Positions 1 to 64,000 of a DNA stretch of 64,000 nucleotides are shown here, one piece after another. The notes below the pieces were generated by a model that ran no database searches, had not been told where the DNA came from, and saw only the letters and a program-made list of their open reading frames with translations. Positions within the stretch are counted from its first letter, which is position 1, and each line of letters opens with the position of its first letter. The stretch spans positions 987,101 to 1,051,100 of the forward strand of contig NZ_CP036455.1 in assembly GCF_004323735.1 (NCBI RefSeq). Direction: 5' to 3'. The stretch is from Streptomonospora litoralis (GTDB lineage Bacteria > Actinomycetota > Actinomycetes > Streptosporangiales > Streptosporangiaceae). A program made the translations under genes and the position numbers.

Positions 1-1038
1 GCGGAATCCGCCGAGTACGCGAGCCTTGCGCCGTGCTTTATACCCGCCCCTCGACCATTTCCCCGGTGATGTCCGCCGACGGTTTGGGGCGGGTATCGGT
101 ACCGGTCCGACTAAGCCGTGTCTAAGAGGTACTGGATCGGTCCGGCCGCATGGGCGGCGCAGGGCTGGGCCCGCGGTCGACGCACCCGGTGCTCGCCGGT
201 GGCGCGCCGGGCGGGGGCGGCGTTGGGCCGCCGCGGGCCGGTCGGCGCCGCTTGGCCCGTCTATCGCGAACTTATGGTCGCAGGTAAGCGTATTCCGCGG
301 CCATAAGTTCACGATCATCGCCGGTATGTCCGGCCGGGCCCGCACCGGCGCTCGCACGCCCCCGGGGTGCGCCGGATCGGAGGTCGGGGGGCGACGACAC
401 GTCGCGCGTGGCGCCCGGGCGCGGCCTCCGGGAGTCCCACGGCCCGATGGGGTGGGCTTTTGGGGGCTTGTGCCCGTTTTGCGGGCGGCCTCGGCGGGCG
501 CAACGGCCACGAGACGCACGAAAAGTCGACGTCGGGGGGCGTTTTCGCGCCATCCGGCGCACCTCGTGCGCCATCGCTGCCGCAGCGCGGCTGCGGGCCC
601 ACCGGCAACTCAGGCATTAGTTGACAAAACACCCCGTGTTGTTTCGTATCGCGGAATGACGGTGCGAGGACGGCGCCTCGGGGCGGCGCCGAGGCGGGTG
701 CCGCCGCACCTACGTGCATCTCGTGGCCCCGACCCGGCCGCATGACCGCCGCCGACCGCCCCGTATCAGGCCCGCGCCGACAACCGAGCGGCGCCCCCGA
801 GCTCGACCACCCGCGGCTGGGGCCGGCAGCACCCGGGGCTCGACCACCGCAGGCCCGGCCCCGCCGCCGTCGCCGCCGCTTTCCGGTCAAGACCGCCCGT
901 TGCCCGGCAGACCATCAAGGCCGCCCAGAGGACCCGAGCCGCCCCAGCGCTCAAGCGGGGCGTCGCTGCTGGTTCCATGGGTGCTACGGCGAGTACGTCG
1001 CTGCCGCGACCGCAACCGAGGGAGCCGCGCACACGCTT
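1..1038. repeat. Intergenic repeat copy R1 (degenerate)
   Basis: No convincing gene is seen here. From about 251 to 850 the sequence matches 59479-60170 in blocks, including a shared tract near 641-665 and 59947-59971. A terminal motif like other copies (CTAAGCCGTGTCTAAGAGG) starts at 111. The block near 877-942 matches the right part of copies at 33408-33460 and 60262-60330. The opposite terminal repeat could not be found and is probably decayed. Open frames across the region lack ribosome sites and change frame relative to the 59.5-kb copy, so it is treated as noncoding. Confidence 0.6.
268..310. repeat. 43-bp hairpin, copy 1 of 3
   Basis: Two 14-bp arms, GAACTTATGGTCGC and GCGGCCATAAGTTC, flank a 15-bp loop. 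The arms pair with one G-T type mismatch. Near-identical copies lie at 33164-33206 and 59495-59537. The flanking CTTGGCCCGTCTATCG is also shared. Confidence 0.85.
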
Positions 1039-1425
1039 ATGGACGCAGCAGCAGTGCTCGTATCGGCCGCGGTCGGTGTCGTCCTCGTGGCCGGAGCCGC
1101 CCACTGGATCAAGTACGCAACCGCGAACGGGCGGCTGAACAGGAACCTCTGGATCGGCATCCGGACGGGTGCCACCCTCTCGTCGGATGCCGCCTGGGAA
1201 TCAGGCCACAGCGCCGCGGCTCCATGGCTGACGGCGTGTTCGTATACCGGGTACGCCGCGAGCGCAGGGGCGATAGCGCTCGCCGTCTACGCAGGCACCC
1301 GGGGCATTTCCACGGTGGCGGCGTCGCTGGTTGCGCTGTGCGCTTTCGTGGGCGTCGTCGTGCTGGTCGTCATCGCAGCGGTCGTCGCACATAGGCGAGC
1401 GAGCAGCGTCCAGGGAAACCGTTGA
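1039..1425 (+). CDS. SdpI-family membrane protein
   Basis: A 128-aa integral membrane protein. An N-terminal hydrophobic helix (about 3-20) is followed by a conserved cytoplasmic-type loop with G-I-R-T-x-A-T-L-S-S-D-A-A-W and a nearby G-H-x-A-A-A-P-W, the signature of the SdpI/YhfL family. Two more hydrophobic segments follow, at about 68-85 and 92-115. In Bacillus, SdpI gives immunity to the SdpC toxin; most actinobacterial members are uncharacterised. No toxin gene is adjacent, so an immunity role is not implied. The ATG is the first that gives a family-length protein. The ribosome site is weak (GGGAG about 14 nt upstream). The gene follows repeat R1 directly. Confidence 0.72.
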   Translation: MDAAAVLVSAAVGVVLVAGAAHWIKYATANGRLNRNLWIGIRTGATLSSDAAWESGHSAAAPWLTACSYTGYAASAGAIALAVYAGTRGISTVAASLVALCAFVGVVVLVVIAAVVAHRRASSVQGNR

Positions 1426-1567
1426 GGGGTCGGCGACGCCGCGCCGTGACCTGTCGCCGCAGTCGCGTCCCGGTGGGGCCACCGGTCCGGATCGCCGGGA
1501 CCACAGCGGTCTGCAGTTCGGCGGTGGCGAAACAGCGCACCACGGCGTCGGTAGTTAGTGTCAGGGC

Positions 1568-2536
1568 ATGTTCGCTATCACCGCAGCGCGTATCGACGAG
1601 ACGAACCCCCTGTCCGGGCTGGAGGCGGGCGAGCGGCCCGAACCCGCCCCGCCCGAGGGATGGGCCACCGTGCAGGTCAAGGCCGCGGCGCTGAACCACC
1701 ACGACCTGTGGAGCCTGCGCGGTGTCGGCCTTCCCGAGGAGCGGCTGCCGATGATCCTGGGCTGCGACGCCGCCGGCCTGGACGAGGAGGGCAACGAGGT
1801 CGTCGTACACGGCGTCATCGGCGACCCGGACGCCGGGGGCGGCGACGAGACCCGCGACCCGCGGCGCTCCCTGTTGTCCGAGGTGTACCCGGGGACCCTG
1901 GCCGAGAAGGTCGCGGTGCCGCGACGCAACCTCGTCGCCAAACCGGCGGAGCTCTCGTTCGAGGAAGCCGCCTGCCTGCCGACGGCCTGGCTGACCGCCT
2001 ACCGGATGCTGTTCGCCCGCGCGGGACTGGAACCGGGCTCGGCGGTGCTGGTCCAGGGCGCGGGCGGCGGTGTGAGCAGCGCGCTGATCCGCATGGCGGC
2101 GGCCGCGGGCCACCGCGTCTACGCCACCAGCCGCGACGACGGCAAGCGCGACCGTGCCATGCGGCTCGGGGCCTACAGCGCCGTCGCGCCGGGGGATCGG
2201 CTGCCGGAGAAGGTCGACGTCGTGTTCGACTCGGTGGGCGAGGCGACCTGGCGCCACTCGCTGCGGTCGCTGCGTCCGGGCGGGCGGATCGTCACCTGCG
2301 GCGCGACCAGCGGCGACGCGCCCTCGGCGGAGTTGAACCGGATGTTCTTCCTTCAGCTGTCGGTGGTCGGCTCGACCATGGGCGGCAGGGACGAGCTGCG
2401 GCGGCTGGCCGAGTTCTGCGCCCGCACCGGCGTCCGCCCCGAGATCGACCGCGTGCTGCCGCTGGACCGCGCCGAAGAGGGTTTCGCGGCCATGGAACAG
2501 GGCGAACTCTTCGGCAAGATCGTGTTCCAGGTCTGA
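1568..2536 (+). CDS. Zinc-type alcohol dehydrogenase-like / quinone oxidoreductase (MDR superfamily)
   Basis: A 322-aa medium-chain dehydrogenase/reductase. The N-terminal GroES-like domain (about 1-125) contains A-A-L-N-H-H-D-L. The Rossmann domain has a glycine-rich V-L-V-Q-G-A-G-G-G-V at about 158-167 for NAD(P)H binding. The cysteine ligands of the structural zinc are absent, which fits the zinc-independent quinone oxidoreductase branch. Substrate is unknown. AGGG lies just before the ATG. It is followed by a convergent PadR gene and appears monocistronic. Confidence 0.85.
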   Translation: MFAITAARIDETNPLSGLEAGERPEPAPPEGWATVQVKAAALNHHDLWSLRGVGLPEERLPMILGCDAAGLDEEGNEVVVHGVIGDPDAGGGDETRDPRRSLLSEVYPGTLAEKVAVPRRNLVAKPAELSFEEAACLPTAWLTAYRMLFARAGLEPGSAVLVQGAGGGVSSALIRMAAAAGHRVYATSRDDGKRDRAMRLGAYSAVAPGDRLPEKVDVVFDSVGEATWRHSLRSLRPGGRIVTCGATSGDAPSAELNRMFFLQLSVVGSTMGGRDELRRLAEFCARTGVRPEIDRVLPLDRAEEGFAAMEQGELFGKIVFQV

Positions 2537-2666
2537 CCCTTCGACGCGTATCGCGTGCCCGCACGGCCGCAAAGTCGAGCAACCCGCCGGGAACCGTCCT
2601 CGCGCATCACGGGTGGTTCCCGGGGGTTCCTCCGGGCGCGGGAGGCGCCCCGCACGATCCGCCCTG

Positions 2667-3902
2667 TCAGGCGCCGGGGCCGCCCCGCCGTTCGTCGGAC
2701 TCCCCGTCGTCGTTCACGGCGGTGCTCCACGGGTCGCCCGTTCCGGTGGAACCGGCGGTGTCCCGGTTCGGACCGCCCGCCTCGTCGGCGGGGCCGGCGG
2801 ACTGGCCGGTCTGTTCGGCGGGCCCGGCGGACGGTCCGCGGGCTGCGGACTCGGACGGCCCGGACGGCCCGGTTCCGGGCCGCTGCGTCGGATCGTCGAC
2901 CGCCGCGCTCCACGGGTCGTCCGACGCGCGCGGGCCGCCCGATTCACCGTTCGCGGCACCTGCGCTATCCCCGCCGTCGTTCGGCGCGGCGGCACCCCGG
3001 CCGTCGCCCGGTGTCTCCGACCCCGACGCCTCGTCGGTGCGCCCGTGCCTGCCGGGGCCGCGTTCGTGGTCGGCGGTGCTCCGGCCGCCGCACGGGTGCT
3101 GCCCGGTGCCGCCCGTGCCCTCGTGGTCCGTGTCGCGCGGTCCCCACCCGCCGACGTCGCGGCGGATGGTCTCGAAGGTCTCGTCGAGGATCCGCCGCAG
3201 GTCGTGCGCCGCCGACTCGCCCACCTGTCCGGCCTCGCGGACCACACCGCGCACCCGGTCGGAGAAGTCGCGCAGCGCCTGGTCGAACTCGGCGCGCTCG
3301 CCCCCCGACTTCTCGCCGGAGCGCTTGGTCCAGGTGCCGAACCCCTGGGTGAAGCGTTCCCAGTCGCGGGACCACCACGAGCCGCCGCGCTCGGCGCCCT
3401 CGTCTTCGGTGCCGCCGCGCGGGGAGTCGCCCGAGCCCGCAGAGGTCCCTTCGCCCGCGGTCCGCGCTCCGCTCGCACCGTCGGCGGCGCCGGTGCGCGC
3501 GCCCTCGCCGCGGGACCTGCGCCCGGAGCCGCCGAACTTCAGCTCCTCGCGCAGCGAGCTGATGGTGTCGCGGACGTCCTCCCGGACCGCCTCGGCGACG
3601 TCGCGCACCGAATCGGTGATCTCGCGTTCCAGGTCGTCGAGGTCGGCGCTGCGGTTGCGCAGTTCCTCGCGCCCCCGGTCGGTGAGCCGGTAGACCTTGC
3701 GGCCGTCGACCTCCTCGTGGGTGACCAGGCCCTCCTCCTCCAGCCTGGCCAGGCGCGGGTAGATGGTGCCGGGCGAGGGGGAGTAGACGCCCAGGAACCG
3801 GTCCCGCAGCAGGCTGATGATCTCGTAGCCGTGCCGCGGGCTCTCGTCCAGCAGCTTCAGCAGGTAGAGCCGCAGGCGTCCGTGGCCGAAGATCGTGCTC
3901 AT
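2667..3902 (-). CDS. PadR-family transcriptional regulator with long disordered tail
   Basis: A 411-aa protein. The first ~85 residues are a PadR winged helix, with R-H-G-Y-E-I-I and S-P-G-T-I-Y-P-R-L-x-x-L-E-E-E-G-L-V motifs. A predicted helical stretch (about 86-125) follows. The remaining ~270 residues are Gly/Ser/Asp/Pro-rich and look disordered. Typical PadR proteins have 110-190 residues, so the tail is exceptional. The start overlaps the stop of the upstream DUF4097 gene (ATGA), showing translational coupling. It probably autoregulates the operon through operators at 4795-4832; this is inferred from arrangement only. Confidence 0.85.
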   Translation of the reverse strand: MSTIFGHGRLRLYLLKLLDESPRHGYEIISLLRDRFLGVYSPSPGTIYPRLARLEEEGLVTHEEVDGRKVYRLTDRGREELRNRSADLDDLEREITDSVRDVAEAVREDVRDTISSLREELKFGGSGRRSRGEGARTGAADGASGARTAGEGTSAGSGDSPRGGTEDEGAERGGSWWSRDWERFTQGFGTWTKRSGEKSGGERAEFDQALRDFSDRVRGVVREAGQVGESAAHDLRRILDETFETIRRDVGGWGPRDTDHEGTGGTGQHPCGGRSTADHERGPGRHGRTDEASGSETPGDGRGAAAPNDGGDSAGAANGESGGPRASDDPWSAAVDDPTQRPGTGPSGPSESAARGPSAGPAEQTGQSAGPADEAGGPNRDTAGSTGTGDPWSTAVNDDGESDERRGGPGA

Positions 3903-4756
3903 GTGTCGTCCCCCCTCGGGATGGCGGCCGGGGCGTCGGGCTCGCGGCGCAGCAGCGAGACGGCGCCCGAAACGGTCGTGGTGGTGATTCCGGCCGGATC
4001 GACCCCGCTGCCGATCTTTCCGGTGAGGGTGCCGTGGGCGCGCTGGTCGCGGCGTTCCAGGCCGAAGTCCGAATCCAGCTTGCCGGTGGCCGAGCGCAGT
4101 TCGACCGCGGCCGAGGTCTCGGCGGGCACCCGGAGTGCGATCCCACCGGAGACGGATCCCAGGCGGACGCGACCGGAGGGGGCCACGTCGACGTCGGCCA
4201 GGAACCGGCCCGAGGCGCTCTTACCGGACAGGTCCACCAGTCGCCCTCCGGCTACGGCCACCTGCCCGCTCACGGTGTTGAACCTCAGGCTGCCCTGCAG
4301 GTCGCGGGCCGAGACGGCACCCGAGACGGTGTTCACCTCGGCCTCTCCGGTGAGGCCGTCCAGCGTGACGTCGCCCGATGCCGTCCGTACCCGCGTCTTC
4401 GCGCCGAGACCCGCCACGACCACCGGCGCCGACAGCGTGGTGACCTCGACGGGGCAGTCCCGCGGGACACGCAGACTGATGGTGGCCGAGCGGCGGCCCA
4501 TGGCCCGGTAGCCGGAAAGCTGCACCGGGCGCAGCCGGTCCAGCAGGCCGCTGCCCGTGAGGTCGTCGTAGGTGATGGTCAGGATGCCGGCCTCCTGGGT
4601 GGCCAGCACGGGCTCGCCCGAGACGTCGGAGACCTCGAAGGTCACCGGGTCGTCGGTGGGCAGGATGTTCACGTGACCGCCGATAATCCGCACACGCAGC
4701 GCCACGATCCCGTCCAGTGTGCGTGTCGTCGGCTGGTCGATGGTCCAACGCGCCAT
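3899..4756 (-). CDS. DUF4097 family beta-strand repeat protein
   Basis: A 285-aa protein with repeated short motifs such as T-A-S-G-D-V, N-T-V-S-G-A-V and N-T-V-S-G-Q-V spaced about 20 residues apart. These are typical of DUF4097/DUF4098 proteins, which fold as a right-handed beta-helix-like stack. No signal peptide or membrane segment is visible, so it is likely cytoplasmic. It is first in a two-gene unit with the PadR regulator. Such pairs recur in actinomycetes, but the function is unknown. GAAAGG lies upstream of the ATG. Confidence 0.85.
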   Translation of the reverse strand: MARWTIDQPTTRTLDGIVALRVRIIGGHVNILPTDDPVTFEVSDVSGEPVLATQEAGILTITYDDLTGSGLLDRLRPVQLSGYRAMGRRSATISLRVPRDCPVEVTTLSAPVVVAGLGAKTRVRTASGDVTLDGLTGEAEVNTVSGAVSARDLQGSLRFNTVSGQVAVAGGRLVDLSGKSASGRFLADVDVAPSGRVRLGSVSGGIALRVPAETSAAVELRSATGKLDSDFGLERRDQRAHGTLTGKIGSGVDPAGITTTTVSGAVSLLRREPDAPAAIPRGDDT

Positions 4757-4792
4757 CGCGAAACCTTTCGGTTCGAAGTCCTTATGGTGTTC

Positions 4793-4832
4793 ACGATATG
4801 TCGCGTCTGTAGGCTATTCAAGATATGTCGCG
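4793..4832 (-). promoter_or_regulatory. Promoter with twin operators for the DUF4097-padR operon
   Basis: On the minus strand a -35 TTGAAT (4816-4821) and a -10 TATCGT (4793-4798) are separated by 17 bp. Two copies of GATATGTCGCG (4795-4805 and 4822-4832), 27 bp apart, overlap the -10 and adjoin the -35. They are good candidates for autoregulatory PadR sites. Binding is not shown by sequence alone. Confidence 0.6.
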
Positions 4833-4887
4833 AAGGATCGGGGAGGTGTGGGGGACTCCCCGGGGGCGGTCTCCGGGGAACCCGGCC

Positions 4888-4921
4888 GAACGGCTGCGCC
4901 GGTGCCCCGGCGCAGCCGTTC
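4888..4921 (-). terminator. Terminator after kgd-DUF6104
   Basis: A 15-bp perfect stem, GAACGGCTGCGCCGG pairing with 4907-4921, has a 4-nt TGCC loop and no U-tract, as is common in actinomycetes. It lies 3 nt past the stop of the DUF6104 gene and would insulate the promoter at 4793-4832. Confidence 0.75.
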
Positions 4922-4923
4922 AC

Positions 4924-5100
4924 TCACTCGTCCTCGTCGTCGAGCCGCGCCAGCCACGTGGCCAACCGCTCGACGGGAGTCTCGAACTCCGGGTGGAGAT
5001 CGGTGAAGGCGCGCAGCTGGTCGGCCACCCACGCCAGGGAGACCTCCTCCTCGCCGCGGCGCTGCTCCAGCTCCTCGATGCCCCGGTCGGTGAAGTACAT
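4924..5100 (-). CDS. DUF6104 family small protein
   Basis: A 58-aa acidic protein starting M-Y-F-T-D-R-G-I-E-E-L and ending A-R-L-D-D-E-D-E. This matches the short actinobacterial DUF6104 family usually found just downstream of kgd/sucA. It contains E-L-E-Q-R-R-G-E-E-E-V-S-L-A-W-V-A-D-Q-L and is probably helical. It starts 15 nt after the kgd stop, so the two genes are likely co-transcribed. Function is unknown; a partner or modulator of Kgd is only suggested by location. Confidence 0.8.
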   Translation of the reverse strand: MYFTDRGIEELEQRRGEEEVSLAWVADQLRAFTDLHPEFETPVERLATWLARLDDEDE

Positions 5101-5115
5101 CGCGACTCCGCGCTG

Positions 5116-8100
5116 CTAGTCGGCCGGCGGGAAGACGGTGTTGATGAGCGCCTGCTGCTCGACCTCGTGCCGCTTGCCCGAGCCCGCCGCGGGGGCGGAG
5201 CTCGCCGGACGCGAAACCCGCGTGAAGGGGCGGTCGAGCTGCTCGGAGAACACCAGCGCCACGAACGGCCACGGGCCCATGTTCGCCGGCTCCTCCTGCA
5301 CCCACAGCACCTCGCCGGCGTTGGGGTAGCCCGCCAGCAGCTGGCGGATCTCCTCGGTCGGCAGCGGGTAGAGCCGCTCGACCCGGACCAGCGCCGTACT
5401 GGTGTCGCCGGTGCGCTGCCGCGCGGCGTCCAGCTCGTAGTAGACCTTGCCCGAGCACAGCACCACGCGCCGGACCTTCTTCGGGTCGGGACCCGAGGGG
5501 TCCGGGATGACCGGCTGGAACGCGCCCGAGGTGAAGTCGGCGACCGTCGAGGTCGCGGCCTTCATCCGCAGCATCACCTTGGTCGTGATGACCACCAGCG
5601 GCCGGCGGTACTGCGACTTGACCTGCCAGCGCAGCAGGTGGAAGTAGTTCGCCGGGGTGGTGGGCAGCGCCACGGTCATGTTCTCCTGCGCGCACAGCTG
5701 CAGGAACCGCTCGATGCGCGCCGAGGAGTGGTCGGGGCCCTGGCCCTCGTAGCCGTGCGGCAGCAGCAGCACGACGCTGGAGCGCTGGCCCCACTTCTGC
5801 TCGCTGGCGCTGATGTACTCGTCGATGATGGTCTGGGCGCCGTTGACGAAGTCGCCGAACTGGGCCTCCCAGGCCACCAGTGCGTCCGGGCGCACCACCG
5901 AGTAGCCGTACTCGAAGCCCAGCGCCGCGTACTCGCTGAGCAGGGAGTCGTGCACGTAGAACTTCGAGGTGCCCTTGTCGAAGGTCTTCAGCGGCGTGTG
6001 CACCTTGCCGGTGTAGCGGTCGACCAGGATCGAGTGCCGCTGACCGAATGTGCCGCGCCGGGTGTCCTGGCCCACCAGCCGCACCGGGTGCTCCTCGGTC
6101 AGCAGCGAGCCGAACGCCAGCATCTCGCCGGTCGCCCAGTCCAGCGCGTCGTCCTCGACCATCTGGGCGCGGCGCTGCAGCTGCGGCTTCAACCGCGGGT
6201 GCGGGGTGAAGCCCTCCGGCAGGGTCACCTGGGTGTCGACCACCTGCTTGACGATCTCGCCGGAGATCGCGGTCTCCACCGAGCCGTGGTCGATGCGGCC
6301 CTCGTCGAAGACCTCCGGCTTGATCACCGCGCCCGGCTCGACCGGCTTGCGGCCCGCCTCGCGGGTCTCGGTGAAGGCCCGTTCCAGCTGCTCCTGGTAG
6401 TCGCGCAGCGCCTGCTCGGCCTCTTCCATGCTGATGTCGCCGCGTCCGATCAGCGCCTCGGTGTAGAGCTTGCGCGTGGAGCGCTTGGCGTCGATCACGT
6501 CGTACATCAGCGGCTGGGTGAAGGCCGGGTTGTCGGTCTCGTTGTGGCCGCGGCGCCGGTAGCAGACCAGGTCGATGACGACGTCCTTGTTGAACTGCTG
6601 CCGGTAGTCATAGGCCAGCTGGGCGACCCGCACGACCGCCTCGGGGTCGTCACCGTTGACGTGGAAGATCGGCGCCTGCACCATCCGCGCCACGTCGGTA
6701 GCGTAGACGCTGGAGCGGCTGTCGGCCGGCGAGGTGGTGAACCCGACCTGGTTGTTGACGATGACGTGCACCGTGCCGCCGGTGCGGTAGCCGCGCAGCT
6801 GCGACAGGTTCAGGGTCTCGGCGACGACGCCCTGGCCGGCGAACGCGGCGTCGCCGTGCACCAGCAGCGGCACGACGGTGAACCCGTGCGGGCCCTTGTC
6901 CAGCACGTCCTGCTTGGCGCGGACGATGCCCTCGGCGACCGGGTTCACGGTCTCCAGGTGGCTCGGGTTCGCCGCCAGGGAGATCGCGATCTTGTCGCCG
7001 TCGGGGGTCTCGAAGGTGCCCTCGGTGCCGAGGTGGTACTTGACGTCACCGGAGCCGTGCGCGCTGCGCGGGTCGAGGTTGCCCTCGAACTCGCCGAAGA
7101 TCTGCCCGTAGGACTTGCCGGCGATGTTGGCGAGTACGTTCAGCCGGCCGCGGTGGGCCATACCGATGACGACCTCGTCCAGATCGGCCTTCGCGGCGCG
7201 CGAGATCACCCCGTCCAGCAGCGGGATCAGCGACTCGCCGCCTTCGAGGGAGAACCGCTTCTGTCCGACGTACTTCGTCTGCAGGAAGGTCTCGAACGCC
7301 TCGGCGTTGTTCAGCCGGCGCAGGATGTGCAGCTGCTCGTCGCGGTCGACCTTCTCGTGCTCGCGCTCGACATGCGACTGGATCCACTCGCGTTCCTCGG
7401 GATCCTGGATGTGCATGTACTCGATGCCGACCGTGCGGCAGTAGGTGTCGCGCAGCACGCCGAGCACGTCGCGCAGCTTCATGACCTGCTTGCCGCCGAA
7501 GCCGCCGGTGGGGAACTCGCGTTCCAGGTCCCACAGCGTCAGGCCGTGTTCGAGGATGTCCAGGTCGGGGTGGCGGCGCTGGTGGTACTCCAGCGGGTCG
7601 GTGTCGGCCATCAGGTGGCCGCGGACCCGGTAGGCGTGGATCAGCTCCTGGACGCGGCTGGTCTTGTCGAGCTGGTTCTCGGCGGCCGAGATGTCCTGGG
7701 TCCAGCGCACCGGCTCGTAAGGCAGCCGCAGCGAGCGGAAGATCTCGTCGTAGAAGCCGTCCTCGCCCAGCAGCAGCTGGTGGATCCGGCGCAGGAACTC
7801 GCCGGACTGGGCGCCCTGGATGATGCGGTGGTCGTAGGTCGACGTCAGCGTCATGACCTTGCTGACCGCGAGGTTGTTCAGGGTCTCGGGCGCGGCCCCC
7901 TGGAACTCGGCCGGGTACTCCATGGCGCCCACGCCCAGGATGGTGCCCTGGCCGGGCATGAGGCGGGGCACCGAGTGCACCGTGCCGATGCCGCCGGGGT
8001 TGGTGAGGCTGATGGTGGTGCCCTGGAAGTCCGGCACGCCCAGCTTGTTGTTGCGGGCCTTGCGGATCAGGTCCTCGTAGCCGTTCCAGAACTCCTTGAA

Positions 8101-8808
8101 GTCCATCGTCTCGGCGGACTTGATGCTGGGCACCACCAGCTGCCGCGACCCGTCGGACTTCTGCAGGTCGATGGCCAGCCCGAAGTTGACGTGCTCGGGC
8201 TTGGCCACTCCCGGCTTGCCGTCGACCTCGGTGTAGGAGTGGTTCATCTCCGGCATGGACTCCAGGGCCTTCACCATGGCGTAGCCGATGATGTGGGTGA
8301 AGGACACCTTGCCGCCGCGCCCGCGCCGCAGGTGGTTGTTGATCACGATGCGGTTGTCGAACAGCAGCTTGACCGGCACCGCGCGCACGCTCGTGGCGGT
8401 GGGCAGCGCCAGGCTGGACTCCATGTTCGCGGCCGTGCGCGCGGGTGCGCCGCGCAGCCGCTCCTCGTTGACCTTGAGGGATTCGTCGGCGGGCTTCTCG
8501 GCCTCGGCGTCCGACTCGGATCCGGCCTTCTTCTTCCCGTTGCCCGAGGCGGGCGCCGCGGACTCGGGCTCGGTGGACTTCTCGCCCTTGGTGGTTTCCC
8601 CGGCACTCGGAGCGGCCTGGGTGCTCGTGGCCGATGCACCCTTGCTCGAACCGTTGGCCTGGGGAACGCCGGACTTGTAGTCGGCGAAGAAGTTCCACCA
8701 TGCCTTGTCAACCGAGTTCGGGTCGTTGAGGTACTTCTGGTAAAGCTCCTCGACCAACCACTCGTTCGGGCCGAAATCTGTCAGGGGTTGAGACGCCTCA
8801 GACGACAC
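5116..8808 (-). CDS. kgd: Multifunctional 2-oxoglutarate metabolism enzyme (oxoglutarate dehydrogenase E1 / decarboxylase with succinyltransferase domain)
   Basis: A 1230-aa protein of the actinobacterial Kgd/SucA type. The N-terminal helix domain (about 1-45, with [13 protein letters not shown]) is followed by a Ser/Glu/Lys-rich linker (to about 115). Next comes an E2-like acyltransferase domain with the D-H-R-I-I-Q-G motif, then the thiamine-diphosphate E1 region with [10 protein letters not shown]. It converts 2-oxoglutarate to succinyl-CoA (with a separate lipoyl E2 and E3) or succinic semialdehyde. This places it at the centre of the TCA cycle; homologues are controlled by the FHA protein GarA/OdhI. 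The start is GTG. The long upstream region may carry regulation. Confidence 0.97.
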
Positions 8809-9587
8809 GGCGGAGATCGCCCTCTTCCGCAGCTCGCTTGTGAATGTATGTATGGCGAGATGGCCGCTCCTCAGGGCGGGCTCAAAGCCAGGCGGCTCAG
8901 TGGGAGCCTCCAGGACACGCGCCCGGTCAGCAATCTCGGGTAACAGGCTACTTGTCCAGGCACGCGGATGGGGACCCGAGACCGGTAACGGACTGGGAGA
9001 TTGCTAACAATGATTCACAAAGGCATGGGGTCTGCTTGACCTGACCTGCGGTTTCGCCATCTGCGCGGCCACTCGGGCGACAGCGGGTGGCGGGCGGCAG
9101 GAGGCGGCGGACGGCGAGCGTGCGGGCGCAGCGGCGCCCGCAGGCGCCGGGAGCGTGTGAGGGGGCGGGCGTGCGCCGGTTGCCATGCCCGCTCGGGAGC
9201 GCGCTCAACCCTCACTCGAAACGGGAATCTCCCGGAACCGGAGGAGCAGGCCCGGCGTCTCACGTAGTGTGCGCGGCCCGGACAGGACGGCTGGTTCCGA
9301 ACCCGGCGAAACACGGGGGTTTCGCCGGGAGAGGAAGCAGGTCCGGGCCGCGCACTGCATCGTCCTCCGCTTCGGCCCGGCTCCGGCGCCCGGTCGCCCT
9401 CCGAGAGCCCGCACGGCCGTGCGGCCGCCGTGCTTCCGCGGTCTGTGCCATCCTGCCCGGCAGCACCCGCGCCACGTTCGGGCGAAGCGCGCTGCGCCAC
9501 TGGGAAGTGCGGCCCCGAGCGGGTAGGACTCCGTGTGCGGCCCCGATGGGGGCGGCACGCCGCGGAGCGGATCAGCGTGGAGGAGAA
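8809..9587. other. Long divergent intergenic region between kgd and SDR
   Basis: No gene with a credible start is seen. An imperfect palindrome ATTGCTAACAAT lies near 9000 and could belong to the kgd promoter. A large nested hairpin is at 9269-9355. GTGGAGGAG before 9588 is the ribosome site of the SDR gene. Confidence 0.5.
9269..9355. repeat. Nested double inverted repeat
   Basis: The outer arms are 15 bp and perfect: GTGCGCGGCCCGGAC at 9269-9283 and its complement at 9341-9355. Inside is a second perfect 11-bp pair: CCCGGCGAAAC at 9302-9312 and GTTTCGCCGGG at 9319-9329, with a 6-nt loop. As RNA this would form a long two-tier hairpin. There is no U-tract and no matching copy elsewhere in the window. 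Confidence 0.8.
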
Positions 9588-10508
9588 ATGGCGGATTTGC
9601 GGTTCGACGGGCGCGTCGCGATCGTCACCGGCGCGGGCCTGGGCCTCGGCCGGGCGCACGCCCTCGAACTCGGGGCGCGCGGCGCCAAGGTCGTGGTCAG
9701 CGAGCACACCGAGGACTCCGGCGACTCCGGCGGCGAGGACTCCGGATCGGTCGAGGCGGCCGAGGAGGTCGCCGAGCGCATCCGGTCGGCGGGCGGCGCA
9801 GCGGCCGTCAGTGTGGGCGACATCACGCACGAGGAGGGCGCGCACTCACTCGTGGACACCGCCGTGAACACCTACGGACGCGTCGACATCGTCGTCAACA
9901 GCGCCGGCGTGCTGCGCGACCGCGCCTTCCGCAACATCGGCACCGACGAGTGGGACACCGTGGTCGGCCTGCACCTGCGCGGAACCTTCCTGGTCACCCG
10001 GGCCGCGTTCGGCCACATGCGCGGCAACGGCTACGGACGCATCGTCAACACCGCCTCGCCCGCCGCCCTCTTCGGCAACTTCGGGCAGACCAACTTCGCC
10101 GCGGCCAAGATGGGGGTCATCGGCCTCACCAAGACCCTGTCCATCGAGGGCGCCCGCTACGACATCACCGCCAACGCCATCGCCCCGCTGGCCCGCACCC
10201 CGCTGACGGAGAAGATGTTCCCCGACTTCTCCGAGGCGCTGCTGGCGCCCGAACGGGTAAGTCCGGCGGTGGTGTGGCTGGCCCACGAGGACTGCGAGAC
10301 CAGCGGCGAGGTCTACTCGGTGATCGGCGGGCGCGTGGCGCGGATCTTCCTCGCCGAGGGGCCCGGCGCCGAGCTGGGCGAGGGCACCGCGGAGGACCTG
10401 CGCGACATCTGGCCCGACGTCAACGCCGAGCGGCCCTACGTCATCCCGCGCGACTTCAGCGAGCAGGCCCGCAAGCACCTCGGCCGGGCCGCCAAGCGCG
10501 GCGGCTGA
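9588..10508 (+). CDS. Short-chain dehydrogenase/reductase lacking the catalytic Tyr
   Basis: A 306-aa Rossmann protein resembling the dehydrogenase part of MFE-2/HSD17B4-type SDRs. The cofactor motif T-G-A-G-L-G-L-G-R is at about 14-22 and N-S-A-G at about 104-107. The usual Y-x-x-x-K is replaced by N-F-A-A-A-K: the codon at the tyrosine position is TTC, while the lysine is kept. A missing tyrosine normally abolishes SDR catalysis, so the protein may be a non-canonical or inactive enzyme. The C-terminal ~60 residues continue past the normal SDR core. A strong GGAGGAG precedes the ATG. Confidence 0.85.
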   Translation: MADLRFDGRVAIVTGAGLGLGRAHALELGARGAKVVVSEHTEDSGDSGGEDSGSVEAAEEVAERIRSAGGAAAVSVGDITHEEGAHSLVDTAVNTYGRVDIVVNSAGVLRDRAFRNIGTDEWDTVVGLHLRGTFLVTRAAFGHMRGNGYGRIVNTASPAALFGNFGQTNFAAAKMGVIGLTKTLSIEGARYDITANAIAPLARTPLTEKMFPDFSEALLAPERVSPAVVWLAHEDCETSGEVYSVIGGRVARIFLAEGPGAELGEGTAEDLRDIWPDVNAERPYVIPRDFSEQARKHLGRAAKRGG

Positions 10509-10688
10509 ATCCCCGGCGGCCGTACCGACCCCCTCGGCCCGGCGAAATCGCGGTCTGCCGGCCCGCGCGGCTGCGGAACGCATCGTCGGCGCGGGCGACG
10601 GCACCGTATCGGTGCGAGGACTCCCGTTTGCCCCCGCGGCCACCGTCGGCGCTTCTACGATGACGGAACGAAGCCGGGGAGGGTGACG

Positions 10689-11063
10689 ATGAGGGAGTTC
10701 GGCGAACTGGAGGCCGCCATCATGGACACGCTGTGGCGGTCGGACCGCCCGCTGGCCGTCCGCGGAATCCGCGAGTCGATGGACTACGACCGCGACGTCG
10801 CCTACACGACCGTCATGACCGTGACCAACATCCTCTACCACAAGGGGCTGCTGGAACGTGAGAAGTCCGGTCGGGCGTGGCTGTACTGGGCGAGGGAGTC
10901 CCGCGAAGAGCACACCGCGCGGGTGATGAGCGAGGTCTTGAGCGGGGGCGGCGACCCGGGAACGACCATGCGGCGCTTTGTGGAGGGTTTCAGCGACGAG
11001 GACATGGCCGTCCTGGGCGACGTGCTCACCGCGGTGCGCGCCCAGCGCGCCCGCGCCTCCTGA
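10689..11063 (+). CDS. BlaI/MecI/CopY-family repressor
   Basis: A 124-aa winged-helix regulator. It starts M-R-E-F-G-E-L-E-A-A-I-M-D-T-L-W and contains V-A-Y-T-T-V-M-T-V, the family's recognition-helix region. C-terminal helices would give dimerisation. Family members normally pair with a BlaR1/M56 membrane protease that cleaves the repressor. No such gene is adjacent here, so this is an orphan regulator. The ATG at 10689 is preferred to the GTG at 10683 because GGGAGG ends at 10682, giving good spacing. Confidence 0.85.
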   Translation: MREFGELEAAIMDTLWRSDRPLAVRGIRESMDYDRDVAYTTVMTVTNILYHKGLLEREKSGRAWLYWARESREEHTARVMSEVLSGGGDPGTTMRRFVEGFSDEDMAVLGDVLTAVRAQRARAS

Positions 11064-11109
11064 GCACCGCTGCGGCCCCGGCGCAGGGGCGCGCCGGGGC
11101 CGGGCGTCT

Positions 11110-12300
11110 ATGCTGCCCGGTGTGGATGAACCGCTTGTCACACGCATGCGCCCGTTCGGCGAGACCATCTTCGCCGAGATGAGCCGGCTGGCCGCCGAGA
11201 CCGGCGCCGTCAACCTGGGACAGGGCTTCCCCGACACCGACGGCCCCGCCTCGCTGCTGGAGGCGGCCGCGCGGCACATCCGCGAAGGTGTCAACCAGTA
11301 CCCGCCCGGGCCGGGGCGCCCCGAGTTGCGCTCCGCCGTCGCGGCCGACCGCAAGCGGCGCTACGGCATCGACCTCGACCCCGCCAGCGAGGTCTACATC
11401 ACCGTCGGTGCCACCGCGGGCATCGCCTCGGGCGTGCTGGGCCTGGTCGAGTCCGGCGACGAGGTCGTCGTGTTCGAGCCGATGTACGACTCGTATGCCG
11501 CGGTGATCGCCCTCGCCGGCGGGGTGCGCCGGGCGGTCACGCTGCGCCCCGACCCGGAGGCCGGGGGCCGGTTCACCTTCGACCCGGCCGAGCTGCGCGC
11601 GGCGGTCGGCCCGCGCACGCGGATGGTCGTCGTGAACAGTCCGCACAATCCCACCGGCACCGTGTTCACTCGCGACGAGCTGTCCGCCATCGCACAGGTG
11701 TGCCGCGACAACGACCTGATCGCGCTCACCGACGAGGTCTACGAGCACCTGGTCTACGACGGCACCGAGCACCACCCGCTGTCCACGCTGCCCGGAATGG
11801 CCGAGCGCACGCTGGCGGTCTCCTCGGTCGGCAAGACGTTCTCCGTCACCGCCTGGAAGACCGGCTGGGTGATGGGCCCCGAGCCGCTGGTGCGCGCGGC
11901 GCGTACCGTCAACCAGTTCCTCACCTTCACCGCCAACGGCGCCCTCCAGTTGGCGGTCGCCGACGCGCTGCGCGACGAGGGCGAGTGGGTGCTCGGCCAG
12001 CGCGCGGCTCTGGAGGGCAAGCGCGACCGGCTGTGCGCCGGGCTGCGCGCCGCCGGGTTGGAGGTGCTGCGGCCCCAGGGCACCTACTTCGTGATCACCG
12101 ACATCCGTCCGCTGGGCTACTCCGACGGCATCGAGCTGGCGCGGTCGCTGCCGCACGCGGCCGGAGTCGCCGCCGTTCCGGCCCAAGTCCTCTACGACAA
12201 CACCGACGAGGGCCGCCACCTCGTGCGGTTCGCCTTCTGCAAGCGCGACGAGGTGCTGGACACCGCGGTCGAACGCCTGGTCGCGGCGCTGGCGGGCTGA
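11110..12300 (+). CDS. PLP-dependent aminotransferase (class I/II, kynurenine/DapC-like)
   Basis: A 396-aa fold-type I aminotransferase. It shows N-L-G-Q-G-F-P-D near the N-terminus, N-S-P-H-N-P-T-G-T, D-E-V-Y-E-H, and S-V-G-K-T-F-S with the PLP lysine. The C-terminal arginine lies in H-L-V-R-F-A-F. It resembles the actinobacterial branch annotated as kynurenine aminotransferase or N-succinyldiaminopimelate aminotransferase, which sequence alone cannot separate. An in-frame GTG at 11122 is an alternative start: TATGCT at 11109-11114 could be a -10 box for a nearly leaderless transcript. No biosynthetic partner genes adjoin. Confidence 0.85.
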   Translation: MLPGVDEPLVTRMRPFGETIFAEMSRLAAETGAVNLGQGFPDTDGPASLLEAAARHIREGVNQYPPGPGRPELRSAVAADRKRRYGIDLDPASEVYITVGATAGIASGVLGLVESGDEVVVFEPMYDSYAAVIALAGGVRRAVTLRPDPEAGGRFTFDPAELRAAVGPRTRMVVVNSPHNPTGTVFTRDELSAIAQVCRDNDLIALTDEVYEHLVYDGTEHHPLSTLPGMAERTLAVSSVGKTFSVTAWKTGWVMGPEPLVRAARTVNQFLTFTANGALQLAVADALRDEGEWVLGQRAALEGKRDRLCAGLRAAGLEVLRPQGTYFVITDIRPLGYSDGIELARSLPHAAGVAAVPAQVLYDNTDEGRHLVRFAFCKRDEVLDTAVERLVAALAG

Positions 12301-12963
<663 letters not shown>

Positions 12964-13265
12964 GCCGGGAGTGCGGGGCAGGGCGCGGCCATCCGGCGCC
13001 GTTGCCGCCTCTTCTCCTTCCGGCCGCCCGTCGCCCGGCAGGCCACAGGCCGCCCCACGGAGCCGCCGCCTCCCACCCCCGTCGGAATCAGTGCCCGCGA
13101 CCACCGACGACGCACTCGACGCCGGCCGCGGCGACACCGTGTGGCGGCGCTGTCGACCCCTGTTTTCCTGGGATTGTGTGTATCGGCGGGCGCACCCGAG
13201 GACATAGGCTCAGGCACAGACGAGACGACGGTTCAACGACGCGCGGGCAAGGGGTGCAGGAACAC
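12964..13265. other. Intergenic region with repeat relic
   Basis: About 300 bp without a gene. The stretch 13016-13068, containing GCCCGGCAGGCCACAGGCCG, resembles the core of the dispersed repeat (877-942, 60262-60330) and is probably a decayed copy. The rest shows nothing recognisable. Confidence 0.45.
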
Positions 13266-14582
13266 GTGACGATCAACGGGGCGGCGCGACGAGTCGACCA
13301 ATTCACACTGGACAACGGACTACGCCTGGTGACCGCTCCGGCCTCGACCCCCCAGGTCGCGGCCGTCAATCTGTGGTACGGGATCGGCTCCCGCTTCGAG
13401 GTGCCCGGGCGTACCGGTTTCGCGCACCTCTTCGAGCACCTGATGTTCCAGGGCAGCGGAAACGTGGCCAAGGGCGAGCACTTCGACGCCGTCGAACGCC
13501 TCGGCGGCGAGATCAACGCGTCCACCTCCACCGACCGCACCAACTACTACGAGACCGTGCCCGAGCACGCGCTCGACCTCGTGCTGTGGCTGGAGGCCGA
13601 CCGCCTGGCCACCCTGCGCGAGGGCATGAGCCAGGAGGTGCTGGACAACCAGCGCGACGTGGTGAAGAACGAGCGCCGCCAGCGCTACGACAACCAGCCC
13701 TACGGCACCGCCCTGGAGCGCATCCTGCGGCTGGGCTACCCCGAGGGGCACCCCTACCACCACTCGACCATCGGCTCCATGGCCGATCTGGACGCGGCCG
13801 ATCTGGACTACGTGCTCGACTTCCACCGGCGCCACTACGGCCCCGACAACGCCGTGCTGACGGTGGTGAGCAACCTCGACCCCCACGACGTGCGCGACCG
13901 GGCCGAGCGCTACTTCGGCGCGATCCCCGCCCGCCCCGCGGCGGCCGAAGCGCCCGACGCCGCCCTCGCCGGCCTGCTGGGCGGCCCGGTCTCGGACCAC
14001 GTCGTCGAGACCGTCCCGGCGCCCGGCGTCTTCCTCGGCTACCGGGTGGCGCCCTACGGCGACCGCGATTTCGACGTCATGCACCTGGCCTCGGCCGTGC
14101 TGGGCCAGGGCCAGGGCAGCCGGCTCTACCGCCGCCTGGTGCTGGAGCGCGGCCTGGCCGCCGACGACGGCGGCGCGGCCGCCGACCTGCTGCCCTTCCG
14201 CTACACGCCGAGCCTGATGCTGGTCAACATGATCGCCCGCGAAGGCGTGAGCGGCGACGAGCTGGAGACGGCGATGATCGAGGAGATCGGCACGCTCGCC
14301 GACGGCGTCACCGACGAGGAGCTGGAGCGCGCCCGCGCCGTCCTGGAGCGCGACCACCAGCAGGCGCTTTCGCACCCCGGCGGACTCGCCGACACGATCG
14401 GCGCCAGCACCCAGCTCTTCGACGACCCCGAGCTCGCTTTCACCTGGCCGCAGCGCTGGAGCACCGTCACCACCGACGACGTCGTCTCCCTGGCCAAGCG
14501 GCTGCTGGTGGCGGAGAACAGGCTGTCGGTGCGCTTCGACCCCGAGGCCGCCGACGAGTCCGCCGAGGAGCCTGCCGCCTGA
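13266..14582 (+). CDS. M16 family zinc metallopeptidase (active subunit)
   Basis: A 438-aa pitrilysin/MPP-like peptidase. The inverted zinc motif H-x-x-E-H is in A-H-L-F-E-H-L-M-F at about residues 55-63. The third ligand glutamate lies further on, in the region with V-V-K-N-E-R-R. The second half is the structural M16 lobe. No secretion signal is seen, so it is probably cytoplasmic. The GTG start follows CAGGAA. It is followed 78 nt later by a related gene without the zinc motif; the two likely form a heterodimer like PqqF-, AlbF- or MPP-type pairs. The natural peptide substrate is unknown. Confidence 0.92.
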   Translation: MTINGAARRVDQFTLDNGLRLVTAPASTPQVAAVNLWYGIGSRFEVPGRTGFAHLFEHLMFQGSGNVAKGEHFDAVERLGGEINASTSTDRTNYYETVPEHALDLVLWLEADRLATLREGMSQEVLDNQRDVVKNERRQRYDNQPYGTALERILRLGYPEGHPYHHSTIGSMADLDAADLDYVLDFHRRHYGPDNAVLTVVSNLDPHDVRDRAERYFGAIPARPAAAEAPDAALAGLLGGPVSDHVVETVPAPGVFLGYRVAPYGDRDFDVMHLASAVLGQGQGSRLYRRLVLERGLAADDGGAAADLLPFRYTPSLMLVNMIAREGVSGDELETAMIEEIGTLADGVTDEELERARAVLERDHQQALSHPGGLADTIGASTQLFDDPELAFTWPQRWSTVTTDDVVSLAKRLLVAENRLSVRFDPEAADESAEEPAA

Positions 14583-14660
14583 CGCGGCCGCGCGGGCCGG
14601 TCCGCCCCGCCCCGCATCGCCCGGTGCTTCCACTCGCCAAAGAAGAGAGTCGTTAACCGC

Positions 14661-16007
14661 ATGCTGCAGACCCGACCGGTCCTCGGTGACCCCGCCTCCT
14701 ACGCCTTCCCGAAGCCGCGGCGCCTGGCCGTCGGCGGCGGCACCGTCGTCGCCATCGACGTGCCCGGCCAGACGTTCGCCTCGGTCCGCCTCGTCCACCT
14801 CGCGGGCGGCGCCGCCGAGGCACCGGACCGGATGGGGGTGGCGGCCCTTGCCAACGAGGCGCTGGAGGACGGCGTCCTCGGCAACAGCTCGCTGCCGCCC
14901 GCGTTGGAGCGCCACGGTGCGGAGTGGGTCTCGCGGGTCACCTGGGACAGCTTCGTCACCGGCGTGGACGCCCCCGTCAACCGGTTGGCGGACGCGACGG
15001 CGCTGCTGGCCGAGGCCGTGCGCACGCCGGCCCTGCGCGACGAGGACGTGCTGCGCCGCCGCGACCAGATCCTGGAGCGCTTCTGGCTGGACGCGTCGGT
15101 GCCTTCGACCCTGGCCACCCGCGCGCTCGGCAGCCAGCTCTTCACCGGCCGCTACGCCACCCCGCTCAGCGGCGCGCCGGAGCGGCTCAAGGGCGTCACC
15201 CCCGAGGCGGTCCGGGAGTTCCACGCCTCCTCCATCGCCGATGTGGCGGGGACCCTGATCGTCGTCGGGGACCTGTCCGACGTCGACGTCGAGGCGCTGG
15301 GCACCGCCGTCTTCGGCAGCGCCCAGGCGGCGCCGCGGACGGAGCCGACCCCGCCGGAGCCGGCCCCGGGCGAGCTGCCGCGCGTGCTCGTCCTCGACCG
15401 CCCCGACTCGGTGCAGTCGGCGCTCCTGATGGCCCACCGCTCCCCGGCGCGCTCGCAGGTGGACCTGCCCCGGGCCGACGGCGTCAGCGACGTGCTCGGC
15501 GGCATGTTCACCTCGCGGCTGAACATGGAGCTGCGCGAGCGCCTGGGCTACACCTACGGCGTGGGCTGCCGCTTCGACCTGCGCCGCGACAGCGGGGTGT
15601 TCCTGATCAGCACCCAGGTCGACACCGACACCACGGCGCACTCGCTGACCGCATCCCTCGCCGAGATCGACCGGTTGCAGCGCGAAGGCGTCACCGAGGG
15701 CGAGCTCTCGGCGGTGCGCGAGTCGAACACCGTGGGTCTGCCGGTCGCCTACTCGACGGCGCGCAGCCTGGCCGGCGCCCTGGTCGAGATGATCGTGCAC
15801 GACCTGCCCGAGGACCACATCGACCGGCTGCGGGCCGGATTCGAGCGGCTCACGGCCGACGATCTGGCGCAGGCGGCCCAGGAGTACCTGCGGCCCCGCG
15901 AGATGGTCACCGTCATCGCGGGAGACGCCAAGCGCCTGGAGGGGCCGCTGAGCGACGTCGGCGCGGGCCCGGTCACGGTGCGCGACCCCGAGACTCTCTG
16001 GAGCTGA
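14661..16007 (+). CDS. M16 family protein, non-catalytic partner
   Basis: A 448-aa M16 fold protein. The position of H-x-x-E-H reads A-L-A-N-E-A-L-E-D, so it cannot bind zinc. It keeps the C-terminal L-G-Y-T-Y-G-V-G-C stretch carrying the Arg/Tyr-type substrate-binding elements, at about 293-301. This is the expected organisation of an alpha-type subunit that supports the catalytic protein encoded immediately upstream. AAGAAGAGAG precedes the ATG. Both genes are probably one operon. Confidence 0.88.
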   Translation: MLQTRPVLGDPASYAFPKPRRLAVGGGTVVAIDVPGQTFASVRLVHLAGGAAEAPDRMGVAALANEALEDGVLGNSSLPPALERHGAEWVSRVTWDSFVTGVDAPVNRLADATALLAEAVRTPALRDEDVLRRRDQILERFWLDASVPSTLATRALGSQLFTGRYATPLSGAPERLKGVTPEAVREFHASSIADVAGTLIVVGDLSDVDVEALGTAVFGSAQAAPRTEPTPPEPAPGELPRVLVLDRPDSVQSALLMAHRSPARSQVDLPRADGVSDVLGGMFTSRLNMELRERLGYTYGVGCRFDLRRDSGVFLISTQVDTDTTAHSLTASLAEIDRLQREGVTEGELSAVRESNTVGLPVAYSTARSLAGALVEMIVHDLPEDHIDRLRAGFERLTADDLAQAAQEYLRPREMVTVIAGDAKRLEGPLSDVGAGPVTVRDPETLWS

Positions 16008-16170
16008 ACCTCATCGGCGGCGGCCTCGCCGATGCACGTCGACCTCCCCGGAGGAGCTCCATGCACTGTGGGTAACAACGGGTAAAGATCGGTTGAAACC
16101 CGGCATGGAGCCTCTTGGGGAGGACATAACGAAACCGAACCTAAACGACGGTGATCCGGCAACCACCTGC

Positions 16171-16197
16171 TTGGACTCCGGCAACGCCTGGTATAAA
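16171..16197 (+). promoter_or_regulatory. Possible promoter of the kinase gene
   Basis: TTGGAC (16171-16176) and TATAAA (16192-16197) are 15 bp apart, slightly short for a sigma-70 promoter. They lie about 100 nt before the kinase start, in an otherwise AT-richer 293-bp gap. Confidence 0.35.
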
Positions 16198-16300
16198 CGA
16201 TGATCCGTGCACGTGCAGCATGGGACCACCGTGCCGTCCGATGCGACCGTAAGAGCCCGCAGGAGGCCGCTGTGGCCGTGATGAGACTCGCTGACTGACC

Positions 16301-17815
16301 GTGTCCTCCATTGAGAAGCCCGAAGCGGAGCGGCCCGCCGCCGAGCAGCCCGAGCACGCTCCCGAGCCGTCGGCTCCGGCGGTCGCCGAGGCCGGCGCCG
16401 CCGAACGCGTGCTCAAGGGGCGCTACCGCCTCGCCGAGGAGATCGCGCGCGGCGGTGTGGGCACCGTGTGGCTCGCGACCGACCTCGTGCTGGACCGCCA
16501 GGTCGCGGTCAAGGAGCTGCGCCTGCCCGACGACGTCAGCGCCTCCGAGCGCGAGAGCCTGCTGCAGCGCACCACGCGCGAGGCGCGGGTAGCGGCGCGA
16601 CTGGCCCACCCCGGCGTGGTCACGGTGCTCGACGTCGTCGACGAGGACGAGCGGCCGTGGATCGTCATGGAGTACATCGAGGCGAGCACCCTCGCCGACA
16701 TCGTCCAGGTCGCCGGACCGCTGCCCTACCAGCGTGTCGCCGAGATCGGCCTGCAGTTGATCGACGCGCTCAAGGTGGCCCACGACGACGGCATCGTGCA
16801 CCGCGACGTCAAGCCCGAGAACGTGATGATCAGCGAGAGCGGCCGGGTCGTGCTCACCGACTTCGGTCTGGCCGCCTGGACCGGCGAGTCGGCGCTGACC
16901 AGTTCGGGCCGCATCATCGGATCGCCGTCCTACATTCCGCCCGAGCGCGCCAAGGCCGGACCGGTGGGCCCCGAGTCCGACCTGTGGTCGCTGGGCGCCA
17001 CACTCTACGCCGCCGTGGAGGGCCGTCCGCCCTACGACCGCAAGGGCTACATCCGCATCCTCAAGGGCGTCGACCTGGAGGAACCGCCGACCGCGCAGAA
17101 CGCCGGGCCCCTCGCGCCGGTGCTGGCGGGTCTGCTGCACGTGCAGCCGGGTGACCGGCTCACGGCCGACAACGCCACCAAGATGCTGCGCATCGCCGCG
17201 CTGGCGCCGTGGGCGCCGGAGACCAGCCCCGAGACCGCGGCCAAGACCGCTGCCACGGGCCCCCAGGCGGTCGTTCCGCGGCCGGCGCGCGAAGGGGGCC
17301 ACGGCGCGCACGAAGCCCCCCGCGGGGCTCACGAGGCGGCCGCCCCCCGCGGAGGGCAGCAGGGCCGCACCGGGGCGCCAGCCGCGGGCGGTGATGCCGA
17401 CGAGGGCGACGAGGAGGCCGAACCGTCCGCCGCCGGTGCCGCGGACGACGACACGCCGGACGACGACACGCCGGACGAGGGCGCGGCGCAGGCCGCCGCG
17501 GACGAGCCCGGCTCCGCCGGTGAGCACTTCCGCCAGGGGGCGCAGATGCTGCGCGCCTCCTTCCACGAGTCGGTCTCGGACTTGCAGGACCAGTTCTCCG
17601 ACTCGGTGGTCCACCTGCACGACCGGTTCCAGCGCCACCGGCCGGAGGCGGTCGGCCACCTGCTGACCTCGATCCGCGACTCCACCGACACCCTCGGGCT
17701 GACCAGCTCGGGCAAGCACCGCGGCGGGGGCTCCGTGCCGGTGATCATCGCGGTGGCGGTCGGCGTGCTGCTGCTGCTCGGCGTCGTGCTGTGGGGACTG
17801 CTCTTCCGCACCTGA
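16301..17815 (+). CDS. Membrane-anchored Ser/Thr protein kinase (PknB-like)
   Basis: A 504-aa kinase. An acidic N-terminal leader (about 1-38) precedes the kinase domain (about 40-300). It shows G-G-V-G-T-V, catalytic K71 in V-A-V-K-E-L, H-R-D-V-K-P-E-N and D-F-G-L-A. A low-complexity Ala/Asp/Gly linker (about 300-410, including a tandem D-D-D-T-P) follows. A single membrane helix close to the C-terminus (about 480-500) ends only a few residues later, so there is no extracellular sensor domain. Start is GTG. Its TGA stop at 17813-17815 forms the first bases of a dispersed repeat end. Substrates are unknown. Confidence 0.92.
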   Translation: MSSIEKPEAERPAAEQPEHAPEPSAPAVAEAGAAERVLKGRYRLAEEIARGGVGTVWLATDLVLDRQVAVKELRLPDDVSASERESLLQRTTREARVAARLAHPGVVTVLDVVDEDERPWIVMEYIEASTLADIVQVAGPLPYQRVAEIGLQLIDALKVAHDDGIVHRDVKPENVMISESGRVVLTDFGLAAWTGESALTSSGRIIGSPSYIPPERAKAGPVGPESDLWSLGATLYAAVEGRPPYDRKGYIRILKGVDLEEPPTAQNAGPLAPVLAGLLHVQPGDRLTADNATKMLRIAALAPWAPETSPETAAKTAATGPQAVVPRPAREGGHGAHEAPRGAHEAAAPRGGQQGRTGAPAAGGDADEGDEEAEPSAAGAADDDTPDDDTPDEGAAQAAADEPGSAGEHFRQGAQMLRASFHESVSDLQDQFSDSVVHLHDRFQRHRPEAVGHLLTSIRDSTDTLGLTSSGKHRGGGSVPVIIAVAVGVLLLLGVVLWGLLFRT

Positions 17816-17877
17816 GCCGTGTTTCAAGAGCGCCGGTCCGCTCTGCGGTCTTGTCGGGCCTTGTTGGCCGCACAGCG
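17813..17877 (+). repeat. Dispersed repeat end fragment
   Basis: TGAGCCGTGTTTCAAGAGCG matches the right-type end of the elements at 25399 and 33479. A CTTGTTGGCCGCACAGCG core follows. The opposite end was not found. The TGA is also the stop codon of the kinase gene. Confidence 0.65.
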
Positions 17878-17971
17878 CTCGCACGGTTTCCGGGTCTCAG
17901 ACGCGCCGCGCTCGGGCGGCAGCAAAAGCCGCCGTTCGCCCATGGTCTCGCCCCGCCGGGGTTAGGAGCCG

Positions 17972-19435
17972 GTGTCTGCGGTCAGCGGCCGCAGCATGAG
18001 CGTCACCACAGACATCCCCGCCCGGCTCGACCGGTTGCCCTGGCAGCGCTGGCACTGGCTGATCCTCATCGGCCTGGGCAGCGTCTGGATCCTCGACGGC
18101 CTCGAAGTGACCATCGTCGGCGCGGTCGGCTCCCGGATCACCGAGGAGGCCAGCGGTCTGGGCATCACCGAAGGGCAGGTCGGGCTGGCGGCCTCGATCT
18201 ATGTGGTGGGGGCCTGTCTGGGCGCGCTGTACTTCGGCCACCTCACCGAGCGCTACGGCCGCCGCAAGATCTTTCTGGTGACGCTCGGCGTCTACCTCGT
18301 CGCGACCGTGCTGACCGCCTTCTCCGGCAACGCGCTGTGGTTCTACGCGTGCCGGTTCTTCACCGGGTTCGGGATCGGCGGCGAGTACGCGGCCATCAAC
18401 TCCGCAATCGACGAGATGGTGCCCGCACGCCTGCGCGGGCGGATCGCGCTGATCGTCAACGGCTCCTACTGGCTGGGCGCCGCCGCGGGCGCGGCCATGG
18501 CCTATCCGCTGCTCAAGCCGGAGGTCCTGCCGGAGTTCCTGGGCTGGCGCCTGCTCTTCGCCGTGGGCGGCGTGCTGGGCCTGATCATCCTGGTGGTGCG
18601 GCGCATCGTGCCGGAGAGCCCGCGGTGGCTGATCATCCACGGCCGTGAGGAGGAGGCCGAACGCGTGGTCCGCGGCATCGAGGAGGAGGTCGAGCGCGAG
18701 GCCAACCGCAGCGAGCTGCCCGAACCGCAGAGCACTCTGGAGTTGGAACAGCGCACCCGAACCACGTTCCGCGAACTGGCTCGCACCATCGTCGCCACCT
18801 ATCCGCGCCGCACCATCGTGGGGCTGGCGCTGTTCGCCGGGCAGGCGTTCCTGTACAACGCCATCTTCTTCACCCAGGCGCTGGTGCTGACGAACTTCTT
18901 CGGCGTCTCCTCGGGCGTGGCGCCGCTTTACCTCATCCCGCTGGCGATCGGCAACTTCCTGGGGCCGGTCCTGCTGGGTCCGCTGTTCGACACCCTCGGG
19001 CGCAAGCCGATGATCGCCGGGACCTACATCGGTTCGGGGCTGCTGCTCGTCGGTACCGGCGTGCTGTTCCAGGCGGGCGTGCTCACCGCTCTGACGGTGA
19101 CGCTGTGCTGGTGCGTGGTGTTCTTCTTCGCCTCCGCCGGAGCGAGTTCGGCCTACCTGACCGTCAGCGAGATCTTCCCGATGGAGACCCGCCCGCAGGC
19201 CATCGCGCTGTTCTACTCAGTGGGGACCGCGCTGGGCGGCATCCTCGGGCCGGGGCTGTTCGGCCAGCTTGTGGCGAGCGGGGAGCCCAGCCAGATCGCG
19301 TTCGGCTACTTCCTGGGTGCGGCTCTGATGATCACGGCCGGTGTCATCCACTGGATCATCGGTTTGGAGGTGGCCCGCAGTTCCCTGGAGAACATCGCCG
19401 ACCCGCTGAGCAAGAAGGCCATCACCTCGTCGTAG
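17972..19435 (+). CDS. MFS transporter (sugar-porter/SV2-like)
   Basis: A 487-aa permease with about 12 hydrophobic segments in two groups of six, split by a charged loop at about 220-270. Signature motifs are G-H-L-T-E-R-Y-G-R-R-K between helices 2 and 3, P-E-S-P-R-W-L before the central loop, and F-D-T-L-G-R-K-P in the second half. Substrate is unclear; sugar or organic acid transport is likely from the family. The GTG start has AGGAG 6 nt upstream; an ATG at 17996 is an alternative. No regulator or catabolic gene is adjacent. Confidence 0.88.
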   Translation: MSAVSGRSMSVTTDIPARLDRLPWQRWHWLILIGLGSVWILDGLEVTIVGAVGSRITEEASGLGITEGQVGLAASIYVVGACLGALYFGHLTERYGRRKIFLVTLGVYLVATVLTAFSGNALWFYACRFFTGFGIGGEYAAINSAIDEMVPARLRGRIALIVNGSYWLGAAAGAAMAYPLLKPEVLPEFLGWRLLFAVGGVLGLIILVVRRIVPESPRWLIIHGREEEAERVVRGIEEEVEREANRSELPEPQSTLELEQRTRTTFRELARTIVATYPRRTIVGLALFAGQAFLYNAIFFTQALVLTNFFGVSSGVAPLYLIPLAIGNFLGPVLLGPLFDTLGRKPMIAGTYIGSGLLLVGTGVLFQAGVLTALTVTLCWCVVFFFASAGASSAYLTVSEIFPMETRPQAIALFYSVGTALGGILGPGLFGQLVASGEPSQIAFGYFLGAALMITAGVIHWIIGLEVARSSLENIADPLSKKAITSS

Positions 19436-19564
19436 CCCGGGTGGCGGTGCCCGGCAGGGCAGTCCTTGGTGGGGTGACCGAAGCCGGCGACCGCGGACGA
19501 AGGCTGTGCTGAGGTTCGGTGGGGAAGGTTGCCCGAGGCCACCGGGCGGCGCAAAAGCGGAGTG

Positions 19565-19638
19565 TGGGGCCGGCGGGATTCGAACCCGCACTGTACAGGT
19601 CCTAAACCTGCTGCCTCCTGCCGTTGGGCTACGGCCCC
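19565..19638 (-). tRNA. Class-I tRNA with UAG anticodon
   Basis: The minus strand folds into a complete cloverleaf. The acceptor GGGGCCG/CGGCCCC pairs perfectly. The D stem is GCC/GGC, with an 11-nt loop containing GG. The anticodon stem GCAGG/CCTGT carries loop TTTAGGA. The variable loop is a short ACAGT, and the T arm is GCGGG TTCGAAT CCCGC. The anticodon TAG (19602-19604) would read CUA/CUN leucine codons. However, true tRNA-Leu is class II with a long variable arm, and this gene has none. The discriminator is A; the 3' CCA is not encoded. Amino-acid identity is therefore uncertain. Confidence 0.85.
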
Positions 19639-19769
19639 TCATCGGCGACATCGCGCATGCGGCGCCCGCGGGGGCGGCGGCGGAGTCGTCCGTCCGAGGG
19701 TGGCACCGGCCGGGCACGAGCGCAAGTGGCGCCTGCGCTCCCGCGCTCGCGCCCGCCGGTGCCTCGACC

Positions 19770-20267
19770 TCAGCCCAGTCCCAGTTCGCGCTTGACGCGA
19801 GCCACGTGGCCGGTGGCCTTCACGTTGTAGAAAGCCTTGGCCACAGTGCCGTCGGGGTCGATGACGAAAGTCGAGCGGATGACGCCCTGCACGACCCGTC
19901 CGTAGTTCTTCTTCTCGCCGAACGCGCCGTAGGCCCGCAGGACCTCCTTGTCCGGGTCGCTCAGCAGCGGGAAGGTGAGCCCCTCCTGTGTGCGGAACTC
20001 CGCCAGTTTCTCCGGCGAGTCGGGCGAAACTCCGAGCACCGTGACACCCGCGTCCTCGAACTCGCGCAGGTTGTCGCGGAAGTCGCAGGCTTCGGTGGTG
20101 CAGCCGGGCGTCATAGCGGCGGGGTAGAAGTACAGCACGACGCGCTTTCCGCCGGACGCGAGCACGTCGCCGAGGCGGACGTCGGAGCCGTCGGCCGCGG
20201 TGAGGGTGAACTCGGGAGCGGTGTCGCCGGGGCTCAGCCGGGTGGTCGACTCGCTGGACTCGCTCAC
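19770..20267 (-). CDS. bcp: Thioredoxin-dependent peroxiredoxin, Bcp/PrxQ type
   Basis: A 165-aa peroxiredoxin reducing peroxides in the cytoplasm. The peroxidatic cysteine is C56 in T-P-G-C-T-T-E-A-C, and the resolving C61 lies five residues on, the PrxQ/Bcp arrangement. A-P-E-F-T-L near the N-terminus and L-L-S-D-P-D are family motifs. Length is normal. It lies next to the unusual tRNA gene and is transcribed alone in the minus direction. Confidence 0.95.
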   Translation of the reverse strand: MSESSESTTRLSPGDTAPEFTLTAADGSDVRLGDVLASGGKRVVLYFYPAAMTPGCTTEACDFRDNLREFEDAGVTVLGVSPDSPEKLAEFRTQEGLTFPLLSDPDKEVLRAYGAFGEKKNYGRVVQGVIRSTFVIDPDGTVAKAFYNVKATGHVARVKRELGLG

Positions 20268-20647
20268 TGGTCTCCTTGCCGGGTCTGGTTCGCGGGTGGA
20301 ATGCCGCAGCGCGCCGGGAAAAGCCGCTGCGCAGGCGCCCCCACCCTACGAGGTCCCGCCGGCGGGGCCCAGACGGTGCCCGCAGTGCGCCGACCCCGGT
20401 CCCGGTGGCGCCGGCAGCCCCCGGGGCGGGCATGGGGTAGCGGCGCCGCGCGACCGCATTTCGGTCGGCATGGCGCGCGGCGGCCGGACATCCCCTATGG
20501 TGGTCGGCACCTGCGCAATCGGTGAGTTCCCCGGGGGCGGCCTCCGCTGCGTAGACTCGTGCGGCACACACCGGGCATCGCGTGTCCGGTAGGCGCCCGC
20601 CTGGGCAGGAGCACATCCGCTTCGTGTGTGGGAGTTTCGAACCGACG
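20268..20647. other. Divergent intergenic region, nothing recognised
   Basis: About 380 bp between bcp and the phosphatidyltransferase gene. It probably holds both promoters, but no clear -35/-10 pair, riboswitch or repeat stands out. Confidence 0.4.
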
Positions 20648-21739
20648 ATGGCTGGTTTCACGCTCGACGAGGTCAAGGAGCGCACGCTGCGAGCGCGCGA
20701 CTCCTGGTTGACCGTTTGGCTGGTCGACCCCTTTGCGGTGCCGGCGGTGCGCACCATCGCCAACCGCACCTCCATCACCCCCAACCAGCTCACCGTCACG
20801 GCCCTGTTCCTCGGCCTGGGCGCGGCCGCCGCCTTCTCCGTGGGGCAGTGGCAGTTCCTGCTGCTGGGCGCCGTGCTGTACTACCTGTGCTTCCTGGTCG
20901 ACTGCATGGACGGCAAGCTCGCCCGGCTGATGGACCGCGAGAGTCTGTTCGGCTCGTGGATGGACTACGTCTTCGACCGGTTCCGGGTACTGGTGTGCGC
21001 CATCGCCCTGATGGGCGGGCAGTACGTGGTCACGGGGCGCGTGGGGTTCGTCTGGCTGGCGCTGGCCGTGGTGTTCGTGGACATGCTGCGCTATCTGAAC
21101 GCGCTGCAGGTGTACAAGGTCCGCCGCGAGATGCGGTCGCGCCTGGCCGCCGCCTTGGAGCGCGCTCGGGCGACCCTGTCGATGCTGGAGCCCGACCCTG
21201 AACCGGAGCCCGATGGCGAGGCCGGGTCCCGGCCGATGAGCGATCAGGGCGAGCAGGCCGTGCTGCGGCACGGCATCTCGGTACTGGAGCACATACTGCA
21301 GACCCAGAGCGAAAAGGAGAGCCGCTACGAACGCGACGAGGGCAAGCACCCCGACATGCGCCTGCCGCGCGTCGACCTGCACCAGGAGTTCCGCACCCGG
21401 TTCCCCTGGTATCAGCGGTTCTGGGACTTCCTGCGGGCGCGGCGCATCCGCACCCACCTGGTCAGCGGTATCGAGTTCCAGATCGCGGTGTTCGTCGCGG
21501 CCCCCGTGATCGCGGTCGCCTCAGCGTCCGGCATGGCCGCCTTCGTCGTCGCCGCCGGTGTTTCGCTGCTCGCGTTCGAAGCCGCCCTCGTCTATAAACT
21601 GTGGTTGTCCACGCGGGACTTCTTCCGCGTTGTGGACGGGATCGAAGGCGCGCTGGGCTTCCCGCCCGCCCACGGCGCCCCGGCTGCGGGCCTGCAGCGG
21701 GAGCCGAGCGCCGGCCCGTCCCAGGCCACGCTGCGATAG
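20648..21739 (+). CDS. CDP-alcohol phosphatidyltransferase
   Basis: A 363-aa integral membrane enzyme transferring a phospho-alcohol from a CDP-activated donor. The family motif D-G-x2-A-R-x8-G-x3-D-x3-D is visible as D-C-M-D-G-K-L-A-R ... F-G-S-W-M-D-Y-V-F-D. Several hydrophobic helices surround it. After the catalytic half (about 1-160) comes a hydrophilic insert (about 165-260), then two more membrane helices at about 280-320; this makes it longer than the usual 200-220 aa. The acceptor alcohol cannot be assigned. The start is chosen at M-A-G-F-T-L; spacing to GGGAG is long. A DUF3618 gene follows 16 nt later. Confidence 0.85.
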   Translation: MAGFTLDEVKERTLRARDSWLTVWLVDPFAVPAVRTIANRTSITPNQLTVTALFLGLGAAAAFSVGQWQFLLLGAVLYYLCFLVDCMDGKLARLMDRESLFGSWMDYVFDRFRVLVCAIALMGGQYVVTGRVGFVWLALAVVFVDMLRYLNALQVYKVRREMRSRLAAALERARATLSMLEPDPEPEPDGEAGSRPMSDQGEQAVLRHGISVLEHILQTQSEKESRYERDEGKHPDMRLPRVDLHQEFRTRFPWYQRFWDFLRARRIRTHLVSGIEFQIAVFVAAPVIAVASASGMAAFVVAAGVSLLAFEAALVYKLWLSTRDFFRVVDGIEGALGFPPAHGAPAAGLQREPSAGPSQATLR

Positions 21740-21755
21740 CGGAAGGAAGCGCTTT

Positions 21756-22157
21756 ATGGAGGAACGCGAGCCCTCGGCCCTGCCCCGGGACCCCGCCGCT
21801 GTGCAGGCCGAGATCGAGCGGACCCAGCAGCGGCTGGTCCGGGCCGTCGACGGCATCGCCGACCGCACCAAGCCGGCCAACGTGGCCCGGCGCGGCTGGG
21901 ACCGCGTCCGCGGTGCGGGGACCAGTCTGGCCGAGGAGGCCCGCTCGCTGGCGGGCGGCGGCAAGGCCGTGCGACTGGACAGCCACGTCGTGGAACCCCC
22001 GGAAGGCAGCGTCCGGCTGCGCGGCGACGACGAGGTGGTCTCCACCTACACCGCGCGCGGCCGCCTCGCCCCCGAGGTCCTCCTGCTGGGCGCCGGCGTG
22101 GGCGTGGTCGTGACCGTCGGCGTGATCGCGATGGTCCGGCGGCGTCGGCACGGTTAG
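21756..22157 (+). CDS. DUF3618 domain membrane protein
   Basis: A 133-aa protein. The N-terminal DUF3618 segment has A-A-V-Q-A-E-I-E-R-T-Q-Q-R-L-V at about 11-25, and a single membrane helix (about 103-126) is followed by an R-R-R-R-H-G tail. DUF3618 proteins are actinobacterial, envelope-associated and of unknown role. GGAAGGAAG gives a strong ribosome site. It probably forms an operon with the upstream phosphatidyltransferase. Confidence 0.85.
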   Translation: MEEREPSALPRDPAAVQAEIERTQQRLVRAVDGIADRTKPANVARRGWDRVRGAGTSLAEEARSLAGGGKAVRLDSHVVEPPEGSVRLRGDDEVVSTYTARGRLAPEVLLLGAGVGVVVTVGVIAMVRRRRHG

Positions 22158-22225
22158 GGCTACGCCGGTCAGCCCCCCGGAAAACGGTTTGCGGCGGGCG
22201 GACGGAACGCCGATACGATCCGGGC

Positions 22226-23053
22226 ATGGAAGACCGGGCACGGACGACGGCCGCGCGGGTCTTGGAGAACAGGCGGCTCTGGGACGAACGCGTGCCCATC
22301 AACGCGGCGAGCGAGTTCTACGACCTCACGGGGTTCCGCTCGGGACGAGACGACCTGGATTCGTTTCAGCTCGACGAGCTCGGTGACGTCGACGGACTCG
22401 ACCTCGCCCACCTGCAATGCCACATCGGACTCGACACCATGGCGTGGGCCCGCCGCGGTGCCCGGGTAGCCGGGCTCGACTTCTCCGCTCCCGCTGTGGA
22501 GACCGCCGCCGCCCTCGCCGCCGAAGCCGGTCTCGAAGGGCGGGCCCGGTTCATTGCGGCCGACGTCTACGATGCCGTCGAGGAGTTGGGAGCTCGCGCA
22601 TTCGACGTCGTCTACACCGGCAACGGGGCGCTGATGTGGCTGCCCGACATCAGCCGGTGGGCCCGTACCGTCGCGGGTCTGCTGCGCCCCGGCGGGCGGC
22701 TCTACCTGGCAGAGTTCCATCCGCTGACCGATGTGCTCGACGACGAAGACGGGGCCACGGTCGTGCGGGACTACTTCTCGCGAGGCGCGCGGACCTACTA
22801 CTCACCGGGTTCATACGCCGACTGGTCGGCCGAGACCGTGCATAACAACGCGACGGAGTGGCACCACACCCTCGGCGACGTCGTCAGCGCGGTCGCCGGG
22901 GCCGGGCTGCGTGTCCAGTTCGTCCGTGAGCACGAGACCATCCCGTTCCAGCGCTACGCCGCCCTCGTCGCGGACGGCGGCCGGTTCCGGTACGCCGATC
23001 GGCGCACGCGACTGCCGCTGATGTACTCGCTCGCTGCAACGGCCGATGCCTAG
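22226..23053 (+). CDS. Class I SAM-dependent methyltransferase
   Basis: A 275-aa methyltransferase. Motif I is degenerate: L-A-H-L-Q-C-H-I-G-L-D in place of the glycine-rich loop. V-A-G-L-D-F-S is the acidic strand-2 site, and L-R-P-G-G-R-L-Y-L-A-E-F-H matches motif III-like strands. This matches a well-populated actinobacterial group with L-Q-C-x-x-G or L-Q-C-H-x-G loops. The substrate is unknown. It has its own start 69 nt after the DUF3618 gene. Confidence 0.82.
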   Translation: MEDRARTTAARVLENRRLWDERVPINAASEFYDLTGFRSGRDDLDSFQLDELGDVDGLDLAHLQCHIGLDTMAWARRGARVAGLDFSAPAVETAAALAAEAGLEGRARFIAADVYDAVEELGARAFDVVYTGNGALMWLPDISRWARTVAGLLRPGGRLYLAEFHPLTDVLDDEDGATVVRDYFSRGARTYYSPGSYADWSAETVHNNATEWHHTLGDVVSAVAGAGLRVQFVREHETIPFQRYAALVADGGRFRYADRRTRLPLMYSLAATADA

Positions 23054-23104
23054 CGCACGCGTGTAGGCCGTCGGCGGACACCGGGAACGTCGGTCGCCGG
23101 CGCA

Positions 23105-24316
23105 CTATAGGAACGCCTTGCCTTCGCCGCGGTAGGTCGGCACGGCGGTGACGTCGCTCGGGGCAGGGCCGTCGACGAGATGCAGTTCGGTGAACCGCTC
23201 GCACAGCTCGCCCGCCTTGGCGTGGCGCATCCAGACCAGGTCGCCGACGGACATGGTGTCGGCGGCCGCGCCCAGCAGCGGTGTCTGCACCTCTCCGGCA
23301 CCTTCGGTGGGGCTGTAGGACAGCCCGGCGGGAAGGTAGGGCTGGGGTAGCCGTCCTGCGTCGGGCGCTCCCGATGCGAGGTAGCCGCCGCCCAGCACGG
23401 TCGCCGCGCCGGGCCCGGGACGGCGCACCACGGGCAGCGCGAACAGTGCCGCCGGCCGCCCGGAGAATCCCGTGTAGTGGTCGAACAGCCGCGGCTGGTA
23501 GAAGCCCGAACCCGCGGCGACCTCGGTGACGGCGCGTTCGCGGCGTGTGGTGTGCACGCTGCCGGTGCCGCCGGCGTTGACGAAGCGCAGCTCGGCGACG
23601 GCGCGGACGGCTCGTACGACGGCGGCGCGGCGGCGGGCCAGCTCCATGCGGGAGCGGTGCTGCACCCAGCGCAGGGCGCGCCCGTAGAGGGGGCGCTCGG
23701 GCGGCGCGTCGCCGACGCCGGCGATCTGGGCCTCGTAGGCCATGATGCCGTCGAGGCGCAGGTCGGGGTGCTCGGCGATCGCGCGGGCGAGCGCCGCTGC
23801 CTGAGCGGGTGTGCGCACGGGGGAGCGGTGGGCCCCGATGCGCATCCGCGGTCCGAGCGGCTGCCAGCTGGTGTCGACGTCGATGCACACCTTGACGGGG
23901 CGCCGCGAGCTGCGCGCGGCACCGGCGATCATGTCCAGGTGAGCGGAGTCGTCCACCATCAGCGTGATGCGCTCGGCGGCCCGCGGGTCGGCGGCCAGCT
24001 CGGTGATCGCGCGGGCGTCGGCGGTGGGGTAGGCGACCAGGATGTCGTCGCTGATCGGCCCGTCGGCGCCGCCGTCGGCCAGCCAGAGCGCCTCGGGCAG
24101 GGTGAACGCCATGATCCCGGCGAATCCGGGTGTCGACAGCGCCTCCTTGATCAGGTGCCGGCAGCGGATCGACTTGCTGACCACGCGCACCGGGGTGCCG
24201 GCCGCCCGGCGCGCGATGTCGGCGGCGTTGGCGCGGAAGGCCGCCATGTCGACGATCGCGAAGGGGGCGCTGAGTTCACTCGTCGCGGTCTCGTACTGCT
24301 CGCGGGCGCTCGTCAT
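23105..24316 (-). CDS. Alanine racemase-fold PLP enzyme (amino acid deaminase/aldolase type)
   Basis: A 403-aa fold-type III PLP protein. The alanine racemase N-terminal barrel carries V-R-V-V-S-K-S-I-R, with the likely PLP lysine at about residue 47. The C-terminal beta domain (about 300-400) includes G-G-G-Y and a W-M-R-H-A-K-A-G-E-L-C-E-R-F segment as in D-threonine aldolase-like proteins. In other actinomycetes this family is annotated amino acid deaminase/aldolase, but the true reaction is not established. The start M-T-S-A-R-E-Q is used; an upstream ATG only adds seven codons. Confidence 0.8.
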   Translation of the reverse strand: MTSAREQYETATSELSAPFAIVDMAAFRANAADIARRAAGTPVRVVSKSIRCRHLIKEALSTPGFAGIMAFTLPEALWLADGGADGPISDDILVAYPTADARAITELAADPRAAERITLMVDDSAHLDMIAGAARSSRRPVKVCIDVDTSWQPLGPRMRIGAHRSPVRTPAQAAALARAIAEHPDLRLDGIMAYEAQIAGVGDAPPERPLYGRALRWVQHRSRMELARRRAAVVRAVRAVAELRFVNAGGTGSVHTTRRERAVTEVAAGSGFYQPRLFDHYTGFSGRPAALFALPVVRRPGPGAATVLGGGYLASGAPDAGRLPQPYLPAGLSYSPTEGAGEVQTPLLGAAADTMSVGDLVWMRHAKAGELCERFTELHLVDGPAPSDVTAVPTYRGEGKAFL

Positions 24317-24511
24317 GACCGGAGCATGCCACACGAAAGTGAATCTTGTTCATATCCTTCCGGGAGGTTTCGTTTCCGGTCCGGTGGCCGCTCCTGCCGC
24401 GGGGGCGTGCCCCCCGGGGCTTCGCGGGCGGCGCCGGCGCCATCGGCTCACCTATACCCTGGGAGGCCCCGGCTCGACGAGCCGGTTGCGAACCCCCGGG
24501 AGACCGTCACC

Positions 24512-25384
24512 ATGAGCGCCGGTTCGACTGAACGCGAGTACGTGCTGACCCTGTCCTGCCCCGATGCCCGCGGCATCGTGGCGGGCGTCGCCAACCTGCT
24601 GGCCGGCCACGGGTGCAACATCACCGAGAGCCAGCAGTACGGCGACTCTTACTCCGGGCGCTTCTTCCTGCGCACCCAGTTCACCGGACCCGCGGCGGGC
24701 GCCGACGGCGAGGACGCGCTGCGCGGCTCCTTCGCCTCCCTGGCCGCGGAGTTCGACATGGAGTGGGATCTGCGCCCGCGCGACGTCCGGCCGCGGATGC
24801 TGGTGATGGTCTCCCGGTTCGGGCACTGCCTCAACGACCTGCTCTACCGGCAGCGCAGCGGCCTGCTGGAGGCCGACATCGCCGCCGTCGTCTCCAACCA
24901 TCCCGACCTGGAGTTCCTGGCCCGTTCCTACGACCTGGACTTCCACCACCTGCCGGTGGCTCCCGAGACCAAGACCGAGCAGGAGGCGCGCCTCCTGGAG
25001 CTTGTCGACGCCTACGACGTGGACCTGGTGGTCCTTGCGCGCTACATGCAGGTGCTCTCCGAGGGACTGTGCGAGAAGATGTCGGGGCGGATCATCAACA
25101 TCCACCACTCGTTCCTGCCCAGCTTCAAGGGAGCCCGCCCGTACCATCAGGCGCACGCGCGGGGGGTGAAGCTGATCGGGGCGACCGCGCACTACGTCAC
25201 CGCCGACCTCGACGAGGGCCCCATCATCGAGCAGGAGGTCTCGCGAGTCGACCACACCCACAGCCCCGAGCAGCTCACGGCGATCGGCCGCGACCTGGAG
25301 TCGCTGGCCCTTGCCCGAGCGGTGAACTGGCACGCCCAGCGTCGGGTGCTGCTGAACGGCGAGCGCACCGTCGTCTTCCGCTGA
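24512..25384 (+). CDS. purU: Formyltetrahydrofolate deformylase
   Basis: A 290-aa enzyme hydrolysing 10-formyl-THF to formate and THF, balancing one-carbon pools for purine synthesis. The N-terminal ACT domain (about 6-85) is followed by a formyltransferase domain. That domain has N-I-H-H-S-F-L-P-S-F-K-G-A with the catalytic histidine, and a D-L-D-E-G-P-I-I-E-Q motif with the catalytic aspartate. Length is normal. GGGAGA precedes the ATG. A dispersed repeat element begins 14 nt after the stop codon. Confidence 0.95.
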   Translation: MSAGSTEREYVLTLSCPDARGIVAGVANLLAGHGCNITESQQYGDSYSGRFFLRTQFTGPAAGADGEDALRGSFASLAAEFDMEWDLRPRDVRPRMLVMVSRFGHCLNDLLYRQRSGLLEADIAAVVSNHPDLEFLARSYDLDFHHLPVAPETKTEQEARLLELVDAYDVDLVVLARYMQVLSEGLCEKMSGRIINIHHSFLPSFKGARPYHQAHARGVKLIGATAHYVTADLDEGPIIEQEVSRVDHTHSPEQLTAIGRDLESLALARAVNWHAQRRVLLNGERTVVFR

Positions 25385-25398
25385 CCGGGGCATCACAT

Positions 25399-25686
25399 CT
25401 AAGCCGTGTGTAGAGCGCCGGTCTGCTGTGCGGCAGACGAGCAAGGCCGAGCAAGGCCGCACAGCAGATCTGAGCCGCCCCTCCCCACGCACCGCTACCG
25501 GCGGTGCCCGCTTCCTCGACCGCGGGCCCCGGCCCGCCATCGTCCCCGGTGTCCGTTGCTCCCGTCATTCAGCCCGCCGCCCGGCCGGGGGCGAGGCCGG
25601 GGCAAGGCAGAGTAGCGGATCCGAGCCGCACGGCCCGGCCGACCGTGGGAGCCGGACCGATCCAGCACCTCTTAAACACGACTTAG
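25399..25686. repeat. 288-bp element with terminal inverted repeats
   Basis: The left end CTAAGCCGTGTGTAGAGCG (25399) and the right end, read on the opposite strand as CTAAGTCGTGTTTAAGAGG (from 25686), form imperfect inverted repeats. Inside is a core with AGCAAGGCCGCACAGC shared with the copies at 17.8, 33.4 and 60.3 kb. No gene is encoded. The right end supplies the TAA stop of the neighbouring minus-strand gene. Confidence 0.75.
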
Positions 25687-26240
25687 TCCGCGGAAGGGGC
25701 GTCCACGTCGGTGACGTCGACGTCGACGGCCGCGATGTCCCAGCCGAGTCGGTCGCGCCCCGCCTGGCGCAGGGCCCGGCGCAGCTCGGCGGCGGTCTCG
25801 GGAATCGCCGCTCCCGAGGCGAACCGGGCGCTGACGCGCACGTCCACCCGGTCGGTTTCCTGCCGGATCTTGCGGACGACGGCCTGCGCGACGCCGGGCA
25901 CTCCTTCGGCCGCGCCGCGCAGGATGGCCGCGGCGACCGGGCGGCGTACGCGTGTGCTGCCGGCCTCCTCGCCCGCCAGCCGGTAGGTGCGCTGCGAGCG
26001 GGGGTCGGCGCGCACCGCGCGCATCACGTCGTCGAGCAGCTGCGGTGGTGCGGTCACGTGCTCGTCGGCGAGGTCGCCGCGCGCGGCGACGAGCGGGCCG
26101 AACTCCGCCGCCGCGGCCAGGCAGTGCGGGCAGGCGCGTTCGTGCGCGGTTCGATCACCGGAGCGCAGGTGCTCGAAGAGTGCCTCGGGGTCGGTGCCGC
26201 AGGGCAGGAGGGGAGCGCGGCCGCCGGGGTCTACCGCCAT
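25683..26240 (-). CDS. Putative anti-sigma factor fused to an Asp23-like domain
   Basis: A 185-aa protein. The N-terminal part has H-E-R-A-C-P-H-C at about 33-40, resembling the zinc-finger anti-sigma (ZAS) H-x3-C-x2-C signature. The C-terminal half (about 90-180) resembles Asp23/Gls24 proteins: A-A-I-L-R-G-A-A-E-G-V-P-G-V followed by alternating V-D-V-R-V-S-A-R strands. Its start overlaps the end of the ECF sigma gene by 10 nt, as expected for a cognate anti-sigma factor. No membrane helix is seen. The TAA stop lies in a repeat end, so the C-terminus may have been trimmed or altered by insertion. Confidence 0.75.
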   Translation of the reverse strand: MAVDPGGRAPLLPCGTDPEALFEHLRSGDRTAHERACPHCLAAAAEFGPLVAARGDLADEHVTAPPQLLDDVMRAVRADPRSQRTYRLAGEEAGSTRVRRPVAAAILRGAAEGVPGVAQAVVRKIRQETDRVDVRVSARFASGAAIPETAAELRRALRQAGRDRLGWDIAAVDVDVTDVDAPSAD

Positions 26241-26776
26241 GGCTTGAGCACCTCCACGAGCTGGGTGCGGGCGCGGTGGATGCGCCCGCGCACGGCGTTC
26301 GGGGTCGTATCGACGATCTCCGCTATCTCCGCATAGCCCATCCCTTCCAACTCGCGCAGCACCCAGCAGATCCGCTGCGGCGGTGGCAGCCCGGTGAGCG
26401 CCTCGGCGAGCGCGTCGCGCAGGCCGCCCGCCAAGCTGTACTGCTCCGGCGTGGGGGAGGGGCCCGCCTCGTCGACGCTATCCGTCGGCGCCTCGGGGGC
26501 GCGGTCGCGGGCGAGGTTGAGCGCGCGCCGCGAGGCGATGCGGTACAGCCAGGAGCCGAAGCGCTCGACGTCGGCCAGGTCGGGCAGCCGGTGCCAGGCG
26601 GCGATCAGGGCTTCCTGGGCGGTGTCGGCCGCGTCCGCCTCGTCGCCGAGGACACGCAGCGCGATCCGGTAGACCGTGTCCTGATGGCGGCGTACCAAGA
26701 ATTCGAAGGCGTCGGGGTCGCCGTCCTGCGCCCGTGCGGCCAGAACCGAGTCCGGTAGGGGCGGCGTGGTAGCCAT
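26231..26776 (-). CDS. ECF-type RNA polymerase sigma factor
   Basis: A 181-aa sigma-70 family protein. Region 2 is at about 22-90, with F-L-V-R-R-H-Q-D-T-V-Y-R-I-A and D-T-A-Q-E-A-L-I-A-A-W. Region 4 is at about 125-178, with L-P-P-P-Q-R-I-C-W-V-L-R-E-L-E-G and a helix-turn-helix ending N-A-V-R-G-R-I-H-R-A-R. The start M-A-T-T-P is preferred because GGAAGG lies 7 nt upstream; an upstream ATG at 26836 has no ribosome site. It is co-transcribed with the putative anti-sigma gene and divergent from the Asp23 cluster it may control. Confidence 0.92.
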   Translation of the reverse strand: MATTPPLPDSVLAARAQDGDPDAFEFLVRRHQDTVYRIALRVLGDEADAADTAQEALIAAWHRLPDLADVERFGSWLYRIASRRALNLARDRAPEAPTDSVDEAGPSPTPEQYSLAGGLRDALAEALTGLPPPQRICWVLRELEGMGYAEIAEIVDTTPNAVRGRIHRARTQLVEVLKPWR

Positions 26777-26876
26777 CGTCGGGCCTTCCACCTCGCACTT
26801 CTCCGACGCGGTCACGTTGCGACCATTGTTGATCACACGCAGTAGCGATACAGTGAAATCCGTTCAACCGGATCCC

Positions 26877-26891
26877 GATGTGATTCACATC
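26877..26891. promoter_or_regulatory. 15-bp perfect palindrome, candidate operator
   Basis: GATGTGA-T-TCACATC lies between the divergent ECF sigma gene and the Asp23 cluster. The half-site resembles CRP-type TGTGA but with only a one-base centre, so the cognate factor is unclear. Confidence 0.55.
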
Positions 26892-27070
26892 ACCGGCGAA
26901 TCGGCGTGAGTCGCACACCCGTTTCGGTGTCTTCAGGGCGTGACAGCGACGATCCACGGACGCGCGGCCGTCCGACCGCCGCGCGGCACCGGATGCGCCC
27001 ACGGCGCGGCCGGGGCGGCCAGGGGCGCGCGCTCACCACGGCTGGTCAATCCGATCAGGGGGAATGGACA

Positions 27071-27565
27071 GTGACAGAAACCACGGCGGAGCCCAAGGTG
27101 CCGGGCGCCCGGGACAGCCAGTCCGGCGCACGCGGCGGATCCCGCGATCTGGTCACGGCCAACGGCCGGACCTCCATCGCCGACGGCGTTGTCGCCAAGA
27201 TCGCTGGCATGGCGGCGCGCGAGGTCGACGGCGTCCACCGCATGGGCGGCGGCGCCGCACGCGCGTTCGGCGCCGTACGCGACCGCGTCACCAGCGCATC
27301 CGGAGGCGGCAGCACCGGCGGCGCGGCGCGCGGCGTCAGCGTCGAGGTCGGCGAACGCCAGGCGGCAGTCGACATCGACCTCGTCGTCGAGTACGGGGTG
27401 TCCATCCCCGACCTCGCCGGCGCGGTCCGCCGCAACGTCATCGCCGGTATCGAACGCATGACCGGGTTGGAGGTTACCGAGGTCAACATCACCATCGACG
27501 ACATCCACCTGCCCGACGACGAAGGCGCCGGCGAGTCCGAGGACTCCGAGCCGCGGGTGCGCTAA
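27071..27565 (+). CDS. Asp23/Gls24 family envelope stress protein
   Basis: A 164-aa protein. After a disordered leader (about 1-35) the Asp23 domain begins with T-S-I-A-D-G-V-V-A-K-I-A-G-M-A-A-R-E-V-D-G-V. It ends with the family hallmark T-G-L-E-V-T-E-V-N-I-T-I-D-D-I-H at about 134-149. In Staphylococcus, Asp23 coats the membrane via the anchor AmaP. The GTG start follows AGGGGGA. It opens a seven-gene unit with tight overlaps. Confidence 0.93.
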   Translation: MTETTAEPKVPGARDSQSGARGGSRDLVTANGRTSIADGVVAKIAGMAAREVDGVHRMGGGAARAFGAVRDRVTSASGGGSTGGAARGVSVEVGERQAAVDIDLVVEYGVSIPDLAGAVRRNVIAGIERMTGLEVTEVNITIDDIHLPDDEGAGESEDSEPRVR

Positions 27566-27909
27566 TGACGGCCGACGACGAAGCCGGCCCGCGGCCGCCC
27601 GCCGACGACGCCGCGGCCGAGGCCCGGCGCATCGCGGAACGGGTGCGCGGGGTGCCCGGAGTCGTCCGGCTCTCGGCCGGGCCCTTCGGCACCGTGGCCA
27701 CCCCTGGACCGGGCGGCCGCGTGGACGGCGTCGCCGTGCGGGGGAGCGGTGTCGAGGTCGGCGTGGTGGTGCTGCTCGGTCGGCCGATTCCCGACGTCGC
27801 GGACGAGGTCCGCGAGACCGTGCTCGCGGCCGTCGGCGGGGGCGGGGGCCGCGAGGTCCACGTCTCGGTCGAGGACCTCGCCGAAGAAGGAAGCGGGGTA
27901 GCGACATGA
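27565..27909 (+). CDS. Asp23-like short protein
   Basis: A 114-aa protein overlapping its upstream neighbour by one base (TAATG). It has A-E-R-V-R-G-V-P-G-V-V-R-L and V-E-V-G-V-V-V-L-L-G-R-P-I-P-D-V-A-D strands recalling a compact Asp23 domain. It ends with a V-H-V-S-V-E-D-L strand. It is degenerate relative to its neighbours, and the family assignment is an inference supported by operon context. Confidence 0.7.
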   Translation: MTADDEAGPRPPADDAAAEARRIAERVRGVPGVVRLSAGPFGTVATPGPGGRVDGVAVRGSGVEVGVVVLLGRPIPDVADEVRETVLAAVGGGGGREVHVSVEDLAEEGSGVAT

Positions 27910-28142
27910 CGGACGACCGGCGGGAGTTTCGCGTCTGGGTCCGCCGGAACCACCCCGACCGCGGCGGAGACCCCGAGGTCTTCGCCGCGGGCCTCAGGCG
28001 CCGGCGCGCCGGAACGGGGGCCGGCGCGCCGGACGCCGCGGCCACCGAGGCCCACCGCGCCCCGCGCGGGCCGGTGGGCCTCATGACCGCCCTCGTCCGG
28101 CGCCGGATGCGCGCCCGCGCGGTGCGGCGCGGACTGCGGTGA
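27906..28142 (+). CDS. HPD-motif microprotein in the Asp23 cluster
   Basis: A 78-aa basic protein overlapping the previous gene by ATGA. The N-terminal R-R-N-H-P-D-R-G-G-D-P-E-V-F resembles the loop and following helix of a DnaJ J-domain, where H-P-D stimulates Hsp70 ATPase. The preceding helix is only ~12 residues long, so a full four-helix J-domain is not present. The C-terminal half is Arg-rich. It could be a minimal J-like protein or a chance similarity. Its firm place in the operon argues that it is real. Confidence 0.65.
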   Translation: MTDDRREFRVWVRRNHPDRGGDPEVFAAGLRRRRAGTGAGAPDAAATEAHRAPRGPVGLMTALVRRRMRARAVRRGLR

Positions 28143-28166
28143 GGGGCAAAGGAGAGGTGAGGGGAC

Positions 28167-28337
28167 ATGTGGCCCGTCGTCGGATTGGCCTTCGGATCGG
28201 TGCTGGGACTCGCCGGCGCCTTCGGCGGCTTCGGGGCGTTCGCCCTGGTGCTCGTCCTGGGGGTGATCGGGTTCCTCGCGGGTCGGGCCTTCGAGGGGGA
28301 GATCGACCTCGCCGAGCTGTTCACGCGCCGCGGGTGA
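28167..28337 (+). CDS. Small membrane protein, DUF2273-like
   Basis: A 56-aa protein that is mostly two hydrophobic, glycine-rich helices (about 3-22 and 24-41), with a C-terminal F-E-G-E-I-D-L-A-E-L-F amphipathic end. It resembles the DUF2273 small integral membrane proteins found beside Asp23 and AmaP genes in Firmicutes and actinobacteria. It starts 24 nt after the previous gene with GGTGAGGGG upstream and ends 6 nt before the next. Confidence 0.78.
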   Translation: MWPVVGLAFGSVLGLAGAFGGFGAFALVLVLGVIGFLAGRAFEGEIDLAELFTRRG

Positions 28338-28343
28338 GGCCCC

Positions 28344-28724
28344 GTGGCTAGCAGCGGAGTCGAGCAGCCGCCCGCGACGGCCGAGGTGCCGCGGCAGCGC
28401 ACGGCGACCGAGCCGCCGCAGGCCCGCGGGCGCACGGTCGTCGGCGCGGACGTCGTCGCCCGGATCGCGGGCCGGGCGGCCGCCGAGGTCCCCGGTGTCG
28501 TGGCCCGCCGCGGCAGGACGCGCGCCGGAGCACGCATCACCGGCAACGGCGGCACCGCGACGCTGCGGCTGCGGATCGCGGTCGGTTATCCGCGCTCCGC
28601 CCGCGAGGTCGCGCGGCGGGTGCGCGACCACACCACCCGCAGGGTGCAGGACATGACGGGGATGTCGGTGCGCCGTGTCGACATCGAGATCGCAGAGTTG
28701 GTGCGTGGTAGCCGCACGGAATGA
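28344..28724 (+). CDS. Asp23/Gls24 family protein (second full copy)
   Basis: A 126-aa protein. After a Pro/Thr-rich leader it has V-V-G-A-D-V-V-A-R-I-A-G-R-A-A-A-E-V-P-G-V. The domain closes with M-T-G-M-S-V-R-R-V-D-I-E-I-A-E-L-V. It is a paralogue of the protein at 27071-27565 and may form mixed assemblies with it. GTG start; transcription is continuous with the cluster. Confidence 0.9.
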   Translation: MASSGVEQPPATAEVPRQRTATEPPQARGRTVVGADVVARIAGRAAAEVPGVVARRGRTRAGARITGNGGTATLRLRIAVGYPRSAREVARRVRDHTTRRVQDMTGMSVRRVDIEIAELVRGSRTE

Positions 28725-28764
28725 TCCCGGCCGCCCAGGCGGACGGCGGGGAGGAGGAAGCGCT

Positions 28765-29370
28765 ATGGCAACCGTGGAAGACGCATTGAGCAGGCCGGAC
28801 CCGGCGACCGCGCGGCGCGCGAACCGCGTGGCCGTGCATACCTTCCGGCCGCGGCGATCGTGGCCCGCGCTGATCGTCGGCGTGCTGGTCCTCGGCGTCG
28901 CCGCGCTCGCGGCCGCCGAGGTCGCTTCCGCGCTGGCGGGTGCACCCATGCGCAATGCGGTCACGACCGCCGCGGACGGCTACGCCGCCGAGACGCGCTG
29001 GAGCGATCCCGTCGTGCAGGTCGCCTCGGCGGTCGCCGCGGCGATCGGCCTGCTGCTGATCCTCGCCGCGCTCGTTCCCGGCCGCGGCCGCTTCACGGCA
29101 CTGCGCACCGGCGACCCCGCGCTGGTGGTGGGGCTGTCGCGCTCGGCGCTGCGGCGCACCCTCGCCGCGGCCGCTCAGGATGTGGGCGGCGTGCGCGGCG
29201 CCCGCGTGTCGGTGGGGCGGCGGCGGGTCCGGGTTCGTATCCGCACCGACCTCCGGGACGCTCCCGAGTTGCGCGGCGAGGTCGCGTCCGCGGTGCAGCA
29301 GCGGCTGGCCGAGTTGGCGCCCGTCTACGGGTTCAAGGTGAACACGCGCGTGCGGCGGACGAAGGTGTGA
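28765..29370 (+). CDS. DUF6286 domain membrane protein
   Basis: A 201-aa protein with two membrane helices (about 32-55 and 86-108) enclosing a short external loop. A basic cytoplasmic domain (about 125-200) with V-G-L-S-R-S-A-L-R-R-T and a V-R-V-R-I-R-T-D strand follows. This fits the DUF6286 proteins that accompany Asp23/AmaP genes. The layout is similar to AmaP, suggesting a second membrane anchor. GAGGAGGAAG before the ATG is a strong ribosome site. Confidence 0.8.
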   Translation: MATVEDALSRPDPATARRANRVAVHTFRPRRSWPALIVGVLVLGVAALAAAEVASALAGAPMRNAVTTAADGYAAETRWSDPVVQVASAVAAAIGLLLILAALVPGRGRFTALRTGDPALVVGLSRSALRRTLAAAAQDVGGVRGARVSVGRRRVRVRIRTDLRDAPELRGEVASAVQQRLAELAPVYGFKVNTRVRRTKV

Positions 29371-29377
29371 GGGACGG

Positions 29378-29962
29378 ATGACGGCGGCTTCGGCCGCGCG
29401 CAGAACGGCGCGCGGGAACAGGTGGGGACTCGTCCTGGCGGGAGTGGTGCTGGTGGCGCTCGCGGTGCCGGCGCTGGCAGCGGGGCGCGGACTGCTCGGG
29501 CAGGGGGCGGCGGCGGAAGAGCTGGACGCCGTGGGAGCCGCCGGGGCCTGGCTGCCTTATGCCGTCCTGGCGGCGGCCGTCGTGGTCGGGCTGCTCGCGC
29601 TGCGCTGGATATTCGTGCAGGGGCGCACCGGCGCCGTCCGCCGACTGGTCGTCGACCCCGAATCCCGCTCGGGAACCACCGAGATGCCTGCGGGCGCCGC
29701 ACGCAGCGCCTTCGAGGAAGCGGTGGGGGAGTATGCGGGAGTACGGCGGGCGCGGCTGCGGATGACGGCCTCGGCGCGAGCGCCGCACGTCCGGCTGGAC
29801 CTCACCGTCGACGAGGACGCAGACGTCCCCGCCCTCTGGCGGCGGGTGCGCGCGGAGGCGCTGGAGGACCTGCGTTCGGCCCTGGACCTGGACGGCCTGC
29901 CGGCGGTCGTCCGGATGTCCATGGTCCCACCGCCGAAGAACCCGCGCCGCACCCTGGCCTGA
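29378..29962 (+). CDS. amaP: AmaP-like alkaline shock membrane anchor
   Basis: A 194-aa protein with two membrane helices (about 16-36 and 58-83). A cytoplasmic domain ends in a V-R-L-D-L-T-V-D-E-D-A-D-V strand and a C-terminal helix. In Staphylococcus, AmaP tethers Asp23 to the membrane; here it would anchor the products of the upstream genes. It is the last gene of the cluster, followed by a strong hairpin terminator at 29997-30039. Confidence 0.82.
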   Translation: MTAASAARRTARGNRWGLVLAGVVLVALAVPALAAGRGLLGQGAAAEELDAVGAAGAWLPYAVLAAAVVVGLLALRWIFVQGRTGAVRRLVVDPESRSGTTEMPAGAARSAFEEAVGEYAGVRRARLRMTASARAPHVRLDLTVDEDADVPALWRRVRAEALEDLRSALDLDGLPAVVRMSMVPPPKNPRRTLA

Positions 29963-29996
29963 GGCACGGCGAGGACCACGAAGACCATCGAAGGAG

Positions 29997-30039
29997 GAGC
30001 GGCGCCGGAGGCCGCCGGGGGGAGCCTCCGGCGCCGCTC
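29997..30039. terminator. Bidirectional terminator between amaP and HAD genes
   Basis: A perfect 15-bp stem: GAGCGGCGCCGGAGG at 29997-30011 pairs with 30025-30039 around a 13-nt loop. It lies between convergent genes. Three direct GATTCACGCC-type repeats follow at 30048-30080, overlapping the end of the HAD gene. Confidence 0.8.
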
Positions 30040-30073
30040 GCTCGCCGGATTCACGCCGGATTCACGCCGGGAT

Positions 30074-30766
30074 TCACGCCAGTAGTTCGGCCAGCACCGC
30101 GTCGGTGTCGCTGAGGTCGTCGAGCACGACCTCCGCGCCCGCAGCGCGCAGCCCGTCGGTCGGGACCAGGCCGGTGGCCACGGCCACGATGCGGGCGCCG
30201 CCGTGCAGAGCCGCCAGCACGTCGTTGGCACTGTCGCCGACCAGCACCGTCGTATCCGCGGTGAAGGCCGTACCGGTGGACTCCTGCACCCGCTCGCGAG
30301 CGATGCGCACGAGTTCGGGGCGGTCCATGTGGTCGTCCCCGTACGCGCCGATGGAGAGGTCGACGAACCGGTCGAGGCCGAAGGCGGCGAGCTTGCGTTC
30401 GGCGTTGCGCCGCGTGTTTCCGGTCAGCAGCGACGAGACGGTGTCCGGGTCGTCCGCGCAGTGGCGCAGGATCTCCGGAACGCCCGGCAGCACCCGGCCC
30501 CGCTGGGCGAACTCGGTGCGGCGCGCCTCGAACATCGTGTCCTGGATGCCGAGGAAGCGGGGGAAGCACGACTCGGTGGGCTTGAGCCCGTTGGCCAGTT
30601 GGGTCTCGTGGAACCACTGCCACTCGGTGCGCCCGGGGGCGTGTGTGCGGGTGTGCTCCGCCAGCCCGCTGAACTCCGCGAAGGCCGCGGCGAAGATCTC
30701 GGCGCCGAGGCCGTCGACGTCGATGAGGGTCTTGTCGATATCCCACAGCACCAGCCGCTTGCCCAC
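30074..30766 (-). CDS. HAD-family phosphatase
   Basis: A 230-aa haloacid dehalogenase-like hydrolase. Motif I is W-D-I-D-K-T-L, motif II S-S-L-L-T-G-N, and the motif IV region V-L-V-G-D-S-A-N-D. The first aspartate normally forms a phospho-aspartate; here motif I is D-I-D-K-T, with lysine where glycine is usual, as in a subset of phosphoglycolate-phosphatase-like proteins. A cap domain lies at about 15-85. The GTG at 30766 is chosen because GGGGGA lies 6 nt upstream. Substrate is unknown. Confidence 0.85.
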   Translation of the reverse strand: MGKRLVLWDIDKTLIDVDGLGAEIFAAAFAEFSGLAEHTRTHAPGRTEWQWFHETQLANGLKPTESCFPRFLGIQDTMFEARRTEFAQRGRVLPGVPEILRHCADDPDTVSSLLTGNTRRNAERKLAAFGLDRFVDLSIGAYGDDHMDRPELVRIARERVQESTGTAFTADTTVLVGDSANDVLAALHGGARIVAVATGLVPTDGLRAAGAEVVLDDLSDTDAVLAELLA

Positions 30767-30950
30767 CCGGTCCCCCTTGCCGGCCTGCCGCCGCACGCCG
30801 CTCGCTTTCGTCGGTGCCCCGCGGCCGGCGGCCGGCCGCCGGAGCGCATCCTCCGTCACGTTAGCCGACGCGGCGCCCAACCGATGCCTTCCTCCTGTCG
30901 GTGCGGGCGCGGAGTCTTGTCCGTCCCCTGCTGGACACGAGATGCCGTTC

Positions 30951-30970
30951 TGAGGATAGGCTTACCTATC
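30951..30970 (+). promoter_or_regulatory. IdeR/DmdR iron box
   Basis: TGAGGATAGGCTTACCTATC keeps the core AGGnTAGGCTnACCT of the DtxR/IdeR consensus. It lies 77 nt before the FhuF-like gene, so that gene is probably repressed when iron is plentiful. Confidence 0.8.
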
Positions 30971-31046
30971 GGCGCCTTGGTCGCAGTGGCGCCGTACCGG
31001 TGGCGCCTGCGTCCGCGCCACCGCGTCTCGCTGCGAAGGGGGGCCG

Positions 31047-31910
31047 ATGCCGGGTAGCCATCCGCTTGCCGAAGTCGTCGACTGGGTGAACGAGCGCGAC
31101 CTGTACTTCAAGACCGACCTGCTGGCCGCGCGCGACCCCGAGCCCCGGGGTGCGGAGTGGTTGCGCCTGGACCGGGTGCCCGATCGCGTCCCCGACCTGA
31201 TCGACGGCCTGGCGGCGCGGGCGTGCCAGGGCCACCGCATCGCCGCGTCGGCCTTCTTGGCCGCCGACCTGGGCCGTCAGGCGCTCACCTTCGCGGCCAT
31301 GTCGGCCTACCTCATCGGCCGGGCGCCGCGCCTGGACGCGCACCTGCTGTGGGTGCGGCTGACCGAGAGCGGCCGCCTGGACCGGATGGCCCTTCGGCAG
31401 TCCGACACCGCGGTGCTGCCCGGCGACGCCGCCGCCGACCGCCCCGGAGTGGTGACGCCGGCCTCCGAACGCGAACTGGACGCGTGGTTCGTCGGCGCCG
31501 CTGCGGCGGCCCTCGAACCCGCCGTCCACGCGGTGCGCGCCACCACCCGGTTCGGGCTGCGCCCGCAGTGGAGCATGGTCGCCGACGCCCTGCACTCGGC
31601 CCTGCTGCTGGCCTCCCACGAGGTCGGCGCCGACCAGGCCGCCGCCTGGGAGCGGGCTCGGCACATGGTCACCTGCCTCAACGGCGACCGCTCGCGCGTC
31701 GCTCCGCGCCAGCGCCCGTTCCCACTGGCACTGGCGGGCCGTCCCGCGCACCGCCCTGAGCGGATGTTCATGGTCGCCGGCGGATGCTGCTTCTACTACC
31801 GCTTCTCCGGCCAGAAGTGCGCCACGTGCCCGTTGTCCGGCGACGACGAGCGTGAAAGCAAGCTGCGCGACTACTACGAGGCACCCGCCGGCACCGCGAG
31901 TGCGTCCTAG
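31047..31910 (+). CDS. FhuF-type (2Fe-2S) ferric siderophore reductase
   Basis: A 287-aa protein whose C-terminus has G-G-C-C-F-Y-Y-R-F ... K-C-A-T-C-P-L. This four-cysteine pattern (C-C-x10-C-x2-C) binds the [2Fe-2S] cluster in FhuF. FhuF-like proteins reduce ferric siderophores in the cytoplasm to release iron. The body (about 1-240) is helical with no signal peptide. No siderophore transport gene is adjacent. The iron box at 30951-30970 supports the assignment. Confidence 0.88.
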   Translation: MPGSHPLAEVVDWVNERDLYFKTDLLAARDPEPRGAEWLRLDRVPDRVPDLIDGLAARACQGHRIAASAFLAADLGRQALTFAAMSAYLIGRAPRLDAHLLWVRLTESGRLDRMALRQSDTAVLPGDAAADRPGVVTPASERELDAWFVGAAAAALEPAVHAVRATTRFGLRPQWSMVADALHSALLLASHEVGADQAAAWERARHMVTCLNGDRSRVAPRQRPFPLALAGRPAHRPERMFMVAGGCCFYYRFSGQKCATCPLSGDDERESKLRDYYEAPAGTASAS

Positions 31911-32069
31911 CAGCGCTTCGCAACGGATTACTGGATTCCGCGCGATCCGCCCGGCTCGCTGCCGCCTGCGAAGGCGTCGGCGAGGGGCGGGCCGCCGTGG
32001 CCGCTGACCGGGATCGGTGTCCGCGGCCAGACGCACGCGACGTAGTACCACTGGCCGGTTGTGCGCGCG

Positions 32070-32105
32070 CGGGCCCCGCCGGATGTGGGGGTCCGGCGGG
32101 GCCCG
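32070..32105 (-). terminator. Terminator of the LPMO gene
   Basis: A 14-bp perfect stem: CGGGCCCCGCCGGA (32070-32083) pairs with 32092-32105 around an 8-nt loop, 38 nt past the LPMO stop. No U-tract. Confidence 0.75.
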
Positions 32106-32143
32106 GTCGTGCGGCGCGGGAACTCAGCCGATCGGTCGGCCGA

Positions 32144-32809
32144 TCAGGCGAAGTTCACGTCGCTGCAGATGTAGTAGTTCTGGTCCATGTGGGACGCCTT
32201 CCAGATCGTGAAGATCACGTGGCGCCCGTCGTAGCCCGAGGTGTTCACCTGGAAGGTGGTGTTCTCGGCCGGCGCGTAGCTGCCGGTGGTCTTGACCAGG
32301 TCCAGGTCCTCCCAGCCCAGCGGCTCGCTGGTGGGGTCGTAGCTGTTCTTGCTGACGTAGACCTTGAAGTAGTCGGCGCCGTGCTGGGCCTGGTCGTACA
32401 GGTTCATGGTGAAGTTGTCGGTGATGTCGGTGGTCTTCCACGCACCCGGCGTGTCCAGCGAGGAGTAGCGGCCGTTCTGGGTGTCGCCGCCGCTGCAGAG
32501 GTTGCCGCTGGAGACGTGGGCCTCGTGGTTGCCGTTGACGTTGTTCTTGTAGAGCCCGTTCCAGTTCCACATGGCGTTGGGGTTGTCCTGCCAGGCCTGC
32601 CAGCACATGGGGTCCTCTTGGGCCATGTTCTCATTCAGGTGGTCGTCGCCCCAGCGCTCCCAGCAGCCGTAGTTGCGGCTGGCCGGGTCGACGATCGAGC
32701 CGTGCGCGGCGGCGCTGTTCGCCAGCGGCAGCATGCAGGCCAGCGCGCCCGTGAGGGCGGCGGCGACGGTGAGGGCTCGGCGGGGGGCGGACTTTGCCGT
32801 TGCTTGCAT
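32144..32809 (-). CDS. Lytic polysaccharide monooxygenase, AA10 family
   Basis: A 221-aa secreted copper enzyme oxidatively cleaving crystalline polysaccharide. A signal peptide (about 1-35) ends S-A-A-A, so the mature protein begins H-G-S-I-V-D-P-A-S-R. The N-terminal histidine is the first half of the copper histidine brace. The second histidine is probably in N-H-E-A-H-V. The C-terminus has W-K-A-S-H-M-D-Q-N-Y-Y and C-S-D-V-N-F. It is a single catalytic domain with no carbohydrate-binding module. Start M-Q-A-T-A-K with GGAG 8 nt upstream. The CelR-like operator just upstream suggests a cellulose rather than chitin substrate. Confidence 0.95.
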   Translation of the reverse strand: MQATAKSAPRRALTVAAALTGALACMLPLANSAAAHGSIVDPASRNYGCWERWGDDHLNENMAQEDPMCWQAWQDNPNAMWNWNGLYKNNVNGNHEAHVSSGNLCSGGDTQNGRYSSLDTPGAWKTTDITDNFTMNLYDQAQHGADYFKVYVSKNSYDPTSEPLGWEDLDLVKTTGSYAPAENTTFQVNTSGYDGRHVIFTIWKASHMDQNYYICSDVNFA

Positions 32810-32851
32810 TGCGCGATCTCCGTGTTCCGGTTGGGGGAATGGCCGGTGGTT

Positions 32852-32865
32852 CGGGAGCGCTCCCA
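32852..32865 (-). promoter_or_regulatory. CelR/CebR-type operator
   Basis: The minus strand reads TGGGAGCGCTCCCG, one base off the perfect palindrome TGGGAGCGCTCCCA bound by CelR/CebR LacI-family regulators of cellulose genes in Thermobifida and Streptomyces. It lies 43 nt upstream of the LPMO start. A separate palindrome GTAACGTTAC follows at 32873-32882. Confidence 0.8.
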
Positions 32866-33047
32866 TGTAACAGTAACGTTACCCCATGGATTCGCCGAAA
32901 AACACAGTGTTTCCGATTCTGTCGGGATCGGGGCCGATAGCTTCGGTATGCAGAATCCGCTTCGCCGCAGGACAGCGGACTGCTGGGCGCGGCTCGTCCT
33001 CGTTCGATTTCTCTTGGCGGGCGACCCGCGCACAGCCCCGCTTCTCT

Positions 33048-33479
33048 GAGTCGTGTTTAAGAAGCACTGGATCGGGCCGCCGCCCATGGGCGGCCGGGCC
33101 CCGCATCTCGGGCCGCCGCGGGCCGGTCGGCGCATCTATTGCGCGGCTTGGCCCGTCTATCGCGAACTTATGGTCGCAGGTAAGCGCATTCCGCGGCCAT
33201 AAGTTCACGGTCATCGCCTTGCGTCGGGCCCGCGCCGACAACCGGGCGGCCGCCGGGCTCCGACCACCCGCGGCCGGGGCCGGCGACCACCGCCCCGACC
33301 ACCGCGGCCCCCGGCCCCGCCGGCGTCGTCGCCGTACCCGTCGGCCACCGCCACCGGCGGGCACCCGGCCCGTTGGGCACGGGCCAAGCCCCTGCCGTCC
33401 TCGGCGCCGCTTTAGACCACCCATCCACCCGGCAGACCGACAAGGCCGCCGAGCAGACGGGCGTTCTTGAACACGGCTT
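33048..33479. repeat. Intergenic repeat copy R2 with terminal inverted repeats
   Basis: A 432-bp noncoding element. The left end GAGTCGTGTTTAAGAAGC and the right end, read inward as AAGCCGTGTTCAAGAAC, are imperfect inverted repeats. It carries the 43-bp hairpin at 33164-33206. Relative to the 0.1- and 59.5-kb copies it lacks about 400 bp of the middle, joining the hairpin region straight to the CCGCGCCGACAACCGGGCGG block. Its right end abuts the fbiB stop codon. Confidence 0.78.
33164..33206. repeat. 43-bp hairpin, copy 2 of 3
   Basis: Same arms and loop length as 268-310. The loop differs by one base (GCGCATT instead of GCGTATT), shared with copy 3. Confidence 0.85.
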
Positions 33480-34796
33480 CTAGCGGACCGCCACGAAGGC
33501 GTCCGGCTCGCGCGGCGGGCGGTCCTTCGGCGGTGCGGCGGGGTGTCCCACGGCCACCGCTCCCATCGGCTGCCAGTCCGCGGGCAGCTCCAGCACGCCG
33601 CGGACGACGTCGGGGCAGAACATCGTCGAGGACACCCACGCCGAGCCCAGCCCTTCCATGGCCAGTCCCACCAGCAGGTTCTGCACTCCGGCGCCCATTG
33701 CCACCAGGAACATCGACCGCTCGGCGGTGGCCCGGCGCTCGTCCGGATAGGGGTGTGCACCGTCGGCGACCAGGCACGGCACGACAAGGTAGGGCGCCTG
33801 CCGGAGCACGTCGCCGCGGCGCGTGCGCCGGACGATCTGCTCCTCGCTGAAGCCGTCGCGGACCAGATCGGCGACCCAGGCGGCGAGCATGTCGTCCAGT
33901 AGCCGCGTGCGCGTGGCCGCGGACTCCACCAGCACGAACCGCCACGGCGTGGTGTGATGCGGCGCGGGCGCCGTGACCGCCGCGGCCACCGCCCGGCGCA
34001 CCGCCGCGGGGTCGACGGGATCGCCCGTGAACTCGCGGATCGTGCGGCGCGCGGGGACGACGTCGCGGGAGCCGTAGCGGAACATGTCGTCGTCGGCGGG
34101 CCGGACGAGCTCGGCCGCACCTGCGCCGTCCTCTTCGGTGACCAGATTCGCCAAGCCGCGCACCACGGCGACCGGTACCCCGGCGGCCTTCCCCTTGACC
34201 AGTTCGCCGGCTCCGGCGATCTCGTCGGCGACCGCGGAGAGCGTCGACTCCAGCAGGTTGCCGTAGGTGTCGGTGCTGCCGCGCAGGTCGTGCAGCGCCG
34301 CGATACCGGCCGCGCCGATGGCGACGTCGGTCTGGCCGACGCGCCAGGGCCGGCCGAACGTGTCGCTGAGCAGCACCGCCGTGCGCACGCCCAGGCGCTT
34401 GCGCAGTCCGGCCCGCAGGGCGCGCGCCGAGGCGTCGGGGTCCTCCGGCAGCAGCAGCACCCGCCCCGGTTCGACGTTGGAGGCGTCCACGCCGGCGGCC
34501 GCCATCACCAGTCCGGTGCGGGTCTGCACGATTCGGGTGCGGCCGCGGCGCGCGACCACCCGCTCGGTCTCGGCGTCGATCGCCGACTCGCGGTCAGCGG
34601 CCGCGATGCGGCCCTCCGCCTTGCTGACGATCTTGGAGGTCACCACCAGCACGTCGCCGTCGCGCAGGTCGGGTGCCGCGTCGGCGACCAGTTCCGCCAG
34701 GTCGTCTCCGGGGCGCACCTCCGGCAGGCCCGGCACTGCCGAGACGCGCAGCTCGGCGTCCGCCGCGGATGCCGAGCCCGAGGCCGTGTCGTTCAT
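33480..34796 (-). CDS. fbiB: Bifunctional F420:gamma-glutamyl ligase / dehydro-F420 reductase
   Basis: A 438-aa fusion. The CofE-like domain (about 15-245) contains [13 protein letters not shown] and S-D-T-F-G-R-P-W-R-x-G-Q-T-D-V-A-I-G; it adds the poly-glutamate tail to F420-0. The C-terminal nitroreductase-like FMN domain (about 250-438), with R-R-T-I-R-E-F-T and H-H-T-T-P-W-R-F, reduces the dehydro-F420 precursor as in Mycobacterium FbiB. The start overlaps the fbiA stop (ATGA), so the two genes are translationally coupled. The TAG stop abuts the end of repeat R2. Confidence 0.96.
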
Positions 34797-35767
34797 GACG
34801 GCTGTCCCTTCAGCTGCGCCGCGAGGTCCAAGGCGGCCCGGGCGATCGCGGCGGTCGCCTCGGGGTCGCTCATGTACAGCGGCAGTGAGCGCACGGCGAC
34901 GCCGTCCACATGCGTGTGCTCGTCGGCCTTGTCCACCAGCCAGCCGTCCAGCAGGGCGGGCCCGTAGTGCTCGGCCACCGCTTGGGCGCTGGTCTCGACC
35001 CCGATGGCCTTCAGGCAGGCATCGGCCATCCCGCGGACCGGAGCGTCGCCGATGATGGGGGAGACGCCGACCACGGTGGTGCGCTCCAGTGCCTCCCGGA
35101 TGCCGGGCACCGCGAGGACCGAGCCGATGCTGACGACCGGGTTGGACGGCGGCAGCAGCACGGCGTCGGCTTCATCGATCGCCTCCAGCACGCCGGGCGC
35201 CGGAGCCGCGTCTTCGGCGCCGATCCCCGTGATCTCCCGCGCCGGGAGCGCGGCGCGGTACCGGATCCACCACTCCTGGAAGTGGATGGCCCGCCGGCCC
35301 CCGGGTTCGTCGTCGACGACCACGTGGGTCTCGACGCGGTCGTCTGTCATGGGCAGCAGGCGCACCCCGGGCCGCCAGCGGTCGCACAGTGCCGCGGTGA
35401 CCGCGGAAAGGGGGTAGCCCGCCGCCATCATCTGCGCCCGCACGATGTGGGTGGCCGTGTCGCGGTCCCCCAGCCCGAACCAGGTGGGCTGCATGCCGTA
35501 GGCCGCCAACTCCTCCTTGACGGTGAACGACTCGGCGGCGCGCCCCCACCCCTGTTCCTCGTTGATGCCGCCGCCGAGGGTGTACATCACAGTGTCCAGA
35601 TCCGGACAAATGCGCAGACCGAAAAGAGTGATGTCATCGCCCGTGTTTCCGATGACCGTGATGGCCGGGTCGGTGCCGGTCGGTTCGGCTCCCACTCCCA
35701 GTGCCGCCTGCAGCCCGCGCAGGAAGCGCGCGCCCCCGATACCGCCTGCCGGTACGACTATCCGCAT
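34793..35767 (-). CDS. fbiA: 2-phospho-L-lactate/phosphoenolpyruvate transferase (CofD)
   Basis: A 324-aa enzyme joining the PEP- or lactate-derived moiety to FO in F420 biosynthesis. The N-terminus [16 protein letters not shown] is the nucleotide-binding loop. V-I-G-N-T-G-D-D and P-P-S-N-P-V-V-S-I are further family motifs. The start is set at M-R-I-V-V; the frame stays open upstream but without family similarity. It leads a two-gene operon with fbiB. Confidence 0.96.
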
Positions 35768-36212
35768 GGGCTCAAGTCTGGCAGGCTGTGGTGGTGTATG
35801 TGCCATACTCCCCGCCGTCCGCGGGGAGCGGGAGACCCGGCGGCGTGGAACGGCACGATCGGCGCCGTCCCGAGCACCGGTTCGGACGGCAGGGGGTTCC
35901 GGGCGGCGCGGCCGCGAGGCCATCCGCCGTCGGCGAGGTGCCGCGGAACGGCACGTTTCGGCCCGCGGCCTGACCGGCCAGTGTGGTGTCCGTGTCAGTG
36001 TTCGTGTCTGTGCCTGTGTTTGTGCCCGTGTCCGACCGCGGGCGCGGTGGCATCTCGGGCAAACGGGCGCTTGCACGTCCCGGCGCCTCCTGGGCGCGTC
36101 CGGGAACGGCCCGGCGGCTGCCGTTCGGGCGAACGCCTTGACAATCCGTTGATATGCAAAGCTTTCACCGGCGCGAGGGACGCGACGGCGAAGCACCGGA
36201 GGGGAACCTCTC
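35768..36212. other. Divergent intergenic region with hexamer repeat tract
   Basis: About 445 bp between fbiA and the Tyr/Gly/Gln-rich membrane protein gene. Eight consecutive hexamers of pattern GTGYYY or GTGTCA lie at 35986-36033. TTGACA occurs at 36138-36143, but no well-spaced -10 follows. GAGGGGAA near 36200 is the ribosome site of the next gene. Confidence 0.55.
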
Positions 36213-37745
36213 TTGAACAACGAAGCACTCAACCGCCTGCGGGTGCCCGCTGCCTGGGCGCTGCTCGGTGCTGTGGCCGCCCACATGCTGGGCGGCCTCA
36301 TCTTCATCTTCGGCCACGGGGCCACCTACGACGCCTCGATAGCGGGCAACTTCACCAGTGTGGGGGGCTCGCTGTTCTACGGGCCGCTGCTGATCGGCAT
36401 GCTCGTCGGCGCGGTCGCCCTGGTGGTCACCGCCCCGACGAAGACGTCGGTGAACTTCCCGGTGGTACTCGTCGCGCTGATCCTGGGCGGTTTCGCCGGA
36501 CTGATGGGCGTGATCGGTCTCGTGATGGGCTTCATCAGCGCCAACGAGAGCCAGGAAACGGCGGACGGGTTCACCTCCTTCCTTTCGGTGGGCGGCAAGT
36601 TGGCCGTCATCGTTTTCGCGTTGCTGTTCATGCAGCGCGTCTTCGGCGACCACACGCTCGTTCCCCGCTCGTCTCCCCAGCAGAGCATGCCGATGGGCAT
36701 GCCCGGTTACGCCCCGCAGACCGGAGCACAGCAGTCCTTCGCCCAGCCCGGCTACCCCACCGGCGGGCAGCCGGCCTACCAGCCCCAGCAGCAGGACTGG
36801 TCCGCGCAGCCGGCCTACGGCGCTGCGGCCGCCCAGCCGGGTGGTTACGACCCCAACATGTACCCGGGCTACGACCCGAACCAGCCCGCGGCCTACGACC
36901 CCGCCCAGCAGCCCTACGGCGCCGACCCGATGGTCCAGCAGGGCTATGCGGCGCAGGAGCCGGTGGCGCAGTCTCCCTATGCGGCCGACCCAGTGCAGCA
37001 GCCCTACGGCGCCGACCCGAACGCCCAGCCCGCCTACGGTGCCGCGAGCGGCGGCCAGCAGCCCTATGCCCAGGGGTGGGGGCAGGACCCCTACGCCCAG
37101 CCCGGTGCAGGACAGGAGGGCTACCAGGCCGCGTACGGACAGGCCGGCTACGGCCAGGACTGGCAGCAGCAGGGCTACGGCCAGGGCTACCAGCCGGGCT
37201 ACGACCCCTACGCCCAGCACGCGTACGGCACGGGCGCGGGCGGTCAGCAGCCCTACGGCACCGGCGGGCAGTCGGCCTACGGCACCGGCGGTCAGCAGCC
37301 CTACGCCTCCGGCGGCCAGCAGGCCTACGGCACCGGGACCGGCGGGCAGCCCGCCTACGGCAGCGGTGCCGACTCCTCCTACGGCACGGGCGGCCAGCCG
37401 GCGTACGGTCAGCAGGCCTACGGCACGGGCGGCCAGCCGGCGTACGGCTCCGGCGGCCAGCCGGCCTACGGCTCGCCCTACGACCCGTCCCAGTACGCGC
37501 CGCAGCCCGGCAGCGAGAGCGAGCGGGCCGCCCAGGACGCGATCCAGTACGGCTGGTACCAGCAGCCGGGGGAGCAGTCCGAGGCCCCGGCCGCCCAGCA
37601 GCGCCGCGACACGCCCCTGGACTCCTTCTTCACCGACGACTCGGGCGGGACCGACCAGACCACGAGACTGGACCCCTACGGCCAGCAGTCCGGTGAGGGC
37701 GGCGACACCCCGCAGGGGTGGTACCGCGACGACGACCGCCGCTGA
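36213..37745 (+). CDS. Membrane protein with long Tyr/Gly/Gln-rich repeat tail
   Basis: A 510-aa protein. The N-terminal ~155 residues hold about four membrane helices (roughly 12-35, 48-74, 85-110 and 125-150). From about 160 to 440 it is low-complexity, with repeated units such as Y-G-T-G-G-Q-x-A-Y-G, P-G-Y-D-P-N and Q-Q-P-Y-G-A-D-P. The last ~70 residues are acidic and end in W-Y-R-D-D-D-R-R. The tail is probably cytoplasmic and disordered, of prion-like composition. The start is TTG with GAGGGGAA upstream. It sits between fbiA and whiB in place of a known function; no homologue is recognised with confidence. Confidence 0.8.
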
Positions 37746-37887
37746 GCCCGTAGTCCCGGCCCCAGTCCCGGCCCCGCATTGGGACGCCCGCCACAATTGC
37801 GTGGTAATCCGCTGAAGTCGACGCCCACGGGTAGACGCCCGGCGGTCGTTTGTTACATGATATTCGGGGGATTACCACGCAGCGCGC

Positions 37888-37960
37888 TTGACGCATACCA
37901 AGTCTCACGCGTGTAATTTCCTAGTGTGATTCCACCCTCCCGGGGGTCGAATGGGAGGGT
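37888..37960 (+). promoter_or_regulatory. whiB upstream region: possible promoter and leader hairpin
   Basis: TTGACG at 37888-37893 is 18 bp from TGTAAT (37912-37917), a modest promoter match. The transcript would carry an 8-bp hairpin, ACCCTCCC (37934-37941) with GGGAGGGT (37953-37960), before the AGGAGGT ribosome site (37978-37984). Confidence 0.4.
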
Positions 37961-37988
37961 ACATCTAGGGGGGCAATAGGAGGTGCGC

Positions 37989-38276
37989 ATGAGCGAGGTC
38001 ATCCCGCTGGCGCACGGCGCAGATGAAGATCTGGGCTGGCAGGAGCGCGCCCTGTGCGCGCAGACCGATCCCGAGGCGTTCTTCCCCGAGAAGGGCGGCT
38101 CGACGCGGGAAGCCAAGAAGGTCTGCCTGTCATGCGAGGTGCGGGCGGAGTGTCTGGAATACGCGCTGGAGCACGATGAGCGCTTCGGCATCTGGGGGGG
38201 ACTCTCCGAGCGCGAGCGGCGTCGGCTCAAGAAAGCGGCCGGCCAGGATTTCGATTTCCTCGCAGACATGCTGTGA
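37989..38276 (+). CDS. whiB: WhiB family [4Fe-4S] transcriptional regulator (WhiB/WhmD type)
   Basis: A 95-aa protein with the four cluster cysteines C23, C46, C49 and C55 (C-x2-C-x5-C pattern), and the G-I-W-G-G turn before a basic R-R-R-L-K-K helix. The flanking order (fbiB-fbiA upstream, glycosyltransferase and manB downstream) matches mycobacterial whiB2 and Streptomyces whiB. Those proteins, with WhiA, control sporulation septation and cell division. The ATG at 37989 is favoured over the GTG at 37983 because AGGAGGT ends 4 nt upstream. A strong terminator follows. Confidence 0.95.
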   Translation: MSEVIPLAHGADEDLGWQERALCAQTDPEAFFPEKGGSTREAKKVCLSCEVRAECLEYALEHDERFGIWGGLSERERRRLKKAAGQDFDFLADML

Positions 38277-38295
38277 CCGCTTCCGGTACAGCTGA

Positions 38296-38335
38296 ACGCG
38301 TGCCCTGGGTTTTCACCCGGGGCACGCGTTTTTTT
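38296..38335 (+). terminator. Rho-independent terminator of whiB
   Basis: ACGCGTGCCCTGGG (38296-38309) pairs with 38316-38329 (one G-U) around a TTTTCA loop. A run of six further T follows (38330-38335). This is the only classical U-tract terminator noticed in the window. Confidence 0.92.
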
Positions 38336-38462
38336 ATCCTCGCTTTACTCTTCCGCGTGTAGTGCGTGCGGTTTCGGGAAGACGGGGCCCGGCGCCCCGC
38401 TTCCAACCGGGGACGAATCGGCACGTAAGCGTCGGCAGGTGGCGTAGGGTGTTCTGCCGACA

Positions 38463-41400
38463 GTGCCCGACCGCTTCGGTCGCCCCGCCCTGAACCTCGA
38501 ACCCCGAGAGCGAACCCCAGCCGTGCTACCCCTGGACCCGGCTCGCCACATCGTCACCGCCGTCATCGTCACCCACGACGGCGCCCGCTGGCTGCCGGAG
38601 ACACTGGAGGCCGTCCGCGAGCAGTCACGGCCGGTGCAGCGCGTCGTCGGCGTCGACACCGGCAGCCGCGACCGCAGCGGCCGCATCCTCGCCGACTACA
38701 TCGCCGCCGACGCGATCGCGAACCTGGACCGCTCCACCGGCTTCGGTGACGCGGTAAGCGCCGGCCTCGACCTTCCGCGCGCCCGCAGCGCCTTCCCCGG
38801 TGCGGCACCCGACGCCACCGAGTGGGTCTGGCTGATCCACGACGACTGCACCCCCGACCCCGACACCCTCCAGCACCTGCTGCTGGCGGCCAACGACGAC
38901 CCGCGCGCCGCCGTGCTCGGCCCCAAGCTGCGCGACTGGTTCGACCGCCGGCTGCTGGTGGAGGCCGGGGTGACCATCGACGGCGCCGGGCGCCGGGAGA
39001 CCGGCCTGGAATCGCGTGAGTTCGACCACGGCCAGCACGACGGCAACCGGCCGGTGCTGGCGGTCTCCAGCGCCGGGATGCTCGTCCGCCGCGACGTCTG
39101 GGAGCAGCTCGGCGGCTTCGATCGGGGACTGCCGATCTTCCGCGACGACATCGACTTCTGCTGGCGGGCCGGCGGCGCCGGCCACCGCGTCCTCGTCGTC
39201 ACCGACGCCGTCGCCTACCACGCCGAAGCAGCGGCGCGCCGCCGGCGGCGGATCAGCGCCGCGAGCGACCACCCGCGCCGCCTGGACCGCCGCAACGCGA
39301 TGTTCGTGCTGCTGGCCAACCTGCCCCTGGGCGGCATGCTTGCGGCGTTCGTGCGCAACACGTTCGCGTCCGTGCTGCGGGTGCTGATGTACGTGCTCGC
39401 CAAGCAGCCCGCCAACGCGTTCGACGAGGCGGTGGCGATCGGCTCGGTCTACCTCATGCCGGGACGCCTCGTCCGCGCCCGTCTGCGGCGCCGCCGCAAC
39501 CGCCGGCGCACCTACAGCGCCATCCGCCCCTTCCTCGCGCGCGGTGTGGCTCTGCGCCAGTTCACCGACGCGGCGGCGAACCTGCTCGCCGGCACGCCGG
39601 GGCTGGACGCCCCCGGTCGGCACCAGGCCGTCACCGCGCCGCCCCGCGACGACGAGGACCCCCTCGACGACGACCAGAGCCTGCTGCTGCGGGCGCTGAC
39701 CAGCCCCGGGCTGCTGCTGGTCGGCGGACTGACGATCGTCACCCTCGTCGCCGAGCGGTCGCTGCTGTTCGGCGCAGAGCTGTCGGGCGGCGCGCTCCCG
39801 CCGGTGCAGGGCGGGGCCTCGGACCTGTGGGCGCTATACCTGACCGGCACACCCGAGGTCGGCGCGGGCGCGGGGGCGCCCGCCCCGCCCTACGTCGGCC
39901 TCCTGGCGCTGCTGTCGACGCTGATGCTGGGCAAGCCGTGGCTGGCGGTCACCGTCATCCTGCTGGGTTGCGTCCCGCTGGCCGGTTTCACCGCCTACCT
40001 GCTGGCGCGGCGCATCCTCGACTTCCGTCCCGCCCAGGTGTGGATGGCCGGCTCCTACGCGATGCTGCCCATGGCCACGGGCGCGGTGGCCCAGGGGCGG
40101 CTGGGCACCGCACTGGTGCACGCGCTGCTGCCCGTGCTGGGCATCCTGCTCACCCGGATGCTCACCCTGCCCGCCCGCCAGTCGCGGCGCGCCGCCTGGG
40201 CGCTGGCGCTGTTCATCGGCATCGGCACCGCGTTCGTGCCGCTGCTGTGGCTGCTGGCGCTGGTCACCGGCGTGCTGGTGATCGTCGCCTTCGGCCACCT
40301 CGGCCGCCGCCTCTACGCCAGCGTCGCGATCGCGCTGAGCGTACCGCTGGTGCTGCTGCTGCCCTGGTCGGCGGAGCTGTTCCTGCACCCGTCGCTGTGG
40401 TTGCTGGAGGCGGGGCTGCACAGCCCCGAGTTGTCGGCGCCGCCGCCCAGCGCACAGCAGTTGCTGATGCTCTCCCCCGGCGGGCCCGGGAGCCCGCCGG
40501 TGTGGATCACGGCCGGGTTCCTCGCGGCCGCGCTGTTCGCGCTGCTGCTCCTGCGGCAGCGGCTGCTCATCGCCGTGGGCTGGAGCGTGGCGCTCTTCGG
40601 CATCCTGGTCGCGATCGTCGTCAGCCGTGTGCCCGTGGAGCCCTGGTACGGCGGCCCCTCGGCTCCGGCCTGGCCCGGGGTGGCCCTGGCGTTCGCCGCG
40701 ACGGCGATGCTGCTTTCGGCGGCCACCACGACCCGGTCCTTCGGTGTGATGTGGGGGATGGGCGGTCCGCGGCGGGCGTTCGTCGCCTTCGCGGCGGCGC
40801 TTGCCCTGACGACTCCGGTGTGCGCGGCCGGGGTGTGGATGTGGCAGGGCGCCCAGGGTCCGCTGACGGGCCAGGGCGGGCCCGCGATCCCCGGCATGCT
40901 CAGCGCCATCAGCAGCGACGACCGCCACGCGCGCACGCTCGTCGTCTCGCCCTCCTCCGAGGGGCCGGTGCGCTACGCCGTGCTGCGCGGACGCGAGCCC
41001 CGCATCGGCGAGGGCCAGATCCCCACCGACCCGCGCACCCGCGAGGTACTCGACGGGGTGGTGGCCGGCCTGATCGCCGGCCAGGGGGGCGACCAGGCGC
41101 GCGAGCTCGCCGATCTCGGCATCGGCTACGTGCTGATGCCGCGCCCGCCCGACGCCGACAGCGGCCGAGCCACCCCGGTCGACACCCTCGACGGTGTCCC
41201 CGGCGTTTCCCGGGTGCTGCTGACGGAGCGGTTCGGCCTGTGGCGGCTGGACGACCCCACCGGGCGACTGCGCGTCACCGGCGACGGCGCGGCCCGAGTG
41301 CTGAAACGGCAGGGCGACGGCGCGGCGGCCGTCTACCGGGTGCCGTCCGGTCCTTCCGAGCGCACCCTGGTGCTGGCCGAGCCCGCCGGGACCGGCTGGA

Positions 41401-41795
41401 GTGCCGTGCTCGACGGACGGCAGTTGACCGCCGGCTCCGACGGCAGCGGCCTGACGACCTTCGAGCTGCCCTCGGGCGGCGGTGAGCTGCACCTGGACAA
41501 GTCCGACCCGCTGCGGCAGATGTGGTTGGTCGCCGAGGCCGTGCTGCTGGGCCTGGTCGCGATCCTGGCGCTGCCCGGTGTGCGCACCGAGGAGGACCTG
41601 CGCGAGGAGGCGGCCCAGCCCGCACCGCGCCCTCGCCGCCCGCCGCTGCAGGGCCTGCGCGCCTCCACGGGAGCGCGTGGGGCCACCCGCGGGCACCGCG
41701 GCCGCGGTGCCCGCCGTGCCGGAGCCCGCGGCGATCGGGGAACGAGGGGCGCCCGCGGTTCGCGCAGCGCCCACGGCGGAGGGAGCGACCGGTGA
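38463..41795 (+). CDS. Membrane glycosyltransferase, GT2 family, large
   Basis: A 1110-aa protein. The N-terminal GT-A domain (about 28-280) has V-I-V-T-H-D-G, D-T-G-S-R-D-R-S, an acidic L-I-H-D-D-C-T-P-D for metal-nucleotide binding, and R-D-D-I-D-F-C-W-R. At least ten membrane helices follow (about 410-790). A periplasmic-like domain (about 800-1010) and one more helix (about 1015-1040) come next, then a strongly basic Arg/Gly tail. It probably builds a cell-envelope polysaccharide. The GTG start has no strong ribosome site. The next gene starts inside its stop codon (GTGA), so they are coupled. Confidence 0.9.
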   Translation: MPDRFGRPALNLEPRERTPAVLPLDPARHIVTAVIVTHDGARWLPETLEAVREQSRPVQRVVGVDTGSRDRSGRILADYIAADAIANLDRSTGFGDAVSAGLDLPRARSAFPGAAPDATEWVWLIHDDCTPDPDTLQHLLLAANDDPRAAVLGPKLRDWFDRRLLVEAGVTIDGAGRRETGLESREFDHGQHDGNRPVLAVSSAGMLVRRDVWEQLGGFDRGLPIFRDDIDFCWRAGGAGHRVLVVTDAVAYHAEAAARRRRRISAASDHPRRLDRRNAMFVLLANLPLGGMLAAFVRNTFASVLRVLMYVLAKQPANAFDEAVAIGSVYLMPGRLVRARLRRRRNRRRTYSAIRPFLARGVALRQFTDAAANLLAGTPGLDAPGRHQAVTAPPRDDEDPLDDDQSLLLRALTSPGLLLVGGLTIVTLVAERSLLFGAELSGGALPPVQGGASDLWALYLTGTPEVGAGAGAPAPPYVGLLALLSTLMLGKPWLAVTVILLGCVPLAGFTAYLLARRILDFRPAQVWMAGSYAMLPMATGAVAQGRLGTALVHALLPVLGILLTRMLTLPARQSRRAAWALALFIGIGTAFVPLLWLLALVTGVLVIVAFGHLGRRLYASVAIALSVPLVLLLPWSAELFLHPSLWLLEAGLHSPELSAPPPSAQQLLMLSPGGPGSPPVWITAGFLAAALFALLLLRQRLLIAVGWSVALFGILVAIVVSRVPVEPWYGGPSAPAWPGVALAFAATAMLLSAATTTRSFGVMWGMGGPRRAFVAFAAALALTTPVCAAGVWMWQGAQGPLTGQGGPAIPGMLSAISSDDRHARTLVVSPSSEGPVRYAVLRGREPRIGEGQIPTDPRTREVLDGVVAGLIAGQGGDQARELADLGIGYVLMPRPPDADSGRATPVDTLDGVPGVSRVLLTERFGLWRLDDPTGRLRVTGDGAARVLKRQGDGAAAVYRVPSGPSERTLVLAEPAGTGWSAVLDGRQLTAGSDGSGLTTFELPSGGGELHLDKSDPLRQMWLVAEAVLLGLVAILALPGVRTEEDLREEAAQPAPRPRRPPLQGLRASTGARGATRGHRGRGARRAGARGDRGTRGARGSRSAHGGGSDR

Positions 41796-43234
41796 GGCTC
41801 ATCGTCGAGAACCGCTTCGCGCTGCTGGTACTGGTTCTCATCGGCCTGACGGCGCTGTTCGGCGTCGCTTTCGCCACGCGCTCGGTCGGCGCCTCGCCCC
41901 GAGGGGCCGAGTCGCCGGCGACCGCGCCCGTGCAGTCGGCGCTGCGGGTGTGCCCGCCGCCGCAGGGCGATGACCGGGCCGCGCAGGCGGCGGCGTTCGC
42001 GACCGGCCCGGACGGTGAAAGCCGGGGCGGCGGCGAGTTGTCTGCGACGGAGAACACCGGCGAGGCCGCCGAGGTGGGCGAGCCCGCCTCGGCCGGCCGG
42101 CTGTGGAGTGCCGACACCGGCGGGTCCGCGGAGCACACCCTCGTCGCCGCCGAGGGTGCCGCGGCGGCCGGGCTGGAGGTCGCCCAGACCACGATCGGCG
42201 AGGACGGCGCCTACGCCACGGAGGTGCGCTGCGCCGAACCCGGCATCAGCACCTGGTTCGCCGCTCCGGGCGGCACCGATCTCGAGGGGTTGCGGCTGCT
42301 GCTGGCCAACCCCGACCAGGAGGCGGCGACCGTCAACGTCGACGTCTACGGCGCCGACGGCCCCGTCTACTCCGACGAGACCCGCGGCATCTCCGTGGGC
42401 GCCCGCGGCCGCAGCGAGGTCGACCTGACCGAGCTCATCCAGGGCAGCCGCGCCGCCGTCGTGCACGTGCGGACCAACTCCGGGCGTGTCGCCGCCTCGC
42501 TGTTCGCCGACCGCGGGGGCAGCGGCCGGGACTGGGTCCCGCCCACCGCTCCGCCCGCCGACACCCACGTCGTCCCCGCCATCCCGTCGGGAAGCGGCAC
42601 AAAGCGGCTCGTGATCGCCGCGCCCGGCGACAGCCCCGTCACGGCCGATGTGCGGCTCTACACCGAGGACGGGCGCGCCGAGCACGACACGCTCACCGGC
42701 CTGAGCGTGCCCCCCGCGGCGGGCACCTTCCTCAGCCTGGAGGGTCCGCTGAGCAAGAAGGCGGGCACGGCCGTGGTGGAGGCCGACGGTCCAGTGGTCG
42801 TGGGCGTGGCCTTCTCCCGCTCCGGCGGCGACGACACCGCCTACACCGCCGCCGCGCCGCCGCTGCAGGGCCCCCTCCACGGCACTGCCGTCGTCCCGGC
42901 GAACCCCGAGGGCACTCGGACACGGCTCGTTTTCGGCGCGCTCGCGCAACCCGCCGCGGTTGTGGTGACCCCCGTCGCGGCGGACGGCGCAACGGGCGAG
43001 CCGGCCCGCGTCGAGGTCGGCGCCGAGCGCACCGCCGTCGCCGACGTGGAGGCACCCGACGGCGCCCACGCGCTGACCGTGCGGGTCGAGGGCGAGGCGC
43101 CCGTCTACGCCGGGCGGGTCCTCACCCACGAAAGCGGCGGCGACCGCGCGACGTCGCTCCAGCCGCTGCAACCGGCACCGTCGGAGGTGGCGCTGCCCGC
43201 GGTGGAGGACGGCCTTACCGCGATCGTGCGCTGA
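41792..43234 (+). CDS. DUF5719 family exported protein
   Basis: A 480-aa protein with one N-terminal membrane helix or signal anchor (about 8-30) and a long extracytoplasmic beta-rich region. That region has repeated strands such as L-L-L-A-N-P-D-Q-E-A-A-T-V-N-V-D-V-Y-G and V-E-A-D-G-P-V-V-V-G-V-A. It matches the DUF5719 proteins that always follow the large glycosyltransferase at this locus in actinobacteria, and probably assists the same envelope pathway. Start overlaps the upstream stop. Function is unknown. Confidence 0.85.
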   Translation: MRLIVENRFALLVLVLIGLTALFGVAFATRSVGASPRGAESPATAPVQSALRVCPPPQGDDRAAQAAAFATGPDGESRGGGELSATENTGEAAEVGEPASAGRLWSADTGGSAEHTLVAAEGAAAAGLEVAQTTIGEDGAYATEVRCAEPGISTWFAAPGGTDLEGLRLLLANPDQEAATVNVDVYGADGPVYSDETRGISVGARGRSEVDLTELIQGSRAAVVHVRTNSGRVAASLFADRGGSGRDWVPPTAPPADTHVVPAIPSGSGTKRLVIAAPGDSPVTADVRLYTEDGRAEHDTLTGLSVPPAAGTFLSLEGPLSKKAGTAVVEADGPVVVGVAFSRSGGDDTAYTAAAPPLQGPLHGTAVVPANPEGTRTRLVFGALAQPAAVVVTPVAADGATGEPARVEVGAERTAVADVEAPDGAHALTVRVEGEAPVYAGRVLTHESGGDRATSLQPLQPAPSEVALPAVEDGLTAIVR

Positions 43235-43395
43235 CCGGCCCCGCGGACGTGCGCGAGGGTGCGCGAGACCGCAACCGGCCGCGCCGAGGGGGCGGCCTGC
43301 GGGCGACACGGCGCGCGGCACCTGCCATCATTGCGTGGCGGGCCAGGGCGCACGGGCGCCACGGGGGCAGCGGCCGTGCGGGTTGAGGGAGCCCC

Positions 43396-43656
43396 ATGGA
43401 CTACAACGGATACGAGCAGATCGGTGGCGCCCGGGAACGCTACTCCGGGACCTACGACAGCGCGTTCGCGGCCGCCCGGTGGTTGCGCGGGCGCTTCGCC
43501 GAGCACCAGCGCGGCGTGGCCAGCCAGTCGGTGCCGGTCGTCCGGGAGTGGTTCGCCGAACAGCGGCTGCGCAACGGCGAGCCGGTGACTTGGGAGGGCC
43601 GCACCGCCGACGGGGACTGGGTGGCGTTGTCGGTGGTGCCCGACGGGCAGCCGTGA
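43396..43656 (+). CDS. Conserved hypothetical small protein
   Basis: An 86-aa soluble protein starting M-D-Y-N-G-Y-E-Q-I and containing A-R-W-L-R-G-R-F-A-E-H and W-E-G-R-T-A-D-G-D-W. No known domain is recognised. A GGTTGAGGGAGC ribosome region precedes the ATG. Coding is supported by the start context and the compact fit between neighbours. Confidence 0.68.
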   Translation: MDYNGYEQIGGARERYSGTYDSAFAAARWLRGRFAEHQRGVASQSVPVVREWFAEQRLRNGEPVTWEGRTADGDWVALSVVPDGQP

Positions 43657-43677
43657 GCGGCGCGCGGCGCCGTGCCC

Positions 43678-44010
43678 TCAGGTCTCGGGGTCCACGGTCT
43701 CCGGCTCCAGCCCGAGTAGGTTGGCGACCTCCTCGACCACGGTGTCGTAGACGAGCAGGGCCATCTCCTCGGGCTCACGCGTGCGGATCTCGACCGGCCT
43801 GCGGTAGACGATGATGCGCGCCTGCCCGGACTTGGCGGCCTCCAGCCGGGAGAACGGGATGCCGTCCTCGGCGGTGACCCCGCGCGGCACCCGGGGCACG
43901 TCCTCGACCAGGAACTCCACGTTCGCGAGTTCCCGCGCCCAATGGCGCTCCAGTCGCTCCACGGCATCGAGCACCAAGTCGTCGAACACATGAGCCCGGC
44001 TGCGGCTCAT
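43678..44010 (-). CDS. Metallopeptidase-like (zincin-fold) family protein
   Basis: A 110-aa protein. It has D-G-I-P-F-S-R-L near the middle and I-V-Y-R-R-P-V-E-I-R, then E-E-M-A-L-L-V-Y-D-T-V-V-E-E-V-A-N-L-L-G-L. In this minimal zincin family the last helix carries H-E-x-x-H; here the corresponding stretch is Y-D-T-V-V, so the zinc site is lost, as in many actinobacterial members. The start M-S-R-S-R lacks a clear ribosome site. It corresponds to the gene next to whiB2/manB in mycobacteria. Confidence 0.78.
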   Translation of the reverse strand: MSRSRAHVFDDLVLDAVERLERHWARELANVEFLVEDVPRVPRGVTAEDGIPFSRLEAAKSGQARIIVYRRPVEIRTREPEEMALLVYDTVVEEVANLLGLEPETVDPET

Positions 44011-44225
44011 GGGCAGTTCAGGCGGCGCCAGAGGTCCGCGGACACCGCGCCCGCGCCGGTCTCGACGTCGTACTCGGTCGGCTTGAGCCCTATCAAGGTG
44101 CACTCGTCGCACGGTTCGAGACTATGCCATCCGCCGCCAACATGCAGCCCCCGGCGCGTTCCGGGCCCGCCTGCCGGACACAGCGGGGCGATGCTGGCGT
44201 GGGGCGTCGGAAGGGCATAAAGTCG

Positions 44226-44669
44226 ATGCCCGTGAGCGTCGTACGACGCTGCTCGCGCACCGCGTGCCGGCAGCCCGCAGTCGTCACACTCACGTATGTC
44301 TACGCCGATTCCACGGCTGTGCTCGGGCCGCTCGCCGCCTACGCCGAACCGCACTGCTACGACCTCTGCGCCACGCACGCCGAACGCCTCACCGCCCCCC
44401 GCGGCTGGGAGGTCGTGCGGCTGCCCGCCGAATCCTCCGGCGCCGGGCCCGGTAGCGACGACCTGGAGGCGCTGGCCGACGCCGTACGCGAGGCCGCCCG
44501 ACCGCCCGCCGCCGAAAGCCCGGTGGGCCAGGGCGTCGAGACCAACCGGCGCGGCCACCTGCGGGTGGTCAAATCCGAGGCCCGCCGGCACGACCAGCCG
44601 CACGAGACGCGCGAGCCGCCCGAGTCGCCCTCGGGCCACCCGCCGGCACGGCCGGGCCGCGAGTCCTAG
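44226..44669 (+). CDS. DUF3499 family protein
   Basis: A 147-aa protein. The N-terminal ~70 residues have paired cysteines, R-R-C-S-R-T-A-C and H-C-Y-D-L-C-A-T-H, which probably bind one zinc ion. A hydrophilic, disordered tail follows. DUF3499 is confined to actinobacteria and lies near whiB and manB. The ATG at 44226 or the GTG at 44232 may be the start. Confidence 0.88.
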   Translation: MPVSVVRRCSRTACRQPAVVTLTYVYADSTAVLGPLAAYAEPHCYDLCATHAERLTAPRGWEVVRLPAESSGAGPGSDDLEALADAVREAARPPAAESPVGQGVETNRRGHLRVVKSEARRHDQPHETREPPESPSGHPPARPGRES

Positions 44670-45011
44670 CGGTACTGCGTCAAGCAACTGAACGCCGCGA
44701 CGAGCCGAACCGGGCGGTATCGGCTGTTCGGCGCGCCGCCACGCGCCCTCACCGGGGTACCGGTAGCGCTGGGCGCCGGCTTCACCCTCCGCCGCCTTTG
44801 TTACCGCTTCTGACTACAGTTAGCCCGCTGCCCGGCAGATGAACAAGGCCGCCCAGTGGACCCGGGCCGCCTTGGCCGCTGAGGCGGGATCAGTGCCCGC
44901 GGCCGTAGGCGGCGGGCTCCGGGGTTCCGCCGCGCGCCCTTGATAGCTTGGGTTCGGCGCGGGCGCCGTCCGCCCGCGGCCGCCCGACTACTACCGGATC
45001 CGGAGCAGCGT
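44670..45011. other. Intergenic region with repeat relic
   Basis: About 340 bp. The stretch 44822-44872, with GCCCGGCAGATGAACAAGGC, matches the core of the dispersed repeat; no terminal repeats remain. GGAG at 45002-45005 is the manB ribosome site. Confidence 0.55.
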
Positions 45012-46373
45012 GTGGGTGACCTCGGCGACATCTTCAAGGCCTACGACGTCCGCGGGATCTTCCCCGACACCCTCGACGCCGCCACGGCGCGCGCCGTCGG
45101 CGCCGCCTTCGCGCGCACGGTCGGCGGCTCCGGGGCGGTCGTCGCCTACGACATGCGGCCCTCCTCGCCCGAACTGGCCACGGCCTTCGCCGAAGGTGTG
45201 ACCGGCCAGGGCATGGACGTGGTGATGGCCGGTCTGGGCTCCACCGACATGCTCTACTTCGCCTCGGGACACCTGGAGCTGCCCGGGGCGATGTTCACGG
45301 CCAGCCACAACCCCGCGCAGTACAACGGGATCAAGATGTGCCGGTCCGGGGCCGCGCCTATCGGCTCCGACAGCGGACTGGAGGACATCCGCCGCCTCGC
45401 CGAGCGCGGCGTTCCCGAGACCGACGGTGCGCGCGGTTCCATCACCGAGCGCGACCTGCTCACCGAGTACGCCGAGTACCTGCGCTCCCTCGTCGACCTC
45501 TCCGGCAGCCGGCCGCTGCGGGTGGCCGTCGACGCCGGCAACGGCATGGGCGGCTACACGGTGCCCGCGGTGCTGGGCGGCGAGCGGCTGGGGGAGCTGC
45601 CGCTGACCGTCGACCCGCTCTACTTCGAGTTGGACGGCACCTTCCCGAACCACCCCGCGAATCCGCTGGACTACGCCAACCTCGTCGACCTGCAGGCCCG
45701 GGTGCGCGAGACCGGTGCCGACATCGGGCTGGCCTTCGACGGCGACGCCGACCGCTGCTTCGTCGTCGACGAGCGGGGCGAGCCCGTGCCGCCGTCGGCC
45801 ATCACCGCCCTGGTGGCGGTGCAGGAGTTGGCCAAGGATCCCGGCGCCGCGATCATTCACAACCTCATCACCTCGACCGCCGTGCCGGAGATCGTGCGCG
45901 AGCACGGCGGCGAGCCGGTGCGTACGCGCGTGGGCCACTCGTTCATCAAGGCGACCATGGCCGAGACGGGGGCGATCTTCGGCGGTGAGCACTCCGCGCA
46001 CTACTACTTCCGCGACTTCTGGCGGGCCGACACCGGTATGCTCGCCGCGATGCACGTCCTCCGGGTGCTCGGCGCGGACACCCGTCCGCTCTCGGAGATC
46101 ACCGCGGAGTACACGCGCTACGCGGCCTCGGGCGAGATCAACTCCGAGGTCGAAGACCAGGAGGGCCGCACGGCTGCCGTCGAACTGGCCTTCTCCGACC
46201 AGGCGGCCAAGGTCGACCACCTCGACGGGCTGACCGTGATCACGGCCGACGGCTCCTGGTTCAACCTGCGGGCCTCCAACACCGAGCCGCTGCTGCGGCT
46301 CAACGTCGAAGCCCCCGACACCGCGGCGATGGCGAAGCTGCGTGACGACGTGCTCGCCATCGTCCGGGCCTGA
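45012..46373 (+). CDS. manB: Phosphomannomutase/phosphoglucomutase
   Basis: A 453-aa alpha-D-phosphohexomutase supplying mannose-1-phosphate for GDP-mannose and envelope glycans. The phospho-serine loop is M-F-T-A-S-H-N-P, the metal loop D-G-D-A-D-R, the sugar-binding loop G-G-E-H-S-A-H, and the phosphate-binding loop R-A-S-N-T-E-P. All four domains are intact. The GTG start has GGAG 6 nt upstream. It leads a run with the Trm112-like and SIS genes, as in mycobacteria. Confidence 0.95.
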
Positions 46374-46416
46374 CCGCAGCGCCCGGCGCACCACGACCAC
46401 CGAACGGAAGACGGCG

Positions 46417-46593
46417 ATGACCGCGAAGATCGACGACTGGCTGCTGGAGATCCTGGCCTGCCCCAAGAGCAAGGGACCGCTGCGGCTCGACGAGGAGGCG
46501 GGCGAGCTGGTCTGCGACGAGAGCGGGCTGGCCTACCCGATCCGCGACGGCATCCCGGTGCTGCTGGTCGACGAGGCCCGCGCCGTCGAGTGA
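46417..46593 (+). CDS. Trm112-family small protein
   Basis: A 58-aa protein: [14 protein letters not shown], then [21 protein letters not shown]. This is the UPF0434/Trm112 fold, with two of the usual four cysteines left. In eukaryotes and archaea Trm112 activates methyltransferases; bacterial roles are not established. It sits 43 nt after manB. Confidence 0.9.
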
Positions 46594-46745
46594 CGCCGGT
46601 CCGGGCCGGCAGGTCCGGTACCTTCGGCGCCGATCCGCCGGTTTCGCGCCGATCGCGCCTGCGCGGCCGTCGGCGGCGCAGAGCGCGGCCGCGGGGTGTT
46701 CCTCCGGCGGCCGGACACGTTTGCCAAGGCAGCGGAGGGGAGCCC

Positions 46746-47846
46746 ATGGCGGCCGAGTTCGACGAGTCGCGGCTGGATGATCCCGAGGCCGGCGCCGAGG
46801 CGCTGCGCGGTGCGGCGTCAGCGGCGGCCCGGCTGCGCGCCGCGCGCACGGCCGCGGCCGAGGCGCCACTGGAGGTGCTGAGCCGCGACGGCCGGCCGCG
46901 CTCCATCGTCGTCGTGGGCGCCGGCGGCGCGGGGTTCGCCGGCGAGGTGCTGGCCGCGGTGCTGGGAGCGGGATGCCCTATCCCGGTGGTCACGGTGTGC
47001 GACTACCGGCTTCCGGGCTGGGTCGGCGGCAACGACCTCGTCGCCGCGGTCGCGTCCGCAACCGGCCGGATTCCGGAGTGGGTACACGACTGCGCGGTCG
47101 AGGCAGTGCGGCGCGGTTGCCGCTTCCTGGCCGTGGGGCCGCGCGACAACGGCCTGGCGGCCGTCGCCGAGCAGGCCCGCGCGCCCGCGATCTCCTTCGG
47201 CCGTGTCGGAGACCCCGCCGACACGGTGTGGGAGCCGGCGGCCGCCCTGCTCACGGCTGCCGAGAGGGTCGGGCTCGCCGCGCCCGACGGGGCCGCCTAC
47301 GAGGCGGCCGCGGCGCGTCTGGAGCAGGCCGCCGTCGACTACGGGCCGGGCGCCGAGAGCTGGGAGAACGAGGCGAAGACCGCGGCCGCGGACCTCGCCG
47401 GCAGCCTTCCGCTGGTGTGCGGCGCCACGCCGGTCGCCGAGACCGCCGCCCGCTACTTCGCCTCCCGGATGGCCGCGGTCGCCGGATACCCCGCGGTCTG
47501 CGGCCGTGCGCCGGGCGTCCTTGACGACCGGATCGCCTTCGTGGATGGGCCCTTCGGCGGCACCGGCCCGCGGTCGATCTTCGACGATCCGGTGGAGGAC
47601 GGCACCGTGTCGGTCCGGCTGGTCCTCCTGCGCGATCCCGAGGAGGGGGCCGCGGCCGGTTGCGACCTGGCGGCGGCCGCTGACACGGCCCGGGACAGGG
47701 GCGTCGGCGTCACCGAGTTCTCCGCGCCTGAAGCGGGCGCTATGGAACGCATCGCCGGTTTGATCGCTCTAACCGATTACGCCACTGTGTACGTAGCCGT
47801 CGCTTATGGCGCGGATCCGCTAGCTCATACGCTGGTCGTGCGTTAG
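46746..47846 (+). CDS. SIS-domain phosphosugar isomerase-like protein
   Basis: A 366-aa protein with two sugar-isomerase halves. V-V-V-G-A-G-G-A-G-F-A is near residue 55, and P-E-W-V-H-D-C-A-V-E-A-V lies in the first SIS domain. It resembles bifunctional phosphoglucose/phosphomannose isomerase relatives placed next to manB, so a role in mannose-6-phosphate supply is likely. In mycobacteria manA follows; here a protein kinase does. GGAGGGGAGC precedes the ATG. Confidence 0.82.
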   Translation: MAAEFDESRLDDPEAGAEALRGAASAAARLRAARTAAAEAPLEVLSRDGRPRSIVVVGAGGAGFAGEVLAAVLGAGCPIPVVTVCDYRLPGWVGGNDLVAAVASATGRIPEWVHDCAVEAVRRGCRFLAVGPRDNGLAAVAEQARAPAISFGRVGDPADTVWEPAAALLTAAERVGLAAPDGAAYEAAAARLEQAAVDYGPGAESWENEAKTAAADLAGSLPLVCGATPVAETAARYFASRMAAVAGYPAVCGRAPGVLDDRIAFVDGPFGGTGPRSIFDDPVEDGTVSVRLVLLRDPEEGAAAGCDLAAAADTARDRGVGVTEFSAPEAGAMERIAGLIALTDYATVYVAVAYGADPLAHTLVVR

Positions 47847-47877
47847 CGCCAGCCACGACCGCATCTGGAGGAGATCG

Positions 47878-49224
47878 ATGCCCGGTCCCGAGTCGCTGTC
47901 GCCGAACGACCCCGCCTCGTTCGGTGGGTACAGCGTGGTCGGACGCCTGGGGAAGGGCGGCCAGGGTGTGGTCTACCTCGGCCGGGACGAAGAGGGCGAG
48001 GAGTTCGCCATCAAGGTCCTGAACGACCAGTGGGCGCAGGACGACGATCTCCGCAAGAGGTTCGCCAAGGAGGTGCGCGCGGCGCAGAAGGTGGCGTCGT
48101 TCTGCACCTCCGCCATCCAGGACGCCCAGCTCGACGAGGACCCGCCCTACGTCGTCTCCGAATACGTCCCGGGCAAGTCGCTGCAGGAGGCCGTGGCGGC
48201 CAAGGGCCCGCACAAGGGCGCCGCGCTGCAGCGGCTCGCGGTCTCCACCGCCACCGCGCTGGTGGCCATCCACCAGGCCGGCATCGTGCACCGCGACTTC
48301 AAGCCCGGCAACGTGCTGCTGGGGCCCGACGGGCCGCGGGTGATCGACTTCGGTATCGCGCGTGTGGCCGACGGCACCGCCACCATGACCAACTCGATCG
48401 TGGGGACGCCCTCCTACATGGCGCCCGAACAGATCGAGGGCCGGACCATCACCGACAAGGCCGACGTCTTCGCGTGGGGCTGCGTCATCGCGTTCGCCTC
48501 GACGGGCAACGCGCCGTTCGGCACCGACAGCGTCCCCGCCGTCGTGCACCGCGTGGTCAGCGCGCCGCCCGACCTGACGGGGCTGCCGGAGTCGCTGCTG
48601 GGCATCGTGCAGAACTGCCTGGACAAGGATCCCGCCCGCAGGCCGACGGCCCAGGAGCTGCTGATGCGCCTGCTCGGGCACGAGGGCGGCGTCGCCACCG
48701 ACGACGCCCTTCGGGAGGGCGAGCGCATCGCCGAGGCGCACCCGCCCGGCGGGCCGCAGGCGCCGGCGCCCGGTCCGGGGTACGCGCCGGGGCCGCCCCA
48801 GGGCCCCGCCACGCCGCCTCCCAGCGGGCCGCAGACTCCCTACCCGGCCGGCTACGGCGGCGCGCAGGGCGGCGCGGTGCGCCCGCCCACGGGGCCGCAG
48901 CCGACGGGGCCTCAGCAGGGCGGGTACCCGCCGCCGCAGCAGATGGCGCCGGGACCGCAGATGCCCCAGGCCAACCCCGGCATGACAGGCGCTCCGCGCG
49001 GTCCGGCCACACCGGTCCCGCCCCCGGCGACCGGCCCCAACACCGTCTACGGCAACCGCGGCGTGCCCCACCAGCAGCCGCAGAACATGCAGCAGAACCC
49101 CGGCGCGCCGCAGCGCCGAGTCGAGGACCCCATCCTGTCCCAGGGCTGGGTGGTCCCGGCGGTGCTGATCGCGATCATCATCCTGCTGCTCGTGCTCGTC
49201 CTCGTGGCGCTCAGCGGCGGCTGA
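47878..49224 (+). CDS. Ser/Thr protein kinase with Pro-rich linker and terminal membrane helix
   Basis: A 448-aa kinase. The kinase domain (about 17-270) has G-K-G-G-Q-G-V-V, K46 in A-I-K-V-L, H-R-D-F-K-P-G-N and D-F-G-I-A-R. The domain is followed by a ~140-residue Pro/Gly/Gln-rich linker and one membrane helix near the C-terminus (about 424-446). No PASTA or other external sensor exists, so signals must come from inside the cell or the membrane. GGAGGAGATCG precedes the ATG. It starts 31 nt after the SIS gene and may share its transcript. Confidence 0.92.
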   Translation: MPGPESLSPNDPASFGGYSVVGRLGKGGQGVVYLGRDEEGEEFAIKVLNDQWAQDDDLRKRFAKEVRAAQKVASFCTSAIQDAQLDEDPPYVVSEYVPGKSLQEAVAAKGPHKGAALQRLAVSTATALVAIHQAGIVHRDFKPGNVLLGPDGPRVIDFGIARVADGTATMTNSIVGTPSYMAPEQIEGRTITDKADVFAWGCVIAFASTGNAPFGTDSVPAVVHRVVSAPPDLTGLPESLLGIVQNCLDKDPARRPTAQELLMRLLGHEGGVATDDALREGERIAEAHPPGGPQAPAPGPGYAPGPPQGPATPPPSGPQTPYPAGYGGAQGGAVRPPTGPQPTGPQQGGYPPPQQMAPGPQMPQANPGMTGAPRGPATPVPPPATGPNTVYGNRGVPHQQPQNMQQNPGAPQRRVEDPILSQGWVVPAVLIAIIILLLVLVLVALSGG

Positions 49225-49264
49225 GGCAGGTGCGCCGGTGTGCCCGGCCGGGCTCCGACCGCCC

Positions 49265-50731
49265 TCAGTAGCGCGCGGTCCTGGTGAGGTGGCCGATCGA
49301 GCGGGCCAGCACGTCGTCGACGAACGCCTCGACCTCGGGCCAGCGGTCGTCGGCGCCGTCCGTGGGGACGAGGGTGACGCAGTCGGCGCAGCCCGGTTCC
49401 AGTACGTCCACGGCGCCGTCGTCGGTGGTCATCCAGCCGTCCGCGGTGACCGCCAGCACCCCGGTCGAGGCCGAGCCCACTTCCTGCACGAACACGAGCA
49501 GCTGCAGCACTCCGTCGGCCAGGTCGATGTCCAGCGCGGCGTGCCATTCGTCGGCTCCGGGGGTGAACAGCGCCCGCCGGGCCGCGGCGTCGCGGCGCTC
49601 GTCGACCGAGGGGGCGACTGCACCCCGGCCGGAGGTCGCGGCGGTCGCGACGGCGGTTTCGCGGCCGACGGCGGAGTTCTCGGCGAGCGCGGTGGCGCGG
49701 CCGCCTTGCGGAGCGCCGGGACGCGGGGCATCCGACGGGTCGGCGTACTCGGAGCCGCCGGTGGAGCTGCTGACCACGGAGCGGGACGCGGGGTCGAGTT
49801 CGCGTAGTACCAGGCGCAGCGACGCACAGCGCAGGCGCAGGTGCTCGACGATCCGGCGGTGCACGGCCGCGGCGAGGCGGCCGCTCTCACTTCGGCCCGC
49901 CACCGGGGCGCGGGAGACGCGACTCAGCTCCCAGCGCAGCGCGGCGGCCTCCAGGTCGGCCAGCAGCAGCACCAGCGGGGTCAGCCGGTCCTCGGCGGTG
50001 CGCGGGGGAGGCACGGCCGGGCCTGCGCTCGCCTGCGCGGGGCCCACCGGCCCCGGAGCGGTTCCGGCCGCGGACGGGGCGCCGCCGACCACCGGGGATG
50101 CGGGTGGTGGGCAGCGCCGGTCGATCGCGGGTGGCGGGAGGTCCGAGCGCATGAGCGACAGGGCGGCGACCCACCACGGCAGTGGGCGCAGGTGCGTCGA
50201 GAGCGGCTCAACGCCGGGTCCGAGGCCCGGCTCCGCACTCGACTCCGGGCCGGCGCCGTGCCGCGCCGCGGCGCCCTCCGCGGCGTCCAGGGCGTCGGCG
50301 CAGGCCAGGAAGAGGTTCGCGGCGCGGATGACGGCATGGGTCTCCGCGGCGGCGGCGTCGGCCAGCACCGTGCCGATCCCCTCGGGGATGTGCAGCGGGG
50401 GGTGGAAGTCGGGGATGCCGTGCGCGAGCGACTCGAAGTACTGCGGTGTCAGGCGGACGCCCGCGCGGCAGTCCTGGGCCATCGCGACGAACGCGTCCTC
50501 TGCGGCGTCGACCTCCGCCGCGGGGCCCGCCTCCTGTCCGGCCAGCGTGCGCAGCGCCTCGACACGGCGGCGGGCACTGTGGCGGTCGACCGCCGGGTCG
50601 TCGGCACTGTAGCCGTAGCGACGGCGCTCCGCCCATACCTCGCGCAGCCTGTCGAGATTCGCGAGCCGTCGGCGCACGGCGTCGGGAAAGCTCTCCGGAA
50701 CAAGGTCGCGACCGCGTCGTCGGGTGTCCAC
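49265..50731 (-). CDS. Uncharacterised actinobacterial protein
   Basis: A 488-aa soluble protein of unknown function. The N-terminal part (about 1-175) is helical, with R-L-A-N-L-D-R-L-R-E-V-W-A-E-R-R-R-Y-G-Y. A Pro/Ala-rich linker (about 175-230) follows. A second helical region (about 230-300) has L-L-L-A-D-L-E-A-A-A-L-R-W-E-L. The C-terminal part (about 375-488) looks alpha/beta, with A-A-L-D-I-D-L-A-D-G-V-L-Q-L-L-V-F. No catalytic motif is recognised. The GTG at 50731 is chosen as the likely start; the frame is open further but without coding character. Convergent with the kinase gene. Confidence 0.7.
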   Translation of the reverse strand: MDTRRRGRDLVPESFPDAVRRRLANLDRLREVWAERRRYGYSADDPAVDRHSARRRVEALRTLAGQEAGPAAEVDAAEDAFVAMAQDCRAGVRLTPQYFESLAHGIPDFHPPLHIPEGIGTVLADAAAAETHAVIRAANLFLACADALDAAEGAAARHGAGPESSAEPGLGPGVEPLSTHLRPLPWWVAALSLMRSDLPPPAIDRRCPPPASPVVGGAPSAAGTAPGPVGPAQASAGPAVPPPRTAEDRLTPLVLLLADLEAAALRWELSRVSRAPVAGRSESGRLAAAVHRRIVEHLRLRCASLRLVLRELDPASRSVVSSSTGGSEYADPSDAPRPGAPQGGRATALAENSAVGRETAVATAATSGRGAVAPSVDERRDAAARRALFTPGADEWHAALDIDLADGVLQLLVFVQEVGSASTGVLAVTADGWMTTDDGAVDVLEPGCADCVTLVPTDGADDRWPEVEAFVDDVLARSIGHLTRTARY

Positions 50732-51035
50732 GGTGTCACCGTAGCCAGCGGCACGGCGGATAAAACCCGGCTTGTGATGATCCTTCGGCGAAAGCAGGCG
50801 AAGTGCCGTGCCGATCCGCCGGGTCGGGCCCCATCGAGGACGCGGAGGCGGTAACCTGCCACCGCACCGCCGCGTCGCCCGGCCGAGCTCCCCCCGGAAT
50901 GCTCCGCAGGACAACCGGCGACGATCCCCGCGCGTCTTCGAAGTATTCCCGCACGCAATCGGGGCCGCCCCGCCCTGTCGCCCCGAGTTGCGCCATGCTC
51001 TAACGGCACGGCCAGTGAATGAGGTAACCGTTACC
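50732..51035. other. Divergent intergenic region
   Basis: About 300 bp with no gene seen. A short inverted repeat GTAAC-C-GTTAC (51024-51034) lies between a GAGG motif and the GTG start of the acyltransferase and could block its translation start. Confidence 0.4.
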
Positions 51036-53168
51036 GTGCAGCCACCGTCGACCTCCGGTTCCCCGGCGGTACCGCCGCCGGTTGCTCCGGCCTCCGCATC
51101 GTCCCCGCCCCACTCAGCGGCAACCGCCGAGCGTCGCAGTGGCGGCGGCCCCGGACCGGGGTCGGGCGCCGGCTTCCGTCCGGAGATCCAGGGCCTGCGC
51201 GCCGTCGCCGTACTCCTCGTGGCCGCCTACCACATCTGGTTGGGCCGGGTCTCCGGCGGTGTGGACGTCTTCCTGCTGCTCACCGGGTTCCTGATCACCG
51301 GGTCACTGCTGCGCGCGGTCGAGCGGCGCGGGCGCGTCGACTTCGCCGCGTTCTGGAGCCGACTGGTCAAACGGCTTTTCCCGGGAGCCGCGGCTGCCCT
51401 GGCGGGCATCCTCGTCGCGAGCCTGCTGTTCCTGCCCTCTACGGCATGGCGCGAGGCGATCTCCGGAGTCGTCGCCTCCGCGCTGTACTTCGAGAACTGG
51501 CATCTGGCGCTGAACTCGGTGGACTATCTCGCGCAGAACAGCAGCGCCGGTCCCGTACAGCACTTCTGGTCGCTTTCCGTGCAGGGCCAGTTCTACCTGC
51601 TGTGGCCGCTGGTGATCACCGCGGCGGCCGCTCTGGCCCGCGCCGCCGGGTGGCCGCTGCGAGGCGTCACGGGAACCGTGCTCGCGCTGGTCTTCGCCGC
51701 GTCGCTGACTTATTCCGTGGTGCTGACCGAAGCCGACCAGCCGTGGGCCTACTTCGACACCGGTGCCAGGCTGTGGGAGTTGGCGCTGGGCGGGCTGCTC
51801 GCCGTCGCCCTGCCGCACCTGCGGCTCTACCGGCCGCTGCGCATCGTGCTGGGCTGGGCCGGACTGGCGGCTCTGGTCGCCTGCGGGCTTCTGGTGCCGG
51901 TCTCCACCATGTTCCCCGGATACATCGCCCTGTGGCCGACCCTCGCCGCCGCGGCGGTGATCGTCGGGGGTTCCACGAACTCTCCGCTGGCGGCCGACCG
52001 GCTGCTCAACCTGCGGCCGATGCACTACATCGGCGACCACGCCTACACCCTCTACCTGTGGCATTGGCCGGTGCTGGTCTGCTATCTCGCGGTCGCCGAC
52101 CGAACCACGCCCAGCCTCACCGGCGGCTGCCTCATTCTGGCGGTGTCGATGGCGCTGGCAGTGGCCACGCGGTGGATCACCGAGAACGGCGTCGACGCGT
52201 TCACCCGCACCCGCACGGGCAATCTGTGGTCCCTCTCGGTGGGCGCCGCGTTCCTCGTGCCGGTGCTGGCGGGCGCCTGGGTGTGGTCGGGCTATCTCGA
52301 CCAGGAGCAGCGCCGCCAGGAGGCGGCCGCCGCCCGGTCGGCGGATTATCCGGGCGCGGCCGCGATCGGCACCCCCGCCGCGGCGCCCGCCGGGAGCCCT
52401 GTCCCCATCAATCCGGCACCCGCCAACGCCGCCGCCGACGTGCCGGTCACCTACGCCGACGGCTGCAACCAAGGGACCCACAGCTTCGAGCTGATCATGT
52501 GCATCTACGGCCCCGAGGACTACGACCGCACGATAGCGCTGGTCGGGGGCTCCCACGCCGCCCACTGGTTCCCCGCCCTCCAGCGGATCGCGGCCGAGAA
52601 GCGCTGGCGCATCGTCAACCTCGTCAAGGGCGCGTGCATGTTCACCGGCGCCGAGCAGATGCGCGGCGGCGAGGTCTACCACTCGTGCATGGCGTGGAAC
52701 GAACGTGTCATGGCCGAGCTGGCGGAGTTGCGCCCCGACGCCGTCTTCACCAACGCGACGCGAACCAACATCGACGCCTCAGCCGGCCCGTTGGGCGAGG
52801 TGGTCGTGGACGGCTACGTGCAGCGCTGGCGCGAGCTGGGCGAGATGGGCATCGACGTTATCGCCGTCCGCGACACCCCGCGCCTGGACTTCGCCGCTCC
52901 CGACTGCCTGGCCGAGGAGCCGCCCGAGGAGTGCGTCGGTCGGCGCTACAACGCCATGGCGCGCGTCTCGCCGCTGAAGTCCCTGGACGACGTCCCCGCC
53001 AACGTCACCTTCCTGGACTTCACCGACCAGCTCTGCCAAGGCGACATGTGCCCCACGGTGATCGGCAACGTCCTCGTCTACTGGGACAGAGCCCACATCA
53101 CCGCCACCTACATGCGCACCCTCGCCCCCGTCCTCCGCTCCCGCATCGAGGCCGCCACCGACTTGTGA
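51036..53168 (+). CDS. OafA/YrhL-type membrane acyltransferase with SGNH domain
   Basis: A 710-aa protein. The acyltransferase-3 domain (about 45-400) has ten or so membrane helices and R-P-E-I-Q-G-L-R-A-V-A-V with the conserved arginine; the conserved histidine is in A-A-Y-H-I-W. The C-terminal SGNH-like domain (about 480-710) has A-L-V-G-G-S-H-A-A-H-W, where the usual G-D-S-H reads G-G-S-H, and W-D-R-A-H-I-T near the end. It probably O-acetylates an exported glycan or lipid. The GTG at 51036 is preferred; a GTG at 51015 is an alternative. Confidence 0.9.
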   Translation: MQPPSTSGSPAVPPPVAPASASSPPHSAATAERRSGGGPGPGSGAGFRPEIQGLRAVAVLLVAAYHIWLGRVSGGVDVFLLLTGFLITGSLLRAVERRGRVDFAAFWSRLVKRLFPGAAAALAGILVASLLFLPSTAWREAISGVVASALYFENWHLALNSVDYLAQNSSAGPVQHFWSLSVQGQFYLLWPLVITAAAALARAAGWPLRGVTGTVLALVFAASLTYSVVLTEADQPWAYFDTGARLWELALGGLLAVALPHLRLYRPLRIVLGWAGLAALVACGLLVPVSTMFPGYIALWPTLAAAAVIVGGSTNSPLAADRLLNLRPMHYIGDHAYTLYLWHWPVLVCYLAVADRTTPSLTGGCLILAVSMALAVATRWITENGVDAFTRTRTGNLWSLSVGAAFLVPVLAGAWVWSGYLDQEQRRQEAAAARSADYPGAAAIGTPAAAPAGSPVPINPAPANAAADVPVTYADGCNQGTHSFELIMCIYGPEDYDRTIALVGGSHAAHWFPALQRIAAEKRWRIVNLVKGACMFTGAEQMRGGEVYHSCMAWNERVMAELAELRPDAVFTNATRTNIDASAGPLGEVVVDGYVQRWRELGEMGIDVIAVRDTPRLDFAAPDCLAEEPPEECVGRRYNAMARVSPLKSLDDVPANVTFLDFTDQLCQGDMCPTVIGNVLVYWDRAHITATYMRTLAPVLRSRIEAATDL

Positions 53169-53282
53169 CGGCCGCCCCCGGTGCGGCGGCCGGGCGGATG
53201 CATCGTGGAACCGGATGGCGCGTCCAGCCTCGACCGGATCGCCCCGGCCGCATCGAGGCGGTCGGCTTCGGCAGGCGCGGTT

Positions 53283-53849
53283 CTAGGGGTGCCCCCGGTC
53301 TGCGGGGCGCGTCCGGCGGACGTCGGGGGATTCCCTGCGCTGGAGGAGGCGCAGGGCCTTCTGCTTTTCGAAGTCCATGGCCCGGGCCGGTGCCGGGGCG
53401 AGGCGGCCGACCCGTTCGCCGAAGGAGCGGACCCGGGCGAGGACGGCGGGTTCGGCGAGGACGCGAAGGGCGAACGCGAGGGCCGCCGGGGGGATGTCGT
53501 AGGTCTGCTCCAGTTCCTGTCCCGCGGAGACCGCGTCGAGATCGTTCTCGCTGAAGCGGCGGTGGCGGTGTCCGCGGCCGGTGGGCTGTTCCTTGGTCGG
53601 CGGGGTCAGGCCGAGCGATTCGCGGTAGCGGAGCATGCGCGGGGTCATGCCCAGGCGCTCCGCGGCGGTGGAGATCGGCAGGGCGGGCGGCGGCTCGGAA
53701 GCGCCTCGCGGGCTCCGGTGGAGCGGTGTTCCGGCCTCCGCGGACCCCCGAACGTGAGCGGAGTCACTGCGTTGTTCACGGACGGAGTCGTGCGGGTGGC
53801 CGATCGCCGCGGAATACGAGGTTGCCGCCCGGTTCTCAGGGTGCGCCAT
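53283..53849 (-). CDS. MerR-family transcriptional regulator
   Basis: A 188-aa regulator. A disordered leader (about 1-55) precedes the MerR helix-turn-helix: I-S-T-A-A-E-R-L-G-M-T-P-R-M-L-R-Y-R-E-S. The recognition wing is R-H-R-R-F-S-E-N-D-L. A helical C-terminal part ends in a basic tail. No metal-binding cysteines are present, so it is not a classical metal sensor. It is divergent from the S-adenosylhomocysteinase genes and may control them, which is inferred from position. Confidence 0.82.
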   Translation of the reverse strand: MAHPENRAATSYSAAIGHPHDSVREQRSDSAHVRGSAEAGTPLHRSPRGASEPPPALPISTAAERLGMTPRMLRYRESLGLTPPTKEQPTGRGHRHRRFSENDLDAVSAGQELEQTYDIPPAALAFALRVLAEPAVLARVRSFGERVGRLAPAPARAMDFEKQKALRLLQRRESPDVRRTRPADRGHP

Positions 53850-53989
53850 GGGTAGTCACTGTAACCCGTGCGCCCGTTTCGGCGAAGTAAATCTGACTCT
53901 GCAGCGTCAAATTCGCTCCATTGGTCGTGCCACGGGCCGCCGCCCCGTCCTAGACTCGGTGCGCATCCACCCAGGAGGAGTAAAGACGC

Positions 53990-55426
<1,437 letters not shown>

Positions 55427-55464
55427 GCGGTACCGCAGCGCACGGAATCTGGGACACTTCCCGG

Positions 55465-56727
55465 ATGGCATCCCTGCATAGCGACGTCGCGGACCTCGGC
55501 CTGGCCCAGGCCGGGGTCCGCCGCGTCGAATGGGCCGAGCGCGCGATGCCGGTCCTGCGCAAAGTGCACGACCGCTTCGCCGCGGAACGGCCGCTCGCGG
55601 GCATGCGCGTCGCAGCGTGCATGCACGTCACGGCCGAGACCGCCAACCTGCTGCGGGCGCTGAGCGGCGGCGGCGCCGAGATCGCCCTCGCGGCGTCCAA
55701 TCCCCTGTCCACCCAGGACGACACGGCCGCCGCGCTGGTCGCGGAGTACGGCATCTCGGTCTACGCGCGGGCCGGCATCGACCCGCAAAGCTACGACCGC
55801 AACCTGGTCACCGTCCTCGAACAGCGCCCGCACCTGCTGCTGGACGACGGATGCGACCTTGTCAACGTCGCCCACATGGAACGCCCCGAACTGCTGTCGG
55901 AGGCCGTGGGGGGCTGCGAGCAGACCACTACCGGCGTCATCCGGCTGCGCCGGATGAGCACCGAGGGCGTGCTCAAACTGCCGATGGTCGCTGTCAACGA
56001 CACCGCCACCAAGCGGATGTTCGACAACCGGTACGGCACCGGCCAGTCCACTCTGGACGGCATCATGCGCGCGACCAACGCGATGATCGCCGGGCGCACC
56101 GTCGTGGTGGCCGGGTTCGGCTACTGCGGGCGGGGCCTGGCCGAGCGTGCGCGGGGGCTGGGCGCCCGAGTCATCGTCACCGAGGTCGACCCCGTCAAGG
56201 CACTCGACGCCGTCATGCAGGGCTACACCGTGCTGCCCATGGACGAGGCCGCGCCCATCGCGGACGTGCTGGTCACCGTAACGGGTAACCGCGACGTGGT
56301 CCGCGCCGAGCACCTGGCCTCGCTCAAGGACGGCGCGGTCCTGGCCAATTCCGGCCACTTCGACGTCGAGATCGACCTGCCGTCGCTGGAGGCGATGTCG
56401 GTGGACATCCGCCGCGAGGTCCGACCGCAGGCCGACGAGTACGTCCTGTCCGACGGCCGGCGGATCGTCCTGCTGGCCGAGGGGCGCCTGGTCAACCTCG
56501 GGGCGGCCGAGGGGCATCCGGCCGCCGTGATGGACATGTCGTTCTCCGTGCAGGCGCTGACGGTGGCCTGGCTGGCCGGCGCCCACTCCGGCCTCGAACC
56601 GGGGGTGCTGGACGTGCCCGACGGAGTCGACACCCAGGTCGCCGGCTTGGAGTTGGAGGCGCTGGGCGTGCGCATCGACCGCCTCAGCCCCGACCAGTTG
56701 GAGTACCTCAACTCCTGGCAGGTCTGA
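55465..56727 (+). CDS. S-adenosylhomocysteinase paralogue (short type)
   Basis: A 420-aa homologue of ahcY starting 38 nt after it. It has A-A-S-N-P-L-S-T-Q-D-D, C-E-Q-T-T-T-G-V, V-N-D-T-A-T-K and the NAD loop G-F-G-Y-C-G-R-G-L-A. It lacks the ~40-residue insert and the K-P-D-x-Y-R-Y tail, ending E-Y-L-N-S-W-Q-V. This form resembles archaeal/Thermotoga SAH hydrolases, some of which act on S-inosylhomocysteine. The true substrate may therefore differ from the canonical neighbour. Confidence 0.88.
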   Translation: MASLHSDVADLGLAQAGVRRVEWAERAMPVLRKVHDRFAAERPLAGMRVAACMHVTAETANLLRALSGGGAEIALAASNPLSTQDDTAAALVAEYGISVYARAGIDPQSYDRNLVTVLEQRPHLLLDDGCDLVNVAHMERPELLSEAVGGCEQTTTGVIRLRRMSTEGVLKLPMVAVNDTATKRMFDNRYGTGQSTLDGIMRATNAMIAGRTVVVAGFGYCGRGLAERARGLGARVIVTEVDPVKALDAVMQGYTVLPMDEAAPIADVLVTVTGNRDVVRAEHLASLKDGAVLANSGHFDVEIDLPSLEAMSVDIRREVRPQADEYVLSDGRRIVLLAEGRLVNLGAAEGHPAAVMDMSFSVQALTVAWLAGAHSGLEPGVLDVPDGVDTQVAGLELEALGVRIDRLSPDQLEYLNSWQV

Positions 56728-56769
56728 AAGCCGCGGCGGCCCTGCAGGGGCACCTGCGCGCGACGCGGA

Positions 56770-57723
56770 CTAAGAGGGCGGGTGCTGCCGGGAATCCGCC
56801 CCGCCGGGGGCGCCGCCGGGAGCGGGGAACCCGCCGCTCTGCGGCGACTGCGGGCCGTCGGGCCACCCGGGAGCAGGTGTGCCGCCGTGGCCGTGCGCCG
56901 CCGGGCCGGCGCCGCCCTGCTGCCAGGCGTCCTGCACGCCCGCGCGGCGCTCGGCCAGCCGCTCCTCTTCGCGGCGGCGGCGTTCGGCCAGGACCGCCGC
57001 GAGGTACTCGGGGGGAGCCGTGCCGGGCGGCGGAGGCGGGCTGACGACCGCGGAGACGAGGTCGGCGATGCGCACCCCCATGCTGTAGCGCGACTCCTCG
57101 GTGAGCTCGCCGAAGCGCATCAGGTACTGCCGCGCCATACCGGCGGTTTCGGAGGAGAGCTGGGAGAGTTCGGCCCCGCGGGCCCACTCGGCCAGCTGCG
57201 GAGGCATCGCAAAGGAATCGTCGGGACGCCGGGCGGCGCGCTCGTGCACCACCATGGTGCCGGCGATGAAGTCGCCCACGCGGCGCCCGTCGCGGTTCAG
57301 CAGCGAACAGAGCAGCGCGACCACACCCGAGAACGTCCAGATCTCCACCACCGCGGCCAGGGCGCGTCCGAGTGCCTGGCGGAACCGCTCGGGCGAACCG
57401 TCGGTGCCGACCACGCGCAGCCCCAGCGCCAGCTTGCCCAGCGAGCGCCCTCGGGTGAGCGTCTCGAATGCGGTGGGGTAACCCACCACCACGAGCACGA
57501 TCAGCGCGAGATTGATGGCCGCGGTGGCTGCGGCGTCGAGGCCGGAGCCGACCAGCGACGTCAGCAGGACGGCCAGCACCAGCGCCACCACCTGCACGGC
57601 GACGTCGATGAGCAGCCCTGCCATGCGAGTCGCGAAACCGGCCGGACGCAGGTCGAGCACCACGGCGTCGCCGGTGACCAGGGGCGCCTGGTCGTCGAAG
57701 GGTGCACCGCCCGGATGAGCCAC
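56770..57723 (-). CDS. RDD family membrane protein
   Basis: A 317-aa protein. The RDD domain (about 20-155) begins R-P-A-G-F-A-T-R-M-A-G-L-L-I-D and has three to four membrane helices, with R-G-R-S-L-G-K-L-A-L-G-L-R-V-V in the loop. A cytoplasmic helical part (about 175-265) ends in a Pro/Gly/Gln-rich tail. Function is unknown; transport is suspected for the family. It is divergent from the SpoIIM-like gene, an arrangement matching mycobacterial Rv3694c/Rv3695. The GTG at 57723 is used, with AGGAAGG about 10 nt upstream. Confidence 0.88.
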   Translation of the reverse strand: MAHPGGAPFDDQAPLVTGDAVVLDLRPAGFATRMAGLLIDVAVQVVALVLAVLLTSLVGSGLDAAATAAINLALIVLVVVGYPTAFETLTRGRSLGKLALGLRVVGTDGSPERFRQALGRALAAVVEIWTFSGVVALLCSLLNRDGRRVGDFIAGTMVVHERAARRPDDSFAMPPQLAEWARGAELSQLSSETAGMARQYLMRFGELTEESRYSMGVRIADLVSAVVSPPPPPGTAPPEYLAAVLAERRRREEERLAERRAGVQDAWQQGGAGPAAHGHGGTPAPGWPDGPQSPQSGGFPAPGGAPGGADSRQHPPS

Positions 57724-58000
57724 CGTCGCCCGCCTTCCTGGAATCGCCGCGCCGCAGGGCGCCGACTGTACCGTGCCGAGTCCTGTTCCCAGTCTGGCAG
57801 GCGATGGCGACGAACCGGACGCGGCCGTCGTCCCGACGCGGAACGGCGCTTTCCCACCGTCCGCGGGGGCGCAGCCGCGCACGAGTGGGCTCCGGGCCGA
57901 CGCGGCCGCGGGAGCGCCGACAGCGACCGCGCTCGGCGCGTCGCCGGGGACCCGCTCGCCGGGAACCCGCCTCGGCGCGGGTGCCGGTAAAGTCGCCTGC

Positions 58001-58996
58001 GTGGATCTCGACGTCTTCACCGCCGCCCACCGCTCCGACTGGGAACGCCTCGACCGTCTCGTGCGCGGTCGGCGCCGCCTCGACGGCCCGGAGGTCGACG
58101 AACTCGTCGAGCTTTACCAGCGCGTGTCCACCCACCTCTCCCTGGTGCGCTCCTCGGGCCAGGACCCCGCCCTGGTGGGTTACCTCTCCGGGCTCGTGGC
58201 ACGCGCGCGCTCCGCGGTAACCGGCGCGCACGAACCCGCCTGGCGCGACCTCTCCCGCTTCTTCACCCAGACCTTCCCCGCGGTGCTGTACCGGCTGCGC
58301 TGGTGGTGGATCGCCGCGAGCCTCGGCACGGTCGCCTTCTCGACGGCGATCGCGGCCTGGATCGCCTCCGATCCCCGCACGCGCAGCGCCATCGGCACCC
58401 CCGAGCAGATCCGCGCCTACGTCGAGAACGACTTCGCGAACTACTACGTGGAGCATCCCGGCGCCTCCTTCGCCGCGCAGGTGTGGACCAACAACGCCTG
58501 GGCCGCCGCCCAGGCGCTGATCCTGGGCGTGTTCCTGTGCCTGCCCACGATCTACGTGCTGGCGCTCAACGGCGCCAACCTCGGTTTGGCGGGCGGGCTG
58601 ATGTTCGCCGCCGGCAAGGGCGACGTCTTCTTCGGGCTGATCCTGCCGCACGGACTGCTGGAGCTGACCGCGGTGTTCGTCGCCGCGGGAGTGGGCCTCA
58701 AGCTCGGTTGGACCGTCATCGCCCCGGGGCCGCGCCCGCGCCTGCGCGCCTTAGGGGAAGAAGCCCGCCCGGCCCTGGCCGTCGCACTGGGGTTGGTGCT
58801 GGTGCTGTTCCTCTCCGGGCTGATCGAGGGGTTCGTGACCGGCTGGGTGCACATCACTTGGCTGCGCATCGCCATCGGTGTTGCGGCCGAACTGCTCTTC
58901 CTCGCCTACGTCTTCATCGTGGGCCGCGCGGCCCACAACCGCGGAGTCACAGGCGACATCGCCTCCGGCCCGCAGGCGGCCCCGGTCGCGGGTTAG
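58001..58996 (+). CDS. Stage II sporulation protein M-like (DUF95/SpoIIM) membrane protein
   Basis: A 331-aa integral membrane protein. A soluble N-terminal helical part (about 1-95) with Q-R-V-S-T-H-L-S-L-V-R-S precedes about six membrane helices. It keeps the family motifs W-T-N-N-A-W-A-A-A-Q-A and L-P-H-G-L-L-E-L. The GTG start at 58001 is chosen from the family start V-D-L-D-V-F; upstream sequence is open but unlike the family. It belongs to the conserved RDD/SpoIIM/DUF58/MoxR block, here separated from DUF58 by repeats. Confidence 0.85.
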   Translation: MDLDVFTAAHRSDWERLDRLVRGRRRLDGPEVDELVELYQRVSTHLSLVRSSGQDPALVGYLSGLVARARSAVTGAHEPAWRDLSRFFTQTFPAVLYRLRWWWIAASLGTVAFSTAIAAWIASDPRTRSAIGTPEQIRAYVENDFANYYVEHPGASFAAQVWTNNAWAAAQALILGVFLCLPTIYVLALNGANLGLAGGLMFAAGKGDVFFGLILPHGLLELTAVFVAAGVGLKLGWTVIAPGPRPRLRALGEEARPALAVALGLVLVLFLSGLIEGFVTGWVHITWLRIAIGVAAELLFLAYVFIVGRAAHNRGVTGDIASGPQAAPVAG

Positions 58997-59416
58997 GTTC
59001 CGGGCAGGCGGCTCGGGTGCGCTGGGCAGGCGGCTCGGGCATGTTGTGCGGCCTTGTTGGTCTGCCGGGTGGCGGATGGTCTTAGGGAAAAGCGGCGGCG
59101 ATGGTGGCGCAGGGCCCGGCCCGCGGTCGACGCGTCGGGTGCCCGCCGGTGGCCCGTGCGGCGGGGGCGGGTCGGGTCCGCTGGGCGGCCTTGCTGGTCT
59201 GCCGGGTGGCGGATGGTCTTAGGGAAAAGCGGCGGCGAGGGCGGTGGAGGGCCGGGCCTGCGGTCGTCGGTTCGGGTGCTCGCCGGTGGCGGGGGCCGGC
59301 GGGGCGGCGGCGACGACGGCAGCGGGGCCGGGCCTGCGGTTGACGGGGGCGGCGGTCACCGGCCCCTGGCCGCTGTCTGGTTAAAACCCTGCGTTGGGCG
59401 GCACCGGTGCCATCGA

Positions 59417-59466
59417 GTCTGTCTGCACAGTTGGATTCGGCGCCGAATCCAACCCTGCAGACAGAC
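59417..59466. repeat. 50-bp near-perfect palindrome
   Basis: The two 25-base arms meet with no spacer between 59441 and 59442. The inner 12 bp (GTTGGATTCGGC) and outer 11 bp (GTCTGTCTGCA) of each arm pair perfectly; only two positions mismatch. It lies 28 bp before hairpin copy 3 and is absent from the other repeat copies. Confidence 0.88.
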
Positions 59467-59494
59467 TTGGCGCGGCTTGGCCCGTCTATCGTGA

Positions 59495-59537
59495 ACTTAT
59501 GGTCGCAGGTAAGCGCATTCCGCGGCCATAAGTTCCC
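59495..59537. repeat. 43-bp hairpin, copy 3 of 3
   Basis: Same arms, GAACTTATGGTCGC and GCGGCCATAAGTTC, and the same 15-bp loop as copy 2. Confidence 0.85.
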
Positions 59538-60575
59538 GATCATCGCCGGATGGACCGGCATAGGGGACCTACCGACGCCGGTTGGCCGGCGTGGTGCCGC
59601 CGTGTTCCGGCCGGGCCCGCACCGGCAGAAGGCCCCGCGCGGCGGGGCGCGGTCGCGGGTGCCCGCACGGCCCGGTGGCGCGCCGGATCGGGGGCCGGGG
59701 GCGACGACACGGCGCTCATGGCGCCCGTGTGGCGCCGCCGGGAGCGCCGCCGTCCGATGGGGTGGACTTTTGGGGCCCTATGCCCGTTGTGCGGGCGGCG
59801 TCGGCGGGTGCGGCGGCCACGAGGTGCACGAAAAGTTGCCCCCGGGGCTGTTTTCGCGCCATTCGGTGCGCCTCGTGCGCCATCACCGCCGCAGCGCGGA
59901 GGCAGACCCGCCGGGAACTCGGGCATTGGTGGGCAAACCACCCCGTGTTGTTTCGTATCGCGGAATGACGGTGCGAGGGCGGCACCTCGGGGCGGCGCGG
60001 AGGCCGATGACGCCGCACCTACGTGCATCTCGTGACCCCGATCCGGCTGCATGACCGCCGCCGGGAGCCCCGCATCAGGCCCGCGCCGACAACCGGGCGG
60101 CGCCCCCGGGACTCGACCACCCGCGGCCGGGGCCGCGGACCACCGCCGACCACCGAAGGCCCGGCCCCGTTGCTGCCGGCGCCGCCCCCGTCGGCCGCCG
60201 TCACCGGCGGGCACCCGGCCCGGTGACCGCAGGCTCAGCCCTCCGCCGCCGTCGCCGCCGCTTTCCAGGCAAGACCACCCGCCCCCGGCAGACCACAAGG
60301 CCGCACAGCGGACCCGACCCGCCCCGTCGGCCGCCGTCACCGGCGGGCACCCGGCCCGTTGGGCACAGGCGTCACCCCGCAGTGCCCTCGCCGCCTCGTC
60401 GGCCGCCGCCACCGGCGAGCACCCGGTCCGGTGGGCACGGGCCCAACCCACCGCCGCCCTCGCTGCGGCTTTCCGGTGAAGACCGCCCGTCGCTCGACAG
60501 ACCACAAGGCTGCACAGCGGACCTGGGCCGCCTGCGGGTAGGCCCGGGAGAGGCCCGCGGAGCCGCGAGCTCCGG

Positions 60576-61877
60576 TTACAGCCTTCCCTGAGCCTTCAGC
60601 GAGATGTAGGCGTCGGCCAGGGCCGGGGCGATGTGCTCGGGATCGGCGTCGACGACCTCCACCCCGTGGCGGCGCAGTTCGGCGGTGATGCGGCTGCGTT
60701 CGCCCAGCGTCCGCTCGGCCGCGGCCGCTTCGTAGACCGCCCGGCCGCTGCCGCGTTCGGCTGCCATCTCGGTGACCCGGGGGTCGCCCACAGCGGCCAC
60801 CATCAGCAGGTGGCGGGAGGTCAGTGAGGGCAGCCGCGGCAGCAGGCCCTCTTCCAGCGCCGCGGCGTTCAGGTCGGTCAGCAGCACCACCAGCTGCCGG
60901 GTGCGGCTGTGCCCGCCGAGGATCGTGGCGACCAGGCCCGCGGTGTCCGACTCCACCAGCTCGGCCTCCAGCGGCGCCATGGCCTGCACGATCTGCGGGA
61001 TGCGGCTGCCGCGGCCGTGGCTGCGCACCTGGGCGCGCACGCGGCGGTCGTAGGCGAGCAGGTCGACCCGGTCACCGGCCTTGCCGGCCAAGGCGGCGAG
61101 CAGCAGCGCCGCGTCCATGGCGTGGTCCAGCCGGGGCACGTCGCCCACCCGGCCGGCCGAGGTGCGGCCGGTGTCGAGCACGATCAGGATGCGGCGATCG
61201 CGCTCGGGCCGCCAGGTGCGCACGACGACGGCGTCGCGGCGGGCCGTGGCGCGCCAGTCGATGGAGCGCACGTCGTCGCCGGGCACGTACTCCCGCAGCG
61301 AGTCGAACTCGCTGCCCTGGCCCCGTACCAGGGCCGTGTGCTGGCCATCGAGCTCGCGCAGCCGCGACAGCTTGCCCGGCAGGTGCCGCCGGCTGTGGAA
61401 CGGCGGCAGCGCCCGCAGCGTCCACGGCACGGAGTGTGTGCACTGGCGCGCGGCCAGCCCCAGCGGGCCCAGACTGCGCACCGTCACCCCCGCGGCCGCC
61501 TGGTCGCCGCGCCGCGTCGGCGTGAGCGCGGTGGTCAGCCGCACTCGGCCGCCGCCCGGGATACGCACCCGGCGGCGGGTCGGCTGCGCGCCCGCGCTGG
61601 GCGCCCACGCGTCGCGGACGACTCCGCGCACCGCGCGGCGGCGGGGGTTGGCCGCCACCAGCGCGACCTCCCCGGTCTCCCCGAGCCGGACGGAGGTGTC
61701 GCCGGAGCGCTCGAAGCGCAGCGCGCGCGGGCTGGGCGCCAGCACCACGTCGGCCGCCACGGCCAGCGCCAGCGGCACCAGCAGCGCGGCGACCAGCCAA
61801 GAACCGACCGATCCCGCGATGAGCACCACGAGCATGGCGGCGACGGCGGCCAGCACCGCCCGCCCCGTGATCGCCAT
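60576..61877 (-). CDS. DUF58 domain protein
   Basis: A 433-aa protein with two N-terminal membrane helices (about 7-24 and 26-46) and a beta-rich middle. The DUF58 signature E-F-D-S-L-R-E-Y-V-P-G-D-D-V-R-S-I-D-W-R-A-T-A-R is followed by a von Willebrand-like region with L-I-V-L-D-T-G-R-T-S. DUF58 proteins work with MoxR AAA+ ATPases, here encoded just upstream (70 nt). The pair may act as a chaperone-like system for envelope or redox proteins. Confidence 0.92.
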   Translation of the reverse strand: MAITGRAVLAAVAAMLVVLIAGSVGSWLVAALLVPLALAVAADVVLAPSPRALRFERSGDTSVRLGETGEVALVAANPRRRAVRGVVRDAWAPSAGAQPTRRRVRIPGGGRVRLTTALTPTRRGDQAAAGVTVRSLGPLGLAARQCTHSVPWTLRALPPFHSRRHLPGKLSRLRELDGQHTALVRGQGSEFDSLREYVPGDDVRSIDWRATARRDAVVVRTWRPERDRRILIVLDTGRTSAGRVGDVPRLDHAMDAALLLAALAGKAGDRVDLLAYDRRVRAQVRSHGRGSRIPQIVQAMAPLEAELVESDTAGLVATILGGHSRTRQLVVLLTDLNAAALEEGLLPRLPSLTSRHLLMVAAVGDPRVTEMAAERGSGRAVYEAAAAERTLGERSRITAELRRHGVEVVDADPEHIAPALADAYISLKAQGRL

Positions 61878-61947
61878 CGTCGCCTACCTCCGTACCTGTG
61901 AGCTGTGCCTGTGTGCGTGCCGGTGCCCTTTTCGGGCGGGAGCCGCG

Positions 61948-62943
<996 letters not shown>

Positions 62944-63025
62944 GTGTGGTCTCCCTCGGTCGGCGAAGTCGGCAACGGCATGGTCGGATGGGCGGCGGCG
63001 CCGGGCGGGCGCGAGCCGTCGATGC

Positions 63026-64000
63026 TCACCGCAGGCGCCCTTCCAGCGCGTCCAGCTCGTCGGCCAGCCGCACCAGCCCGTTGTCGTCGGCGGTATAGGA
63101 GTCGTCGCCGCCGGCCTCGCGCGGCCCGAAGAGCAGCGCGCCCAGCTGGGCGGGATCGTCTCCCGTGCGGGCGGCGGCCGACTCCACTACAGCGGTCGGC
63201 GCGGCGTCGGGGCCCAGCCCCAGCCCCGGCCGGATCCGCCGCAGAGTGCCCGAGCGCAGCGCGGCGCCCGCGCGGTCGCGGGCCCGGCGCGCGGCGTAGA
63301 GCCCGGCGCGGCCCTCGGTGGTCTCGGAGGCGCGCACGACTACGGGCAGCCGCTCGGTCACCAGCGGTCCCAGGCGCCGCCCTCGCCACAGCGCGAGCAG
63401 CAGCAGCGCAGCGGCCAGGGGGACGAGGGCGAGCCGCAGCTGCACCGGAATCAGCTGCCACAGGCTCTGCCCCTGCTCGGGCACCGGGTCGGGGCGCAGC
63501 CACACCACGTCGCGCTCGCCGATGAGCGAGAGGACCAGCGCGGCGTTGCCCTCGTCGTCGAGGCGGGCGTTGGTCAGCGGCGCGGGACTGCCCAGCACGG
63601 TGGTGGTGTGCCCTTCGCCGGAGACCCGCACCAGTGCGTGCCCACCCGCGGCGGGGTAGCAGGCGCGGGCGCCGCCCCCTTCGGTGCTGTAGACCTCGCC
63701 GCCGATGTCGGCGGTGCCCGCCGCCTCCGCGGCCGCCAGTCCGCACTCGGGGGCCAGCGTCTGCTCCTCGGTGCGGCCGGTCATCCGCACACCGGGCGCC
63801 AGGGCGTTCAGCGCAGGGGTGGTGGGGCGCACCAGGATGCGGTCGCCCAGGCCCCCGGACAGCCGGTCCAGCTGCTCGCGGGTCAGGCGGTGCGCGCCCG
63901 CGAGCACCGTCACGCCGCCCGGTCCGGCCGCCTCCAGGGCGTCGGCCGCGCTGCGGGCGACGTCGACCTCGTTGCCGCGGTCCCGCAGGATCTGCACGAG
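63026..64000 (-). CDS. DUF4350 domain membrane protein (partial, 5' end outside window)
   Basis: At least 324 codons are visible; the reading frame runs off the right edge, so the N-terminus is missing. The visible N-terminal part (about 1-165) is the DUF4350 domain. A membrane helix with L-R-L-A-L-V-P-L-A-A-A-L-L-L-L-A-L-W follows at about 190-207. The cytoplasmic part contains V-T-E-R-L-P-V-V-V-R-A-S-E-T-T-E-G-R-A-G-L-Y. It is the usual upstream partner of MoxR in actinobacteria (compare Rv3691). Function is unknown. Confidence 0.88.
   Translation of the reverse strand, partial: LVQILRDRGNEVDVARSAADALEAAGPGGVTVLAGAHRLTREQLDRLSGGLGDRILVRPTTPALNALAPGVRMTGRTEEQTLAPECGLAAAEAAGTADIGGEVYSTEGGGARACYPAAGGHALVRVSGEGHTTTVLGSPAPLTNARLDDEGNAALVLSLIGERDVVWLRPDPVPEQGQSLWQLIPVQLRLALVPLAAALLLLALWRGRRLGPLVTERLPVVVRASETTEGRAGLYAARRARDRAGAALRSGTLRRIRPGLGLGPDAAPTAVVESAAARTGDDPAQLGALLFGPREAGGDDSYTADDNGLVRLADELDALEGRLR

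Follow-up and report, generated by a model that had tools for sequence, protein, structure and literature searches.

The locus examined here raises the question of how a tRNA gene with the leucine anticodon UAG can have the 5-nt variable loop of a class I tRNA when reviews give tRNA-Leu as class II (PMC7609411 and PMC4033280, in their available parts), and of which amino acid such a tRNA would carry. The gene lies in a stretch of 64,000 nucleotides from the genome of Streptomonospora litoralis, which is called the window throughout. A sequence-only reading of the window had proposed that the gene is a non-canonical leucine isoacceptor, a tRNA charged with another amino acid that would mistranslate CUA, or a tRNA-like RNA with a non-decoding job. 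Our analysis favors the first of these, and we give a probability of roughly 0.9 to the reading that this is a genuine tRNA-Leu(UAG) isoacceptor, without the long variable arm through loss or by membership in a tRNA-Leu family that lacks it, and that it is charged by leucyl-tRNA synthetase (LeuRS) and reads CUA.

Structure and genomic neighborhood of the tRNA gene

As had been claimed, there is a complete class I tRNA with a UAG anticodon; both ARAGORN and Rfam call it, on the minus strand, with 19564/19565 as its lower coordinate (Table 1). The RNA reads GGGGCCG-UA-GCCCAACGGCAGGAGGCA-GCAGG-UUUAGGA-CCUGU-ACAGU-GCGGG-UUCGAAU-CCCGC-CGGCCCC-A and has an acceptor/T-stem plan of 7/5, A73, G37 and no encoded CCA. 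The T loop (UUCGAAU) and the length of the variable loop (ACAGU) are as described earlier, while the statement that all stems pair perfectly was inexact, because the D stem combines three pairs with a mismatched C13-A22, and a G27-U43 wobble terminates the anticodon stem. The structural observation as such is correct, and mildly heretical. With five nucleotides the variable loop falls short of the arm of at least 10 nt that defines a class II tRNA, and the 7/5 plan differs from the 8/4 or 9/3 plan of the allo-tRNAs. The broken stems and lack of conservation expected of a tRNA pseudogene are not seen, the stems being intact and covarying over 45 distinct variants. A chance match is excluded by the Rfam score and E value together with the existence of orthologues in which the anticodon stem is compensated.

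Table 1. Positions of the tRNA gene, its parts and its neighbors in the window
Feature	Position	Strand	Evidence
Class I tRNA-Leu(UAG), an isoacceptor with a short variable loop (probable)	19565..19638	-	ARAGORN; Rfam RF00005, 60.2 bits, E 1.6e-10
Anticodon UAG in loop UUUAGGA	19602..19604	-	ARAGORN position 35; loop YUUAGGN in 45/45 distinct variants (110 loci)
5-nt variable loop ACAGU, where class II Leu tRNAs have a long arm	19590..19594	-	Sequence
bcp-like peroxiredoxin gene, same strand as the tRNA and upstream of it, frequent neighbor	19770..20267	-	Pfam AhpC-TSA, E 7e-43; 66/98 loci
MFS transporter gene, convergent neighbor, not conserved	17972..19435	+	Pfam Sugar_tr, E 1.3e-49; near the tRNA in 6/110 loci

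Neither ARAGORN nor Rfam finds a second tRNA in the 64-kb window. A scan for promoters and terminators around the gene found nothing, and the lack of a sigma-70-like promoter within 19400-19900 has weak meaning in an actinomycete.

The class I body would also suit a tRNA that carries some other amino acid than leucine, with mistranslation of CUA and part of the CUG codons. The changed-identity tRNAs of Streptomyces and Kitasatospora are reportedly of proline type, with a tRNA-Pro body adjoining a prolyl-tRNA synthetase isoform. The tRNA of the window differs from these mistranslating hybrids in that its core is of the leucine type and its flanking genes are bcp and the MFS transporter gene, with no synthetase gene. 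That tRNAs of changed identity exist in some bacteria has been reported (PMC10365949, in the part available) and speaks for this alternative in general; the identity elements, the codon alignments and the exchange of tRNA forms described below speak against it here.

The leucine tRNAs of the genome

The S. litoralis assembly (5.81 Mb, 99.99% complete) contains 54 matches to RF00005, and ARAGORN also reads 54 tRNAs. Five of these are leucine tRNAs: the CAG (84 nt) and GAG (86 nt) tRNAs are class II, and the CAA, UAA and UAG tRNAs, each of 75 nt as ARAGORN prints them, are class I, so the tRNA of the window is one of a set. The check for a separate class II tRNA-Leu(UAG) that had been proposed was negative: the 54 tRNAs include no class II copy of Leu CAA, UAA or UAG, no second UAG tRNA and no other tRNA with a CUA-reading anticodon. 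The tRNA of the window is the sole dedicated CUA reader found among them. The premise that bacterial leucine tRNAs for CUN codons belong to class II does not hold as a general rule, with class I forms present in this and in other genomes.

The unusual class of this tRNA could be taken to point to a tRNA-like RNA that works off the ribosome, for example as an aminoacyl donor or a regulator. This idea does not account for the reading of the 73 CUA codons among the genes predicted in a 400-kb stretch, for which no other reader was found; a non-decoding role is therefore unsupported, and, given also the conservation pattern of the anticodon arm described below, we regard it as very unlikely.

The class I tRNA-Leu(UAA), which reads UUA (G000:C1:4691338-4691412, L079), has a peculiarity of its own. 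It has C33, in the loop CCUAAAA, in place of the near-universal U that is found in the other 53 of the 54 tRNAs. The C33 form of this tRNA was seen in 41 of 100 relatives; the family, with 61 genomes, accounts for 39 of these, including all six of the genus, and the class I UAA tRNA of other family members has U33.

Identity elements and leucyl-tRNA synthetase

We compared all 54 tRNAs of the genome under structural numbering. The combination of A15-U48, A22 and A73 occurs in exactly the five leucine tRNAs, and A20a-G21, taken separately, also selects exactly these five, while A14, A15-U48 and A73 alone are not leucine-specific and are also found in three tRNA-Lys genes. The LeuRS of Escherichia coli needs A73, A15-U48, G18G19 and A20a and can dispense with the long arm (PMC9976931, in the part available). 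The leucine elements of E. coli (A14, A15-U48, A20a, G18G19) and the discriminator A73 are all present in the tRNA of the window. Given the combination common to all five leucine tRNAs and these requirements, the class I set has the elements known to be recognized by a bacterial LeuRS. The tRNA is very probably charged with leucine, and the single LeuRS would recognize it through A73, the A14/A15-U48 core and A20a-G21-A22 of the D loop, elements that it has in common with the two class II leucine tRNAs and that are at odds with charging by a different amino acid.

The genome has one LeuRS, with one match to PF13603 and one frame over the cut-off of TIGR00396, and each of the five genomes searched has one LeuRS frame above the cut-off. 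Class I leucine tRNAs co-occur both with a shorter LeuRS (frames of 835-908 aa in G340 and in S. litoralis, G000) and with a longer one (996-1058 aa in G081, G067 and G339). A dedicated second LeuRS for the class I tRNAs was considered and rejected on these two grounds, the single frame in S. litoralis and the presence of class I tRNAs with shorter and longer LeuRS alike.

A second LeuRS gene was observed in a few relatives (loci L089, L090 and L092-L098). Three of them (G036, G056 and G061) have a shorter LeuRS and one of 990-1000 aa with KMGKS, G039 has a second frame of 1051 aa with no KMGKS seen, and G016 pairs a KMGKS LeuRS with a divergent one with KVSKS.

Usage and meaning of the codons

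In the 400-kb stretch, CUA occurs 0.73 times per 1000 codons, UUA 0.19, UUG 3.38 and CUG 59.5 times. The meaning of the rare codons was examined in an alignment of 210 orthologue pairs with G004, a genome of the same genus (median identity 87%), in which sites were considered informative if the relative uses a codon other than CUA, UUA or UUG. CUA is aligned with leucine at 31 of 39 sites overall and at 20 of the 28 informative sites, so the anticodon of the tRNA matches a codon that is used as leucine; the other eight informative sites have another residue in G004, in what is a small test between members of one genus. Leucine is also the partner at 166 of 185 informative UUG sites and at all four informative UUA sites. 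As yardsticks, CUG is aligned with leucine at 4462 of 4774 sites, GUA with valine at 155 of 177 and AUA with isoleucine at 30 of 41. In 70 pairs with a second relative (G002), leucine was found at 7 of 8 CUA and 68 of 76 UUG sites.

In this genome it is CUA, UUA and UUG whose readers are class I tRNAs, and one could suppose that all three have been reassigned in the lineage and that the class I tRNAs serve the new meaning. The leucine partners just given, seen against the CUG yardstick, and the single LeuRS with identity elements common to both classes contradict this, and we find it scarcely credible. CUA most likely still means leucine, because the tRNA is the sole match for it in the genome and similar leucine tRNAs without the arm occur in many actinobacteria and phages.

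The U34 of a UAG anticodon can wobble to CUG. For this reason a mischarged tRNA would strike the commonest leucine codon, and the earlier argument that the rarity of CUA lets such a tRNA persist does not hold. Since it is also the only CUA reader found, and CUA is mostly at leucine sites, we consider charging with another amino acid to be very unlikely, slightly more so than a non-decoding role. Mistranslation, codon reassignment and a non-decoding RNA were all rejected on the identity elements, the codon alignment and the sole-reader status. The reading as a non-canonical leucine isoacceptor gains from the same results, namely the lack of a class II UAG tRNA among the 54, the leucine identity elements and the leucine at most informative CUA sites. 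On the ribosome, this isoacceptor would read CUA and, through U34, probably CUG too.

Conservation in Actinomycetota

Of 100 related genomes searched by blastn, 66 had a match, and the weakest matches need not be orthologues; the best 30 loci are all class I UAG tRNAs, and the same-genus genomes G004 and G003 both hold the gene. A pattern scan of named genomes found at least 120 stretches, 80 of which were listed, among them stretches from Nocardiopsis, Thermobifida, Streptosporangium, Actinomadura, Micromonospora, Actinoplanes, Amycolatopsis, Saccharopolyspora and Lentzea, with two named Streptomyces species also among the matches listed. Together we used 110 loci, all selected for holding tRNA-Leu(UAG) and some from the same genomes, which represent 45 distinct variants.

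The anticodon loop is YUUAGGN in all 45 variants, 80 of the 110 loci coming from a pattern that requires the YUUAGG loop and makes no demand on the stem. Each of the five anticodon-stem pairs occurs in more than one Watson-Crick type; pair 29-41 is Watson-Crick in 45 of 45 variants, with four types, and pair 27-43 is Watson-Crick in 36, G-U in 7 and unpaired in 2. A constant anticodon loop on a stem that varies with compensation is as expected of a decoding tRNA and goes against a role off the ribosome. Proximity to bcp in relatives, which the sequence-only reading had suggested looking for, was confirmed: where there is room for it (98 loci), bcp is found in 66 cases on the tRNA's strand, no more than 1.5 kb upstream.

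Exchange of class I and class II forms

Other actinobacterial genomes combine the two classes in different ways. Thermobifida fusca has a class II CAA tRNA and class I UAA and UAG tRNAs; in Streptomyces regalis the UAA (bldA type) and CAA tRNAs are class II and the UAG tRNA is class I; G081 has class II UAA and UAG with class I CAA, and G067 has class II UAG with class I CAA and UAA. These leucine inventories are partial in all four genomes, five class II places in S. regalis being unread. Every one of the five genomes read has a class II CAG tRNA, and four have a class II GAG tRNA, that of S. regalis being unread.

The coexistence of the two forms was examined with strict patterns over 246 genomes of Actinomycetota, of which 198 were used for UAA and CAA. 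For UAG, 8 genomes have the class I form and 89 the class II form, and none of the 246 has both (2.9 expected, P 0.03); for UAA the numbers are 44 and 58 with 0 of 198 having both (12.9 expected, P 2e-8), and for CAA 22 and 92 with 1 of 198 having both (10.2 expected, P 9e-6), where all P values ignore phylogeny. The sole overlap, in G330, involves a CAA match in which one pair of the anticodon stem is not formed. The strict patterns see neither form in 85 to 149 genomes per anticodon, and they miss known cases: the class II pattern misses the CAA tRNA of T. fusca and the UAG tRNAs of G067 and G081, and the class I pattern misses the UAA tRNA of S. litoralis, whose position 33 is C. In a backwards control the class I pattern gave 4 matches against 87 forwards, and the class II patterns gave none. 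Among the 61 genomes of the window's family, the class II pattern found no UAA, no UAG and four CAA tRNAs (G017, G025, G031 and G049), counts that are lower bounds because the pattern missed the class II CAA tRNA of T. fusca (G044).

By these strict patterns, it is very rare in the Actinomycetota sampled for one genome to have an anticodon in both its class I and its class II form. That the forms replace each other between genomes is as expected of interchangeable tRNAs with the same amino acid, and such substitution is hard to reconcile with mistranslation. The tRNA-Leu(UAG) of the window may have arisen by loss of the arm or by replacement of a resident tRNA. Among nearest neighbors by tRNA body, the class I CAA tRNA of S. 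litoralis has 0.75 to other class I CAA tRNAs and 0.70 to one class II CAA and one class II UAA tRNA, and the body of its UAG tRNA, outside the loop and anticodon, has 0.77 to the class II UAG tRNA of G081.

Two further observations concern individual tRNAs. The class II tRNA-Leu(UAG) of G081 (L445; G081:C1:3419799-3419881) has C13 as in class I and is possibly an intermediate form. An extra class I tRNA-Leu(CAG) is found in the relatives G008, G014, G020, G030 and G037, each of which has a class II CAG copy too.

Leucine tRNAs without the long arm in phages and plasmids

The tRNA of the window matches 199 phage records, of which 176 are from phages of Streptomyces or Mycobacterium. Using the class I leucine tRNA of a Pseudomonas phage as query gave 154 records, including 33 Escherichia and 23 Salmonella phages. 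We read 12 stretches (L448-L459), 11 from phages and one from a plasmid, in which ARAGORN identified 17 tRNA-Leu genes of 74-78 nt with the anticodons UAG, CAA, CAG, GAG, UAA or AAG; the hosts of the 11 phages are Mycobacterium, Streptomyces, Thermobifida, Pseudomonas, Escherichia, Enterococcus, Bacillus, Lactobacillus, Synechococcus and Microcystis. A73 is present in all 17, CCAA at positions 12-15 in 13 and a variable loop ending in CAGU in 10, and the phages with both CCAA and CAGU include some of Escherichia, Bacillus, Lactobacillus, Enterococcus, Streptomyces and Mycobacterium. Among the 54 tRNAs of S. litoralis, CCAA at 12-15 is found in the three class I leucine tRNAs and in no other, and the CAGU ending in two, both class I leucine tRNAs. 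The class I leucine tRNA of phage wV8 had no match in the 20,395 records of the E. coli collection; the bacterial chromosomes surveyed were those of Actinomycetota and E. coli.

Several of the stretches deserve individual mention. Mycobacterium phage BeanWater has three class I tRNA-Leu genes (CAG, GAG and CAA), and the Microcystis phage has an annotated tRNA-Leu of 87 nt beside its class I ones. Thermobifida phage P318 has a class I tRNA-Leu(UAG) (L450:297-370) at a place with no annotated feature, upstream of the terminase small subunit gene. The Bifidobacterium longum plasmid has a class I tRNA-Leu with the anticodon AAG (L453:296-372).

The sequence similarities suggest one family of leucine tRNAs without the variable arm that may be common to phages and actinobacterial chromosomes. 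A more tentative idea, which we think is probably not correct as it stands, is that this family (CCAA D arm, A20a-G21-A22, NCAGU loop, A73) would be a single mobile RNA family. It would travel in phage tRNA arrays and would, more than once in Actinomycetota, have taken the place of the resident class II tRNA that reads the minor codons UUA, UUG and CUA; the long arm, being dispensable, may be lost because host or toxin enzymes acting on class II tRNAs can take hold of it.

Significance and comparison with known systems

Genomes of Actinomycetota mix class I and class II leucine tRNAs codon by codon, with one LeuRS in each of the five genomes checked. As natural substrates without the variable arm, these tRNAs bear on how a bacterial LeuRS tells leucine tRNAs from others, including the Ser and Tyr tRNAs. 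They are also relevant to the isotype models used in annotation, to regulation through codons (UUA is read by a class II tRNA in S. regalis and by a class I tRNA in Streptomonospora and Thermobifida) and to the origin of phage tRNA arrays.

The open-access literature matches listed include none with class I tRNA-Leu of bacteria or phages as its subject, and a Streptomyces study gives one TAG gene per genome without commenting on the class of the tRNA (PMC4932002, in the part available). The tRNA-Leu(UAG) without the arm is a known kind in an under-described form. A short-loop tRNA-Leu(TAG) has been noted in a tRNA gene cluster of Mycobacterium (PMC6582537), and in M. tuberculosis a long loop is ascribed to tRNA-Leu-2, 3 and 5 by a toxin study (PMC11541572), which implies a short one for tRNA-Leu-1 and -4; in the available parts of both papers the short form is not the main subject. 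The mycobacterial tRNAs resemble ours as class I leucine tRNAs of an actinobacterium and differ in that a normal long-loop UAG tRNA is also present there (PMC6582537, in the same part), whereas the class I form is the only copy found in S. litoralis.

The closest counterpart that reads the same codon is the class II tRNA-Leu(UAG), which, by strict patterns, was never found together with the class I form in the 246 genomes. By eye, that of G067 has in common with our tRNA the anticodon, U33, G37, A14, A15-U48, A22, A73 and the T arm, and it differs in its variable arm of about 15 nt and its G13, compared with 5 nt and C13; the G081 tRNA is the exception to G13. The phage tRNAs are like the tRNA of the window in the features counted above (A73, CCAA and the CAGU ending), but have other acceptor stems, lie mostly in tRNA arrays and also have CAG, GAG and, in the plasmid, AAG anticodons. 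The human mitochondrial tRNA-Leu(UUR), which also has no long variable arm, is charged with leucine mainly through A73 and A14; it differs in being organellar, in being served by a different LeuRS and in its floppy anticodon branch (PMC9976931, in the part available).
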